Below are positions 1 to 46,225 of a stretch of 46,225 nucleotides of DNA, piece by piece. How positions within the stretch are numbered: position 1 is the stretch's first letter; each line of letters opens with the position of its first letter. The DNA is taken from assembly GCA_027315205.1 (NCBI GenBank), contig DAHUYM010000012.1, forward strand, positions 1 through 46,225, given 5' to 3'. The notes below the pieces were generated by a model. It did not search any database and was not told the origin of the DNA. It saw nothing but the letters and a program-made list of their open reading frames with translations. The translations under genes were made by a program, and so were the position numbers. This DNA comes from Leptospirillum sp. (lineage in GTDB: Bacteria; Nitrospirota; Leptospirillia; Leptospirillales; Leptospirillaceae).

Positions 1-513
1 TTCGAGCTTCTTCAGATGGTCGAAGACGATCCCGAAGGTCTTTCCCGACCCGGTCGGTCCGTACAGGAGGACGGAAAACCCTTCCGAAAAGATCGTGTCC
101 AGGGAATAGATCGTCTCGGGGAGGATTTCGTCCATTTCCTCACGACCGCTTTTCCCGATCGCGTCGGGTCGGGCCGGAACGGACGCTCCGGAACCCGGAT
201 GCGCGACCATTTTCGGAGAGGATCCGATCGAAAGTCCTGGAAAACCCCCTTTTTTTCGATAATAGAGAAAAAGAGCGATCATCAGGGTCGCCGTCACCCC
301 CATGGACAGGAGGACCACCTGGACGACCCTTGGCCCCGAAAGAATGCCCAGGCCCCTGAGGACGATGCCGACAAGGATAAAGGCGGTCAGGAACCCGAAA
401 AGAACATGGAATATCGTCCTTTTTTTCGGTGAAAGATATGTGGAGGCGATAATGTAGCCGATCACCAGCACGATGTATCCGAAGACACCGATGACCGCCA
501 TTCCCTTGTCCAC
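1..513 (-). CDS. Membrane-anchored P-loop ATPase, partial (C-terminus beyond left edge)
   Basis: The minus strand is open from a GTG at 513 to the window edge (171 residues seen). An AGGAGG (521-526 on plus) lies 7 nt upstream of the GTG; an ATG four codons later is possible but badly spaced. The visible part has about three hydrophobic segments (roughly residues 5-25, 35-58 and 65-86), then a basic linker, then a Walker A motif, GPTGSGKT, near residue 155 just before the edge. Membrane helices followed by a P-loop recall type IV secretion coupling proteins (VirD4/TraG) and other membrane-tethered AAA-type ATPases. The Walker B and later motifs are outside the window, so the family cannot be fixed. 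Translation, membrane segments and P-loop are seen directly; any secretion role would be a guess. Confidence 0.75.
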   Translation of the reverse strand, partial: MDKGMAVIGVFGYIVLVIGYIIASTYLSPKKRTIFHVLFGFLTAFILVGIVLRGLGILSGPRVVQVVLLSMGVTATLMIALFLYYRKKGGFPGLSIGSSPKMVAHPGSGASVPARPDAIGKSGREEMDEILPETIYSLDTIFSEGFSVLLYGPTGSGKTFGIVFDHLKKLE

Positions 514-958
514 TCGCACTCCTCCTGATCGTTTTCCCTGCATTGGATGAAGCGGCCGAATTCTCCCGGCGTGTTCGAAGGTCCCTTTATGATATCCTTT
601 CCCGGCCATCTCTCAAGTCCCCGGGTATCTTCGGCATCCTGTCCTGTGCTAGAGTGACTCCGGGTCCGGTCCCCCGTCCCCGTTCGAACCTCCCCCCGTC
701 GCATCGCAGAAAAAGCGTTCTTTCATGCGTGTACGGACCCGTTCCAGATCTTCGCCCCCTGGTTTCCCTCTCTCCGAACTCCTGAAAATCCGCGTCAGAG
801 GGGAAGGATTCCGGTACGGGAACCGCCCGGATCATTCTAAACGAGTTCTTGGAAGCGGGAGAGAAGCGCATGGCCCCCACGAATCGGTTCAAAAAAGCCG
901 GACTTTTCCAAAAAAAAAGCCGTGCGGGCTTCGGGCTCTTCGCGGGCAAGCCGTCCTG
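514..958. other. Divergent intergenic region
   Basis: This 445-bp gap separates the leftward P-loop ATPase gene from the rightward DUF374 gene. The frame of the DUF374 gene stays open back to 725, but that stretch encodes arginine-rich, low-complexity sequence unlike any acyltransferase N-terminus. Promoters for both genes should lie here; I could not pick a convincing one. Confidence 0.4.
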
Positions 959-1708
959 ATGGGCCAATCCCCGGGACTGAATGTCGCTTCGTTCGTCGTA
1001 TCCCTTTTCGTTCGCCTTCTGAAAGCCTCGAATCTCTGCACCTATATAGGCTTTCATGAATACAGGAACCGCCTCAGGAAAGGAGAGCGGGTCCTGATCG
1101 CCTTCTGGCACAACCAGGGGCTGTTCATGCCGTTCGTCTATTTCGGCAAGAGCGGGGAGATCAAGCTCATCGTGTCCCAATCCCGCGACGGGGAGCTGAT
1201 CGCAGCCCTCCTCAAATGGTTCGGCATCCTGAGCGTTCGTGGCTCCTCTTCCCGCGGAGGGACGGCCGCTCTCAAGGAACTGATCCGATTGTCCGCATGC
1301 GGCGACTGTTCCGTCGTCTTCACCCCGGACGGTCCCAAGGGCCCCATCTACTGCGTCAAGGAAGGGGTCGCCTACCTGGCCTCCCGTTCGGGGAAACCCC
1401 TCTATCTCCTGTCTGTCGACTATTCTAAGGCCAAAGTGCTGGGAAGCTGGGACAAGTTCCGGATCCCCCTCCCCTTCGGGCGGGCCTACTTCGTCTGCTC
1501 CCCTCCGCTCGTCTTTCCCAACCGGTGCCGGGAAAGCGACGCTCTCGAAACAATCCGCGAGACCATCGAAAAAAGTCTCCTCCGGACCAACGAGATCGCG
1601 ACGGCACTGGCCTCCGGAGAAATCACGGTCCGGGAATCCGAAACGCTTGTTTCCCCGGACGTCTTCCCCTTTTCTCCGACGCCGATAGCGGTGGAACGGG
1701 CGTCTTGA
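959..1708 (+). CDS. DUF374 family lysophospholipid acyltransferase-like protein
   Basis: A 249-residue protein of the DUF374 family, related to the PlsC/LpxL acyltransferases that move acyl groups onto membrane lipids at the inner membrane. The family's signatures are visible: a WHN motif with the expected catalytic His at residue 51, a conserved QSRDGEL stretch near 74-80, a GSSSRGG block near 95-101, and the diagnostic PDGPKGP at 123-129. An N-terminal hydrophobic segment (about residues 8-24) fits membrane association. The ATG at 959 gives the usual family length, although no good ribosome binding site precedes it and the frame is open to 725. The substrate is unknown; by analogy with the KDO-linked relatives it may act on lipid A or another glycolipid. 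It stands alone, with a pseudogene downstream. Confidence 0.8.
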   Translation: MGQSPGLNVASFVVSLFVRLLKASNLCTYIGFHEYRNRLRKGERVLIAFWHNQGLFMPFVYFGKSGEIKLIVSQSRDGELIAALLKWFGILSVRGSSSRGGTAALKELIRLSACGDCSVVFTPDGPKGPIYCVKEGVAYLASRSGKPLYLLSVDYSKAKVLGSWDKFRIPLPFGRAYFVCSPPLVFPNRCRESDALETIRETIEKSLLRTNEIATALASGEITVRESETLVSPDVFPFSPTPIAVERAS

Positions 1709-1725
1709 AATCCTTCACCTGGAGG

Positions 1726-2379
1726 TCATTCCGAATTGCCAGAACCATTAAAGATCACCGACTGTACTGGCGGTTTCCGTTCGGGCGATATTTTCATTTT
1801 TTCCCCGACACTCTGGGGTTTGCGACTTTCCCGGAACATTTCAATAGCGATTCTCCGTGTCGTGGAAGCCCCTTCCAGTTGACTCGAAGAGATCGCCTCC
1901 TCTATAAGAGACCGCACTAAATACGTGTCACGATCCTGTTGTCCTGTGTGCGGGAAAGCCATCGCGACGGTTCCGGATGCATCCTTGTCGATGTTGGTGC
2001 AAAGCCTCCAGAACGGGTTTTGGCATTCCGAAAACGAACGGGGTGCCCTGTTTATCCAGCAGCAGTGGAAGAGATCGATACTGGGAAAATCGCCTCAGCT
2101 TTATCGTGAGCCACCAGATTTCGAGTGTCATTCCGGGCGGCCGGGCGGCGGAACGCGATGCCGGAGATCGTCCCAGTGCAGGTACTTGCCTTCCACGAGG
2201 GGGGACAAAGTTTCTGGTCGATTCAAAAAAAATCTGAAATCGAACGTCTTGAGCATTGTCTCTATCTTCGGGGCCGGTAAGGGCAACGTCATCGATCTTC
2301 CTTCGTCGTTCAGGAAGTTGGCGTCGCGGAAATCCTTATTTATCAACAAGAATCTCTGCTTGGACATGCGATCATGCAC
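1726..2379 (-). pseudogene. Fic family protein remnant (frameshifted and truncated)
   Basis: Three successive minus-strand frames together spell the N-terminal half of a Fic (AMPylase-like) protein. The first (2379 to about 2131) contains ETLSPLVEGKYLHWDDLRHR. The second (about 2131 to 1950) resumes with WWLTIKL and LPLLLDKQGTPFVFGMP. The third (1962 to about 1790) carries SLIEEAISSSQLEGAS and the EMFRESRKP block; SSQLEG is the inhibitory-helix type motif that precedes Fic domains. Homology then stops, and the catalytic HPFxxGNG core is absent before the end of the DUF374 gene. The original start was probably the ATG at 2292. At least two frameshifts plus a C-terminal deletion make this a dead gene. 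The family assignment rests on my memory of the family's conserved blocks. Confidence 0.72.
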
Positions 2380-2594
2380 GGTTCAATTACTAATTCTGAC
2401 TCAAATAGTAGAAAATCAGTAGCGGTCTCTTTCGTTCCGGGAAATGAAAAGCGGAAGGAGTTTCTGTAATACTTTTTTTTGGGGGGTCTGAATCCTGTAC
2501 AGAACGCGTTATGTACCAACCCGGCTTCTTGCCGGACACACGAAAACTCACCCCCCCGAACCCGGGGCTTATCCGGCAGCCCGGAAAGAAACCG

Positions 2595-3692
2595 TCAAGG
2601 CACGGTCTTCTCCGACAGGCGGGCCTTAAGGCGTTCCAGCCCGTCTGTCACGACCCGGTCGCCGTCATGGAAATCCCCCCGGACCATACTCTTCTCCCCA
2701 TCGATTCCGGCAACCTTTATATCGACGATCCGGTACCCGGACACGCCTCCCGCCACAATGACCCTTGGGGTCCCTTGCCCGTTCTCGAAGATCGCCCGTG
2801 TGGGAACGAGGAAAAACGGCCCGGACCGGCCGGCCGCTTCCGGGACCAGGACCGAGACCCAGAGGTCCGGCTCGAACGTGAGGTCCGGATTGGGAAGGTT
2901 GATCCGGATCGGGATCGTCCGCGTCCTGCGATCCACCATCGGGTAAACCTGGTCGACGACCGCCGGAACCCGGCGGACCGGACGATGGATCGTCTGGATG
3001 AAAACCCGGCTTCCCTTGAGAACATGACTTTCCTCGCCGGGATAGATGAATGCCTTGACCCAGAGGTGATGGAGATCGGACACCTCGAACAGGACATCCC
3101 CAGGGTGCACCTGGCTCCCCTCGATCTCTCCCGTCTTCACGATCGTCCCGTCGATCGGAGAGCGCACTTCGTAACGGGCGGAAGGTTTGCGGGTCGCGAC
3201 GAGCCGTGAGATCTCTTCTCGGCTCGCCCCGAGGTATCGAAGCTTTTCCTCCGCCATCGACAGGAGGGTTCCGGAAGAGCTGTCCTGGGGGCCCCGGTCC
3301 TTCAGGACGCTTATGACCTCCGTTTCCGCGGTCAGGAATTCGGGACTCTTGAGAACCGCAACCACCTGTCCTTTCCGGACCGAATCCCCCGGAAACCGGC
3401 GAAGCTCGACTGTCGAGATCGCCGAAACGCGGGCCATGACCCTCTTGTAGCGGGAAGGATCGAACGTGATCCGGCCGGGAATCGTCCTGAATGAGGGGAT
3501 CGACCCCTTTTCGACGGGAACAGTGCGGACGCTTCGATCCTGGGGAGGTTCGACAGGGGGGTTTGCAGGAGTTTTCTCCCGGCTGCACGAGCCCAGGACC
3601 GCGCACAGGAAAAAAAGAGCCGGAAGCCACGTTCTTTTTGGTCCGGCAGGAAACGGCAGGGACATTGCGGACACGGGGACCCTTTCAATCAT
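2595..3692 (-). CDS. RND efflux periplasmic adaptor lipoprotein (CusB/CzcB-like)
   Basis: A 365-residue membrane-fusion protein that should link the RND pump encoded just upstream to an outer-membrane channel. The N-terminus has a signal peptide ending in the lipobox LGSC (near residue 30), so the mature protein is likely lipid-anchored. A barrel-sandwich (lipoyl-like) hybrid domain is visible as two halves: FPGDSVRKGQVVAVL, and later SPIDGTIVKTGEIEGSQVHPGDVLFEV. A short helical hairpin lies between them, and beta-barrel and membrane-proximal segments follow. The ATG at 3692-3690 overlaps the pump's TGA (ATGA), indicating translational coupling. The frame is open far upstream, antisense to nothing useful, and that extension was rejected. 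No TolC-like gene follows, so the outer-membrane partner must be encoded elsewhere. The substrate (metal or drug) cannot be told from sequence. Confidence 0.88.
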   Translation of the reverse strand: MIERVPVSAMSLPFPAGPKRTWLPALFFLCAVLGSCSREKTPANPPVEPPQDRSVRTVPVEKGSIPSFRTIPGRITFDPSRYKRVMARVSAISTVELRRFPGDSVRKGQVVAVLKSPEFLTAETEVISVLKDRGPQDSSSGTLLSMAEEKLRYLGASREEISRLVATRKPSARYEVRSPIDGTIVKTGEIEGSQVHPGDVLFEVSDLHHLWVKAFIYPGEESHVLKGSRVFIQTIHRPVRRVPAVVDQVYPMVDRRTRTIPIRINLPNPDLTFEPDLWVSVLVPEAAGRSGPFFLVPTRAIFENGQGTPRVIVAGGVSGYRIVDIKVAGIDGEKSMVRGDFHDGDRVVTDGLERLKARLSEKTVP

Positions 3693-6600
3693 GGGAGAGC
3701 CTCCGGATGCCCGGACACTCCCGAAGGGTAAAGGGAAGCAAGTAACAGGGGAATAAGAACGACCGATGCGAAAAACGAGCCCAAAAGCCCGCCCATGACC
3801 GCCACGGCTAGCGACTTTTCCATGTCGAGACCCGCTCCCGGACCAATTCCCAGCGGCAGCAGGGCGACAAAATTCGCCAGGTGGGTCATGACGAGGGGAA
3901 GGAGACGATCCCGTACCGCACCCCGGAGACGGTCGGAGACCGAACCGGCAAGCCCCGAGAACCGGTCCCCGACAAGGAGACCGTTCTCCGCGGCGATACC
4001 GACCACCAGAATGAGTCCCACAAAAGACGCGATATTCAGGGAACGGTGAAACAGAGTCAGGGTGGCAAGTCCGGCCAGGACCGCAAAGAGTGCGGAGACG
4101 AAGACCGCCGCCGGGACCTTCCATGCCCCAAAATAGGCATACAAGACGGCAAAGATCAAGACCAATGACCCGTACAGGGCTTTACTGAGATCGAAAAAGC
4201 TTTTCTGCTGCTGGGTATAGTACCCCCCGTACGTCACCCAAAGGGATTTCGGAAGGGGAATCGTGGCCAGATCCGCCTTCAGAAGTCCGATTTCCCGTCC
4301 CAGGTTTCGGCCGGTCTGCCGCGCCTTGACCGCGAGGAGAGGCGCTGCGTTCAGGTCCTCGAGTTCGTACTGGTCCGGAAGGTCGGCCCATGCGGCGATC
4401 TGGGCAAGGGGGACGAGACCATTCGCGGTCTCGATGGGCAGGCGTTCGAGAGCGAGCTTGTCCTGCCCGTACTGGGAAGGATACAGGACCCGGACATTGA
4501 CGGGAATGTCGTTTTCGAGGATGGTCGTGGCACTCGTCCCCAGGAGAGCCGTCCGGGTCTCCCGGATGACCCCGTCGGGCGTCAGCCCGTAGAGTGAAGC
4601 CACTTGCCTGTGAACATTTATGTCCTGGGCCGGAGCCAGGGGACGCACGGCGAGGGCGACGTCGACAAGTCCCAGAAGACCCTTCATGCGCGCTTCGACG
4701 ATTCGGCCCCACCGGAGGAGTTCGCTCCGGTCCGAACCGTGGAGCTGTACGATGATGGGGGCCTCGACCCCGATGAGATCCCCCAGGCTGTCTTCGAGAA
4801 TCTGGGCAAAATCGACGGTGAGTTCCGGCTCGTTTTCCCGAACCCACCCTCTCAACCGTTGCATGGTGACAAAAACCGACTCCCTCCGGGCATCCGAAAG
4901 ACGGACGACGATATCGCCCTTGTTGGGTTCCGTGATGAAGAATCCCATTTCCATTCCGAGCCTCCTGGAGGTCGCGACGACGCCGGAAAGCGTCAGGATA
5001 TGTTTCTCGACGCGGGTGATCATCCGGTCCGTGTCCCCGAGCGACGTTCCCGGTGGAGAATGGAAGTCCATGACGAAGGCCCCCTCGTCCATCCGGGGCA
5101 TGAAGTTCGTCGAGACGGAATGGTGGAGGTAGAGCACGAACACCGATCCCAGTACGACGGTCCCTGCCAGGCCGATCCGCCGATGCCGGACGAGAGCGTC
5201 GAATCCTCTTTTTCTCCAGTCGCTCTCTTTTGTCTCCCCTTCCACGTCCGCACCGTCCAGGTAATAGGGCGTCACGAAGGTATTGACCAGGAGCGATACG
5301 GCGAGAAGGATGACGAACGTCGTCGCCAGCGGATGAAAGAACGCCCCGACGACGTTCCCGATCCCGAAAAGGGGAAAAATCGCGACGATCGTGATCAGTC
5401 CCGAAAAAAGAAAGGGCTTCAGGAGACGGACGATACGGGCCTTTTCCCGCCCCCCTTCGACGATGACGATAAAATCGTCGATCACCAGACCCACCCCGGC
5501 GGCGATTCCGCCCAGGGTCATGAGGTTCAGCGACTGTCCGAAGGAGGCGAGCACTCCCAGGGTGATACAGAGAATGGCGGGGATCAGGACGGACATCAGG
5601 AGGACCGGTCGGATTTTCCGGAGAAGGAGGGCAACGATGGCCAGGGCGGAGAGGAGCCCGATCAGGAGCGCGATGACGACATGGGTGGTCGCGGCCTTTA
5701 TGAGTTCTCCCTGATCGTAGAACACCCCGACCTTCGTGTCCGGCGGGAGAAGGCGGAGAAACCCATTCCATTGTCCGAACAATGCGCTCCGGATGGAGAT
5801 CGTGTTTTCGCCGTGGGAACGGAACACATTGACCAGGACGGCAGGCCTGCCGTCGGCCGCGACCCGGACCTGCCTGTCGAGCGGCCGGATTCCGGACCGG
5901 ATGGCAGCGATTTCCCGAAGGGGAATGGACACCCCCGACGGCGATGCGATGAAAATCCGCTCAAGATCGCGCTTCGACGCCAGCTTGTTGTTGACCTCGA
6001 GGATCTTCATCCGGTGGAACTGGGTGACACGACCGACGACACCGATCCGGTTCTGACGGCGGAGCGCGGATATGACATCGACGAGTTTCTGGTTGGTTCC
6101 GGCCAATTTGTACGGATCGACTTCGACATGGTATTCGCGGGTCTTGGCCCCGACCACCTCGACCTTCCAGACGCCGGGAAGATTGGACAGGAAGGGCACG
6201 ACACGGTAACGGGCCACTTCGGTCAGATCGGCAAGGGAGGTCGTGGGGCTTGAAAGGGAGAGACCCAGGATCGGGGTATCGGAAGGATACATCCTGAGGG
6301 ACCGGAGCGTGGTTCCGGGCGGCAGTATGTTCCGAAGACGGCCCAGGGCCTGGTTGACCCGGGAGACGGCCAGCGACATCCGGGATTTCCATGAGAACCG
6401 GACAAAAAACTCCGCCGATCCCCTCGAGGTGTTCGAGCGGACGTCGACGACGCCCCTCACGCCGCGGAGCGCGATCCCCACGGGACGCGTGATCCGGCTT
6501 TCCATTTCCCCGAACGGCACATCGGGGGTTTCGACGATCACCGACACCCTCGGGAAATCGATGGACGGATACAGTGCGATCGGGATGTCGAGAGCCCGGA

Positions 6601-6697
6601 GTCCTCCCAGGAACGCCAGGACAAGGACGATCAGAAAACTGGCCGAGCGATGTTTCCTGAAAAAGGAAAACAGATCGTTCGAAGGTGCGGTGTCGAT
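3689..6697 (-). CDS. RND family efflux transporter (AcrB/CusA superfamily)
   Basis: An inner-membrane proton-driven efflux pump of about 1000 residues. Seen: a first transmembrane helix with the typical IPIALYPSIDFPRV junction, a porter domain, a helix cluster with the paired-aspartate motif GVGLVIDDFIVIVE in TM4, a second porter domain, and a final helix cluster with GLILVVGIAAENG. The start is a problem. The obligatory TM1 is encoded upstream of the first GTG (6547), yet between the in-frame stop near 6758 and that GTG I find no ATG, GTG or TTG. A GGAGGA sits seven bases before an ATC codon at 6697-6695, which I use as the provisional start (1002 residues). The true start could be CTG/ATC, or the sequence may hold an error. 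It is translationally coupled to the adaptor gene and lies after the tonB terminator, so it is probably a separate transcript. Confidence 0.87.
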   Translation of the reverse strand: MDTAPSNDLFSFFRKHRSASFLIVLVLAFLGGLRALDIPIALYPSIDFPRVSVIVETPDVPFGEMESRITRPVGIALRGVRGVVDVRSNTSRGSAEFFVRFSWKSRMSLAVSRVNQALGRLRNILPPGTTLRSLRMYPSDTPILGLSLSSPTTSLADLTEVARYRVVPFLSNLPGVWKVEVVGAKTREYHVEVDPYKLAGTNQKLVDVISALRRQNRIGVVGRVTQFHRMKILEVNNKLASKRDLERIFIASPSGVSIPLREIAAIRSGIRPLDRQVRVAADGRPAVLVNVFRSHGENTISIRSALFGQWNGFLRLLPPDTKVGVFYDQGELIKAATTHVVIALLIGLLSALAIVALLLRKIRPVLLMSVLIPAILCITLGVLASFGQSLNLMTLGGIAAGVGLVIDDFIVIVEGGREKARIVRLLKPFLFSGLITIVAIFPLFGIGNVVGAFFHPLATTFVILLAVSLLVNTFVTPYYLDGADVEGETKESDWRKRGFDALVRHRRIGLAGTVVLGSVFVLYLHHSVSTNFMPRMDEGAFVMDFHSPPGTSLGDTDRMITRVEKHILTLSGVVATSRRLGMEMGFFITEPNKGDIVVRLSDARRESVFVTMQRLRGWVRENEPELTVDFAQILEDSLGDLIGVEAPIIVQLHGSDRSELLRWGRIVEARMKGLLGLVDVALAVRPLAPAQDINVHRQVASLYGLTPDGVIRETRTALLGTSATTILENDIPVNVRVLYPSQYGQDKLALERLPIETANGLVPLAQIAAWADLPDQYELEDLNAAPLLAVKARQTGRNLGREIGLLKADLATIPLPKSLWVTYGGYYTQQQKSFFDLSKALYGSLVLIFAVLYAYFGAWKVPAAVFVSALFAVLAGLATLTLFHRSLNIASFVGLILVVGIAAENGLLVGDRFSGLAGSVSDRLRGAVRDRLLPLVMTHLANFVALLPLGIGPGAGLDMEKSLAVAVMGGLLGSFFASVVLIPLLLASLYPSGVSGHPEALP

Positions 6698-6832
6698 CGT
6701 TCGTTCCTCCGGGAAGAGCTTCGACCCGATGGCATCGTCCGGACGGAGGGGAGTCCCTCAACGCGGGAAAACGCCATCTCGCCCGAGAAGGTTTCGCATC
6801 TGTTCGGATTGGGGTTGGATTCGGAAGGACCG

Positions 6833-6860
6833 AAAGGAAAAACCGGACAGGAACGTCCGG
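6833..6860 (-). terminator. Intrinsic terminator after tonB
   Basis: Read on the minus strand, CCGGAC, a six-base loop and GTCCGG (stem 6843-6860) are followed by TTTTTCC-TTT (6842-6833). It lies 14 bases after the tonB stop codon, so it should end the regulator-exbB-exbD-tonB transcript before the RND genes. Confidence 0.7.
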
Positions 6861-6873
6861 ACCCGCCTGCCTG

Positions 6874-7497
6874 TCAAGTATGTCTGATACGGAACCGGAA
6901 GTTCAACTGGAACTCCCCTTCGACCGCCTGCCCGTGGTAATGGGCCGGTTCGAACCGGAGCGTTTTTAAGAGTCCCGTCGCAATCCGGTCGATGTCGTCG
7001 TAAACCGAACTTACGACCACTTTCGACCGGGAAATGAATCCCCGTTTATCGACCCAGACCTCGATGACGACATCCCCTTCTTCTTCCTGGGACTTCATTC
7101 GCATCGTATACAGGGAATCGGTATCGACCCGGGTAAGGAGAACCGGGGGGGTGTAGCCTTTGGGATCCCCGGACGCCGGAGCCGCCTCCCCCCATTCCAT
7201 GCGGGTGACCGAACCGGCCGATGCTACCAGAAGGTTCTTCGATTCGTCGGTGGCTTTGGGAAGGACGGCCACGGGCTTGGCCCGACGCGTCGGGTGGGAA
7301 AGCTTCCGACGGACGACTTTGGGCTTTTCGAGGGGTTTCGGCGCATTGTTCCTGGGCTGTTTTGGCACGAGTGTCACGCGGATGGGTTCGTTATTTTTCG
7401 TCTGTGCGGGGCTCGTATCGATCCGGACCAGACCGAGAACGACCATCTCGATCAATGCGATCACAAGAACGAATGCGGAAAAACGCGACGGTCTCAT
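6874..7497 (-). CDS. tonB: TonB family energy-transducing protein
   Basis: A 207-residue TonB-like protein that spans the periplasm to pass proton-motive energy from ExbBD to outer-membrane receptors. It has one N-terminal membrane anchor (about residues 8-25), a proline- and lysine/arginine-rich linker (about 45-80, with KPLEKPK-type repeats) and a C-terminal TonB domain ending in LRFEPAHYHGQAVEGEF. The VIEVWVDKRGFI strand is typical of the family. The ATG follows the exbD stop by three bases. It is the last gene of the operon before a terminator. Its obvious client in this window is the TonB-dependent receptor at 12274-15183. Confidence 0.87.
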   Translation of the reverse strand: MRPSRFSAFVLVIALIEMVVLGLVRIDTSPAQTKNNEPIRVTLVPKQPRNNAPKPLEKPKVVRRKLSHPTRRAKPVAVLPKATDESKNLLVASAGSVTRMEWGEAAPASGDPKGYTPPVLLTRVDTDSLYTMRMKSQEEEGDVVIEVWVDKRGFISRSKVVVSSVYDDIDRIATGLLKTLRFEPAHYHGQAVEGEFQLNFRFRIRHT

Positions 7498-7500
7498 ACG

Positions 7501-7923
7501 TCAGGGATCGCCTTCTTTGTCGGTGCGGATAGCCAGATTCGAGAACCCTTCCATGTTGACCAGATCGAGGACGTCCACGAGCCTTTGGAGGCGGGTTTTC
7601 CGGTCCCCGCTCACAATGACTTCGTATTTGACGTCCGGGCCTTTGGGAAGGCTTTCGAGGTTTTTCCTGAGGTCGGCCCGGGAAACCGGGGCTCCCTTGA
7701 AAAAGAGGGTCCCGTCCTTCTCGATTGCGATGTCAACCATCCGGGTCTTGATAGTCATCGGTCGCGCCGATGCTTTCGGAAGATTCAGGGACATGGCGTT
7801 GAGCTTGATGAGGGAGAGCGAGATGAAGATAAAGACGACCAGCAGGAAAAACATGATGTCGATCATCGGTATGATTTCGATCCTGGCCCGCTCTTCGTGT
7901 TCCTGGGAGAGAAAAAGTTTCAT
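7501..7923 (-). CDS. exbD: Biopolymer transport protein ExbD/TolR family
   Basis: A 140-residue ExbD-type protein: a short cytoplasmic N-terminus, one transmembrane helix (about 20-40) containing the essential aspartate in the sequence MIDIMFFLLVVF, and a periplasmic globular domain ending in a conserved SLPKGPD-type region. ExbD forms the stator/rotor complex with ExbB that converts proton flow into force on TonB. I start at the ATG at 7923, which has AGGGGA eight bases upstream; a TTG at 7944 is in frame but lacks a ribosome site. It sits between exbB (27-base gap) and tonB (3-base gap). Confidence 0.87.
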   Translation of the reverse strand: MKLFLSQEHEERARIEIIPMIDIMFFLLVVFIFISLSLIKLNAMSLNLPKASARPMTIKTRMVDIAIEKDGTLFFKGAPVSRADLRKNLESLPKGPDVKYEVIVSGDRKTRLQRLVDVLDLVNMEGFSNLAIRTDKEGDP

Positions 7924-7950
7924 GGAGGCGTTCCCCTGTCTCAATTTCCG

Positions 7951-8652
7951 TCAGGCCGTCGCAGCACCGACCAGACCCTGCTTTTTCCCGTTCCCGTTCC
8001 CCGGATGCTCCCGAGACGCATCCTGAACGGCATTTTCGTCCTGGCTCACAAGGATAAAACGCGCGATCGCTTCCAGGTCGTTGTGGATCCCCCGAATAAC
8101 CGAGTTGGACAGGTTATAGAAGAGAAGCGCGACGATGGCGATCACGAGACCGGTGGCGGTGGCGATCAGAGCCTGAGCGACCCCTCCGGTGATTTCCGCG
8201 GGCTTGCCGAGTCCGGAGATCGACATGACGTGAAAGGAAGAAATGATTCCCATGATCGTACCGAGGAGTCCCAAGAGAGGCGCCATCGTGATCATGGTGT
8301 CGAGCGCCCACATCCGGTCTTTCAGACGTTTTCCTTCGGAGAGGATTTCCGCTTCGAGGACATGGGGAAGATCCCTGGGTTCCCAACGGGCTTTCTGAAA
8401 ATAGGCGAGGATCGATCCGACCACCAGACGGTTGATCTTTCTGTCGTGGTTCATCACGTGACGAAGGGCGGTCTTGTCATGCCGATTTTCCCGGAGGCTG
8501 TTCCTCATCGACGTGAGGACCCACGCGGTTCCGCTCTTCTCCCGGGCAAGGACGAACACCCGTTCGATTCCGACAGCCAAAGCGATGACCGACATGGGTA
8601 TCAGGATATACATGATCGGACCGCCGTTCATCAGAAAATGGAAAAGAGTCAT
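7951..8652 (-). CDS. exbB: MotA/TolQ/ExbB proton channel family protein
   Basis: A 233-residue ExbB/TolQ protein with the family's three membrane helices: residues about 10-30, about 115-140 (a conserved MAPLLGLLGTIMGII segment, the channel-lining helix) and about 158-185 (GVAQALIATATGLVIAIVALL). The cytoplasmic loop between TM1 and TM2 is of normal length. The ATG at 8652-8650 overlaps the TGA of the upstream response-regulator gene (ATGA), so regulator and channel are translationally coupled. Together with ExbD and TonB this makes a complete energizing module. Confidence 0.9.
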   Translation of the reverse strand: MTLFHFLMNGGPIMYILIPMSVIALAVGIERVFVLAREKSGTAWVLTSMRNSLRENRHDKTALRHVMNHDRKINRLVVGSILAYFQKARWEPRDLPHVLEAEILSEGKRLKDRMWALDTMITMAPLLGLLGTIMGIISSFHVMSISGLGKPAEITGGVAQALIATATGLVIAIVALLFYNLSNSVIRGIHNDLEAIARFILVSQDENAVQDASREHPGNGNGKKQGLVGAATA

Positions 8653-9446
8653 TTTTCTCCCCTACCAAAGGCTTTTGTGTGTTTGAATGTTTCATCCCGG
8701 GCTTCAGTGAAGCGGTATCCCACACGCCAGAGAGTTTTGATGGACATCGCGCCTTTTGTGGAGCGTTCGATCTTTTTCCTGAGCGCATAGACATGGACTG
8801 CGACATTGTTGTCGCTGATTTTCTCCGCACGCCTTTTCCAGATCTCCCGGATGAGGTCGGATTTGCGGACCACCTTTCCCCTGTTCACCACAAGGCAGGA
8901 CAGGATCTGGAATTCGATGGGCGTAAGCCGGATCATCTGCCCCTTGCAGAGGATCGAACAGGTCGCCCGATAAAATACGATCCCTTCGTCCGTGAGCTCC
9001 GGAACCGGAGGAACAACCTCTTTGCCGGTTTCAAAGCGCCTTTGAAGAGCCCTGAGCCTGGAAACGAACTCCCTGACGCCAAAGGGCTTTATAAGGTAGC
9101 CGTCGGCTCCCTCTTCCAAAACCTGAATTTTTCGACTGACATCGTCTTTCGCCAGGATCGCCAGAATGGGAATGGTTTTCCATGCCGGCCTCTTCCGGAT
9201 CGAACGGATCAGGCCGAACCCGTCGAACCGTTCCGAATCCAGGTCGACGACAATGATTCGGAGATCGTGTTTTCCCATGTATTGCTGGTACAGGATGTCG
9301 TTGATATCCTCCGGGTCCCGGGTGGCAAGGACCTTTACATTGAGCCCTGTCAGTTCCGGATCGCAAAATAGCGGCTCGTCGTTTCCGCAGAAGAGCAAGG
9401 AAGGCGTCACAACGGATTCGGGGTTTTTTTCGATTTCCCTGCCCAT
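8649..9446 (-). CDS. OmpR-type response regulator with degenerate receiver
   Basis: A 265-residue two-domain regulator. The receiver (about 14-128) keeps the phosphoacceptor-position Asp68 (VVDLD) and the Lys120 (LIKPFG). However, the acidic pocket reads NDE instead of DDE, and the switch Thr/Ser position after beta-4 reads Leu (PILAILAKDD), so signalling may be atypical. The C-terminal winged helix (about 155-250) is standard OmpR/PhoB type, with LTPIEFQILSCLVVN and the NNVAVHVYALRKKIE recognition-helix region. The ATG at 9446 has GGAG six bases upstream. No sensor kinase is adjacent. Its stop overlaps the start of exbB, so it is the first gene of the TonB-energizing operon and may regulate it or the TonB receptor; that role is inferred. 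Confidence 0.88.
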   Translation of the reverse strand: MGREIEKNPESVVTPSLLFCGNDEPLFCDPELTGLNVKVLATRDPEDINDILYQQYMGKHDLRIIVVDLDSERFDGFGLIRSIRKRPAWKTIPILAILAKDDVSRKIQVLEEGADGYLIKPFGVREFVSRLRALQRRFETGKEVVPPVPELTDEGIVFYRATCSILCKGQMIRLTPIEFQILSCLVVNRGKVVRKSDLIREIWKRRAEKISDNNVAVHVYALRKKIERSTKGAMSIKTLWRVGYRFTEARDETFKHTKAFGRGEK

Positions 9447-9746
9447 ATCCGACTCCGGAAAATCCTTTGCATTCAGATCTGAACAGAATCAGGGTAAGGA
9501 AATTTGGCGTGCCGTCAACGGGAACGGTATGCAAAAAGTCGGCTCAACTCATTTTGAAGACGATAAACGCCGAATGTGAACGCGTGGTCAAAAAATTATT
9601 AAGAAGTTCTTGTCAGGGAGTTCTTCCCGGGGGAACGGCACGGTCGGTCAGGTGGGCACGGAAGGGGGAGAAGGTTGGATATACCTCGAACGCATGGCCA
9701 GTGGGGAGCACGGGGGAGACCATACCACCGCTTCGCTTATTTGGCG
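9447..9746. other. Intergenic region without gene
   Basis: Three hundred bases between the regulator start and the stop of the cyclic-di-GMP gene. It holds only short unsupported frames and a small self-complementary run near 9601-9611. It must contain the promoter of the regulator-exbBD-tonB operon and the 3' end of the upstream transcript; neither is clear. Confidence 0.35.
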
Positions 9747-11831
9747 TTATCGACATCCTTTTAGATCGTTTTTCAAAAGTTCCGCCAGTTGGTCCGAAGG
9801 AAGCGGTCGCGTCATGTAAAACCCCTGGTACGCGTCACAATCCAAATCTTTGAGGATCGTGAACTGGTCCGTTGTCTCGACCCCTTCGGCGATGACCTGG
9901 AGGTTGAGACTGTGTCCCAGAGTAATGATGGTTCGGACAATCGCCGCATCGTTCGGGTTCTTGTCGATTTCTGCGATAAAGGACCGATCGATCTTCAACT
10001 TGTCGAGAGGAAATTGTTTCAAATACGCTAAACTCGAGTACCCTGTCCCGAAGTCGTCGATCGACACGTGGACCCCGTTCGAACGAATCCGGGACAGCGT
10101 TTTCATGGCACCTTCCGGATCGTGCATAAGCAATGATTCCGTAATTTCAAGATCGAGGCAATCGGGGTCGAGCCCAGTCTCCCTAAGCACCCCCATAATA
10201 ACGTCCGACAAGTCCTTCTGCAGAAACTGGACCGCGGAAATATTGACTGCGACACGAAAGCGGGGAAGTCCCGCATTTTGCCACTGCCTGGCTTCCCGGC
10301 ATGCCTGCTGTATGACCCAGGCACCCAAAGGCACGATCAACCCTGTATCCTCGGCCAACGGAATAAAATCGTGAGGGAGAAGAAGACCCCTTACCGGGTG
10401 CTCCCATCTGACGAGGGCTTCCACCGACTCGATGCATCCTGTCCGTATCGTGACTTTCGGTTGGTAGTGGAGTACGAATTCATCATTTTCGAGAGCCCTC
10501 CTGAGTTCGTTTTCCATCTCGATCCGGAGGTTCGCGTTGGCATTCATTGCCGCCGAAAAAAATTCGATATTGTTGGGTCCTTTGCTCTTGGCGTGGTACA
10601 TCGCGCTGTCCGCATTGACGAGGAGAGCGCGGAACGTCGTTCCGTCGTTCGGGTACATACTGATCCCGAAGCTGGCCGAAATGATCACCGGCTGGTCGTT
10701 GATCGTAAACGCCCTGGAGAGGCAGTCCCGTAAACGCTGAACGATTTCGTGCACTTTCCGGGGATCCCCCGGGTCATGCAGAACGATGACAAACTCGTCC
10801 CCTCCGATTCTCGAGACCGTATCGTCGGGTTTCAGCGGTTCGGACAGACAGGCGGCTACGTCACGGAGGAGCTTGTCTCCCGCATGATGTCCCATCGAAT
10901 CGTTGACACGCTTGAAACGGTCGAGGTCCAGGAAGATGAGAGGGAAACTTCCGGACGCCATGTTGGCGTGCCGGATGGCCTGTTCGACCCTGTCCTCCAG
11001 GAGCGTCCGGTTTGGCAGTTTTGTCAGGCCGTCGTGAAGAGCCAGATAATGCAACCGTTCGTTGGCGGCCTTGAGGGATCTCACGAGCCCCGCCGTCCGG
11101 GAGGCCAGATGGGAATCCACGAGAGACAGAATCAGCGTGATGGTCAAAATCATGAACGTGGCGAGTCCGATTGTTCCCGCCAGCCAGGTCGTGTCGATCG
11201 GTTCCGTTCCGACCCCGTTCATGTCGGAAGGGAAGCGGGCTGCGGCCATCCCCGTATAATGCATCCCGGTGATGGCGATCCCCATGACGACGGCACTCAG
11301 GATCTTTTTCTTCTGGAGGTTGCCGTTCGTTGCCTGGTTCAGGGAAAAGACGATGCGGAGAGCCACGATGGAAGCGACGATGGCGATGACGATCGACGAC
11401 GCGAACAACACAGGATCATACCGGATCTTCATGCTCATGTTCATGGCCTGCATGCCCGTGTAATGCATCGACGCAACGCCGAGGCCCATGAGCGAACTTC
11501 CGGCCAAAAGGCGGAACAGTCCTAGGTTTCTCCCGCTGACAATATAGAGCGCAAAACCGGAAACGCTGATCGCGATCATGAGGGAAAGAAAGGTGATCCC
11601 GGTGTTATAGGTGATCGGGACCGGAAGGCTGAACGCCAGCATGCCGATGAAATGCATCGACCAAATGCCGATTCCCATCGCACAGGCACCGCCCGAAAGC
11701 CATAAGAATCGCGCCTTTCCGGTCGTGCCCGCGATGCGCACGGCGAGACTGAACGCCGTATAGGATGCCATGACGGCGATAAAGACCGAAAGGAGGACGA
11801 GCCGGATATCATACGATCCGGACATGGTCAT
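9747..11831 (-). CDS. MHYT-GGDEF-EAL cyclic-di-GMP signalling protein
   Basis: A 694-residue inner-membrane protein. The N-terminal seven-helix MHYT sensor shows the repeated motif as SMHFIGM, SMHYTGM and GMHYTGM, thought to bind metal and sense a diatomic gas or redox signal. It is followed by a GGDEF domain with an intact RIGGDEF active site and RLRDCL-type elements, and an EAL domain with intact EALVRW, NISAVQF, DDFGTGYSS and AEGVE motifs. Both diguanylate cyclase and phosphodiesterase activities are therefore possible; which dominates cannot be read from sequence. I chose the ATG at 11831 because GAGGAG lies seven bases upstream; the frame is open to 11927 but that extension lacks a ribosome site. 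It is monocistronic as far as can be seen. Confidence 0.93.
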   Translation of the reverse strand: MTMSGSYDIRLVLLSVFIAVMASYTAFSLAVRIAGTTGKARFLWLSGGACAMGIGIWSMHFIGMLAFSLPVPITYNTGITFLSLMIAISVSGFALYIVSGRNLGLFRLLAGSSLMGLGVASMHYTGMQAMNMSMKIRYDPVLFASSIVIAIVASIVALRIVFSLNQATNGNLQKKKILSAVVMGIAITGMHYTGMAAARFPSDMNGVGTEPIDTTWLAGTIGLATFMILTITLILSLVDSHLASRTAGLVRSLKAANERLHYLALHDGLTKLPNRTLLEDRVEQAIRHANMASGSFPLIFLDLDRFKRVNDSMGHHAGDKLLRDVAACLSEPLKPDDTVSRIGGDEFVIVLHDPGDPRKVHEIVQRLRDCLSRAFTINDQPVIISASFGISMYPNDGTTFRALLVNADSAMYHAKSKGPNNIEFFSAAMNANANLRIEMENELRRALENDEFVLHYQPKVTIRTGCIESVEALVRWEHPVRGLLLPHDFIPLAEDTGLIVPLGAWVIQQACREARQWQNAGLPRFRVAVNISAVQFLQKDLSDVIMGVLRETGLDPDCLDLEITESLLMHDPEGAMKTLSRIRSNGVHVSIDDFGTGYSSLAYLKQFPLDKLKIDRSFIAEIDKNPNDAAIVRTIITLGHSLNLQVIAEGVETTDQFTILKDLDCDAYQGFYMTRPLPSDQLAELLKNDLKGCR

Positions 11832-12273
11832 GTGAGGGCTCCTCATGCGTTCCGGGGTCTCGACGGCTGAAACAGCGTCATCGAAATCAGGAAACGATAA
11901 TGCTCCGACCACCGGAGACCGATTCAAGAACAGAGGATTGATCGCACTTGCGAGAAAGCAATCATGAACGCAGTTTCATTATAGGATCACATGAAAAATA
12001 ATTTATAACTCTATATATAAATTATTTCTTTTGAATTTTTTTGTCAATGACATTCGAGTCTATTCCCAGAGAAGTGTCATCTCCCCGGTTGGGGGCACCG
12101 TGTATGCCTCCGCCCATGAAAGGGAGAAAAATCCTTAAGGAAAGGGAATGATCCGAAACGTCGGGGACGTGTGAAAACGAAGGGGGGGAGATAGGAGGAT
12201 CTCTGTCCGGGGCGGCCTCCCAGCGGATCGGGAAGCCGGTCCCTTCGACAAGAGATGTTTTAGCTCGAAAAAA
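11832..12273. other. Intergenic region containing an AT-rich inverted repeat
   Basis: 442 bases between the cyclic-di-GMP gene (start at its left end) and the stop of the TonB receptor. A strongly AT-rich patch (about 11990-12055) includes a perfect 10-bp inverted repeat, AATAATTTAT (11997-12006) and ATAAATTATT (12017-12026). It lies about 165 bp upstream of the MHYT gene's start and could be an operator or an AT-rich promoter element. No gene is seen. Confidence 0.45.
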
Positions 12274-15183
12274 CTAGAACGTGAACTTGACTCCGGCAAA
12301 CAGATTGACGGGTTCTCCCGGATACACGAAGAGGGTTTCGATATTCGAGCCCGTCGCATTCGAAGGTTCCAGTCCCGCGGGATTGTAGTAATTGGTGTTG
12401 AAGAGGTTATAGGCGTCGGCATAGAGACTCGCCGACTTGTACCAGCCCTTGGCCACCGGCAGGTCATACGATGCATAAAGGTCCGTCGTGAAATAGCCGG
12501 GGACGGTCTGCTGGGGATTGTCGGTACCGGAGACTCCACCGGAAAAGTCGACGACGTTCATCATGCCCGTGTACCTCTCGTCGATCGTGATGTGATAGGG
12601 GCCGTGATCGTAAGAGATCGCGAGGTTCCCCATGTCGAGAGGAATAAATGGAACCATGTCCCCCGCAAAATTCAACGTCCCGTTCGGGGTATTTCCGAGT
12701 ATCCCGTATAGATACGTGAAATTGGCCGACCCGGTGAATCCGTAGCCGAAATCGTACTTTCCTTCTGCTTCGATCCCCTGCTGCCGGGCCTGGCCGACAT
12801 TTTCATACTGGGTGTATGTCGTAGTGCCTGAGGTAAAGGGAAGCGCGACGGGCATGTTCGAGATGTAGTCGCTGAACACATCCAGGGAGGCAAAGCTTTT
12901 TTCAGTGCTGTATCGTGCTCCGACGCTCAGGTCCCACACGGTCTCGGGGGTGACTCCCCCAACCAGCTGACCCGGAGCGAACCCCTTGTATGCGAAGATC
13001 GCGGGGGGCGCGAAGGACTCTCCTCCGTTGACATAAAGCTTCCAGTGGTCGCTCGGGTAGATATTCAACCCCACGTGAGGCATGGGGATCAGCATCGCGG
13101 CTCCGTTGCTCACGCCGACTCCGCCTCCCCCGGTATACGTACCGCCACCGGTAAACAGGCTCCATTGGTCCGCGGGAACCTGATCGTTAAAGTACTGTGC
13201 GATGCTCGCCACCCGGAAACCCGCATTCAGAAGCACCTGTTTCACGGGACGGTAATGGTCTTCAAGATATCCGACGATCGATGTCTGGGAATAGATGGCA
13301 TTGACGGTACCCCCGACAATGTTGTTCGAAAACATGGGATCGGTGTAGTAGTGGTAGGTGGCGTACTGGCCCTTCATGCCCAGGTAGACATTGTCGTTTT
13401 TAAAGAGTTTGAATTTGACCTCGGCAATGTCCCCGGTCTTGAATCCTTCGGCCTGATAGTAGTTCTGCAGGAACTGATACCCCAACTGGTTGCTGAAGTT
13501 CGGATTGATGGACTGGTACAGGGACGTGCTGCTCGATGATCCGGGAGTACACGTGCCGTTGTTGCAGGATCCGAACCCCGCCGGCATGCTTGTGTCTCCC
13601 CGTGGTTCCACATTGGCGTAAAGGGAATTCTTGATCCGGATGGACGGGGTGATCTGGTCCTTGAACCCCAGGTCCAGCATAAACCGGGCGTAATCCCAGT
13701 TCTTGTAGAACGGGGCGTTGGGAGTCGTCCCGGGATTCGAGGGGTTGGAATAGCTGGCGCCGCCATTGAACGAAGGACCCTGGGAATTATAGTTGGCAAG
13801 GGAAACGGATGCCCCCCGGTCGTAGTTCTTGTAGTTCGCCGTGGCGAGAAAATAGATTTTCCCGTTGTTCAGATATTTGGTCAGGTTCCCGTAATATTGA
13901 TATTCGGTAAGGGGCGTGAACTCCCTGAACCCGTCCTGGTTAAGGATGGTGAAATCGTTGTACGCGCCGACGTTCGTATCCGGACTGATTCCGGAATTGT
14001 TGACATAGCTCGCGTAATAAAGCCCGTAGGATCCGCCGCCGCTGTTGATGGTCTGGTAGGCGTCCTGGGTCGGTTCGATCAGATGGAAATCGATCGCGCA
14101 CCCTGCGGCGTAGTTTCCTGTCTGCCGGGAGGTTGTCACACCTCTTTCGACCGTGGCCGACTTGATATCGGTATTCATGATGCCCAGATCGTAAATCTCG
14201 CCGCCGTCCGCTTCAATGTTCATCGGAACCCCGTCGATCGAGACTTCGATGCCGGCCGTACCGGTGGTCGTCGTGTTCGCTCCTCCGACCGTGTATCCGC
14301 GGCAGGACATGTAGTTCATTCCGCCTGAGATCCCCTGGCTGCCGGAGCGCGAGAAGTATTCGATACCGGGCGTGTTCTGCATGAGTGTGTAGACTGCCCC
14401 GGTCGTCAGGTTCTGTTGGAATTTCTTCTGGTCGACGATGGAAATGGCACCGGTCGTATCCCGTATCTTCTTGTCGCCTTCGGCGCTGATCTCGGCTTGG
14501 GCCATGCGGTTAATTTCGAGAGCGATATCCTGTCGGGTTTTACCCGTGACATCAAGTGTCACCGTGACAGGCTTGAAGCCCCGTTTCGTTACCTGCATGA
14601 AATATCGCCCGGCAGGGATCTCGTCCAGCGCATACTGGCCTTTTGAGTTCGAGTGCACGGTGTAGATTTCACCCGTTTTCGTATTCTTGATCCTGATTCC
14701 CACCGAAACCGCCTGCCGGGTGTGTCCCTGTTGCTGGTACACCATCCCGACGATATCGGACAAGCCTGCCGAAAGAGGTGTCACTCTGAAATCGATTTCT
14801 CCAACGGTTCCTTCTTTCAGCAGACCTTCCTTTCTTTCCTGGGAAAACTTTTCCCCTCCGGCATTGATGACATAGTCGCCCGGCGGAAGGGACGTGAAGA
14901 TATACCCCCCCTGCGTGCTGGTCTTTTCCTGGATCGATACCCCCGTTTTCCGGTCGGTGATCGTGACCGGAACGTCGGACAGGGGCTTACCGTCCTTCGA
15001 GGACCGGATGATCCCGTACAGTGTCGAGGTCGGAACACTCTTCGAAGATACTCCGGATGGGGAAGCCGTCACGGGGTCGGCCAGAACGACAGTCGGCAGA
15101 AACGGTTCCAGGACAAAAACGAGGACAGCAAGGGTCCAGGGAAACACACGTCCCCTGCTCTCCTTTATGGGAAGGATTTTCAT
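12274..15183 (-). CDS. TonB-dependent outer-membrane receptor with two N-terminal carboxypeptidase-regulatory-like domains
   Basis: A 969-residue outer-membrane receptor. Order: signal peptide (1 to about 35); two Ig-like carboxypeptidase-regulatory repeats (about 50-115 and 130-210, each with GxYxxxxxPxGxYxxxV character); a plug domain (about 225-380) with YTLMQNTPGIEY and a conserved ERGVTTSRQTGNYAAG block; then a 22-strand type beta-barrel rich in aromatic and Asn residues, ending in the C-terminal FTF that outer-membrane proteins use for assembly. A cysteine in the plug (SCRGY) and another at AAGCAID are unusual and could form a disulfide. The ATG has GGAG seven bases upstream. The substrate is unknown (ferric chelate, cobalamin or other). 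TonB-ExbBD at 6.9-8.7 kb is the likely energy source. Confidence 0.9.
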   Translation of the reverse strand: MKILPIKESRGRVFPWTLAVLVFVLEPFLPTVVLADPVTASPSGVSSKSVPTSTLYGIIRSSKDGKPLSDVPVTITDRKTGVSIQEKTSTQGGYIFTSLPPGDYVINAGGEKFSQERKEGLLKEGTVGEIDFRVTPLSAGLSDIVGMVYQQQGHTRQAVSVGIRIKNTKTGEIYTVHSNSKGQYALDEIPAGRYFMQVTKRGFKPVTVTLDVTGKTRQDIALEINRMAQAEISAEGDKKIRDTTGAISIVDQKKFQQNLTTGAVYTLMQNTPGIEYFSRSGSQGISGGMNYMSCRGYTVGGANTTTTGTAGIEVSIDGVPMNIEADGGEIYDLGIMNTDIKSATVERGVTTSRQTGNYAAGCAIDFHLIEPTQDAYQTINSGGGSYGLYYASYVNNSGISPDTNVGAYNDFTILNQDGFREFTPLTEYQYYGNLTKYLNNGKIYFLATANYKNYDRGASVSLANYNSQGPSFNGGASYSNPSNPGTTPNAPFYKNWDYARFMLDLGFKDQITPSIRIKNSLYANVEPRGDTSMPAGFGSCNNGTCTPGSSSSTSLYQSINPNFSNQLGYQFLQNYYQAEGFKTGDIAEVKFKLFKNDNVYLGMKGQYATYHYYTDPMFSNNIVGGTVNAIYSQTSIVGYLEDHYRPVKQVLLNAGFRVASIAQYFNDQVPADQWSLFTGGGTYTGGGGVGVSNGAAMLIPMPHVGLNIYPSDHWKLYVNGGESFAPPAIFAYKGFAPGQLVGGVTPETVWDLSVGARYSTEKSFASLDVFSDYISNMPVALPFTSGTTTYTQYENVGQARQQGIEAEGKYDFGYGFTGSANFTYLYGILGNTPNGTLNFAGDMVPFIPLDMGNLAISYDHGPYHITIDERYTGMMNVVDFSGGVSGTDNPQQTVPGYFTTDLYASYDLPVAKGWYKSASLYADAYNLFNTNYYNPAGLEPSNATGSNIETLFVYPGEPVNLFAGVKFTF

Positions 15184-15478
15184 CGCATAGCTCCAAAAGG
15201 TTGAATTTTTAGGGAGTCCGGGTTACTAACGCCAACGGCGTGTGAGATTAGTGAAGGCGTGTCACGGGGAAATCAAAGAATTCTGAAGAACCCCACTGCG
15301 ATCGGGAGGCGGAACAGCAATAAAGGGTCAAGAGAACTGGAATGGCATGGTTACGAAGATCTAAAGATGGGGGGCTCGTGCTAGAGAAACGGACGGGAAT
15401 GGTTCATGTAAGGTGACGAGGGTCGACGATCGGTTTTGGATCTGTTCGCAAGTTCGTAGCGGGGAAACTGAATTATGG

Positions 15479-15538
15479 TTGGTGCCGAAGGCGGGACTCG
15501 AACCCGCACGAGGTTGCCCTCACTAGACCCTGAATCTA
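15479..15538 (-). repeat. Partial tRNA-Leu copy (attL/attR-like direct repeat)
   Basis: It matches the intact tRNA-Leu gene from the anticodon loop to the 3' CCA, then diverges. It lacks the 5' acceptor strand, D arm and half the anticodon stem, so it cannot make a tRNA. Confidence 0.85.
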
Positions 15539-15667
15539 AAACCGCCCCTTTCTAAGCCATGCGTAAATAATATTTCCTGCACCAAAGCCATTCTGAATTA
15601 ATGTGCATGGAACATAATTTAATCTGCTTCAGCATTCGAGCGTGGGAAAAATTGTCACTCTTGCGGC

Positions 15668-15695
15668 TTGACTTTTATATCTTAATAGGTATAAT
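15668..15695 (+). promoter_or_regulatory. higBA promoter with overlapping operator-like palindrome
   Basis: TTGACT (15668-15673), a 16-bp spacer and TATAAT (15690-15695) form a near-consensus sigma-70 promoter. TTATATCT (15675-15682) and AGGTATAA (15687-15694) form an inverted repeat matching at 7 of 8 positions, placed across the spacer and -10, as expected for autorepression by the HTH antitoxin. The toxin ATG starts only 7 nt after the -10, so the mRNA may be leaderless. Confidence 0.7.
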
Positions 15696-15701
15696 CCAGG
15701 T

Positions 15702-16070
15702 ATGAAAAAAGTCCCCGGCGTGAAACCCCTCCACTGGGTGGGATCGTCCAAGAAAGATCTCATGTCCATGCCGAAGAACGTGATCGATGAATTTGGATTT
15801 GCCCTTTTCCTGGCCCAAACAGGCCAAAAGCATCCTCAGGCCAAACCCCTTGCCGGCTTTGGGGCAGCAGACATTCTGGAAGTGGTTGAGAGCGATGCCG
15901 ATGGCACATTCCGGGCCATATACACGGTTCGCTTTCCGTCTGCAGTATATGTGCTGCATTGTTTCCAAAAAAAATCCCACAAGGGAATCGCAACCCCTAA
16001 ACAGGATAGCGATCTGATCAGACAAAGATTAAGACAAATCGAACTTCAGCATAAAGGAATCAAGCGATGA
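15702..16070 (+). CDS. higB: Type II toxin, HigB/RelE superfamily (Gp49-like)
   Basis: A 122-residue protein of the phage Gp49-like HigB group, ribosome-dependent mRNA interferases of the RelE fold. Family features seen: the N-terminal HWVGSSKKDL strand, an amphipathic FGFALFLAQ helix, the central KPLAGFG, the EVVESDADGTFRAIYTV sheet, and the C-terminal VLHCFQKKSHKGIATPKQD block that contains the putative active-site basic residues. The conserved N-terminal motif requires the start at 15702, even though the promoter -10 is only 7 nt away, which points to leaderless translation. It overlaps the antitoxin gene by four bases (ATGA). The toxin-first order is typical of higBA. Confidence 0.87.
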   Translation: MKKVPGVKPLHWVGSSKKDLMSMPKNVIDEFGFALFLAQTGQKHPQAKPLAGFGAADILEVVESDADGTFRAIYTVRFPSAVYVLHCFQKKSHKGIATPKQDSDLIRQRLRQIELQHKGIKR

Positions 16071-16405
16071 ACCATGCAGAGGAAGAGCCCGCATTTGAAA
16101 AGAGTTCGGGAAATGTCTACGCCGATCTCGGAGTTCCGGATGCAGAGGAAATGCTAGTCAAGGCTCGTCTCGTATCTCGAATTGCCGAAGTCATGACAAA
16201 ACGGAAACTGACCCAGGTTGAGGCCGCCAAGATTTTAGAAATGCCCCAACCCAAGATTTCCAATATGCTTAGAGGGCATTTCCGTGGGATTTCTCAGACC
16301 AAAATGATCGAATGCCTGACAAGACTGGGACTCGATGTCGAGATAGTGGTCAAAAAAGAAGAGCACTCTGGAGAAACGGGTCATATTTCGGTTGTATTTG
16401 CTTGA
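16067..16405 (+). CDS. higA: HigA-like antitoxin, XRE-family HTH (HTH_37 type)
   Basis: A 112-residue helix-turn-helix protein. The HTH is clear at about 46-75: KRKLTQVEAAKILEMPQPKISNMLRG. The C-terminal part with FRGISQTKMIECLTRLGLDVEI is characteristic of the antitoxins paired with Gp49-like toxins. The ATG overlaps the toxin's TGA. It should bind the toxin and repress the shared promoter, for which a palindrome over the -10 box is a good candidate operator. Codon and base use are more A+T-rich than chromosomal neighbours, consistent with acquisition with the tRNA-flanked segment. Confidence 0.87.
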   Translation: MNHAEEEPAFEKSSGNVYADLGVPDAEEMLVKARLVSRIAEVMTKRKLTQVEAAKILEMPQPKISNMLRGHFRGISQTKMIECLTRLGLDVEIVVKKEEHSGETGHISVVFA

Positions 16406-16671
16406 TGACCCAATAACTACTTACATACCAAGATCTGGCAATGATTTTGGGAATGACCCGGGGAATTCTTCAGGTCCCTTTCCTCAAATCCCCGCATACT
16501 CTTCTGCCGGTCCTGAAATTCCCGAATCCAGACTCATTTACTGGCATCCTGAAGTCGTTCAACTCTGGATCGATAATCTCTCTGGTGGATTGACTGAAAT
16601 CTCGAAACTCTTCACTCTTGATCATTCCGCCCATCCCCCATTCTTTTGATGCGATGATAAATAGATGGGAC

Positions 16672-16830
16672 AACAAGAGCCAGTTCGTGCCTGACGGCTC
16701 TGTCGGGGATACTGATTTCAGTCTTTGGCATGGTACTCGGCAAAGTCCTTTTCCTGCAGTGTCGCCAGAACCCTGTTTCCCAGTTTTGTCTTTTTCCATG
16801 TCCCGATATAGATGTGTGCGATGTGGGCAC
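16672..16830 (-). pseudogene. Decayed zinc-ribbon transposase fragment
   Basis: Two minus-strand frames joined by a frameshift near 16775 recall the N-terminal zinc ribbon of IS1-like transposases. They read KCPHRTHLYRDMEKDKTGKQ, then GFWRHCRKRTLPSTMPKTE and a helical PDRAVRHELALV stretch. One cysteine of the usual CPHC pair is missing. The rest of the transposase is absent. The match is from memory of the general CPHC...GKxRxGKQRF...C..C..TF pattern, so the call is tentative. The remaining bases from 16406 to the tRNA show no intact gene. Confidence 0.4.
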
Positions 16831-16981
16831 TTTTTTCTTATCTGGACTTCCAAATTTTCTGACTGGTTTTTTCGGATGATCGCCATGGTGTTTTCCCCAG
16901 TTTTTACGCGTCACTGTGGAAAATTCGACCTTGGAAATCAAGAATTATTTTGGATTTTTTTCAGAGAGTGGCTTAAATACT

Positions 16982-17067
16982 TGGTGCCGAAGGCGGGACT
17001 CGAACCCGCACGAGGTTGCCCTCACTAGACCCTGAACCTAGCGTGTCTACCATTCCACCACTTCGGC
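16982..17067 (-). tRNA. tRNA-Leu (anticodon CAG)
   Basis: 86 nt including encoded CCA (16982-16984). The acceptor GCCGAAG (17067-17061) pairs with CTTCGGC; the discriminator is A. The D loop is GGAATGGTAGAC; the anticodon stem/loop is CTAGG-TTCAGGG-TCTAG with anticodon CAG; there is a long class II variable arm (GAGGGCAACCTC) and a T loop GTTCGAGTC. Its 3' half is duplicated at 15479-15538. Confidence 0.95.
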
Positions 17068-17465
17068 ATGTCGATGGGAAAAACAGCTCCAGAACAGAGC
17101 TAGAGCAGCGTTTGATGATACATGAGATGCGTGCGTCTTTCAATAATTGATCAGAGGAGCGAAACAAGGAGGAACACGGTTCGGTGGGAACCCAAAACGA
17201 CCAGAACTCATGGCTTCAAGTGGGAAGTTTTGGACAGGTCTGGCTATAGACCAAGATCAGGGCAATCCTAGTCCGCGCTTTATACCCCGATGAGAAAAGG
17301 GCTTGCCGCTTATGGGTATCATCACCTGGTCCGGTCCGCGCAGTTTAAAAAACTGGGCAGTCCGTTTACCCATGGGGATCGACTCCCGCAGCCCCTAGTT
17401 GTCAGGGTGCCCTTTTCACCATCGTTAACGGGTTCACCACACAAACCGGAATCTGAATTTGTGAG
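17068..17465. other. Intergenic region without gene
   Basis: About 400 bases between the 5' end of tRNA-Leu and the stop of the first PEP-CTERM gene. Short frames here encode nothing recognisable. The tRNA promoter should lie near 17070-17120. Confidence 0.4.
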
Positions 17466-18164
17466 TCAAATCCGGCTTGCTGCGTTCATGACAACCAATT
17501 TCTTTCTACCGAAATAAAGCAACCCCGCGAGACCCGTCGCAAAAAGAAGCCACGTGGACGGTTCAGGCGTCATCGTCATCGTCAGAACCGCTGGTGCGCC
17601 GTTCGACTCGACGTAGATAAGTCCGACAAACTCAACTGTACTCGTCCCGGGGAGGAACCCTGTGGTCGTGATGGCGGATGTGGGGCTGGGAGACTCGAAC
17701 ACGGGCACGGTACCATGATCGGTGGTATAATAGAGCGATGCCCCGTCGTCATGCGTTACGGATACGTTCGCTCCCGAACCGGAATAGACGAATAAAAATT
17801 CAAGATAAGAATTATCGTTGAATCCGGGGGTGCTCATTGTCGTCCCCAGAAATGAACTCAGGGAAACGGTTCCTGAATACCTTGAAATCCCGGAAGTCTT
17901 GGATCCGAAGAAGTCCAGAAACGTATTCGATCCGTTTTGGCCATTGTTGTTGACGAAATCGATTGGGCCAGTATACAGAAAATTCGCAAAAAGGGGTTTT
18001 TTTGGCTGACTGGCTCGATTGGCCGTATCGGTGGTCCCGGGTCCAGACCACACTTCTACGCCAAAAGTGTTGCTGTAATAAGTTGCATGCGCCACGCCCA
18101 AAGACACGACGGACATGAGCCCGACAAGAAACCCGGAAAAAAGGGCTTTTCTGAATAAATTCAT
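17466..18164 (-). CDS. PEP-CTERM sorted exported protein (paralog 1)
   Basis: A 232-residue exported protein. It has a signal peptide (about 1-28, ending AHA-T) and a C-terminal PEP-CTERM sorting tail: TPEPSTWLLFATGLAGLL followed by YFGRKK. The tail targets the protein to exosortase/EpsH processing and the cell surface or matrix. The central region holds GPIDFVN-NGQ-G-NTF-FFGS and VSVTHDDGASLY; the latter resembles the core strand of PA14-type beta-sandwich domains that often bind sugars. The start is the ATG at 18164, with AGGAG seven bases upstream; an ATG five codons earlier overlaps that ribosome site and was rejected. It is clearly homologous to the protein at 18784-19476. No exosortase is in the window. 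Confidence 0.87.
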   Translation of the reverse strand: MNLFRKALFSGFLVGLMSVVSLGVAHATYYSNTFGVEVWSGPGTTDTANRASQPKKPLFANFLYTGPIDFVNNNGQNGSNTFLDFFGSKTSGISRYSGTVSLSSFLGTTMSTPGFNDNSYLEFLFVYSGSGANVSVTHDDGASLYYTTDHGTVPVFESPSPTSAITTTGFLPGTSTVEFVGLIYVESNGAPAVLTMTMTPEPSTWLLFATGLAGLLYFGRKKLVVMNAASRI

Positions 18165-18773
18165 GGATAATCTCCTCATTCAAAAATCAGGTTTTTTTGA
18201 TCGCCTTCTAAAATAATTCAAGCATTTCTTATGCCAGAATCAAAACGAACGGGACGGTTCTCAGAGAAAGAGATATCTCAAGAAACTTCGTTTCACGGGA
18301 GTCGATTTCTGCGCTCAAGCGACATTTTGGCAATGGCACCAAGTGTATAATCCACTGACGAATGACATCAAATATTTACACCCGTATTCACGAACCACAG
18401 GCACGAGACGTCTTTTTTGATATCCTTTGATTTCCCTATGCAGGCAGAAGAGTGATCGGGAAATAGCGGCTGGCTCAAAAAAGAAGGAATTCGTGAATCG
18501 GCTCTTCAAGACATACAAGCGGGTACAGAGGGAACGGAAGACGATCTGAGACATGGCTGGGGACCGATTCGATCCGTTCGGATCGATCACCGATGCCAGC
18601 GAAACCCGGAATGGACAAGCCCAGAAAAAAAGGGCAACTTTCGTTCAGGCATTCCTGAATGGGTCTCAGCGCTATTCGCCGATGACAATCCATTAGGAGT
18701 GGAGGTGACCTGCAACCCGCCTAACCGAAAGCCGCCCTGTTTTCAAAAGAAATATACGATTCTGATGCAAAGC
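18165..18773. other. Intergenic region without gene
   Basis: About 610 bases between the two PEP-CTERM paralogs. A 91-codon minus-strand frame (18315-18590) has no recognisable motif or ribosome site. The promoter of the left paralog should lie at its left end. Confidence 0.35.
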
Positions 18774-18793
18774 CCAGATCTTTTCAGATCTGG
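18774..18793 (-). terminator. Hairpin overlapping the stop of PEP-CTERM paralog 2
   Basis: Minus strand: CCAGATCT, loop GAAA, AGATCTGG. It is a perfect 8-bp stem with a GNRA-type loop, and the stop codon (18786-18784) lies in the loop-side arm. Only a weak T-rich stretch follows, so it may protect the mRNA 3' end rather than terminate efficiently. Confidence 0.45.
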
Positions 18794-19476
18794 TTCTTCA
18801 CGTTCCGAAAGGACATTTTTTTCTTGCCGAAGAACAACAAACCGGCCAACCCGGTTGCAAAAAGAAGCCAGGTAGAAGGCTCGGGAGTCGCCGTCATTGT
18901 CAGGACCGCCGGAGCACCATTCGACTCGACATAGACCAGAGTCAGCGGCTCCACGTTTCCAGACCCGGAAATGAACGGTACGAACGCCGTCGAAGTGATC
19001 GCCGAAGTCGGACCGGGAGATGTGAACAGCGACCCATTGGCATTGTAAAGACTCGCACCATCATCGTGGGTGACCGACACTGTCCCCGTACCATTAAAGT
19101 TAAAGTTGAACGCAAGATAAGAATTATACGTTTCCCCGGGTGTGCTCATCGTCGTATCGAGAAACTGGGTAAACGTGTCTGCGCTCGTGAAATTCGAAAT
19201 CCCGCCGGAATGGGATCCAAAGAACTCCCCGAATGTGTTGGTACCGCTTTGGCCATTTTCGTTGACAAAATCGATCGGTCCCGAATAGGTAAAAGTCGCA
19301 AACGGGGTTGCCGACGGCGTGGGCAACGTGGCGTATTTCGTGGTCGTGTTTCCATTCCAGACGCTCACCTGAAAGGTATTGGTATAGTAGGTCGCATGGG
19401 CGATTCCTATCGACATGGCCACCATCCAGCCCGCCATAACCCCGGTGAAAACCATCTTTTTCACGACACTTGTCAT
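18784..19476 (-). CDS. PEP-CTERM sorted exported protein (paralog 2)
   Basis: A 230-residue paralog of the neighbouring PEP-CTERM protein, with the same layout: signal peptide (about 1-29), the ATYYTNTF start of the mature part, GPIDFVNENGQSGTNTF, TTMSTPG, VSVTHDDGASLY, YVESNGAPAVLTMT, and the sorting tail TPEPSTWLLFATGLAGLLFFGKKK. Conserved blocks alternate with divergent linkers, so the duplication is not recent. The ATG at 19476 has AGGAGG six bases upstream; the longer frame to 19542 lacks a ribosome site. It probably ends up on the surface or in the biofilm matrix. The PA14-like DDGxxLY motif suggests carbohydrate binding, but that is inference. Confidence 0.87.
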   Translation of the reverse strand: MTSVVKKMVFTGVMAGWMVAMSIGIAHATYYTNTFQVSVWNGNTTTKYATLPTPSATPFATFTYSGPIDFVNENGQSGTNTFGEFFGSHSGGISNFTSADTFTQFLDTTMSTPGETYNSYLAFNFNFNGTGTVSVTHDDGASLYNANGSLFTSPGPTSAITSTAFVPFISGSGNVEPLTLVYVESNGAPAVLTMTATPEPSTWLLFATGLAGLLFFGKKKMSFRNVKNQI

Positions 19477-19897
19477 ATTCAGCCTCCTGTTCCAAATGGA
19501 ATCCCAATACTTCTGATGCGACTTTACTAATGCATTTAGCATGCCAATGCCATTTCAATGAATAAAAGAGGATCGCTCTTGGGGGATGCCGGGATACAAA
19601 ACATGGGGACTTACAGAAATGGCGTGGTTTTGCACTCATGAAAATGGCGTCTGGATCATCGCGACATGGATTTCGAGGACCAAAAATCCGTCTGTAATGG
19701 ATATTTAAAAAGAAAAATTTCCTAACGGGTGTAAAATTCTCTGACGCTCCCTTGCATCATTTCTTTACAACTCTTCGCCTTCCGAAATTCTGACGTGAAC
19801 GATTTCCCCGGGACACATACATCTTGAAAATATCCTTAATCACATTGCGAGACGGGTCCTAACGGTTTCAGAGGACCTTGCAACACCCAGCCGATCC
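19477..19897. other. Intergenic region without gene
   Basis: About 420 bases upstream of PEP-CTERM paralog 2 and downstream of the small membrane protein. I see no supported frame, RNA or repeat. Confidence 0.35.
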
Positions 19898-20101
19898 CTA
19901 GAAATACCCCGTCCCGTGCATCATCCTTCCCTGCCAGCCAAAAAAACCGGCAAAGAGCGCGCTCCCGATCATGCCCAGAATGAACAGAATGATAAGGGCG
20001 GGAATCGATGCAACGACCCACTTGACCATAAAGATCACCATGGACGCGAACCGCATCCGGATATCGACGACAACGACTTCGGTGGGTTGATCGGAAGCCA
20101 T
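19898..20101 (-). CDS. Small single/double-pass membrane protein, function unknown
   Basis: A 67-residue protein with a polar N-terminus (MASDQPTEVVVVDIRMRF) and a long hydrophobic region from about 20 to 52 that could form one or two helices. The tail ends MMHGTGYF. GGAGG lies four to five bases before the ATG at 20101. I do not recognise a family. It is flanked by spacers and so probably transcribed alone. It might be a small membrane stress or regulatory protein, but nothing in sequence proves it. Confidence 0.6.
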   Translation of the reverse strand: MASDQPTEVVVVDIRMRFASMVIFMVKWVVASIPALIILFILGMIGSALFAGFFGWQGRMMHGTGYF

Positions 20102-20386
20102 TTTTCCTCCTGGAATGAAGGTTTCTACAGGGTTGTCGAGCGCCGGTCCCAGGTCAATACCCTATGGACGCAGGCCTTCCGTCCCGGTCGGCATGAAGAC
20201 GTTCTTATCATTCCGATTGTAACCGATGTTCATGGGATTTCAGAGCGGGAATGAAGATCAGCTAGGCATAATAGGCATAAAAGGAGAGCGAAAGTACCGA
20301 AGCCTTCACAAAAGACGGTCTCTATAATTGGTTCGTTCATCTAAAAAGGCCGAGCAGGAGGGGGGGAACCCGGATGTCTCTGAAAA

Positions 20387-20463
20387 TGGCGCGCCTGGAC
20401 CGACTCGAACGGTCAACCCACAGCTTAGAAGGCTGTTGCTCTGTCCGCTTGAGCTACAGGCGC
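20387..20463 (-). tRNA. tRNA-Arg (anticodon TCT)
   Basis: 77 nt including CCA (20387-20389). The acceptor GCGCCTG pairs with CAGGCGC; the discriminator is G. The D arm has AGCTCAAGCGGACAGAGC; the anticodon loop is CTTCTAA with TCT; the T arm has GTTCGAGTC. It begins seven bases after the stop codon of cbtB on the same strand, so it may be processed from that transcript. Confidence 0.95.
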
Positions 20464-20470
20464 CTCTTCC

Positions 20471-20671
20471 TCAGTGGCACATGATGAAACTGAAGGCGTG
20501 CCGCACGGGATGGACGGCATCATGCACCATCGGAAGCGGTGCGAAAAGAAGAAGATACACCGTCAGGGGCACCCACAGGCCGAGAAGCAGAACTCCGAGA
20601 ACGCGAACCCCGGAAAGGGCCGTGACCTGAGCGGCCGTTTTGACAGATTGAATGCGTGCGGCTTGGTTCAA
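20471..20671 (-). CDS. cbtB: CbtB-like cobalt transporter subunit
   Basis: A 66-residue protein matching CbtB: one transmembrane helix (about 22-44), then a C-terminal motif of metal-ligand residues, His50-Asp51, His54, Arg57-His58 and the terminal Cys65-His66. CbtB is predicted to work with the multi-helix CbtA in cobalt uptake. No cbtA is in the window, and I see no cobalamin riboswitch upstream. The start is TTG at 20671, with AAGGGGA six bases upstream; no in-frame ATG would serve. It lies 63 bases downstream of the glutaredoxin-like gene and 7 bases upstream of tRNA-Arg. Confidence 0.78.
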   Translation of the reverse strand: MNQAARIQSVKTAAQVTALSGVRVLGVLLLGLWVPLTVYLLLFAPLPMVHDAVHPVRHAFSFIMCH

Positions 20672-20734
20672 CGAACTTCCCCTTATGCATTATCGGACCG
20701 GGGTCAAAGCGGAAAACCGCTGCCCCGCAAATCC

Positions 20735-21052
20735 TCAGTGGGTTGGACAACCCTGGTTGATCGGAGTGGAATCCGACGAATCGACCGGCTTTACCAGCCC
20801 TTTCTGGATGAGGTATCCCTCCACTTCCTCTCCGCTGACATCGGCCAGCATCACGCCGTCGATTTCAACGCAGGGAGAAAGGCGCTGGTGGGATTTCTGG
20901 ACCATTTCCATATAGGCCACGGGATTGGAAATGACATCCACATCCTCGAACGGAAGATTGTATTTCCGGAGAACCGCCCGGACGCCGTTGGACCAGCCGC
21001 AGGTCGGCTTCAGATAGGCTTTTATCATAACTTTTTCTTGTGTTTCAGACAT
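20735..21052 (-). CDS. Monothiol glutaredoxin-like protein
   Basis: A 105-residue thioredoxin-fold protein with the active-site motif CGWS (Cys18 to Ser21), where classical monothiol glutaredoxins have CGFS. It keeps the TVE-type segment as SPCVEIDGV with the cis-proline, and the helix EEVEGYLIQKGL. Such proteins handle iron-sulfur clusters or glutathione-linked reductions in the cytoplasm. AGGAGG lies six bases before the ATG. Its position just after the iron-sulfur/NifS-like cluster fits an Fe-S or thiol role, though the partners are inferred. Confidence 0.82.
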   Translation of the reverse strand: MSETQEKVMIKAYLKPTCGWSNGVRAVLRKYNLPFEDVDVISNPVAYMEMVQKSHQRLSPCVEIDGVMLADVSGEEVEGYLIQKGLVKPVDSSDSTPINQGCPTH

Positions 21053-21148
21053 GTGGAACCTCCTGGGGTTTCGAACCTCTGTTGATTGTAACCCAAAGGA
21101 TCGGGTGACTCAAGACGGAGCGACAAAAGAACGCCGCGGACGGGCTTT

Positions 21149-22051
21149 TCAGGGTGCCGGACGACGGTAAAGGTCCGATTCGAGATACGCTTCGAGGCCC
21201 ATGGGATTCAGGTTGAACGAGAGAGAAAGATCGTTCGGCATGGCGATGTTGTCTTCCAGGGCCATCTTGATCATCTCGCGCGTCAGAAACGGCACCGGAA
21301 GGATCCATTCCTGAAGAGTGGCCCCAAGCCCCAGGAGAGCCGGGGGCTGGGGAAGGATGAGTGCCTTCAGGTGCAGGGAAGCGATGAACGTTTCCATCAG
21401 TTCCCTGTAAGTATAGATCCTGGGTCCCCCGATCGAGTATGTCCTGCCGATGGTTTCCGGACGTTCCGCCGAAAGGGCCATGGCTCGGGCGAGATCCCCG
21501 ACATAGACAGGGTGGATTCGATTCGTCCCCGGCCCGATGACCGGAAGCACGTGGAATTTCTTTCCCATCGCGGCGAAGAGCGAAACGAACCGGTCCCCCG
21601 GACCGAAAATCACGCTCGGGCGAAACGTCGTCACATCCAGTCCGGACCAACGGAAAAGGTCCTCCGCCTGGAATTTCGTGCGATGGTAACGGGATACGGC
21701 GTCCCGCGATGCCCCGATCGCACTGACGTAGACCGCCCTCCGGACGCCCAGAGCCTTGGCCCGTTCTATAAGATTCCGGGTGCCTTCGACATGGATCTTC
21801 TCATAAGTCTGTGTCCGGGTTTCGGCCAGAATGCCGGTCAGGTGAAAAACCGCATCTGCCCCTTCCAGTGCCCGCGAGAGCGATTCGGGGTCCATGATGG
21901 AGCCGGCAAGCCATTCCGCGTTGGCGGGAAGCGGCTTCCCGGGTTTTCGGCGGGAAAGGACCCGGATCCAGCCCCCGGGGGAAAACCTCTCCCATTGCCC
22001 GATAAGAGCCCGGCCGACAAAACCCGTACCGCCGACGATCGTGATATTCAT
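21149..22051 (-). CDS. NDUFA9-like NAD(P)-binding atypical SDR protein
   Basis: A 300-residue extended short-chain dehydrogenase-like protein of the complex I NDUFA9/NmrA type. The Rossmann start ITIVGGTGFVGRAL (residues 3-16) carries the GxxGxxG motif. Further conserved parts are DAVFHLTGI, the VYVSAIGA strand, YHRTKFQAED with the Tyr-x-x-x-Lys pair, and TTFRPSVIFGPGDRF. It probably binds NAD(P) or a quinone/isoprenoid-like substrate; the catalytic role in this family is unclear. Its ATG overlaps the stop of the NifS-like gene (ATGA), so the two are coupled. A longer open frame upstream lies inside that gene and was rejected. Confidence 0.85.
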   Translation of the reverse strand: MNITIVGGTGFVGRALIGQWERFSPGGWIRVLSRRKPGKPLPANAEWLAGSIMDPESLSRALEGADAVFHLTGILAETRTQTYEKIHVEGTRNLIERAKALGVRRAVYVSAIGASRDAVSRYHRTKFQAEDLFRWSGLDVTTFRPSVIFGPGDRFVSLFAAMGKKFHVLPVIGPGTNRIHPVYVGDLARAMALSAERPETIGRTYSIGGPRIYTYRELMETFIASLHLKALILPQPPALLGLGATLQEWILPVPFLTREMIKMALEDNIAMPNDLSLSFNLNPMGLEAYLESDLYRRPAP

Positions 22052-23226
22052 TCCCCGCCCTTCCCCCGCATCGTGGGAGCGAGTCTCCTGAGGTCGTCCA
22101 AAACCTCGGGGAAACGCTCGCAAAACCGGTCGACGTCTCCCCGGTTCGTTTCCCAGCCCATGGTCAGGACGACCGATCCCTGTCCGACAACCGGGGGAAC
22201 ACCGAGTGCGGTCAGGACATGGGAGACCTTGAGGGAGTCCGAAGAGCACGAAGACCCGGTCCCGACTTCGATCCCTACAGAATCGAGCCTCGAGAGGGCC
22301 GCCTGCCCGTCGATCCCGTGCACCAGAAGATTCAGGATGCCGGGAATCCGTGGACCGTTCTTGGCCGCAATCTCGACGTCTTCCAGGCGTTCGGCAGTCC
22401 AATTCTCGACATGGCCGGTCAACGAGTGGAGCCGGCTCGCCTCTTCTGCCTGGAATTGGTCCCAGTGGCGAAGGGCGGCCTCCCATCCTTGCGCAAGGAA
22501 CACCGGAACCGACCCTCCCCGGCGCCCGCCCTCCTGGGCTCCTCCCTCGATCAGGGGAGAAATCCGAATCCCCCTGCGAACAACCAGGGCGGCGATACCG
22601 GGAGGCCCACCCATCCGGCCCGAAGAGACGCTAAGAAGGTCAATGGGGTGTTCGTCCAGCCGGATCCGGACCGAGGATGCCGCCGCCACGAAATCGACAT
22701 GGAGAACCCCTCCCCTTTCCCGCACGATCCGGCCGATGGGGTCGATGGGCTGAACGAGGCCCACTTCGGGGTTGGCCCACTGGACGGAAACGAGAAAGGG
22801 GGGTTCCGGAAGCTCGCGTTCAAACCGGTCGAGGTCGACGGTCCCGTCGGAAAGCAACGGGATCATGCCGACCGGAATCCCTTCCTCGACGCCCCGGGTC
22901 CGGGCCGCATTCAGGACCGACACGTGCTCCAGGGGGGAGACCCTCATTCCCCTCGGGGAGGCGCCCTTTCGCATGACGGTCCGCTCGATGGCCCAGGTAT
23001 TGGCTTCGGAAGCGCTGGAGGTAAAGACCACTTCGGCAGGATGCGCCCCAAAGATCCCCGCAAGGGTTTCGCGGGCCTTTTCGAGCCGCTCCTTTGCCCG
23101 GAGGCCCCGGCGGGACCGGCTCATCGCGTTGGCCTCGAGAGCCAGACCATCAGTTACGGCCTGGACTACGCCGGGCCTGAGCGGCATCTGGTTGTCGCTG
23201 TCGAAGAAGGCCGGCTTACGGGTCAT
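22048..23226 (-). CDS. NifS/IscS-like class V aminotransferase homolog lacking the PLP lysine
   Basis: A 392-residue cysteine-desulfurase-fold protein. By alignment to IscS, the positions kept are His101 (LEHVSV; IscS His104), Asp178 (HVDFV; Asp180), the RRGGSVPV region and the sulfur-carrying Cys327 in GTGSSCSSDS (Cys328). The Schiff-base lysine is not kept: IscS has SxHKxxGPxG, here it is SSGRMGGPPG with Arg204 (codon CGG). The N-terminal N-A-A-T-T motif is also altered (SDNQMPL), and the PLP-stacking Gln after Asp178 is Ala. The frame is intact and the gene sits in a tight cluster, so this is not simple decay. It may be a pseudoenzyme or scaffold, or use different chemistry. It overlaps DUF3501 upstream by 11 bases and the SDR gene downstream by four. 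Confidence 0.85.
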   Translation of the reverse strand: MTRKPAFFDSDNQMPLRPGVVQAVTDGLALEANAMSRSRRGLRAKERLEKARETLAGIFGAHPAEVVFTSSASEANTWAIERTVMRKGASPRGMRVSPLEHVSVLNAARTRGVEEGIPVGMIPLLSDGTVDLDRFERELPEPPFLVSVQWANPEVGLVQPIDPIGRIVRERGGVLHVDFVAAASSVRIRLDEHPIDLLSVSSGRMGGPPGIAALVVRRGIRISPLIEGGAQEGGRRGGSVPVFLAQGWEAALRHWDQFQAEEASRLHSLTGHVENWTAERLEDVEIAAKNGPRIPGILNLLVHGIDGQAALSRLDSVGIEVGTGSSCSSDSLKVSHVLTALGVPPVVGQGSVVLTMGWETNRGDVDRFCERFPEVLDDLRRLAPTMRGKGGE

Positions 23227-23812
23227 CGCGGAGGTCTTGCTTTAGGCTTTCGATCATCTCTCCCGAAAGGGGGGCCATGGCCGAATACCTTGGATGGTCG
23301 GACAGGAGCATGACCCTGTCGGTCGGTTTTCTCTCCAGAAAATGCCTCCGGACTTCGGGAGAAAACCCGAATGTCACGTAATGGACAGAGCTGAGCTTTT
23401 CCTCCGTCGACCGGTCGGGCTCGAACTGGGCGGTGACACGGTCGTTTCCGAAGACGATGTGGATGTAGGGTCCACGATCCAGTCCTTTCAAGTGCTCGAG
23501 CGTTTCACGAATGCGGTCTTCCTCGGTGATCTCGATCATCAGGGTCGCCTTGAGCTCCCCGTTTCCGGGAACCATGTCGTTATAGACCCGGACCTCCTCT
23601 TCCCGCTTTGATTCGTCCGTCTGTCGTTCGACGAACAGCATTTCCTGGATCTGGAACAGGACGGTTTCCCGGTTTTCGAACACCAGTCGGACCAGGGGGC
23701 CGAGGTTGATCGCCCGGTGCTTCTTCAAGGTAATGACCCGGGAGCGAAACTCGGCCCGTCGCTTTTCGTATTCGGCGTTCGGAATCAGTTCCGAAACCGC
23801 GATCTTCTTCAT
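23216..23812 (-). CDS. DUF3501 family protein
   Basis: A 198-residue cytoplasmic protein of the DUF3501 family. Conserved stretches: an N-terminal YEKRRAEFRSRVITLKKHR, then LGPLVRLVFENRETVLFQIQEML, the acidic ITEEDRIRETLEHLKGLD, and an IHIVFGNDRVTAQFEPDRST strand pair. The function is unknown. In many bacteria DUF3501 genes sit beside an Hdr/GlpC-type iron-sulfur protein and rubrerythrin; here the iron-sulfur gene is directly upstream (88-base gap), but there is no rubrerythrin. The ATG at 23812 has a GGAAAGGA upstream. The stop overlaps the start of the NifS-like gene. Confidence 0.83.
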   Translation of the reverse strand: MKKIAVSELIPNAEYEKRRAEFRSRVITLKKHRAINLGPLVRLVFENRETVLFQIQEMLFVERQTDESKREEEVRVYNDMVPGNGELKATLMIEITEEDRIRETLEHLKGLDRGPYIHIVFGNDRVTAQFEPDRSTEEKLSSVHYVTFGFSPEVRRHFLERKPTDRVMLLSDHPRYSAMAPLSGEMIESLKQDLRDDP

Positions 23813-23899
23813 CTTTTCAGAGTCCTTTCCTAAAAGTACGGTATGTCCGGGGCACCGGTCCAACGCAGGGGAGATTCCGGCACCCGGTTCGTAAAGGGG

Positions 23900-25141
23900 T
23901 CACAATCCATACGCCTGGCGAAGCAAAACCGCGGGATGTTCGACGATCCGCCCCGCTGCAGCACCGATCGCCCCCCCCGCCAGCGGGCAATCGGAAATCC
24001 ACCGGTCGGCCGTTCCTTCCGCCATGCCGGCCGCCGTCTTTTCCGCCCGTTTCAGGGCGTCCGGGAAATGCGCGACCTGGACCCCCCACGTTCCCCCATG
24101 CCCGGAACACATTTCATAGGGGGTCACCCGGGTGTCCGGGAGCAGGTTCAGGATCTCCCGGACCGGAGCCCCGATGTTCTGGTCCCGGAGATGGCAGGGG
24201 ACGTGGTAAGCGATGCGGCCCGCACCCCTCTTGAAATCGGTCCGCAGGAGATTGCGATTTTTGAGATGATTCAGGTACTGGAAGAAATCCCATGTCGCGC
24301 CGGCCAGTGTCCCGAGAGCCACCTCGGGCGCATGCTGGGCGTATTCTTTCTTGAGAGTCATGGTGCATGTCGGGACGGGCGCAACCAGTTTGTATCCCTC
24401 ACGGACATAGGGACCATACATTTTCAGCACGCGTTCGGCGCTTTCCCGGAACCCGGAAAGGTTCCCGGTGTCCAGGTGGGGCATTCCGCAGCAGACAGAC
24501 CCCGGAAAAACGACGGGAATCCCCTGGTGTTCCAGGATCTTCAGGACACTTTCCGGGAGATCGGGATCCTGGTAATTTCCAAGACATGTGGCGAACAGGA
24601 CCACCTTTTCGTCCCCGATGTCCCGGGAGGGCAACGGGTGTGGACGGGCCCGTTCCCGGTACCGTTCCTCGAACGTCTGGTGGGCGTAGGGTAGAATCGG
24701 GGCGCGGGCATGCAGGCCCAGAAAGGATTGCGCGATCCGGCGGGAGATCGCGTTCTTGAGGGCGGCGTTCACCATGCCCGAAAAACGGGTCCCCAGTCGT
24801 CCCAGCCGGTCGGTCTCCTCCATCAGGCGTTCGGAAATCCGGACCTCGCCCCGGGCGAACCGGTTCGCCTTGGCACGGAGCATGAGGGACGGGAAGTCCA
24901 GCATGTACGCATGCGGCGGACAGTACGGGCAGTGGTTGAAACAGAGCTTGCAATAGTTGCACCCTTCGAGAGTCCGGTCGAGGGAACCGGCCGGGAGCCG
25001 TTCGGGCACACCGTCGATCGCCGGCTGGTCCAGGAGGGAGAACAGAGTGTCGAAGGAAGGGCAGAGACGGAAACACCTCCGGCACCCGTTACAGACGTCC
25101 GCCACCCTGAGCCATTCCCCGGCCAGGTTTTCTTCCCTCAT
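23900..25141 (-). CDS. (Fe-S)-binding oxidoreductase, HdrD/GlpC-like
   Basis: A 413-residue cytoplasmic or membrane-associated electron-transfer protein. Two [4Fe-4S] ferredoxin motifs lie near the N-terminus: Cys17, 20, 23, 27 (CNGCRRCFRLCP) and Cys61, 64, 67, 71 (CNYCKLCFNHCP, plus an extra Cys74). Two CCG-type domains follow: LFATCLGNY with VCCGMPHLDTGN, and VPCHLRDQN with the second site reading CSGHGGTWG. In HdrB/HdrD such Cys-rich sites hold noncubane clusters that reduce disulfides. The chosen ATG (25141) has GGAAGG seven bases upstream; ATG 25156 is an alternative. It is the first gene of the cluster with DUF3501, the NifS-like protein and the SDR. Confidence 0.87.
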   Translation of the reverse strand: MREENLAGEWLRVADVCNGCRRCFRLCPSFDTLFSLLDQPAIDGVPERLPAGSLDRTLEGCNYCKLCFNHCPYCPPHAYMLDFPSLMLRAKANRFARGEVRISERLMEETDRLGRLGTRFSGMVNAALKNAISRRIAQSFLGLHARAPILPYAHQTFEERYRERARPHPLPSRDIGDEKVVLFATCLGNYQDPDLPESVLKILEHQGIPVVFPGSVCCGMPHLDTGNLSGFRESAERVLKMYGPYVREGYKLVAPVPTCTMTLKKEYAQHAPEVALGTLAGATWDFFQYLNHLKNRNLLRTDFKRGAGRIAYHVPCHLRDQNIGAPVREILNLLPDTRVTPYEMCSGHGGTWGVQVAHFPDALKRAEKTAAGMAEGTADRWISDCPLAGGAIGAAAGRIVEHPAVLLRQAYGL

Positions 25142-25307
25142 TCCGGCGCCTTCCATATGAACCTGGTTTTTGCCTCCGTTCCGGAGAATCCATGACTTGG
25201 AAACGTGCTTGTTTCCCATGGAAATTTCGTCCATCATAGCACGAAAAGACGGCGGCGGCAGGGCCGCAAACTCAACCGGACAAGAACTCCCAGGAGCCCT
25301 CCGAAGC

Positions 25308-25742
25308 ATGTCCGACTCTCCCTATCCCGTATCCGACGACACCCTCTCCAGCATCCTCTCCGGATGCCGAACGGTCGCGGTCGTAGGCATTTCGGACCGG
25401 CTCGGCCGCCCCAGCCTCACGGTGTCGAGCTACCTCTCCGGCCACGGTTTCACCGTTTACCCCGTCAACCCTGCCCTTTCCGAAGTCGGCCGCACCACAT
25501 GCTATCCGAGCATCGAAGCCCTTCCCGACACGCCGGACCTTTGTGTCATATTCCGGAAAGCCGAAGACGTCCCCATCGTCGTCGAAGAGGCTCTCCGGAA
25601 AGGGATCCCCCGGATCTGGGTCCAGGAGGGAATCCGAAGTCCGGAAGGGTACAGGAAAGCGAAGGACGCGGGCGTCACAATCGTCATGGACCGCTGCATC
25701 ATGAAGGAAGCCATCCGCCTGGGGCTCCCCGAAGATCATTGA
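25308..25742 (+). CDS. CoA-binding domain protein (YccU type)
   Basis: A 144-residue single-domain CoA_binding protein with a Rossmann-like fold. Seen are TVAVVGISDRLGRPS near the N-terminus, the GHGFTVYPVNP strand-turn, a PDLCVIFRKAEDVP segment, RIWVQEGIRS, and a C-terminal MDRCIMKEAIRL motif typical of the YccU group. It probably binds CoA or an acyl-CoA; the physiological role is unknown. The ATG at 25308 begins the conserved domain; the frame is open to 25170 but earlier residues are not family-like. It converges on the CHAD gene, overlapping it by seven bases. Confidence 0.82.
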   Translation: MSDSPYPVSDDTLSSILSGCRTVAVVGISDRLGRPSLTVSSYLSGHGFTVYPVNPALSEVGRTTCYPSIEALPDTPDLCVIFRKAEDVPIVVEEALRKGIPRIWVQEGIRSPEGYRKAKDAGVTIVMDRCIMKEAIRLGLPEDH

Positions 25743-26632
25743 GCGGCCGTCCCTCCAGTGGACAGGAAACTCAGGGAGATCCGTTCCTGACGGGGCGGGA
25801 TCGAACGGAGACAGGACGCCCCCCGGGCCGACAGCTTTTTCTTTTTGAGAAAAGCCCGGCGGAGGGTTTCGAGATCGCTCATCCTGCCCAATTTTCTCAG
25901 GATCCGTTTCAACTGCCCCTCCGCCGAATCCCGTAAAGCCGGGCGGGGCCAGAGGCAATCCGCCATTTTCCATTGGGCATCGAGGGCCTTCATGGCGAGC
26001 CGGATCCGATGGACCGGTTCGAACGACCGGGCGGGATCGGCCCGCCAGGTCTCGATCGCAAGGCGAAGGCGCATGATTTCGGCTTTCAGGCGTATCTGCC
26101 GTTCTTCTTCATTTCGGGCTCCGGACAACCCCTCAACCCAGACGGTCTCGTCCAGATAGGGTTCAACGTTCTTGCGCCACGCTTTTCCCATCCGGCCCCG
26201 GATCCGTCGGATCCCCCTCCGGAATCGTCCGGAACGGCGTCTCGAATTCGGCAAATCCCGTACCGGAATCCCTTCGGCCCGCGCGATCTTCAAAAGGACA
26301 TCCCTGTTTCTGAGCGACCGGGAAAGCCGCAGGGCTTTCCCGAAGAGCGGCAGGACCCGGCGACCGGCGTCCCGGCGGGAAGTGTGCAAAACGAGAAGAA
26401 GAATCCCTTCCATCCGCCGGCAGGATCGTCGAAGCCGGTGAACAGGACCCGGACCCGTACGGTCGGACGTTTTTTCCGCCAGACGCCACCATTTCCGGAA
26501 AAGCGCCGCCATTTCTTCCCGGAACCGTTCCGGGGGCCCGACGGGACGTAACTGTCCCCCCGGATCCCGGGGCGCCCGGACGGGAGTCCTGTCCCCTTTT
26601 TCGCCCTTTGCCGTGACACTTCGCTCTTGCAT
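25736..26632 (-). CDS. CHAD domain protein
   Basis: A 298-residue, strongly basic, helical protein with the CHAD (conserved histidine alpha-helical) fold. Two matching half-domains carry the hallmark VHRLRRSCRRMEGIL (about residues 65-79) and VHRIRLAMKALDAQWKM. RSLRNRDVLL and LGRMSDLETL are equivalent helices. CHAD domains bind inorganic polyphosphate and localise to polyP granules. No polyP kinase or CYTH domain is nearby. The high Arg/Lys content fits polyanion binding. The start is at 26632; the 5' end overlaps no other gene. The 3' end overlaps the convergent CoA-binding gene. Confidence 0.8.
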   Translation of the reverse strand: MQERSVTAKGEKGDRTPVRAPRDPGGQLRPVGPPERFREEMAALFRKWWRLAEKTSDRTGPGPVHRLRRSCRRMEGILLLVLHTSRRDAGRRVLPLFGKALRLSRSLRNRDVLLKIARAEGIPVRDLPNSRRRSGRFRRGIRRIRGRMGKAWRKNVEPYLDETVWVEGLSGARNEEERQIRLKAEIMRLRLAIETWRADPARSFEPVHRIRLAMKALDAQWKMADCLWPRPALRDSAEGQLKRILRKLGRMSDLETLRRAFLKKKKLSARGASCLRSIPPRQERISLSFLSTGGTAAQ

Positions 26633-26780
26633 CGCCTTGATCCCCCTCAGTGAATTTTATCATGCACCCCCGGGGAATCCGGACGGGGAGAAGATTTCGT
26701 TTATCTGGGAAAAATCCTGTGAGAAAATGAGCAGGACACCCCGCTCTCATCGTTCACTCAGACATCGAAGGGACCCGGCG

Positions 26781-27341
26781 ATGAAAAAACAAAAAATATT
26801 CAGCCTTCTGTTCGCGGGCATGGGGATTTCCTTTTTCCTCCTCGCCTTGAACGACCACCTGAAAGCCTCGGCACCCATTCCCACCGCCGGCCAGCCGGCC
26901 CCGAACTTCAAGGGAATGGACCAGGACGGCCTGATCCACACCCTGGCCGACTACCGGAAACACTGGCTTGTCCTTTATTTCTTCCCGAAGGCCGACACGC
27001 CGGGGTGCACCAAGGAAGCCTGCGCATTCCGGGACGGGATCATGAAGCTCCACGGATTCGGGGCCACCGTCGTCGGGGTCAGTATGGACACCCGGGGGAA
27101 ACAGGAAAAGTTCGCCCGGAAATACCATATCCCGTTTCCCCTCCTGGCCGACCACACCGGAACAATCGCAAAATCCTACGGAGCGGCGGGAGGATTCATG
27201 GACCTGGATCACCGATATACCTTCCTGATCGATCCCAGTGGCATCATCGCGAAGCGGTACCTTGACGTGGACCCCGAACGGCATGCCGACCAGATCGTCA
27301 GGGACCTCCAGCGTCTTTCAAAGCGGGCAGGACAGGGATAA
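26781..27341 (+). CDS. Membrane-anchored peroxiredoxin, Bcp/PrxQ type
   Basis: A 186-residue thiol peroxidase. The N-terminal hydrophobic segment (about 5-24) is a signal anchor or uncleaved signal, so the enzyme domain should face the periplasm. The peroxidatic Cys76 and resolving Cys81 lie in DTPGCTKEACAFRD, the five-residue spacing of atypical two-cysteine Bcp/PrxQ enzymes. VVGVSMDTRGKQEKFARKY and the FLIDPSGII strand are also typical. AAGGGA lies seven bases before the ATG at 26781. A periplasmic peroxidase suits life with ferrous iron and oxygen (inference). A dehydrogenase gene follows after 35 bases. Confidence 0.87.
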   Translation: MKKQKIFSLLFAGMGISFFLLALNDHLKASAPIPTAGQPAPNFKGMDQDGLIHTLADYRKHWLVLYFFPKADTPGCTKEACAFRDGIMKLHGFGATVVGVSMDTRGKQEKFARKYHIPFPLLADHTGTIAKSYGAAGGFMDLDHRYTFLIDPSGIIAKRYLDVDPERHADQIVRDLQRLSKRAGQG

Positions 27342-27376
27342 CCACGGAACTCCGGACAAGAAAGGGAAACGCGATC

Positions 27377-28273
27377 ATGGCGGAGCAAGTCGCATGGATC
27401 GGCACCGGGAACATGGGTTTTCCGATCGCCGAAAATCTCCTCAAGAACGGATGGGATCTTTCCGTCACGAACCGCTCCATAGAACGTGCCGAGCCCTTGG
27501 TCCATTTTGGCGCGAAGATCGCTCCGTCCGTCGGGGAGGCCGTGTCGGGGCGCGGAATCGCGGCGACCCTTCTTTCAGACGACGAAGCGGTCCGGACGGT
27601 CGCGGAAGGTCCGGGCGGCGTGATCGAGAATTTGCCGCCTGGGGGGATTCACATCTCGTTTAGCACCCTCTCCCCCGGATTCGTGGAACAGCTGGCCCGC
27701 CGGCATGCGGAGAAGGGTCAGATACTGGTCGCCGCCCCGGTCTTCGGACTGCCCGACAGGGCCAAGGCGGCCACGCTGACCATCGTGACGGCCGGCCCGG
27801 CCCGGGTCCTGGACCGGCTCGAACCCCTTTTCAGGGCGATCGGCTCGGAGGTCTTCCGGGTCGGTGATGAACCCTGGAAAGCGAACTGGGTCAAGATCCT
27901 GGGAAACTTCACGCTCGGAGGCATCCTCGAGACGCTCGCCGAAACCCTGGCCCTGTCCCGGCGGGTCGACCTGTCGCCGGCCCTCATGGTCGAGATACTC
28001 GACACGGCGCTCTATCGGTCCCCGGTCATCCGGAATTACGGAACCCTGATGGCGGAAGAGGCGTTCGAGCCGGCCGGGTTCCGGATGCGCCTGGGACTCA
28101 AGGACATCAACCTTGTCGCCACCGCCGCGGCGAAGCTCGACATCCCCCTGCCTCTCGCGGATCTCGTCCGGAACGGATTCATGTCAGGGTTGCACCGGGG
28201 ATACGAGAACCTCGACTGGTCCGCCCTTTCCAAAGTCCGGGCAGAGGATGCCGGCGTCGAAAGTCACGACTGA
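27377..28273 (+). CDS. NAD(P)-dependent beta-hydroxyacid dehydrogenase family protein
   Basis: A 298-residue 6-phosphogluconate/3-hydroxyisobutyrate dehydrogenase-like enzyme. The N-terminal Rossmann motif is GTGNMG (residues 9-14). The substrate-binding loop FSTLSPGF corresponds to the usual DxSTxxP region. AAPVFGLPDRAKAATLTI matches the conserved APVxG motif. The likely catalytic Lys173 with Asn177 lies in NWVKILGNF. The helical C-terminal domain ends with the normal LKDINLVATAA segment. It probably reduces a small carbonyl such as a semialdehyde or glyoxylate relative. It may be co-transcribed with the peroxiredoxin upstream. Confidence 0.85.
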   Translation: MAEQVAWIGTGNMGFPIAENLLKNGWDLSVTNRSIERAEPLVHFGAKIAPSVGEAVSGRGIAATLLSDDEAVRTVAEGPGGVIENLPPGGIHISFSTLSPGFVEQLARRHAEKGQILVAAPVFGLPDRAKAATLTIVTAGPARVLDRLEPLFRAIGSEVFRVGDEPWKANWVKILGNFTLGGILETLAETLALSRRVDLSPALMVEILDTALYRSPVIRNYGTLMAEEAFEPAGFRMRLGLKDINLVATAAAKLDIPLPLADLVRNGFMSGLHRGYENLDWSALSKVRAEDAGVESHD

Positions 28274-28384
28274 ACCCCGGGCGGTCGCGATATTCCCGGA
28301 CCCACAGTTTACGTTCGAACCGATACAACCTGAAAAAGGATCACGATCCCGAATGAAGGCCAGGAAATCCTTACCGGGACAGGA

Positions 28385-29020
28385 TCAGACGAACCCGCGC
28401 CGGATCGCTTCGACGGCGGCGTGGGTTCGGGTCGGAACCGCAAGCTTCTGGAGGATGTTCTGGATGTGGACTTTGGTGGTACTCATGCTGATGCCGAGCT
28501 TGGCGCAGATTTCCTTGTTGGAACGTCCCGCGACGATCAGGTCGAGGACCTCCGTTTCCCGGGGAGTCAGGGGCGATTCTTCTCCCGTTTTCCCCGCCCC
28601 GAAACGTCGGACGGCGAGGTGGGCAATCCGGGGGTCGATATAGAGCGAACCCAGGGAGACGGCACGGATTCCCACGAGGAGGGCGGTCGGATCATCGGAT
28701 TTGAGACAGTATCCTTCGGCCCCCGAAGAAAAAGCGGAAAAGATCTCTTCCTCGAGATCGTGGACCGTCAGCATGAGAACATGGATGCCCGTCCACCGGG
28801 ACTTGATCGTCTGGGTCAGACGGATCCCGTCGGTGTCCGGGAGCCCGATATCGACCACCGCCACGTCGACCCCGTTCGCATCGAGGAACGCGAGCGCCTC
28901 ATTTGCGGAAGACGCCTGTCCGGCCAGGACGAGATCTTTTTCCTTCGACAGGAGCGCGGCGATCGAGGCCCTGAGGAGGGCATGATCCTCGACGAGAAGG
29001 ATCCGTCGCGGAGGTCTCAT
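28385..29020 (-). CDS. NarL/LuxR-type response regulator downstream of kdp
   Basis: A 211-residue regulator. The receiver has the acidic pair ED (residues 11-12), phosphoacceptor Asp57 (VVDIGLPD), a Thr in MLTVHD and a Lys in YCLKSDDP. The C-terminal LuxR-type HTH reads SPLTPRETEVLDLIVAGRSN with EICAKLGISMSTTKVHIQNI. Its ATG overlaps the stop of the histidine-kinase gene, so the pair is coupled. In standard kdp loci this place is taken by the OmpR-type KdpE; here a NarL-type protein replaces it. It probably controls kdp expression, judging from position alone. Confidence 0.9.
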   Translation of the reverse strand: MRPPRRILLVEDHALLRASIAALLSKEKDLVLAGQASSANEALAFLDANGVDVAVVDIGLPDTDGIRLTQTIKSRWTGIHVLMLTVHDLEEEIFSAFSSGAEGYCLKSDDPTALLVGIRAVSLGSLYIDPRIAHLAVRRFGAGKTGEESPLTPRETEVLDLIVAGRSNKEICAKLGISMSTTKVHIQNILQKLAVPTRTHAAVEAIRRGFV

Positions 29021-30639
29021 GCCGATCCCCCGTCCTTATCGGATGGGCCGCTGTTCCAGGCGGAAGGAATCGAAACAACGAAATGGCTTCCCCTGTCGTA
29101 CCGGTACGAGAGAACGCCTCCGTGCCGGCGGACGATCTGGTTCGCGATGTAAAGCCCAAGTCCCACTCCTCCGCCCCGCTGCAGTCCCCCGAACCGTTTG
29201 AACAGCTGGGGACGGATTTCCGGAGCCACTCCGGCCCCTTCGTCCGCGATCTCAAGGATCGCCTGTCCTTCCCTTCCCTGGAGGGTGATCCGGACCGTTC
29301 CTCCATGGGGAGACCAGCGGATCGCGTTGTCCAGGAGATTCCAGACCAGGCGTTTGAGCCCCCCCGGATCCCCCGATACGGTGAACGGATCGGCGCACAC
29401 CACAGGAACCAGGCCCTTGGCCCGGAAGAGTGGCCCGAGTTCCTCCACCACACTCTTCAAGAGACGTTCGAGGTCGACGGGCTGCCTTGCGGGGGGTATT
29501 TCGTTCAGTTCGTAGCGGGTGAGAAGCAGAAGGTCGTTCGCCAGCTTCAGAAGGGCCTCGTTGGACACCACGGCATGGTCCAGGATGTTCAGGTAAGGGG
29601 CGGGAAGCTCGCCCCAGGCCCCCTCCTTCGCCAGCTTCATGTTCAGGGTGTTCGCCACCAGGGGCGTACGGATATCGTGGGACACGGCGTATACCAGGTC
29701 GCGGATCACGTCGTTCCGCATGCTCAGGATACGGTTCTTTTCCATCAGGTTCCGCGCGAGGACACTTCGGTTGAGCATCTCCTCCAGGAGCGGGAGAAGT
29801 TCCGAGAACAGCGAAAGGGCTCCGTCCTCCTCGGGATCGATCATGAAAAACACGAGAGCGGTCGGGCGGGGAGGAAAAGCCGCTTCCGGAACCAACCGGA
29901 CCCATCCGGCCGCGACCCGGTCGGCACGATTAAAATCGACGAACGGTCTCAGACTCAACTGAGTGGCCCAGAACGGCGCCGGGTCGGGTCGGTCGATCCG
30001 GAGCTTCAATCCGCCCGGTATAGGCTCACCCGACGGCCATGACCAGATATCCGATTCGGGAACGCACACCGTCGGTTCGGCGAACCGGTCGTCTGCGACC
30101 CCTTTCACGACGACGGCGCGGGCACGGCAGGTCGAACGGAACTGTTCGGCCGCGACGCGGATGAGATCGGGGATTTCGGTCCGGGCGACCAGTTCCCCAA
30201 GGGACTTGCGGATCAGGTATTCTCTCCGGGAGCGGGCCTGGATCGCGAGGATCTGCCCCTTTCGGGTCGCATTCTGCCGGATGAACCGGGACAAGGCCCA
30301 GACCAGAACGAATGAAAATCCCGAAAAAACCCGGTCCCAGACGGCAATCGCACTGACGAACCCTTCCCGGCGTGCGTCGATGAAACCGGCAATCCCGTTC
30401 GCGAGGAGGCAGAGAATCAACATCAGGACCGAGGTCCGTCGGCTGGCCAAAAGACCGGTCATGGTGATGGAAACGTTCAGGAGGATCGAAACGATCAGCG
30501 TCTGTGGGGTGACCAGGTCCAGGGCGAACACGCCCGTCAGGATCACGAGACTCAGAGAGACGATGGCCGGAGCCGAGTCCGTTTCGCCCGTAAAGACTCC
30601 GCGCCGAAAACGTCCTATGGTTTTGTACAACCGATGCAT
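29017..30639 (-). CDS. Sensor histidine kinase resembling the C-terminal half of KdpD
   Basis: A 540-residue membrane kinase. About four closely spaced transmembrane helices (residues about 22-125) are followed by a coiled linker, a GAF-like region (about 150-310), a HisKA box with AVSHDIRTPL, and an HATPase domain with NLLDNAIRWSP (N box), ADEGAGV (G1) and GGGVGLGLYI (G2). This is the order of the KdpD C-terminal half (4 TM, GAF, kinase), but the N-terminal KdpD and Usp sensor modules are missing. Those occur, duplicated, in the separate protein at 35579-37813. I chose the ATG at 30639; the open frame reaches 30702. It follows kdpC by 121 bases and is coupled to the NarL regulator. Confidence 0.87.
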   Translation of the reverse strand: MHRLYKTIGRFRRGVFTGETDSAPAIVSLSLVILTGVFALDLVTPQTLIVSILLNVSITMTGLLASRRTSVLMLILCLLANGIAGFIDARREGFVSAIAVWDRVFSGFSFVLVWALSRFIRQNATRKGQILAIQARSRREYLIRKSLGELVARTEIPDLIRVAAEQFRSTCRARAVVVKGVADDRFAEPTVCVPESDIWSWPSGEPIPGGLKLRIDRPDPAPFWATQLSLRPFVDFNRADRVAAGWVRLVPEAAFPPRPTALVFFMIDPEEDGALSLFSELLPLLEEMLNRSVLARNLMEKNRILSMRNDVIRDLVYAVSHDIRTPLVANTLNMKLAKEGAWGELPAPYLNILDHAVVSNEALLKLANDLLLLTRYELNEIPPARQPVDLERLLKSVVEELGPLFRAKGLVPVVCADPFTVSGDPGGLKRLVWNLLDNAIRWSPHGGTVRITLQGREGQAILEIADEGAGVAPEIRPQLFKRFGGLQRGGGVGLGLYIANQIVRRHGGVLSYRYDRGSHFVVSIPSAWNSGPSDKDGGSA

Positions 30640-30760
30640 GGAATTCCCGTCCTTTCGGCCGGGAGCCCGGAACCGCGGGTCGCTCCGCTTCTTTCCGGGC
30701 ACCCTCCGGATTTCATTCTAACCGATTCGCCAGGCGGGGGATTGAAAACGGATCCGGACG

Positions 30761-31381
30761 CTATCCGCCATGGGGCCGGATCGCCGTCGCCGAAAGAAGG
30801 TCCAGGGCCAGGTTCAGCTTTACGACGTTGACCCGCCAGGGCCCCAGGAATCCGAACTGGGGAGGGGTGGCCGTCTCCCGGACCAGCCGTTTCAGGGTCT
30901 CCTTGGGGATCTTCCGTTCGGCGGCGATTCGCCGGACCTGGTACATGGCGTTGTCGAGGCCGATGTCCGGATCGAGCCCGGAACCCGACGCCGTCACCGC
31001 GTCGTCCGGGACCGTCTCGCCGGAAGACAGGTGATTCTCCGACCGGTATTGGTCAACGGCCTGTTTGACGCCCGAAAGATACGACTTGGTGGTCGGACCC
31101 AGGTTCGACGGCGAGGAGAAGGCCGCATCGTAGGGGACGGAACCATTCCCGTCCGGGCCAGGGGTCGCCGAAGGACGCGGATGGAATTCGTCTTTTCGCG
31201 TGAAGTTCTGGCCGATCAGGGACGAGGCAACCGGTACCCCGTTTTTCACGATCAGGCTTCCATTGGCCGGTATGGGAAAGAGGACCTGGGCGACCCCCGT
31301 CATGAGTACGGGGTAGCCTATTCCGCACAGAAGGACAAGGAACAAAGCGAATTTTGCCGACACGGAAAGAAGTTTCATCAC
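30761..31381 (-). CDS. kdpC: Potassium-transporting ATPase subunit C
   Basis: A 206-residue KdpC. The single N-terminal membrane helix (about 10-34) is followed by the conserved GSLI region, SLIGQNFTRKDEFHPRPSA, the SNLGPTTKSYL block, and DAVTASGSGLDPDIGLDNA, the family signature, with QVRRIAAERKIP after it. KdpC stabilises the KdpB-KdpA complex and promotes ATP binding. It lies 25 bases after kdpA. The length is slightly above the usual 190. Confidence 0.95.
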   Translation of the reverse strand: MMKLLSVSAKFALFLVLLCGIGYPVLMTGVAQVLFPIPANGSLIVKNGVPVASSLIGQNFTRKDEFHPRPSATPGPDGNGSVPYDAAFSSPSNLGPTTKSYLSGVKQAVDQYRSENHLSSGETVPDDAVTASGSGLDPDIGLDNAMYQVRRIAAERKIPKETLKRLVRETATPPQFGFLGPWRVNVVKLNLALDLLSATAIRPHGG

Positions 31382-31406
31382 GCTCTCCCAAAAGACGGAA
31401 AGGGGT

Positions 31407-33110
31407 TCAGAACGCCCCGCCCGTCCTCATGAACATATGTTCGACGATGGGGCCAAGGGTCATGGCAGGAAGGAAGGTCAGGGCTGTCACGACGACCATG
31501 AACCCCAGCATCAGCACCACGAACAGGAAACCATCGGTTTCGAAGGTCCCCGCGGTCCTCGGATGGATCGGCTTTCGGACCAGGGATCCCGCCAGCGCCA
31601 GGAGCGGCAAGAGAGGAAGATACCGGCCGAACAGCATCTCGATTCCGATCGAGACGGCGTAGAAAGGACTCGACGCAGCCAGTCCGCCCATTGCGGACCC
31701 GTTGTTGGCATTTCCGGACGCATAACCGTAGAGCACCTCGGAAAATCCGTGGGGACCCGGATTGTCGATCCCCGCTTTTCCCGCCGGGAGAAGAAGGGCC
31801 AGACCGGTCAGTCCCAGGACCAGAACTGGCGTGACGAGGGACGAGAGCATGGCCAGCTTGACCTCGCGGGGCTCTATTTTCTTCCCCAGGAACTCCGGCG
31901 TGCGCCCCACCATCAATCCCGCGAGGAAAATCGCCAGGACCGCTTCCTTCAGGAATCCTGCAAAACCGACCCCTTTCCCGCCAGGCTCCTCGTTCAGGAA
32001 CATGTGAAAGAGGGCGACGCCGATCCCGATGGGGTTCAGACTGTCCATCGCCGCATCAACCGCCCCCGTGGTCGCGGCGATCGTCGTGTTGGAAAACAGG
32101 CTTGTCTGGGTGATTCCGAACCGGGTCTCCTTGCCTTCCATATTCCCCGGCGTCATGGCCTCCGACACAGGAGAACCAACGCCCATCGAGGCTATGGCGG
32201 GCGCAATACTCTGTTCACTGTACTGCATGAGCCCGTACCCTCCGGCGTAGAGGATCCAGATTACCGCGAAAAAAGCCAACGCCTGCCGTGAGCGTTTCAG
32301 TAGCCTTCCGAACAGGAACGGGAGGGAAAACGTGAAGGTGAGCATCCCGAACATCTCGATCATGTTCGCAAGCGGGGTCGGGTTTTCGAACGGATGGGCC
32401 GCGTTCGCGTTGTAGAAACCGCCCCCGTTCGTCCCCAGATTCTTGACCGATTCCAGCGCGGCGACGGGACCCAGCACCAGCGTCTGGGTCCCCCCGTCGA
32501 CCGGATGGAGGGTCCGGATTTCCTTGAGGGTCTGGGGTACCCCCTGTTCGACGAGGATCAGGGCCATCAGGGCGCAGGCCGGGAGAAAAGCCCGATACAG
32601 GAACCGGAAAAAATCTTTCCAGAAATTTCCGACCGTCGCCCCCCGCGACCGGACGAACCCCCGGAGGATCGCCATAAGGGCAGAAAATCCCGTGGCGGCT
32701 CCCACGAACATGAGGAAGGTGATCGAAATCATCTGGCTCAAGTTCGAAAGCTGGGCCTCGCCTGCGTAGGCCTGCCAGTTCGTGTTGGTCACGAAACTCG
32801 CGGCGGTGTTGAACGCGACCGGCGCGGAAAGGGAGGGGAGATGCCGGGGATTGAACGGAAGGGATCCCTGGAACCACAGGACCATGAATCCGATGAGGAA
32901 ACAGAGCGCATTCGAGGCGAGGAGCGTCTGTCCGTATGTTTTCCAGGTCATCTCCGAATCGGGATCGATCCCCAGGTAACGGTAGGTGCCCCGTTCGACC
33001 GCTGTGTCTTTTCCCTCGTAGATCCAGGCCAGGTAACGTCCCACCAAAGGAGCGGACAGTCCCGCCACCAGGAAGAAAACGATCATCTGGGAAATGCTGT
33101 GATAGGTCAT
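31407..33110 (-). CDS. kdpA: Potassium-transporting ATPase subunit A
   Basis: A 567-residue KdpA, the K+-selective channel-like subunit related to the Trk/Ktr/HKT transporters. About ten membrane helices are visible, with the four filter loops represented by segments such as FNTAASFVTNTNWQ, KNLGTNGGGFYNANAAHP, TTGAVDAAMDSLNPIG and SGNANNGSAMGG. The length is typical. The ATG follows the kdpF stop by a single base, so the two are tightly coupled. Confidence 0.96.
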   Translation of the reverse strand: MTYHSISQMIVFFLVAGLSAPLVGRYLAWIYEGKDTAVERGTYRYLGIDPDSEMTWKTYGQTLLASNALCFLIGFMVLWFQGSLPFNPRHLPSLSAPVAFNTAASFVTNTNWQAYAGEAQLSNLSQMISITFLMFVGAATGFSALMAILRGFVRSRGATVGNFWKDFFRFLYRAFLPACALMALILVEQGVPQTLKEIRTLHPVDGGTQTLVLGPVAALESVKNLGTNGGGFYNANAAHPFENPTPLANMIEMFGMLTFTFSLPFLFGRLLKRSRQALAFFAVIWILYAGGYGLMQYSEQSIAPAIASMGVGSPVSEAMTPGNMEGKETRFGITQTSLFSNTTIAATTGAVDAAMDSLNPIGIGVALFHMFLNEEPGGKGVGFAGFLKEAVLAIFLAGLMVGRTPEFLGKKIEPREVKLAMLSSLVTPVLVLGLTGLALLLPAGKAGIDNPGPHGFSEVLYGYASGNANNGSAMGGLAASSPFYAVSIGIEMLFGRYLPLLPLLALAGSLVRKPIHPRTAGTFETDGFLFVVLMLGFMVVVTALTFLPAMTLGPIVEHMFMRTGGAF

Positions 33111-33111
33111 A

Positions 33112-33198
33112 TCAGAATGTCTCCGGCTTCAGAAGCGCGACCATGAGATAGACGGCCAACAAGAGCGTAACGATCCCCAGCACGATCCAGACGGTCAT
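33112..33198 (-). CDS. kdpF: Potassium-transporting ATPase subunit F
   Basis: A 28-residue single-helix protein: MTVWIVLGIVTLLLAVY, ending ALLKPETF, which matches the KdpF C-terminal pattern (A-L-x-x-P-E-x-F). GGGGAGG lies eight bases before the ATG at 33198. It is immediately upstream of kdpA as in E. coli, but follows kdpB and another small ORF. Confidence 0.88.
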   Translation of the reverse strand: MTVWIVLGIVTLLLAVYLMVALLKPETF

Positions 33199-33220
33199 CC
33201 GACAATCCTCCCCACCGGCC

Positions 33221-33304
33221 CTAGATCCGCTCGAGAAACGAGACGAAGCCGAACAGGGCTCCGTAAATGACGATCCCCACAACCAGGTACACTGCGTAAT
33301 CCAC
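33221..33304 (-). CDS. 27-residue membrane peptide between kdpB and kdpF
   Basis: A GTG at 33304 with GGGAGG seven bases upstream opens a 27-codon frame: MDYAVYLVVGIVIYGALFGF, then VSFLERI. It is one transmembrane helix with a short charged tail. It starts 17 bases after kdpB and ends 22 bases before kdpF. I do not know a family for it. By size, topology and place it could be an extra small subunit of the Kdp complex or a second KdpF-like peptide. The good ribosome site and tight packing argue for expression; the function is inferred. Confidence 0.6.
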   Translation of the reverse strand: MDYAVYLVVGIVIYGALFGFVSFLERI

Positions 33305-33320
33305 CCTTGATCCTCCCGGT

Positions 33321-35330
33321 CTAGAACGCGTGAAGGGCGGAAAGCCCCATATCGATCAGCTTGATCCCCACGAAAGGGGCGATGATTCCCCCGACCCCGT
33401 ACACGAGAAGATTGACCGCCAGCAAACGGGTCGCCCCGATCGGCCGGTAACGCACCCCCCGGAGCGCCAGGGGAATGAGGAGCGGAATGATGACGGCATT
33501 GAAGATGATCGCCGACATCACCGCCGACTTTGGCGTCGCAAGGTGCATCACGTTCAGGGCGGACAGGGACGGGTAGGCGGCGACGAACATGGCCGGCAGG
33601 ATCGCGAAGTATTTCGCGACATCGTTCGCGACCGAAAAAGTCGTGAGCGCTCCCCGCGTAATCAGGAGCTGCTTTCCGATCTCGACCACCCCGATCACTT
33701 TCGTCGGGTCAGAGTCCAGGTCGACCATGTTCCCGGCTTCCTTGGCCACCTGCGTCCCCGAATTCATGACGAGGGCGACGTCGGCCTGCGCGAGCGAAGG
33801 CGCATCGTTCGTCCCGTCTCCCGACATCGCCACGAGCCGGCCCTTCTCCTGCTCTTTTCTTATCAGGTTCATCTTTTCTTCGGGGCGGGCCTGGGCGAAA
33901 AAGTCGTCGAGACCCGCCTCTTTCGCGATGGCAGCAGCCGTCAGGGGATTGTCCCCGGTGATCATGATCGACTGGATCCCCATCTTCCGGAGTCGGCGGA
34001 ACCGCTCAGGGAGCCCGGGCTTGACGATGTCCTTCAAGTGCACGACGCCAAGGACCGTCCGGTTTTCGGCGACAACCAATGGCGTACCTCCCGAATTTCC
34101 GATCTCCGCGATGATCCGGGACACATCTTCCGGAAGAGGGGAACCGACGAACGTCTCGATCGCGTCCGACGCCCCCTTCCGGACCGATTTCGTTTTCGAA
34201 TCCACCCCGCTCATCCGCAACTGTGGCGTATAGGGAACATACGAGCAATCGGCGGGTGGATCCCCGAAAGAAAACCGGTTCCGGGAAAGTTCGGCGATGC
34301 TTTTCCCTTCGGGGGTCTCGTCCGAGAGCGAAGAAATCCAGGCCGCCTCGGCCAGGGCCCGTTCCGTCACGTTTAAGGCCGGGTGGAACCCGAAGGCCTG
34401 TCGGTTTCCGAACGTGATCGTGCCGGTCTTGTCGAGGAGCAGGACGTCGACGTCTCCGGCAACTTCGATCGCCTTTCCGGACTTCGCCACAACATTGGCC
34501 TTGAACGCACGGAATATGCCGGCGATTCCGATGGCGGGAAGAAGACCCGCGATCGTCGTGGGGATCAGGCAGACCAGTAGGGCGATCAGGACGGTGGGGG
34601 ACTGGGGCGACCCCGAATAGGACGCCATGGCGGGGAGACTTGCGACGACGATGAGAAAAATCAGAGTGAGCCCGACCAGGAGGATCGTGAGCGCGATCTC
34701 GTTCGGGGATTTCTGGCGGGTCGCCCCTTCCACAAGCCCGATCATCCGGTCGATGAACGTATGTCCGGGATCGGTCGAGATACGGACCGTGACCTCTCCG
34801 GCCAGGACTTTCGTCCCGGCCGTAACCCCTGTCCGGTCCCCGCCGGCCTCCCGGATGACCGGGGCCGACTCGCCCGTGATCGCCGATTCGTCCAGACTCG
34901 CGGCCCCTTTTTCGATCTCCCCGTCCCCGGGAACCATCTCACCGGCGACAATCCGGATAAGGTCCCCTTTCCTGAGCTGGTCGCCCGGGACAAACCGGCT
35001 GGTCTCGCCTTCGAGCAGCCGGGCCACGAGATCCTGCCGGCTGCTCCGGAGACTCGCGGCCTGGGCCTTCCCCTGAGCCTCCGCGAGGGCCTCGGAAAAA
35101 TTGGCGAACAGGAGGGTCAGCCAAAGCCATGCCGTGATCCCGGCGGTGAAGGAAAAATCCGGATCGTGGGTCGCCCCGTCGCGGAACATGATGAGGGTCG
35201 TGATAAGGCTCCCGACCTCGACGACGAACATGACCGGGTTCTTGGCCAGAAAACGGGGTTTAAGCATCTGGAAGGCTCTCTTCGTTGCCGGAAGGATGAT
35301 CTCTCTGCCAATGAACGTTCCCATGACCAT
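33321..35330 (-). CDS. kdpB: Potassium-transporting P-type ATPase subunit B
   Basis: A 669-residue P-type ATPase, the catalytic subunit of Kdp. Motifs seen: the TGES-type actuator loop as ITGESAPV, the phosphorylation motif [14 protein letters not shown] (aspartyl-phosphate site), [10 protein letters not shown] in the nucleotide domain, the [18 protein letters not shown] hinge, and [19 protein letters not shown], followed by the KdpB-typical [23 protein letters not shown]. The ATG at 35330 has a GGGAGG ten bases upstream; the ATG two codons later is equally possible, and an open frame reaches 35387. It is the first gene of its operon here, whereas kdpB normally follows kdpA. Confidence 0.95.
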
Positions 35331-35385
35331 ATGCGAATTCCCTCCCGGTTTGCCCTGGACGAATGCAATAGGTACCTTCGCCCGC

Positions 35386-35398
35386 ATGTTCGGAACAT
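35386..35398. promoter_or_regulatory. Palindrome upstream of kdpB (operator candidate)
   Basis: ATGTTC-G-GAACAT is a perfect 6-bp dyad with a one-base centre, about 55 bp upstream of the kdpB start in the divergent region. A second, shorter dyad (TCGGCC-ATTC-GGCCGA) is at 35429-35444. Either could bind the NarL-type regulator; no proof. Confidence 0.45.
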
Positions 35399-35454
35399 AC
35401 TCTACGGCCCCTTCTTGTGGTCCCGCAATCGGCCATTCGGCCGAGGGTCCTTCA

Positions 35455-35483
35455 TTGACGGTTCCGGTATCACCACTTATAAA
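35455..35483 (+). promoter_or_regulatory. Sigma-70-like promoter for the tandem KdpD sensor gene
   Basis: TTGACG (35455-35460), a 17-bp spacer and TATAAA (35478-35483) give a good -35/-10 pair on the plus strand, about 90 bp upstream of the ATG at 35579. Confidence 0.6.
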
Positions 35484-35578
35484 GGAAGGGACGTACTGTT
35501 TCAGACAAAAAAGGATCGGGATGGGGGAGACTCCGCAAATCCCGGTCGGCGCAACCGGCGAACTCGCGGGGATCGGAA

Positions 35579-37813
35579 ATGGACGAGAACACCCGAAACG
35601 CAGAAGCGATTCTTGAAACGATCCTGAAAGCCGGGAAAGGGCGCCTCAAGATCTATCTCGGTTGGGCGCCGGGAGTCGGGAAGACCCACCGCGCGCTCCT
35701 GGACCTGAGGGCCATAAAGGAACGGGGGGTCGACGCGGTCCTCGGATGGATCGAGAACAAGTCGCGACCGGGGATTTCCGGCCTGATACGGGACCTCGAA
35801 CGGATCCCTGCCCTCCGGATCGACCGGAACGGACTCATCGTGGAAGAGATGGACACGGACGCCATCCTTTCCCGAAAGCCCGCGACGGTGTTCGTCGACG
35901 AGCTCGCCCACTCCAATGCCCCCGGGCTCAGGCATGCCCGGAGGATCCAGGACGTGTGCGAGATCCTGGATGCCGGGATCAGCGTCATCGCGACCCTGAA
36001 CTCTCTTCACATCGCCGAACTGTCTCCGGTCATTTCCGGGATACTGGGTGTTCCCGTAAGCGAAACCGTGCCGGCCGACGTCCTGAGGGAGTCCGACGAG
36101 GTCGTCCTTGTCGACATTTCCCCGTCCGCTCTCCAAAATCGGATCCGGGAAGGGTCGGTCCTGCCCCCTTCCCAAGCCCGCCACGCCCTGAAAACGACGT
36201 ACCGCGAAGCCAACTTGATCAAACTCCGCGAGATCACCCTGAACTTCATGGCGCGCCTGCTCGACCGGGTCCTGATCGAACAGGGAGAGGGACACGGCGT
36301 GGGAGAACGCATTCTGGTGGTGACGTCCGACCGCACCGAGTCGATCCGACAGCTCATAGGGTACGGAGGCCAGCTCGCACGTCGGCTGGGAGGCGAGCTG
36401 TTCGTCGTCCACCTGAGGAAAATCCCTTTCTTCGGACGTCCCCATCCCATGGAGCATGCCGCGAAAACGCTCATGGCGAGACTTTCGGAGGACGAGGGAG
36501 GAACATTGACGATTCTCTACAGCCGAAGGATCGGGTTCGCGCTCTGGAGGCATATCCAGAAGATCAAGGCGACTCAGGTCATCCTGGGCCACTTCAATCC
36601 GGAATACCCGTGGAGACGGTCTCTGGTCCGGTCCCTTCTCCGACATTTTTCCATCATCGACGTGGAAATACGGCTTCTCGCGACGGGGGAGAAAATACAT
36701 GGACCTGCACTGCCGCATCCTTCGCTTCCTTTTGAGTCTCCGAGGACAAAGGCCCATTTCAAGATTTTTCTCGGAGCGTCGGCCGGAATCGGCAAAACCT
36801 ACGCCATGCTGAAGGAAGCCCAGGAGCTGAAAGCGGCGGGTCGGAGGGATGTCGTCATCGGGTATCTCGAAAGCCACCGGAGGCCTGAAACGATCGCATT
36901 GTCCGAAGGACTCGAGTCGGTTCCCCGAAAGAGGATCCGGCACAAAGGGTTCTTTCTGGAAGAACTGGACGTGGATGCCGTTATTCGAAGGAAACCCGGA
37001 CTGGCCTTGGTCGACGAGCTCGCCCACACAAATCCTCCGGGAAGTACACACGAAAAACGGTACGAAGATATTCTGGACCTTCTCGAAGCCGGGATCGACG
37101 TCACGTCCACCTTGAACGTCCAGCACCTCGAGAGCCTGAACGACCTCATCTCGTTCAAGACGGGGATCAGGGTCCAGGAAACAGTCCCGGATTCGGTCGT
37201 CCTGGGAGCCAACGAAATCGTGCTCGTCGACCTGACCCCCGAAGCCCTCCGTGAGCGACTCAGGGAAGGGAAAATCTACCCTCAGGACACCGTTCCCCGT
37301 GCCCTCGAGAATTTCTTCACGACGGAGAATCTCACCGCCCTAAGGGAACTGGCCATGAAACGGATCGCCGAATCGACCGAGGGCCGATTTTCACGGGCCA
37401 GGCGGGGGGGAGTCGTGCTTGTCGCGGTGTCCGACCGACCGGAGGACGCGACCCTGATCCGCCGGGGGGGACGCCTATCCGAACGTCTCGGGATGCTCCT
37501 CCAGGTCCTGACAATCCGGCCGCGCGGGAAACCCGGGAACACGGGGAACATCGCCCAGCACGAAAAGCTCGCTTGTTCCCTTGGGGGGGATTTCCGGATC
37601 GACGAAGGTGCCGACTGGGTCGAAAGCCTGATCCGGCGGGCGCTCGAGATCCATCCCGACCAGTTGATCCTGGGGCAGTCTGCGTGGAAGCCGGGATTCG
37701 AATCCACTGCGGAACGCATCGCGAAAAAACTGACGGGCATCAATATCCTGATCGTCCCTCTCGATATCCGCAGGCGCGGATTCGTGAAGCAGTTTCTCGC
37801 CGAACGGTTCTGA
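35579..37813 (+). CDS. Tandem-duplicated KdpD N-terminal sensor protein without kinase domain
   Basis: A 744-residue cytoplasmic protein built of two copies of the KdpD sensor. Copy 1: Walker [10 protein letters not shown] (28-36), Walker B and the KdpD signature [12 protein letters not shown] (about 105-116), then a Usp domain from about 240 ([11 protein letters not shown]). Copy 2: Walker [10 protein letters not shown] (399-407), [12 protein letters not shown] (about 477-488), then a Usp domain from about 610 ([12 protein letters not shown]). No membrane helix, HisKA or HATPase follows either copy. Copy 2 is nearer to standard KdpD (GKTYAML retained); copy 1 is more diverged (GKTHRAL). KdpD's N-terminal half senses K+ and binds ATP and c-di-AMP. 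Here it probably acts in trans on the truncated kinase at 29017-30639. It is divergent from kdpB and has its own promoter. Short stand-alone KdpD N-domains are known in other bacteria; a fused pair is new to me. Confidence 0.93.
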
Positions 37814-37917
37814 CGGGGTGTTTCGGGAAGGATGTCGGAAAGGAGCGGGGGTCTTCCTTTCCGACGCGAGTGATAGGATCGGCGGGACTTTCAGGGGTTA
37901 CAGGCGGGAGGAACCAT

Positions 37918-38571
37918 TCACGTACCAAACCCGGATGTCCTGGCGGCAGGCTCCCCCTGGACCGGGCGGGTTCCCGGAGCCACTGGAGTCCTCGTTTTGG
38001 GCCTTGCGACGTGGAAATTGACGACGACCCCTTCCATCAGGCCTTTCGGATGGAAAATCGGGGAGACCGATCCTTCGATGGCGATGGTCGACCCGTCCGG
38101 GCGGCGAAGAATGGTATTGGGGGTTAGGGGAATCAGACACTCCTCGGCCAGGCACCGCTGGACCGGGCTTTCGACCTGTTCTTGCCCGGTCCTGTCGAGC
38201 AGGCACACAGCGATCTCGAACGGTTTTTTCCAGATCTTCCCGAGGGATTGGTCGAGAAGGGCCTTGGCAACGGCATTCTGGAAAAGAATCCTCCCGTTCC
38301 GGTCCGTCGTGATGATCGCCTCTCCCAGTGCATTGAGGACATCCCGGAAAAAATCCACCTTTTTCACTTCTGGATCGGCCTCTTTCCTTTTCCGGGATCT
38401 TCCAAAACCTTCTTCTGGCTCCCCGCCCTTCTCCTCTACGCTCACAGGGCCGATACTGCTGACAAAACCTTTCGAAGAAAGCTCGGGACGATCCTTTATC
38501 TCGTTTTGCTCCGAAAATTCCCAAGACAGGAGATCCTGGATCTCCTCAGAGGTCAGAACATTCTTTTCCAT
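37918..38571 (-). CDS. PAS domain protein
   Basis: A 217-residue soluble protein. The first 60 residues are acidic and probably disordered. A single PAS domain follows (about 75-190), recognised by FFRDVLNALGEAIITTDRNG, ILFQNAVAKALLDQSLG, and the later PDGSTIAIEGSVSPIF strands. No output domain is attached, so it would act by protein contact with a kinase, phosphatase or anti-sigma partner. GGGAG lies eight bases upstream of the ATG at 38571. It lies downstream of and convergent with the tandem KdpD gene; a link to potassium signalling is only positional. Confidence 0.8.
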   Translation of the reverse strand: MEKNVLTSEEIQDLLSWEFSEQNEIKDRPELSSKGFVSSIGPVSVEEKGGEPEEGFGRSRKRKEADPEVKKVDFFRDVLNALGEAIITTDRNGRILFQNAVAKALLDQSLGKIWKKPFEIAVCLLDRTGQEQVESPVQRCLAEECLIPLTPNTILRRPDGSTIAIEGSVSPIFHPKGLMEGVVVNFHVARPKTRTPVAPGTRPVQGEPAARTSGFGT

Positions 38572-39174
38572 GACAACCACTCCCGACCCTTTCGGATCTC
38601 AATAGGTTTCTGCTGTTGAAAACTCCAGCATGTACTCGTTTTTAACAGACTCTGCTCCTTTCGTAGATGATTGGGGTCAAAGAGCCATGTGATCCGTATC
38701 ACAAAAAACGGTCCGGAAACCGCAGGAGATCTTGTTTTCATATCCTTTTTCCCTCACGGAAGCGCTCCGCGGAACGACTTTCCATCGAAAATTTTCCTTT
38801 TTCATCGGTGTAAAAGGTTCAAAATACATCATTGTTATTTATATTCGATTCATCAATATTTCCTTTATCTAACTGGATATTTTCTAATTGTATGTTCATG
38901 TCATGAACTCATTAAATCGATAGTGATTACAGATCAACTTTAACTAGTACTGAAAAATAAAGAATTAAGTTCATAAATCTGTAATAAATATTTATCAGAT
39001 GTAAAATCATTTGCCTAAACTGGACAATTAAAATCAAATTCATTTATTTAATCTTTCTGAAAAAAGTCTCTGGACCAAAAATTGCTTGTTCCATTACTGC
39101 GGGATGTCCGAAAAGGGGCATTCGAATCGGGTTTTGGCATATCTGCTGTTCATGAGAATTCGAAAGGAGAATGT
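38572..39174. other. AT-rich intergenic region with a strong dyad
   Basis: About 600 bases without a supported gene. From about 38815 to 39065 the sequence is very rich in A+T, in sharp contrast to the GC-rich surroundings. GTTCATG-T-CATGAAC (38894-38908) is a perfect 7-bp dyad with a one-base centre, likely a protein-binding site. The promoters of the PAS gene and of the right-hand PEP-CTERM gene must lie here. Confidence 0.55.
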
Positions 39175-40143
39175 ATGATTCCGTCACTTGAGAAATTACA
39201 GAAAAGATCTCTTACATCTCCCGGTTCCGGAACCATCTGGATGGGAATCCTGGTTCTCTCCCTGGTCGTTTCCTTTTTGTGCATGGGAAGCCGATCCGCG
39301 GGGGCCGTGGAGGTCGGGACGATCTGGGGAGACAATGCGGCATTCGGTAACGGTACGGTCGACGAATGGTGTCTATCGACCTGCGGAAGCTTCACGGCAG
39401 GCCAGTTGATGCACCAGTTCAGCCCCAATTCGACCTTCGACACCTACTGGAACGGCCGGGGCGTCGTTCAGGTCGGGAATACCCTCTACCTCACCAATTC
39501 GGGCAGCAACAACGTTTACATGATGAATGCGACGACCGGGGCCAGCGAAGGGATCGCGTTCTCAGTGTCGGGCTCTTCCGGCCTGTCCGCGATCGCCTAC
39601 GACGGGAAAAACTTCTGGGTCGCGGATTATTCCGGAACAAATCATGCATACCAGTACACGCCGACCGGGACGCTTCTGAACACGATTTCCCTTTCGAACT
39701 GCACCGGTTTTTGCGACGGACTCGAATATTTCAACGGAAAACTGATTTCGAACCGCTGGGACGGGTGCTGCGGCGGAACCCCCGTTCCCTACGACGTCTA
39801 CAGCACAAGTGGAACCCTTCTCACCAGCGCCCTGATCAGCAATCCCCTCGATTCGACGGGCATCGCCTTCGACGGCACGAATTTCTGGACGTCGAATTTC
39901 TCTAACCAATCCCTAAGCGAGTGGAGCATTACCGGAACCTTCCTCCAGACCATCAGTCTCCAGGCTCCATCCACCGGTTACTTCGGGGTCGAAGACCTTT
40001 CGGTCAACTACGCCCAGGTCATTCCTCCGACCGGGGTTCCGGAACCTTCCACCGTGGTGCTTTTTGCCTCGGGACTTCTTATTACATTAGTCATGTTCCA
40101 CGTGAAAAAGAATCGGTTGTCCCTTCGTACCCCGCGGGCATAA
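39175..40143 (+). CDS. PEP-CTERM sorted beta-propeller-like protein
   Basis: A 322-residue exported protein. The signal peptide (about 20-44) ends around SAGA-VEV. The mature part contains repeated blade-like units of the kind ...GLSAIAYDGKNFWVADYSG and STGIAFDGTNFWTSNFSN, suggesting an NHL/SBBP-type propeller. Six cysteines (DEWCLSTCG, NCTGFCDG, GCCGG) could form disulfides. The C-terminal tail is VPEPSTVVLFASGLLI then a hydrophobic helix and KKNRLSLR, a PEP-CTERM exosortase signal. AAGGAG lies five bases before the ATG at 39175. It is unrelated in its body to the two PEP-CTERM paralogs at 17.5-19.5 kb. A terminator follows. Confidence 0.85.
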   Translation: MIPSLEKLQKRSLTSPGSGTIWMGILVLSLVVSFLCMGSRSAGAVEVGTIWGDNAAFGNGTVDEWCLSTCGSFTAGQLMHQFSPNSTFDTYWNGRGVVQVGNTLYLTNSGSNNVYMMNATTGASEGIAFSVSGSSGLSAIAYDGKNFWVADYSGTNHAYQYTPTGTLLNTISLSNCTGFCDGLEYFNGKLISNRWDGCCGGTPVPYDVYSTSGTLLTSALISNPLDSTGIAFDGTNFWTSNFSNQSLSEWSITGTFLQTISLQAPSTGYFGVEDLSVNYAQVIPPTGVPEPSTVVLFASGLLITLVMFHVKKNRLSLRTPRA

Positions 40144-40145
40144 CA

Positions 40146-40184
40146 AATCCCCAGAAGGGGAAAGATCCTTACCTTCTGGGGATT
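40146..40184 (+). terminator. Hairpin after the PEP-CTERM propeller gene
   Basis: AATCCCCAGAAGG (40146-40158) and CCTTCTGGGGATT (40172-40184) form a perfect 13-bp stem with a 13-base loop, beginning two bases after the stop codon. The T-tract is weak, so efficiency is uncertain. Confidence 0.65.
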
Positions 40185-40549
40185 GATTATGCCTTTGGTT
40201 TTCCCTCTTCGATTCTGTAAAACACTTCCCCAATCCTTAGCCACCCCCGGTAACCCATAGCAGCGATCGCGGCCCATATTCTCGAGGGCATTTCCCCGCT
40301 GCAAACCTCCGATTGTCACCTGTGTCCGTCCGTTTCCCGATGATTCGATCCGGGGCGCCGGCTCTTCACTTCTCCCTCGGAAACCGGCACAATCCCCCCT
40401 GAGCGCATGTCCCATGCGGGCATGTGTGTACGAAAGGAAGGGGTCGATTGAAGACACCAAACCCTCCCGAACCGAGCCCGCTTCGGGAAAAGAAAGAACA
40501 AGGGGCAAGGGGAAGTCGCCAGGCTCAAACCGCCGGGAACAAAAGTAAA
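40185..40549. other. Intergenic region upstream of the channel gene
   Basis: About 365 bases. No independent gene is supported. The channel frame is open back to 40424, with a TTG at 40448 preceded by a GGAAG-type site that could serve as an alternative start. Confidence 0.35.
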
Positions 40550-41791
40550 ATGTCCTTCCGGTTTATCCTGGAATCCCTCCGGGTGCGCCTTTCGTCCCTG
40601 ACCCGTCAAGCAAGAGGCAAATCCTGGTTCCCGCAACTCCCTTTGGCCGCAGGAATGCTTATTCTGGGGGGACGAAACGTCCTTCCCGTATTCGACCATA
40701 TCCGGATGATCCGCCAGCAATACCTGGCCATGGGCCCGGTGGAAGATTTCCGCCATCTTCCGGACGTGTTCCACACGTTTTCGGGCATGCCCCATGTCGT
40801 CATCGGAACGATCGAAATCCTGATGTCGATCGGCCTTCTCATGAAATCGCGCTTCGCCTGGACCGTGGGATTCATTCTGTCGACGGCTTCCCTTTTGATT
40901 CTCCTCACCCAGCAGACGGACCGGTTCGGACCGGCAACCTGGTTCGACGCGGCTCTTCTCACCGGCCTCTTTGTCTTCCGGCGAACGTTTTCGCGGTCGA
41001 GTCTCGCCACGGGGACCCTTTTCTCCCTGGTCAGCGTCGTTTTTCTCTTTGGATATGGCGTCTTCGGAACGTATCTCCTGGGTAATGGGTTTTCCCCTCC
41101 CGTCCGGAACCTGATGACCGCCCTCTACTTCTCGGTCGTGACCATGACGACGGTCGGGTACGGGGACATCCTCCCCAGAACGGACGATGCCCGTATTTTT
41201 GTCGTTTCCCTGATCCTATTGGGCATAACGGTGTTCACGACGTCGATTTCGGCCGTCATAATTCCGCTCGCCAACGAGCGGGTCCTGCGGCTCATCACGG
41301 GAGGGAAGAAAAAGATGAACCGAAAAAAACACTATATTCTGATCGGAGCGGGAAGCCTGGCCCATAATGCCTACCAGGAACTCGTCCGGCGCAATCTCCC
41401 CGTCACGATGCTGGTGGACCATGAACTCACGAAACCGCCCTGGAATGATGCGGACCAGGTCGTAGGGGACCCCATGGATACGGAGACCCTCAGGAAAGCG
41501 GGCGCGATGGATGCGGCGGCGATCCTTTCCTTCCTGGAGAACGACGGAGAGAATGCCTTTGTGGTGCTGGCGGTCCGGGAGCTGGGATCAACAGCCAAAA
41601 CGGTCGTATCGGTTCACGACCGGCTCAACATCCCCCGCATCCGGACGGTCAAGCCGGACATGATCCTCTCGCCAGACATCATCGGGAGCGAACTCCTGGC
41701 GATGGCGCTGGCAGGGGAAAAAATCGACGCCGATGCGTTCTTGAAGAAAGTCTTCCAGATCGAACCGCCGGACCATTCCGGAACCATATGA
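40550..41791 (+). CDS. kch: Kch-like potassium channel with RCK (TrkA-N) domain
   Basis: A 413-residue protein that aligns over its whole length with E. coli Kch (417 residues): an N-terminal six-helix region (about 28-240), the pore with selectivity filter TVGYGD (201-206) and following GITVFTTSISAVI helix, then a cytoplasmic RCK/TrkA-N domain (about 259-380) starting HYILIGAGSLAHNAY and containing VVGDPMDTETLRKAGAMDA and FVVLAVRELG. The start at 40550 matches the E. coli length, but a TTG at 40448 has the better ribosome site. An internal Met256 (41315) has GGGAGGG nine bases upstream, at the place where E. coli Kch has an internal start that makes a free RCK domain. It probably mediates gated K+ flux or membrane-potential control. 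Confidence 0.9.
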   Translation: MSFRFILESLRVRLSSLTRQARGKSWFPQLPLAAGMLILGGRNVLPVFDHIRMIRQQYLAMGPVEDFRHLPDVFHTFSGMPHVVIGTIEILMSIGLLMKSRFAWTVGFILSTASLLILLTQQTDRFGPATWFDAALLTGLFVFRRTFSRSSLATGTLFSLVSVVFLFGYGVFGTYLLGNGFSPPVRNLMTALYFSVVTMTTVGYGDILPRTDDARIFVVSLILLGITVFTTSISAVIIPLANERVLRLITGGKKKMNRKKHYILIGAGSLAHNAYQELVRRNLPVTMLVDHELTKPPWNDADQVVGDPMDTETLRKAGAMDAAAILSFLENDGENAFVVLAVRELGSTAKTVVSVHDRLNIPRIRTVKPDMILSPDIIGSELLAMALAGEKIDADAFLKKVFQIEPPDHSGTI

Positions 41792-41823
41792 TTCCTGTGG
41801 CGAACTCGTGCTGGTGAGGGAGT

Positions 41824-42588
41824 CTACGGTGGGGCATTCTGAAGGATCGCGTCGATATTCGCGACCGCTTTCATGACAACCCCTGCCAGATTGTGATCCA
41901 GCGTCCTTTCGGCTTCCCGGATAAATTCCGACTGGCTTTTTCCCCGGGTTTTCTTGACCGTATACACCTCCGAGGTGAAGGTACCGACCGACTTTCCGGA
42001 ACTGGCGGAGAAGACCTGCAGCGTAATGCGTTCCTGGCATTTGATCCAGGCGACGTCCGTGGCGAGGAGTGAAAATTCCGTGCCCACGCTCAACCGCGGA
42101 TGCGAGATCTGGAACTGGAAGTCCTGGATCTCCCCCATCACGAGATAGCGGACGTCGGGATAGTTGCTTGCGACCATCCCAAGATGCTTTTCCAGGTCGC
42201 CAGGGCTTTCGAGCCCTTTTATCGAGACGGTCCGGGCGAGAATTCCCAGGTGCCGGAACGACCGGACAAAACTCCCGGTCACGAAACGGGAAACATTGGT
42301 CCGGGTTTCAAGGGTCCCGGTTCCCGTCCCCCATCCGATCAGCAGGTAATCGCCGCTGCCCATCGGAACATACCGCTCGTCCTTGAACGGAACAAATCCA
42401 AACCGGTAATGAAGTCGGGACGCATAATTCACAGGACCGGGGGACAACTGGTCCGGATGAAACCGGAGGGCAACAGTCGGAGCGCACCCGGAAAGGATAG
42501 CCCCTACTCCAAGCGATACCCCCGTCATGAAAACACGATGACGACTCCAGAATGGTCTTCCCGTCTTCCCGCTCCCGCGATCGGTCAT
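41824..42588 (-). CDS. Predicted lipoprotein, function unknown
   Basis: A 254-residue exported lipoprotein: hydrophobic segment about 20-38 and lipobox LSGC (the Cys near residue 35). The mature part has FKDERYVPMGSGDYLLIGWGTGTG, a FVRSFRHLGILA helix, a VRYLVMGEIQDFQF strand and a helical tail DHNLAGVVMKAVANIDAIL. This layout (small alpha/beta domain that predicts a conserved dual strand after a helix) recalls the YajG/LpoB-like lipoproteins, but I do not recognise a specific family. The ATG at 42588 has GGGAGG four bases upstream. It converges on kch with a 32-base gap. Confidence 0.75.
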   Translation of the reverse strand: MTDRGSGKTGRPFWSRHRVFMTGVSLGVGAILSGCAPTVALRFHPDQLSPGPVNYASRLHYRFGFVPFKDERYVPMGSGDYLLIGWGTGTGTLETRTNVSRFVTGSFVRSFRHLGILARTVSIKGLESPGDLEKHLGMVASNYPDVRYLVMGEIQDFQFQISHPRLSVGTEFSLLATDVAWIKCQERITLQVFSASSGKSVGTFTSEVYTVKKTRGKSQSEFIREAERTLDHNLAGVVMKAVANIDAILQNAPP

Positions 42589-42882
42589 CTTCCCTCCCGA
42601 TACCGGGGATCCCAGCACTCACGAAGTGTGACCCCCCTCATTATTGTGAACCCGATCGGATGCCTCGACAACCCCTTCCACCGCCCGACACGTTTCTCCG
42701 AAAAGATCGTCACGAAAGAATGTGTTTGCTGATGACAGACTTAACCGGAATTTGACCGGATCTGGACACGTCAATCATTCTTCCATGACCTGCCCTTTAA
42801 CCCCGTGAAACGACCGATCGCTAGTCTTGCCGTGTCACTCCCCAAACAGCTTCCCATCCAACCCAATTAAAAGGAGAGTACG

Positions 42883-44805
42883 ATGAAACGCCTGAAAAGA
42901 TGGGGTTTTCTATCTTGGGCAATCTCGTTCTTCATGGTCTTTAACGCGGCCCTGTCGCCGATCGCCGTTGCCTGGGGCGACGACAACGGCTCGCATTCCA
43001 AGGACAGTAAAGGGATCCGCACGACCACTCCGATCCGGCACGTGATTATCGTGATCGGGGAAAATCGGTCTTTCGACAACCTGTTCGCAACCTATGAGCC
43101 TGCGGACGGGCAAACCGTCATGAATCTCCTCTCGGAGGGCATCGTCACCGAGAAGGGAATGCCGGGACCCAATTTCGATGCCGCTCGACAGGATACCGCG
43201 CAGGACTTGGTCACCTATCAGTTGAATCCGATGATTACGCCCCCTTACATGGTCCTTCCGGTCCCGAATACCACTTACGCACCCAGCGTTCCATGGGCCG
43301 TCGCCACACCGTCGCTCTTCCCCGACCCCGGACTGGAATCCGCCCAGGAATCCCTCCTCCAGACGGGCGGCACGGGCGAGCCCAATAACGTTCCCGACAC
43401 ACGTTTCCCGAGCGGTCTTCCTAACGGGCCATACCAGATCACACACTATGTACCTTACGATTCCTACACGGGAGACCCGGTCCACCGGTTTTTCCAGATG
43501 TGGCAACAATCCCGCTGCACCGCATCGAACATCACGGCGGCCAATCCGAGCGGCTGCGCCCACGACCTCTACACCTGGGTCGCCGTCCAGACGGGAACCG
43601 GCGGAAGCGGAACCTCCCCGCCCTCACCGTTCACGGACCAGTCCACCGACCAAGGATCGGTTCAGATGGGGTTCTATAACATGGCGACGGGGGATGCGCC
43701 TTATTTTAAATGGCTCGCGGATCATTTTGCCCTGTCGGACAATTACCACCAAGCTGTTATGGGCGGCACCGGAGCCAATCACGTGATGCTAGGGACCGGC
43801 GACGCGGACTGGTATTCCGACGGGAAAGGCCGTCCGGAAACTCCCCCGACCTTGCAAATCGAGAATCCCGACCCACTGAAGGGGACCGACGACTGGTATA
43901 CCCAGGACGGGTACAGCGGAGGATCCTTCGTGAACTGTTCGGATTCTTTCCAGCCGGGCGTTCTGCCGATCGTCTCCTACCTGAACGATCTTCCGGCCAG
44001 CCCCAATCCCAGGTGCGAACCGGATCGCTTCTACTTATTGAACAACTACAATCCGGGTTATCACCGGGACGGTTCCCTGAGGACATCCGGATTCTATATC
44101 CCGCCGTCGACGGTGAAGACGATCGGAGACGAGCTCTTCGACTACCACATTTCGTGGGCCTACTACGGGGAAGGATTCCACGCAGGAACGCCGAGAACCG
44201 CCGAATATTGCAATATCTGCAATCCGTTCCAATACGCCACATCCATCATGACGACGCCGCTTATCAAGAACATCCAGGGGTTGTCGGACTTTTACAATGC
44301 GATCGGAAACAAAACGCTTCCTTCCATTTCCATCGTAAAACCGGACGGACTTCTGGACGGCCATCCCGCCTCCGGGAAACCCGGCCTCCTCGAAGGATTC
44401 GTGCAGAAGGTGGTGGACACGGTTCATGACAGCACATACTGGAAAGACACGGCGATTTTCGTGACGGTCGACGAGTCCGGCGGATACTACGATTCAGGGT
44501 ACATCCAGCCCCTGGACTTTTTCGGGGACGGTGCCCGGGTTCCTCTTCTCGTCATCTCTCCTTTCTCGGAGGGCGGCCGCGTGATCCACACCTACTACGA
44601 CCACGTCTCCCTTCTCAAGTTCATCGAACGAAACTGGAGCCTCCCGGCCTTGACACGCCGGAGCCGGGACAACTTTCCCAATCCGGTCGCACATGACGGG
44701 AATCCTTACGTCCCGGTCAACGGGCCGGCCATCGGAGACCTCATGGACATGTTCCATTTTCCCGACGACCATCATGACCATGGGGGAGAGGGGCAATCCC
44801 ATTGA
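42883..44805 (+). CDS. Exported phosphoesterase, phospholipase C family
   Basis: A 640-residue secreted enzyme of the acid-phosphatase/phospholipase C family within the alkaline-phosphatase superfamily. A signal peptide (about 1-30, ending AVA-W) precedes the hallmark HVIIVIGENRSFDNLFATY (about 53-71), whose Glu-Asn pair binds metal. Later come DNYHQAVMGGTGANHVMLGTG, SISIVKPDGLLDGHP, FVTVDESGGYYD (a second metal-ligand segment) and VPLLVISPFS with HTYYDHVSLLKFIE (third). The C-terminal tail is His/Asp-rich (DDHHDHGG). It would hydrolyse a phosphodiester or phosphomonoester in the periplasm or outside the cell. AAGGAG lies six bases before the ATG, and a strong terminator follows, so it is monocistronic. 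Confidence 0.9.
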   Translation: MKRLKRWGFLSWAISFFMVFNAALSPIAVAWGDDNGSHSKDSKGIRTTTPIRHVIIVIGENRSFDNLFATYEPADGQTVMNLLSEGIVTEKGMPGPNFDAARQDTAQDLVTYQLNPMITPPYMVLPVPNTTYAPSVPWAVATPSLFPDPGLESAQESLLQTGGTGEPNNVPDTRFPSGLPNGPYQITHYVPYDSYTGDPVHRFFQMWQQSRCTASNITAANPSGCAHDLYTWVAVQTGTGGSGTSPPSPFTDQSTDQGSVQMGFYNMATGDAPYFKWLADHFALSDNYHQAVMGGTGANHVMLGTGDADWYSDGKGRPETPPTLQIENPDPLKGTDDWYTQDGYSGGSFVNCSDSFQPGVLPIVSYLNDLPASPNPRCEPDRFYLLNNYNPGYHRDGSLRTSGFYIPPSTVKTIGDELFDYHISWAYYGEGFHAGTPRTAEYCNICNPFQYATSIMTTPLIKNIQGLSDFYNAIGNKTLPSISIVKPDGLLDGHPASGKPGLLEGFVQKVVDTVHDSTYWKDTAIFVTVDESGGYYDSGYIQPLDFFGDGARVPLLVISPFSEGGRVIHTYYDHVSLLKFIERNWSLPALTRRSRDNFPNPVAHDGNPYVPVNGPAIGDLMDMFHFPDDHHDHGGEGQSH

Positions 44806-44847
44806 TTTTTCCGTTCTGATGGCCTCCTAGCGACGACACACGTGTTT

Positions 44848-44880
44848 CCGGGCCCGGTTCTCCGGGCCCGGTTTCTTTTT
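44848..44880 (+). terminator. Intrinsic terminator after the phosphoesterase gene
   Basis: CCGGGCCCGG, loop TTCT, CCGGGCCCGG, then TTTCTTTTT. It is a textbook 10-bp GC stem with a T-tract, 42 bases after the stop codon. Each arm is itself palindromic. Confidence 0.92.
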
Positions 44881-44915
44881 CCATAATCCTATGTAAAAAA
44901 TGAAGGAGACATTCC

Positions 44916-45272
44916 ATGAGGCTGGACTGGGACCTGATCCGGGCGATCCTGATACGGATCGAGGCAAAGGAAAGCGAGACTGAAAAAGTAGGGCCGGACG
45001 CGTTTCCTGCGCATGAACGTGACTTTGCCGCACACCATATCCGTCTTCTGATACGCGAGGGATTCGCCAGGGAAGACACCCCCGTTTCGGGAATCGGGCA
45101 GGACGCGTGTGTCGCCCAATCGCTTACGCTTTCGGGTTACGAACTTCTGGAGAACATGAGGAACCCCGATGTTTGGCACAAGCTCGTCCAGATCGTCAGG
45201 GTCAAGGGATTAAGCCTTTCCCTCGAAGTGGTCCGGTGCGCGGGAGCCCATGTCATCGAAACCTATTTCTAG
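44916..45272 (+). CDS. DUF2513 family protein
   Basis: A 118-residue protein recognised as DUF2513 by its N-terminal MRLDWDLIRAILIRIEA, the central HIRLLIREGFA, and SLTLSGYELLENMRNPDVWH, which reads like the end of a winged-helix fold. Proteins of this family are common in phages and mobile elements; the function is unknown. AAGGAG is seven bases before the ATG. It is followed by a convergent small gene and an insertion sequence, which fits an accessory region. Confidence 0.8.
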   Translation: MRLDWDLIRAILIRIEAKESETEKVGPDAFPAHERDFAAHHIRLLIREGFAREDTPVSGIGQDACVAQSLTLSGYELLENMRNPDVWHKLVQIVRVKGLSLSLEVVRCAGAHVIETYF

Positions 45273-45320
45273 GGACTTTCGATATCCGGTTTCCTTGTCA
45301 CTCGGTCTAATTCCAGCGGG

Positions 45321-45503
45321 TCATTCCTGGGGATCCACCTCATGGGCCGACCATTCGTCGAGGATGTCGAGCAACCATTGCCGGAACTCCTGGATTTTTT
45401 CGGCAATTTCCTGTTCGCTGGATTGGTCGAATACTGCATTCGCTTTTTCCAAATAGGGAATCACATCGATCAGGGCCGCAAATCCCTCTGTCATATCGCT
45501 CAT
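45321..45503 (-). CDS. Small acidic helical protein, function unknown
   Basis: A 60-residue protein, strongly acidic and predicted fully helical: ALIDVIPYLEKANAVFDQSSEQEIAEKIQEFRQWLLDILDEW. GAAGGGA is six bases upstream of the ATG at 45503. It converges on the DUF2513 gene. I recognise no family; its size and charge would suit a partner or inhibitor protein. Confidence 0.55.
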   Translation of the reverse strand: MSDMTEGFAALIDVIPYLEKANAVFDQSSEQEIAEKIQEFRQWLLDILDEWSAHEVDPQE

Positions 45504-45711
45504 CAAAGTTCCCTTCTCTCATCATCGATTGGCATCGTCCGGTTCTGTCCCTAAGTCTGGAGGCACGGACTTACAATGAAAGAAAGATGTTTCGGGAATG
45601 TCGCTGTTATATCAAAATCGGGAATGGAATATGGGCTTGGATTTTCTCTGTCGGCATAAAAACAGAGGGTCTTAGGAAGAAAAGCGAAGGAAAAATCGCT
45701 ACTCTTCCAAT

Positions 45712-46225
45712 ATGGACCGAAAGAATCGTTATTTCACGTTTTCGAAAATCTCCGAGGCGAGATTCCGCCATCTCGTGCGATGCTTCGCACTGGACCTGAC
45801 GGCGACCGAAACGTCAGCCTTCACCGGGCTTTCGGTCCGCACCGTCAATGCGATCTTCCTCCGGATCCGACAACGGCTCGCACAAGCCTGTGAACGGGAG
45901 TCTCCGCTGGCCGGAACCCTGGAAGCCGACGAGTCCTACTTCGGTCCGCACCGGATCCGGGGAAAGAGAGGCCGTGGCGCCGGTGGAAAAACGATCGTCT
46001 TCGGGCTTCTGAAGCGCGGCGATCGGGTGTACACGGAAATCGTCCCCAATGCGAGCAAGGCGGTTCTCCAGGCGGTGATCCGTGGCAAGGCCGATCCGGA
46101 GAGCCTGATTCACACGGACGGATGGAGAGGGTACGACGGCCTGGTCGACCTGGGATTCGACAGGCATTTCCGGGTCCATCACGGTCAGAATGAATACGCC
46201 CGGAGTCCGAATCACATCAATGGGA
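45712..46225 (+). CDS. IS1016/IS1595-type transposase, partial at right edge
   Basis: A frame open from the ATG at 45712 to the window edge (171 residues). It lacks the zinc ribbon of larger IS1595 transposases and starts directly with the HTH region (LTATETSAFTGLSVRTVNAIFLRIRQRL). It then shows the DDE catalytic core: Asp73 in LEADESYFGPHRIRGKRGRG, and Asp136 in HTDGWRGYDGLVDLG, followed by RVHHGQNEYARSPNHING. The last acidic residue is beyond the edge. This short form is typical of the IS1016 group. The left inverted repeat should lie between about 45530 and 45600; a TAAGTC/GACTTA pair at 45552-45573 is near the expected place but unproven. The reading frame seen is intact. Confidence 0.88.
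   Translation, partial: MDRKNRYFTFSKISEARFRHLVRCFALDLTATETSAFTGLSVRTVNAIFLRIRQRLAQACERESPLAGTLEADESYFGPHRIRGKRGRGAGGKTIVFGLLKRGDRVYTEIVPNASKAVLQAVIRGKADPESLIHTDGWRGYDGLVDLGFDRHFRVHHGQNEYARSPNHING

Follow-up and report, generated by a model that had tools for sequence, protein, structure and literature searches.

In the bacterial Isc systems that have been studied well, the first step belongs to a PLP-dependent cysteine desulfurase. Forms of IscS that lack the PLP lysine have already been described in archaea. That of A. fulgidus is inactive, and supplies a Cys ligand to the [2Fe-2S] cluster on IscU (PMC7585200), while IscS1 of Methanosarcina acetivorans has been reported to be without the catalytic lysine (PMC7585200). 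Sulfide is able to feed the archaeal SMS system (PMC12192291), and in E. coli the K206A mutant of IscS has no desulfurase activity and still binds some PLP (PMC9978102). No earlier report of a lysine-less IscS in bacteria was found in the literature, searched in open-access full texts, and the bacterial variant described here, together with its setting, is new.

The window analysed is a stretch of 46,225 nucleotides from a Leptospirillum genome of 2.0 Mb that is 99.93% complete (G000); the family Leptospirillaceae is represented by 21 genomes in the collection. On the reverse strand, at 22048-23226, the window has an intact frame for a protein of 392 residues, P0001, which matches Aminotran_5 (PF00266) with 138 bits and has the class V aminotransferase fold. 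The initial annotation was thus right to describe it as an intact homologue of cysteine desulfurases. It is nevertheless far under the curated cut-offs of the NCBIfam NifS/IscS equivalog models, the best of these being FeS_nifS (254.7 bits, against a cut-off of 530.75). Alignment with E. coli IscS puts Arg204 (codon CGG, 22615-22617, reverse strand) at the site of the PLP lysine, Lys206, as had been noted from the sequence, and this codon is two base changes away from AAG. The reported loss of the N-terminal NAATT-type motif (NxATT in general form) and the retention of the His, Asp and Cys positions are also borne out, the residues kept being His101 (H104 in E. coli), Asp178 (D180) and Cys327 (C328; codon TGC, 22246-22248, reverse strand), together with Ser201 (S203). 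Asn155 and His205 are replaced by Pro153 and Gly203. The statement that the PLP-stacking Gln is lost holds only in part: Gln183 is indeed gone (Ala181), but it is the retained His that stacks on PLP, the Gln being another of the PLP contacts. One further loss is at a position that the initial annotation did not mention, the site of Arg354, which we take to be the arginine that holds the substrate carboxylate, and which is Val353 in P0001. P0001 also lacks the C-terminal tail found in E. coli IscS and in the IscS encoded by the isc operon of the same genome.

An alignment (A1) was made of P0001 and 14 orthologues from Leptospirillaceae. Position 204 is not Lys in any of the 15 sequences: it is Arg in the three nearest orthologues (59-61% identity), Ala or Ser in those of G003 and G007, and Ala, Ser or Val in genus g3. 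The invariant residues include H101, D178, S201, S202, Q231, E232, R235, R236, C327 and V353, so that the Arg354 site is Val throughout, and Cys327 with its loop is among the most conserved stretches. There is no invariant lysine anywhere in the 15 sequences. The values of dN/dS (NG86) for six pairs of orthologues are 0.09-0.22; dS is high in the distant pairs, and the safest values are those for the two closest pairs, 0.17 and 0.13. The initial annotation had proposed a search of orthologues for the same change from Lys to Arg; all of them lack the Lys, the three nearest with Arg in its place. It had also allowed for two ways in which it might be mistaken: a local error, with Lys in the orthologues, which fails on all 15 sequences, and PLP bound through another lysine, which fails at the level of the family on the lack of an invariant one. 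That P0001 is a normal desulfurase using a different lysine, or a decaying gene, or the product of a local sequencing error, is hardly credible, given also that the frames of the orthologues are intact, that dN/dS lies in the range quoted, and that the two-base change from Lys to Arg is shared with independent genomes.

A profile made from A1 was run over 396 genomes of the phylum. Among the matches listed, the Leptospirillaceae orthologues score at least 577 bits and all others at most 325 bits, and no close orthologue of P0001 was found outside the family in the named genome collection. Because of this gap, the lack of close orthologues elsewhere and the dN/dS values, the P0001 family is specific to Leptospirillaceae and under purifying selection. 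The identity to the counterpart in genus g4 is 47% for P0001, compared to 80% for the IscS of the isc operon, and P0001 looks to be a fast-evolving relative of the lysine-less IscS of the A. fulgidus type.

The two losses, of Lys and of Arg, go together in a wider set of NifS/IscS-fold proteins. Arg is present at the 354 site in 55 of the 58 Lys-bearing rows collected and in 0 of the 53 Lys-less rows outside the isc-operon IscS, which have V, I, L or M instead, and the loop Cys is kept in 79 of 79 Lys-less rows; the rows are related sequences, and the counts are not independent events. An earlier quick tree had joined long branches, and a careful tree was built without the longest rows. In this tree a branch with 83/75 support (not starred, with long branches) sets the Arg-less rows apart: the P0001 family, the Lys-less IscS of Nitrospirota, A. 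fulgidus IscS, a single deltaproteobacterial MAG, and two rows that have Lys and no Arg. The grouping of P0001 with A. fulgidus IscS and the Lys-less Nitrospirota IscS is therefore suggestive only. The isc-operon IscS of Leptospirillaceae is sister to E. coli IscS in the same tree (support 100/98), and Lys has been lost separately in the two classes.

The structure of P0001 predicted by AlphaFold, from 33 sequences, has a mean pLDDT of 92.1 and a pTM of 0.91. Values below 50 are found only at the Cys loop (residues 328-330), as expected of a mobile loop, and at the C-terminus. Foldseek matches the model to human NFS1 and E. coli IscS with TM scores of about 0.9, and to A. fulgidus IscS (4eb5) with an rmsd of 1.9; the last of these is also the best sequence match in the PDB. 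By homology, P0001 would be dimeric.

The genes around P0001 are in the order RFO, DUF3501, P0001, SDR, glutaredoxin and CbtB-like, all on the reverse strand. The DUF3501 protein (PF12007, 209.8 bits; 23216-23812) overlaps the start of P0001 by about 11 nt, and the NAD-dependent epimerase/SDR (21149-22051) shares an ATGA with its stop, in agreement with the tight operon described at the outset. Upstream of DUF3501 is RFO, a GlpC-like Fe-S oxidoreductase with CCG and 4Fe-4S domains (23900-25219, the start being putative), and downstream of the SDR are a monothiol-type glutaredoxin (20735-21052), the CGWS motif of which is invariant in 14 aligned copies, and a small CbtB-like membrane protein (PF09489, 31.5 bits; 20471-20671, probably with a TTG start). 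At the other end of the operon a CoA-binding-domain gene (PF13380; 25161-25739 on the forward strand, stop to stop) is divergent and is kept in most loci. The SDR is the next gene in nearly all orthologous loci, and the SDR, glutaredoxin and CbtB-like genes are present wherever the contig or the fetched stretch reaches. DUF3501 is adjacent only in genera g1, g2, g4 and g5, and RFO is beside the P0001 gene only in g1, g2 and g5; the loci of g3 have neither and those of g4 have no RFO, and the P0001 orthologue persists in both. The suggestion in the initial annotation that P0001 is a partner of the Hdr-like iron-sulfur protein, here RFO, is thus weak, since most orthologous loci have no RFO, and the neighbours that remain are the SDR, glutaredoxin and CbtB-like genes. 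Elsewhere in the window, 15702-16405 (forward) holds a Gp49-like (PF05973) and HTH_37 pair that looks like a HigBA-type toxin-antitoxin system, and two related PEP-CTERM proteins lie in tandem on the reverse strand at 17466-18179 and 18784-19542.

DUF3501 and RFO usually accompany an aerobic-type rubrerythrin (PMC5114695), and their position immediately upstream of P0001 would fit a module for defence against hydrogen peroxide built on such a rubrerythrin system, with P0001 delivering sulfur or clusters to RFO. The full module of rubrerythrin, DUF3501 and RFO is not complete in G000, where no rubrerythrin (PF02915) is found above the cut-off, and the P0001 orthologue persists in g4 without RFO and in g3 without either gene, which makes a role of this kind quite unlikely.

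The glutaredoxin is the more consistent neighbour, and monothiol CGWS glutaredoxins carry [2Fe-2S] clusters in other organisms. Between it and the SDR gene there is a sigma-70-like stretch, TTGAGT-17-TACAAT, identified by eye, and the glutaredoxin may be transcribed also on its own from this predicted promoter. No match to IscU, IscR or TusA was found near P0001, either in the window or in the orthologous loci, the only exception being the isc operon of G005, at a distance of 15-16 kb. The Lys-less IscS genes of other Nitrospirota do have such neighbours, namely IscR, IscU and often TusA: an IscS-like gene is beside IscR, IscU and/or TusA at L084-L087, L090, L093, L094, L096, L099 and L103, most of these having no Arg354 and the PLP lysine replaced by Gln or Arg, and L099 having lost Arg354 and kept the Lys. 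These neighbours support a role in sulfur or cluster handling for the Lys-less class, although P0001 has departed from that context.

Having neither the lysine that forms the Schiff base nor the arginine that holds the substrate carboxylate, P0001 would be inactive as a PLP cysteine desulfurase. The absence of Lys and of any invariant substitute, the purifying selection and the loss of the substrate arginine strongly support the earlier reading of P0001 as a pseudoenzyme, and it is very likely a Cys-bearing one. The accompanying suggestion of a persulfide carrier is plausible, because Cys327 is invariant. We infer that P0001 most likely works through Cys327 on its flexible loop, which would make no persulfide from cysteine and would receive sulfur from sulfide or from a carrier persulfide; alternatively, Cys327 could be a direct thiolate ligand during the assembly or transfer of an Fe-S cluster. 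The neighbouring CGWS glutaredoxin would be the likely carrier or partner. Taken as a whole, this explanation, of a NifS/IscS fold that is not a desulfurase and acts via Cys327, either relaying persulfide or ligating an Fe-S cluster, with glutaredoxin as likely carrier, is in our view evenly poised between right and wrong. It has against it that P0001 has no IscU, IscR or TusA beside it, unlike its Lys-less relatives; that strong support is lacking for the grouping with A. fulgidus IscS, in which there are long branches; that the promoter could mean separate transcription of the glutaredoxin; and that PLP or PMP might still be bound, because the His and Asp are invariant.

This last point could be taken further, to an enzyme without the lysine that uses non-covalent PLP or PMP for some other reaction. 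The pocket residues His101, Asp178, Ser201 and Ser202 are all invariant, and the E. coli K206A mutant is a precedent for retention of the cofactor, but position 204 varies freely between R, A, S and V and so offers no catalytic group, and the equivalents of the carboxylate Arg, Asn155 and Gln183 are lost; we consider such an enzyme very unlikely. Dead paralogues often become regulators, and P0001 might instead be a dead subunit that binds another sulfur protein (isc-operon IscS, IscU or glutaredoxin) and exerts allosteric control, Cys327 serving only as a sensor. The coexistence of two Lys-less NifS-fold proteins in G000 and the fast evolution of P0001 relative to the isc-operon IscS are in keeping with this, but a purely structural role has no need of the conserved Cys327 and its loop, and P0001 has no counterpart of the E. 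coli IscS tail, which the isc-operon protein keeps. A regulatory partner is on balance unlikely.

The second of these Lys-less proteins is the isc-operon IscS of G000 (C38, 14783-15871; 8772-9983 of L081). The operon has the order iscR-iscS-iscU-iscA-hscB-hscA-fdx. The isc-operon IscS of Leptospirillaceae is about 54% identical to E. coli IscS, yet has Leu at K206, as do the isc-operon IscS of all the relatives in the family that were examined; H104, D180 and Q183 are lost too, while R354, the Cys and the C-terminal tail are kept. Despite this its score is above one NCBIfam IscS equivalog cut-off (615.6 bits, against 548), a pass that we flag as a misannotation. The genome-wide statements made here rest on family searches. 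That for PF00266 in G000 matched nothing beyond the two Lys-less proteins (P0001 with Arg, the isc-operon IscS with Leu) and three unrelated enzymes with a PLP fold, and revealed no Lys-bearing cysteine desulfurase in this 99.93% complete genome. The SufB/D core was found in none of the 21 Leptospirillaceae genomes, and all 14 control genomes gave matches. The Lys-bearing NifS of other Leptospirillaceae genomes belongs to a nif cluster in G003 (the one genome examined by eye) or otherwise to related or accessory types. At L194 and L195, in G003 and G011, Lys-bearing NifS-like genes are split over two frames, and may be pseudogenes or sequencing errors. Genes of a sulfate-reduction set resembling sat-aprBA (L081:1287-4846) adjoin the isc operon in G000, and likewise in G002, G004 and G005, three genomes in which no Lys-bearing desulfurase was found; the isc and sat-aprBA names are from similarity and reading, and the Pfam check of them covered no more than IscR, IscS, IscU and, with lower specificity, AprA.

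Also encoded in G000 are MnmA, a single rhodanese, four TusA domains and one PLP enzyme of Cys/Met metabolism, a class that includes enzymes able to release sulfide from cysteine. This enzyme could be the source of the desulfurase activity of Leptospirillum extracts, which has been credited to IscS (PMC9628965); the strain used in that study presumably carries the Leu form, because all Leptospirillaceae genomes examined have it.

The family thus has two different Lys-less NifS-fold proteins, no Suf, and Lys-bearing NifS only of nif type or as scattered accessories. If the Lys-less proteins are inactive, the sulfur for Fe-S assembly in Leptospirillaceae must come from sulfide or a carrier, as has been proposed for some archaea. 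Our tentative proposal, which we hold at a little less than even confidence, is that these iron-oxidising bacteria build Fe-S clusters without a housekeeping PLP cysteine desulfurase, their only system being Isc with a Lys-less IscS that runs on sulfide or carrier-borne sulfur, and that P0001, another dead NifS that relies on its Cys, works with the monothiol glutaredoxin on a side branch. The Lys-less IscS in the sole housekeeping Isc system of a whole family is a more interesting result than P0001 itself, and raises a testable question, namely whether IscS acts as Cys ligand or relay only.

Among known systems, E. coli IscS and human NFS1 share with P0001 the fold and the Cys loop, and differ in being active PLP enzymes with Lys206 and Arg354. 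The Leptospirillaceae isc-operon IscS, like P0001, has no Lys and keeps the Cys, but is a true IscS orthologue with Arg354 and the tail kept and His104, Asp180 and Gln183 lost. The Lys-less IscS of other Nitrospirota (L084-L087, L090, L093, L094, L096 and L103) has Q or R at the Lys, no Arg354, and the Cys, His and Asp, as P0001 does; it differs in belonging to an isc-like operon, and is 32-36% identical to P0001. M. acetivorans IscS1 is comparable through the report of its Lys loss, and any action that it has would be as one of an isc pair, with IscU1. A. fulgidus IscS (PDB 4eb5 and 4hvk; D199K mutant 4r5f) also has its Lys replaced, in this case by Asp, keeps the Cys loop, His and Asp, and has lost Gln183; at the Lys, Arg354 and Cys sites it reads D/L/C where P0001 reads R/V/C, the Arg354 site being hydrophobic in both. 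P0001 has GPPG in place of GPKG, and where A. fulgidus IscS is archaeal and acts with IscU, P0001 has no IscU nearby and belongs to a family that evolves fast within a lineage of aerobic bacteria.
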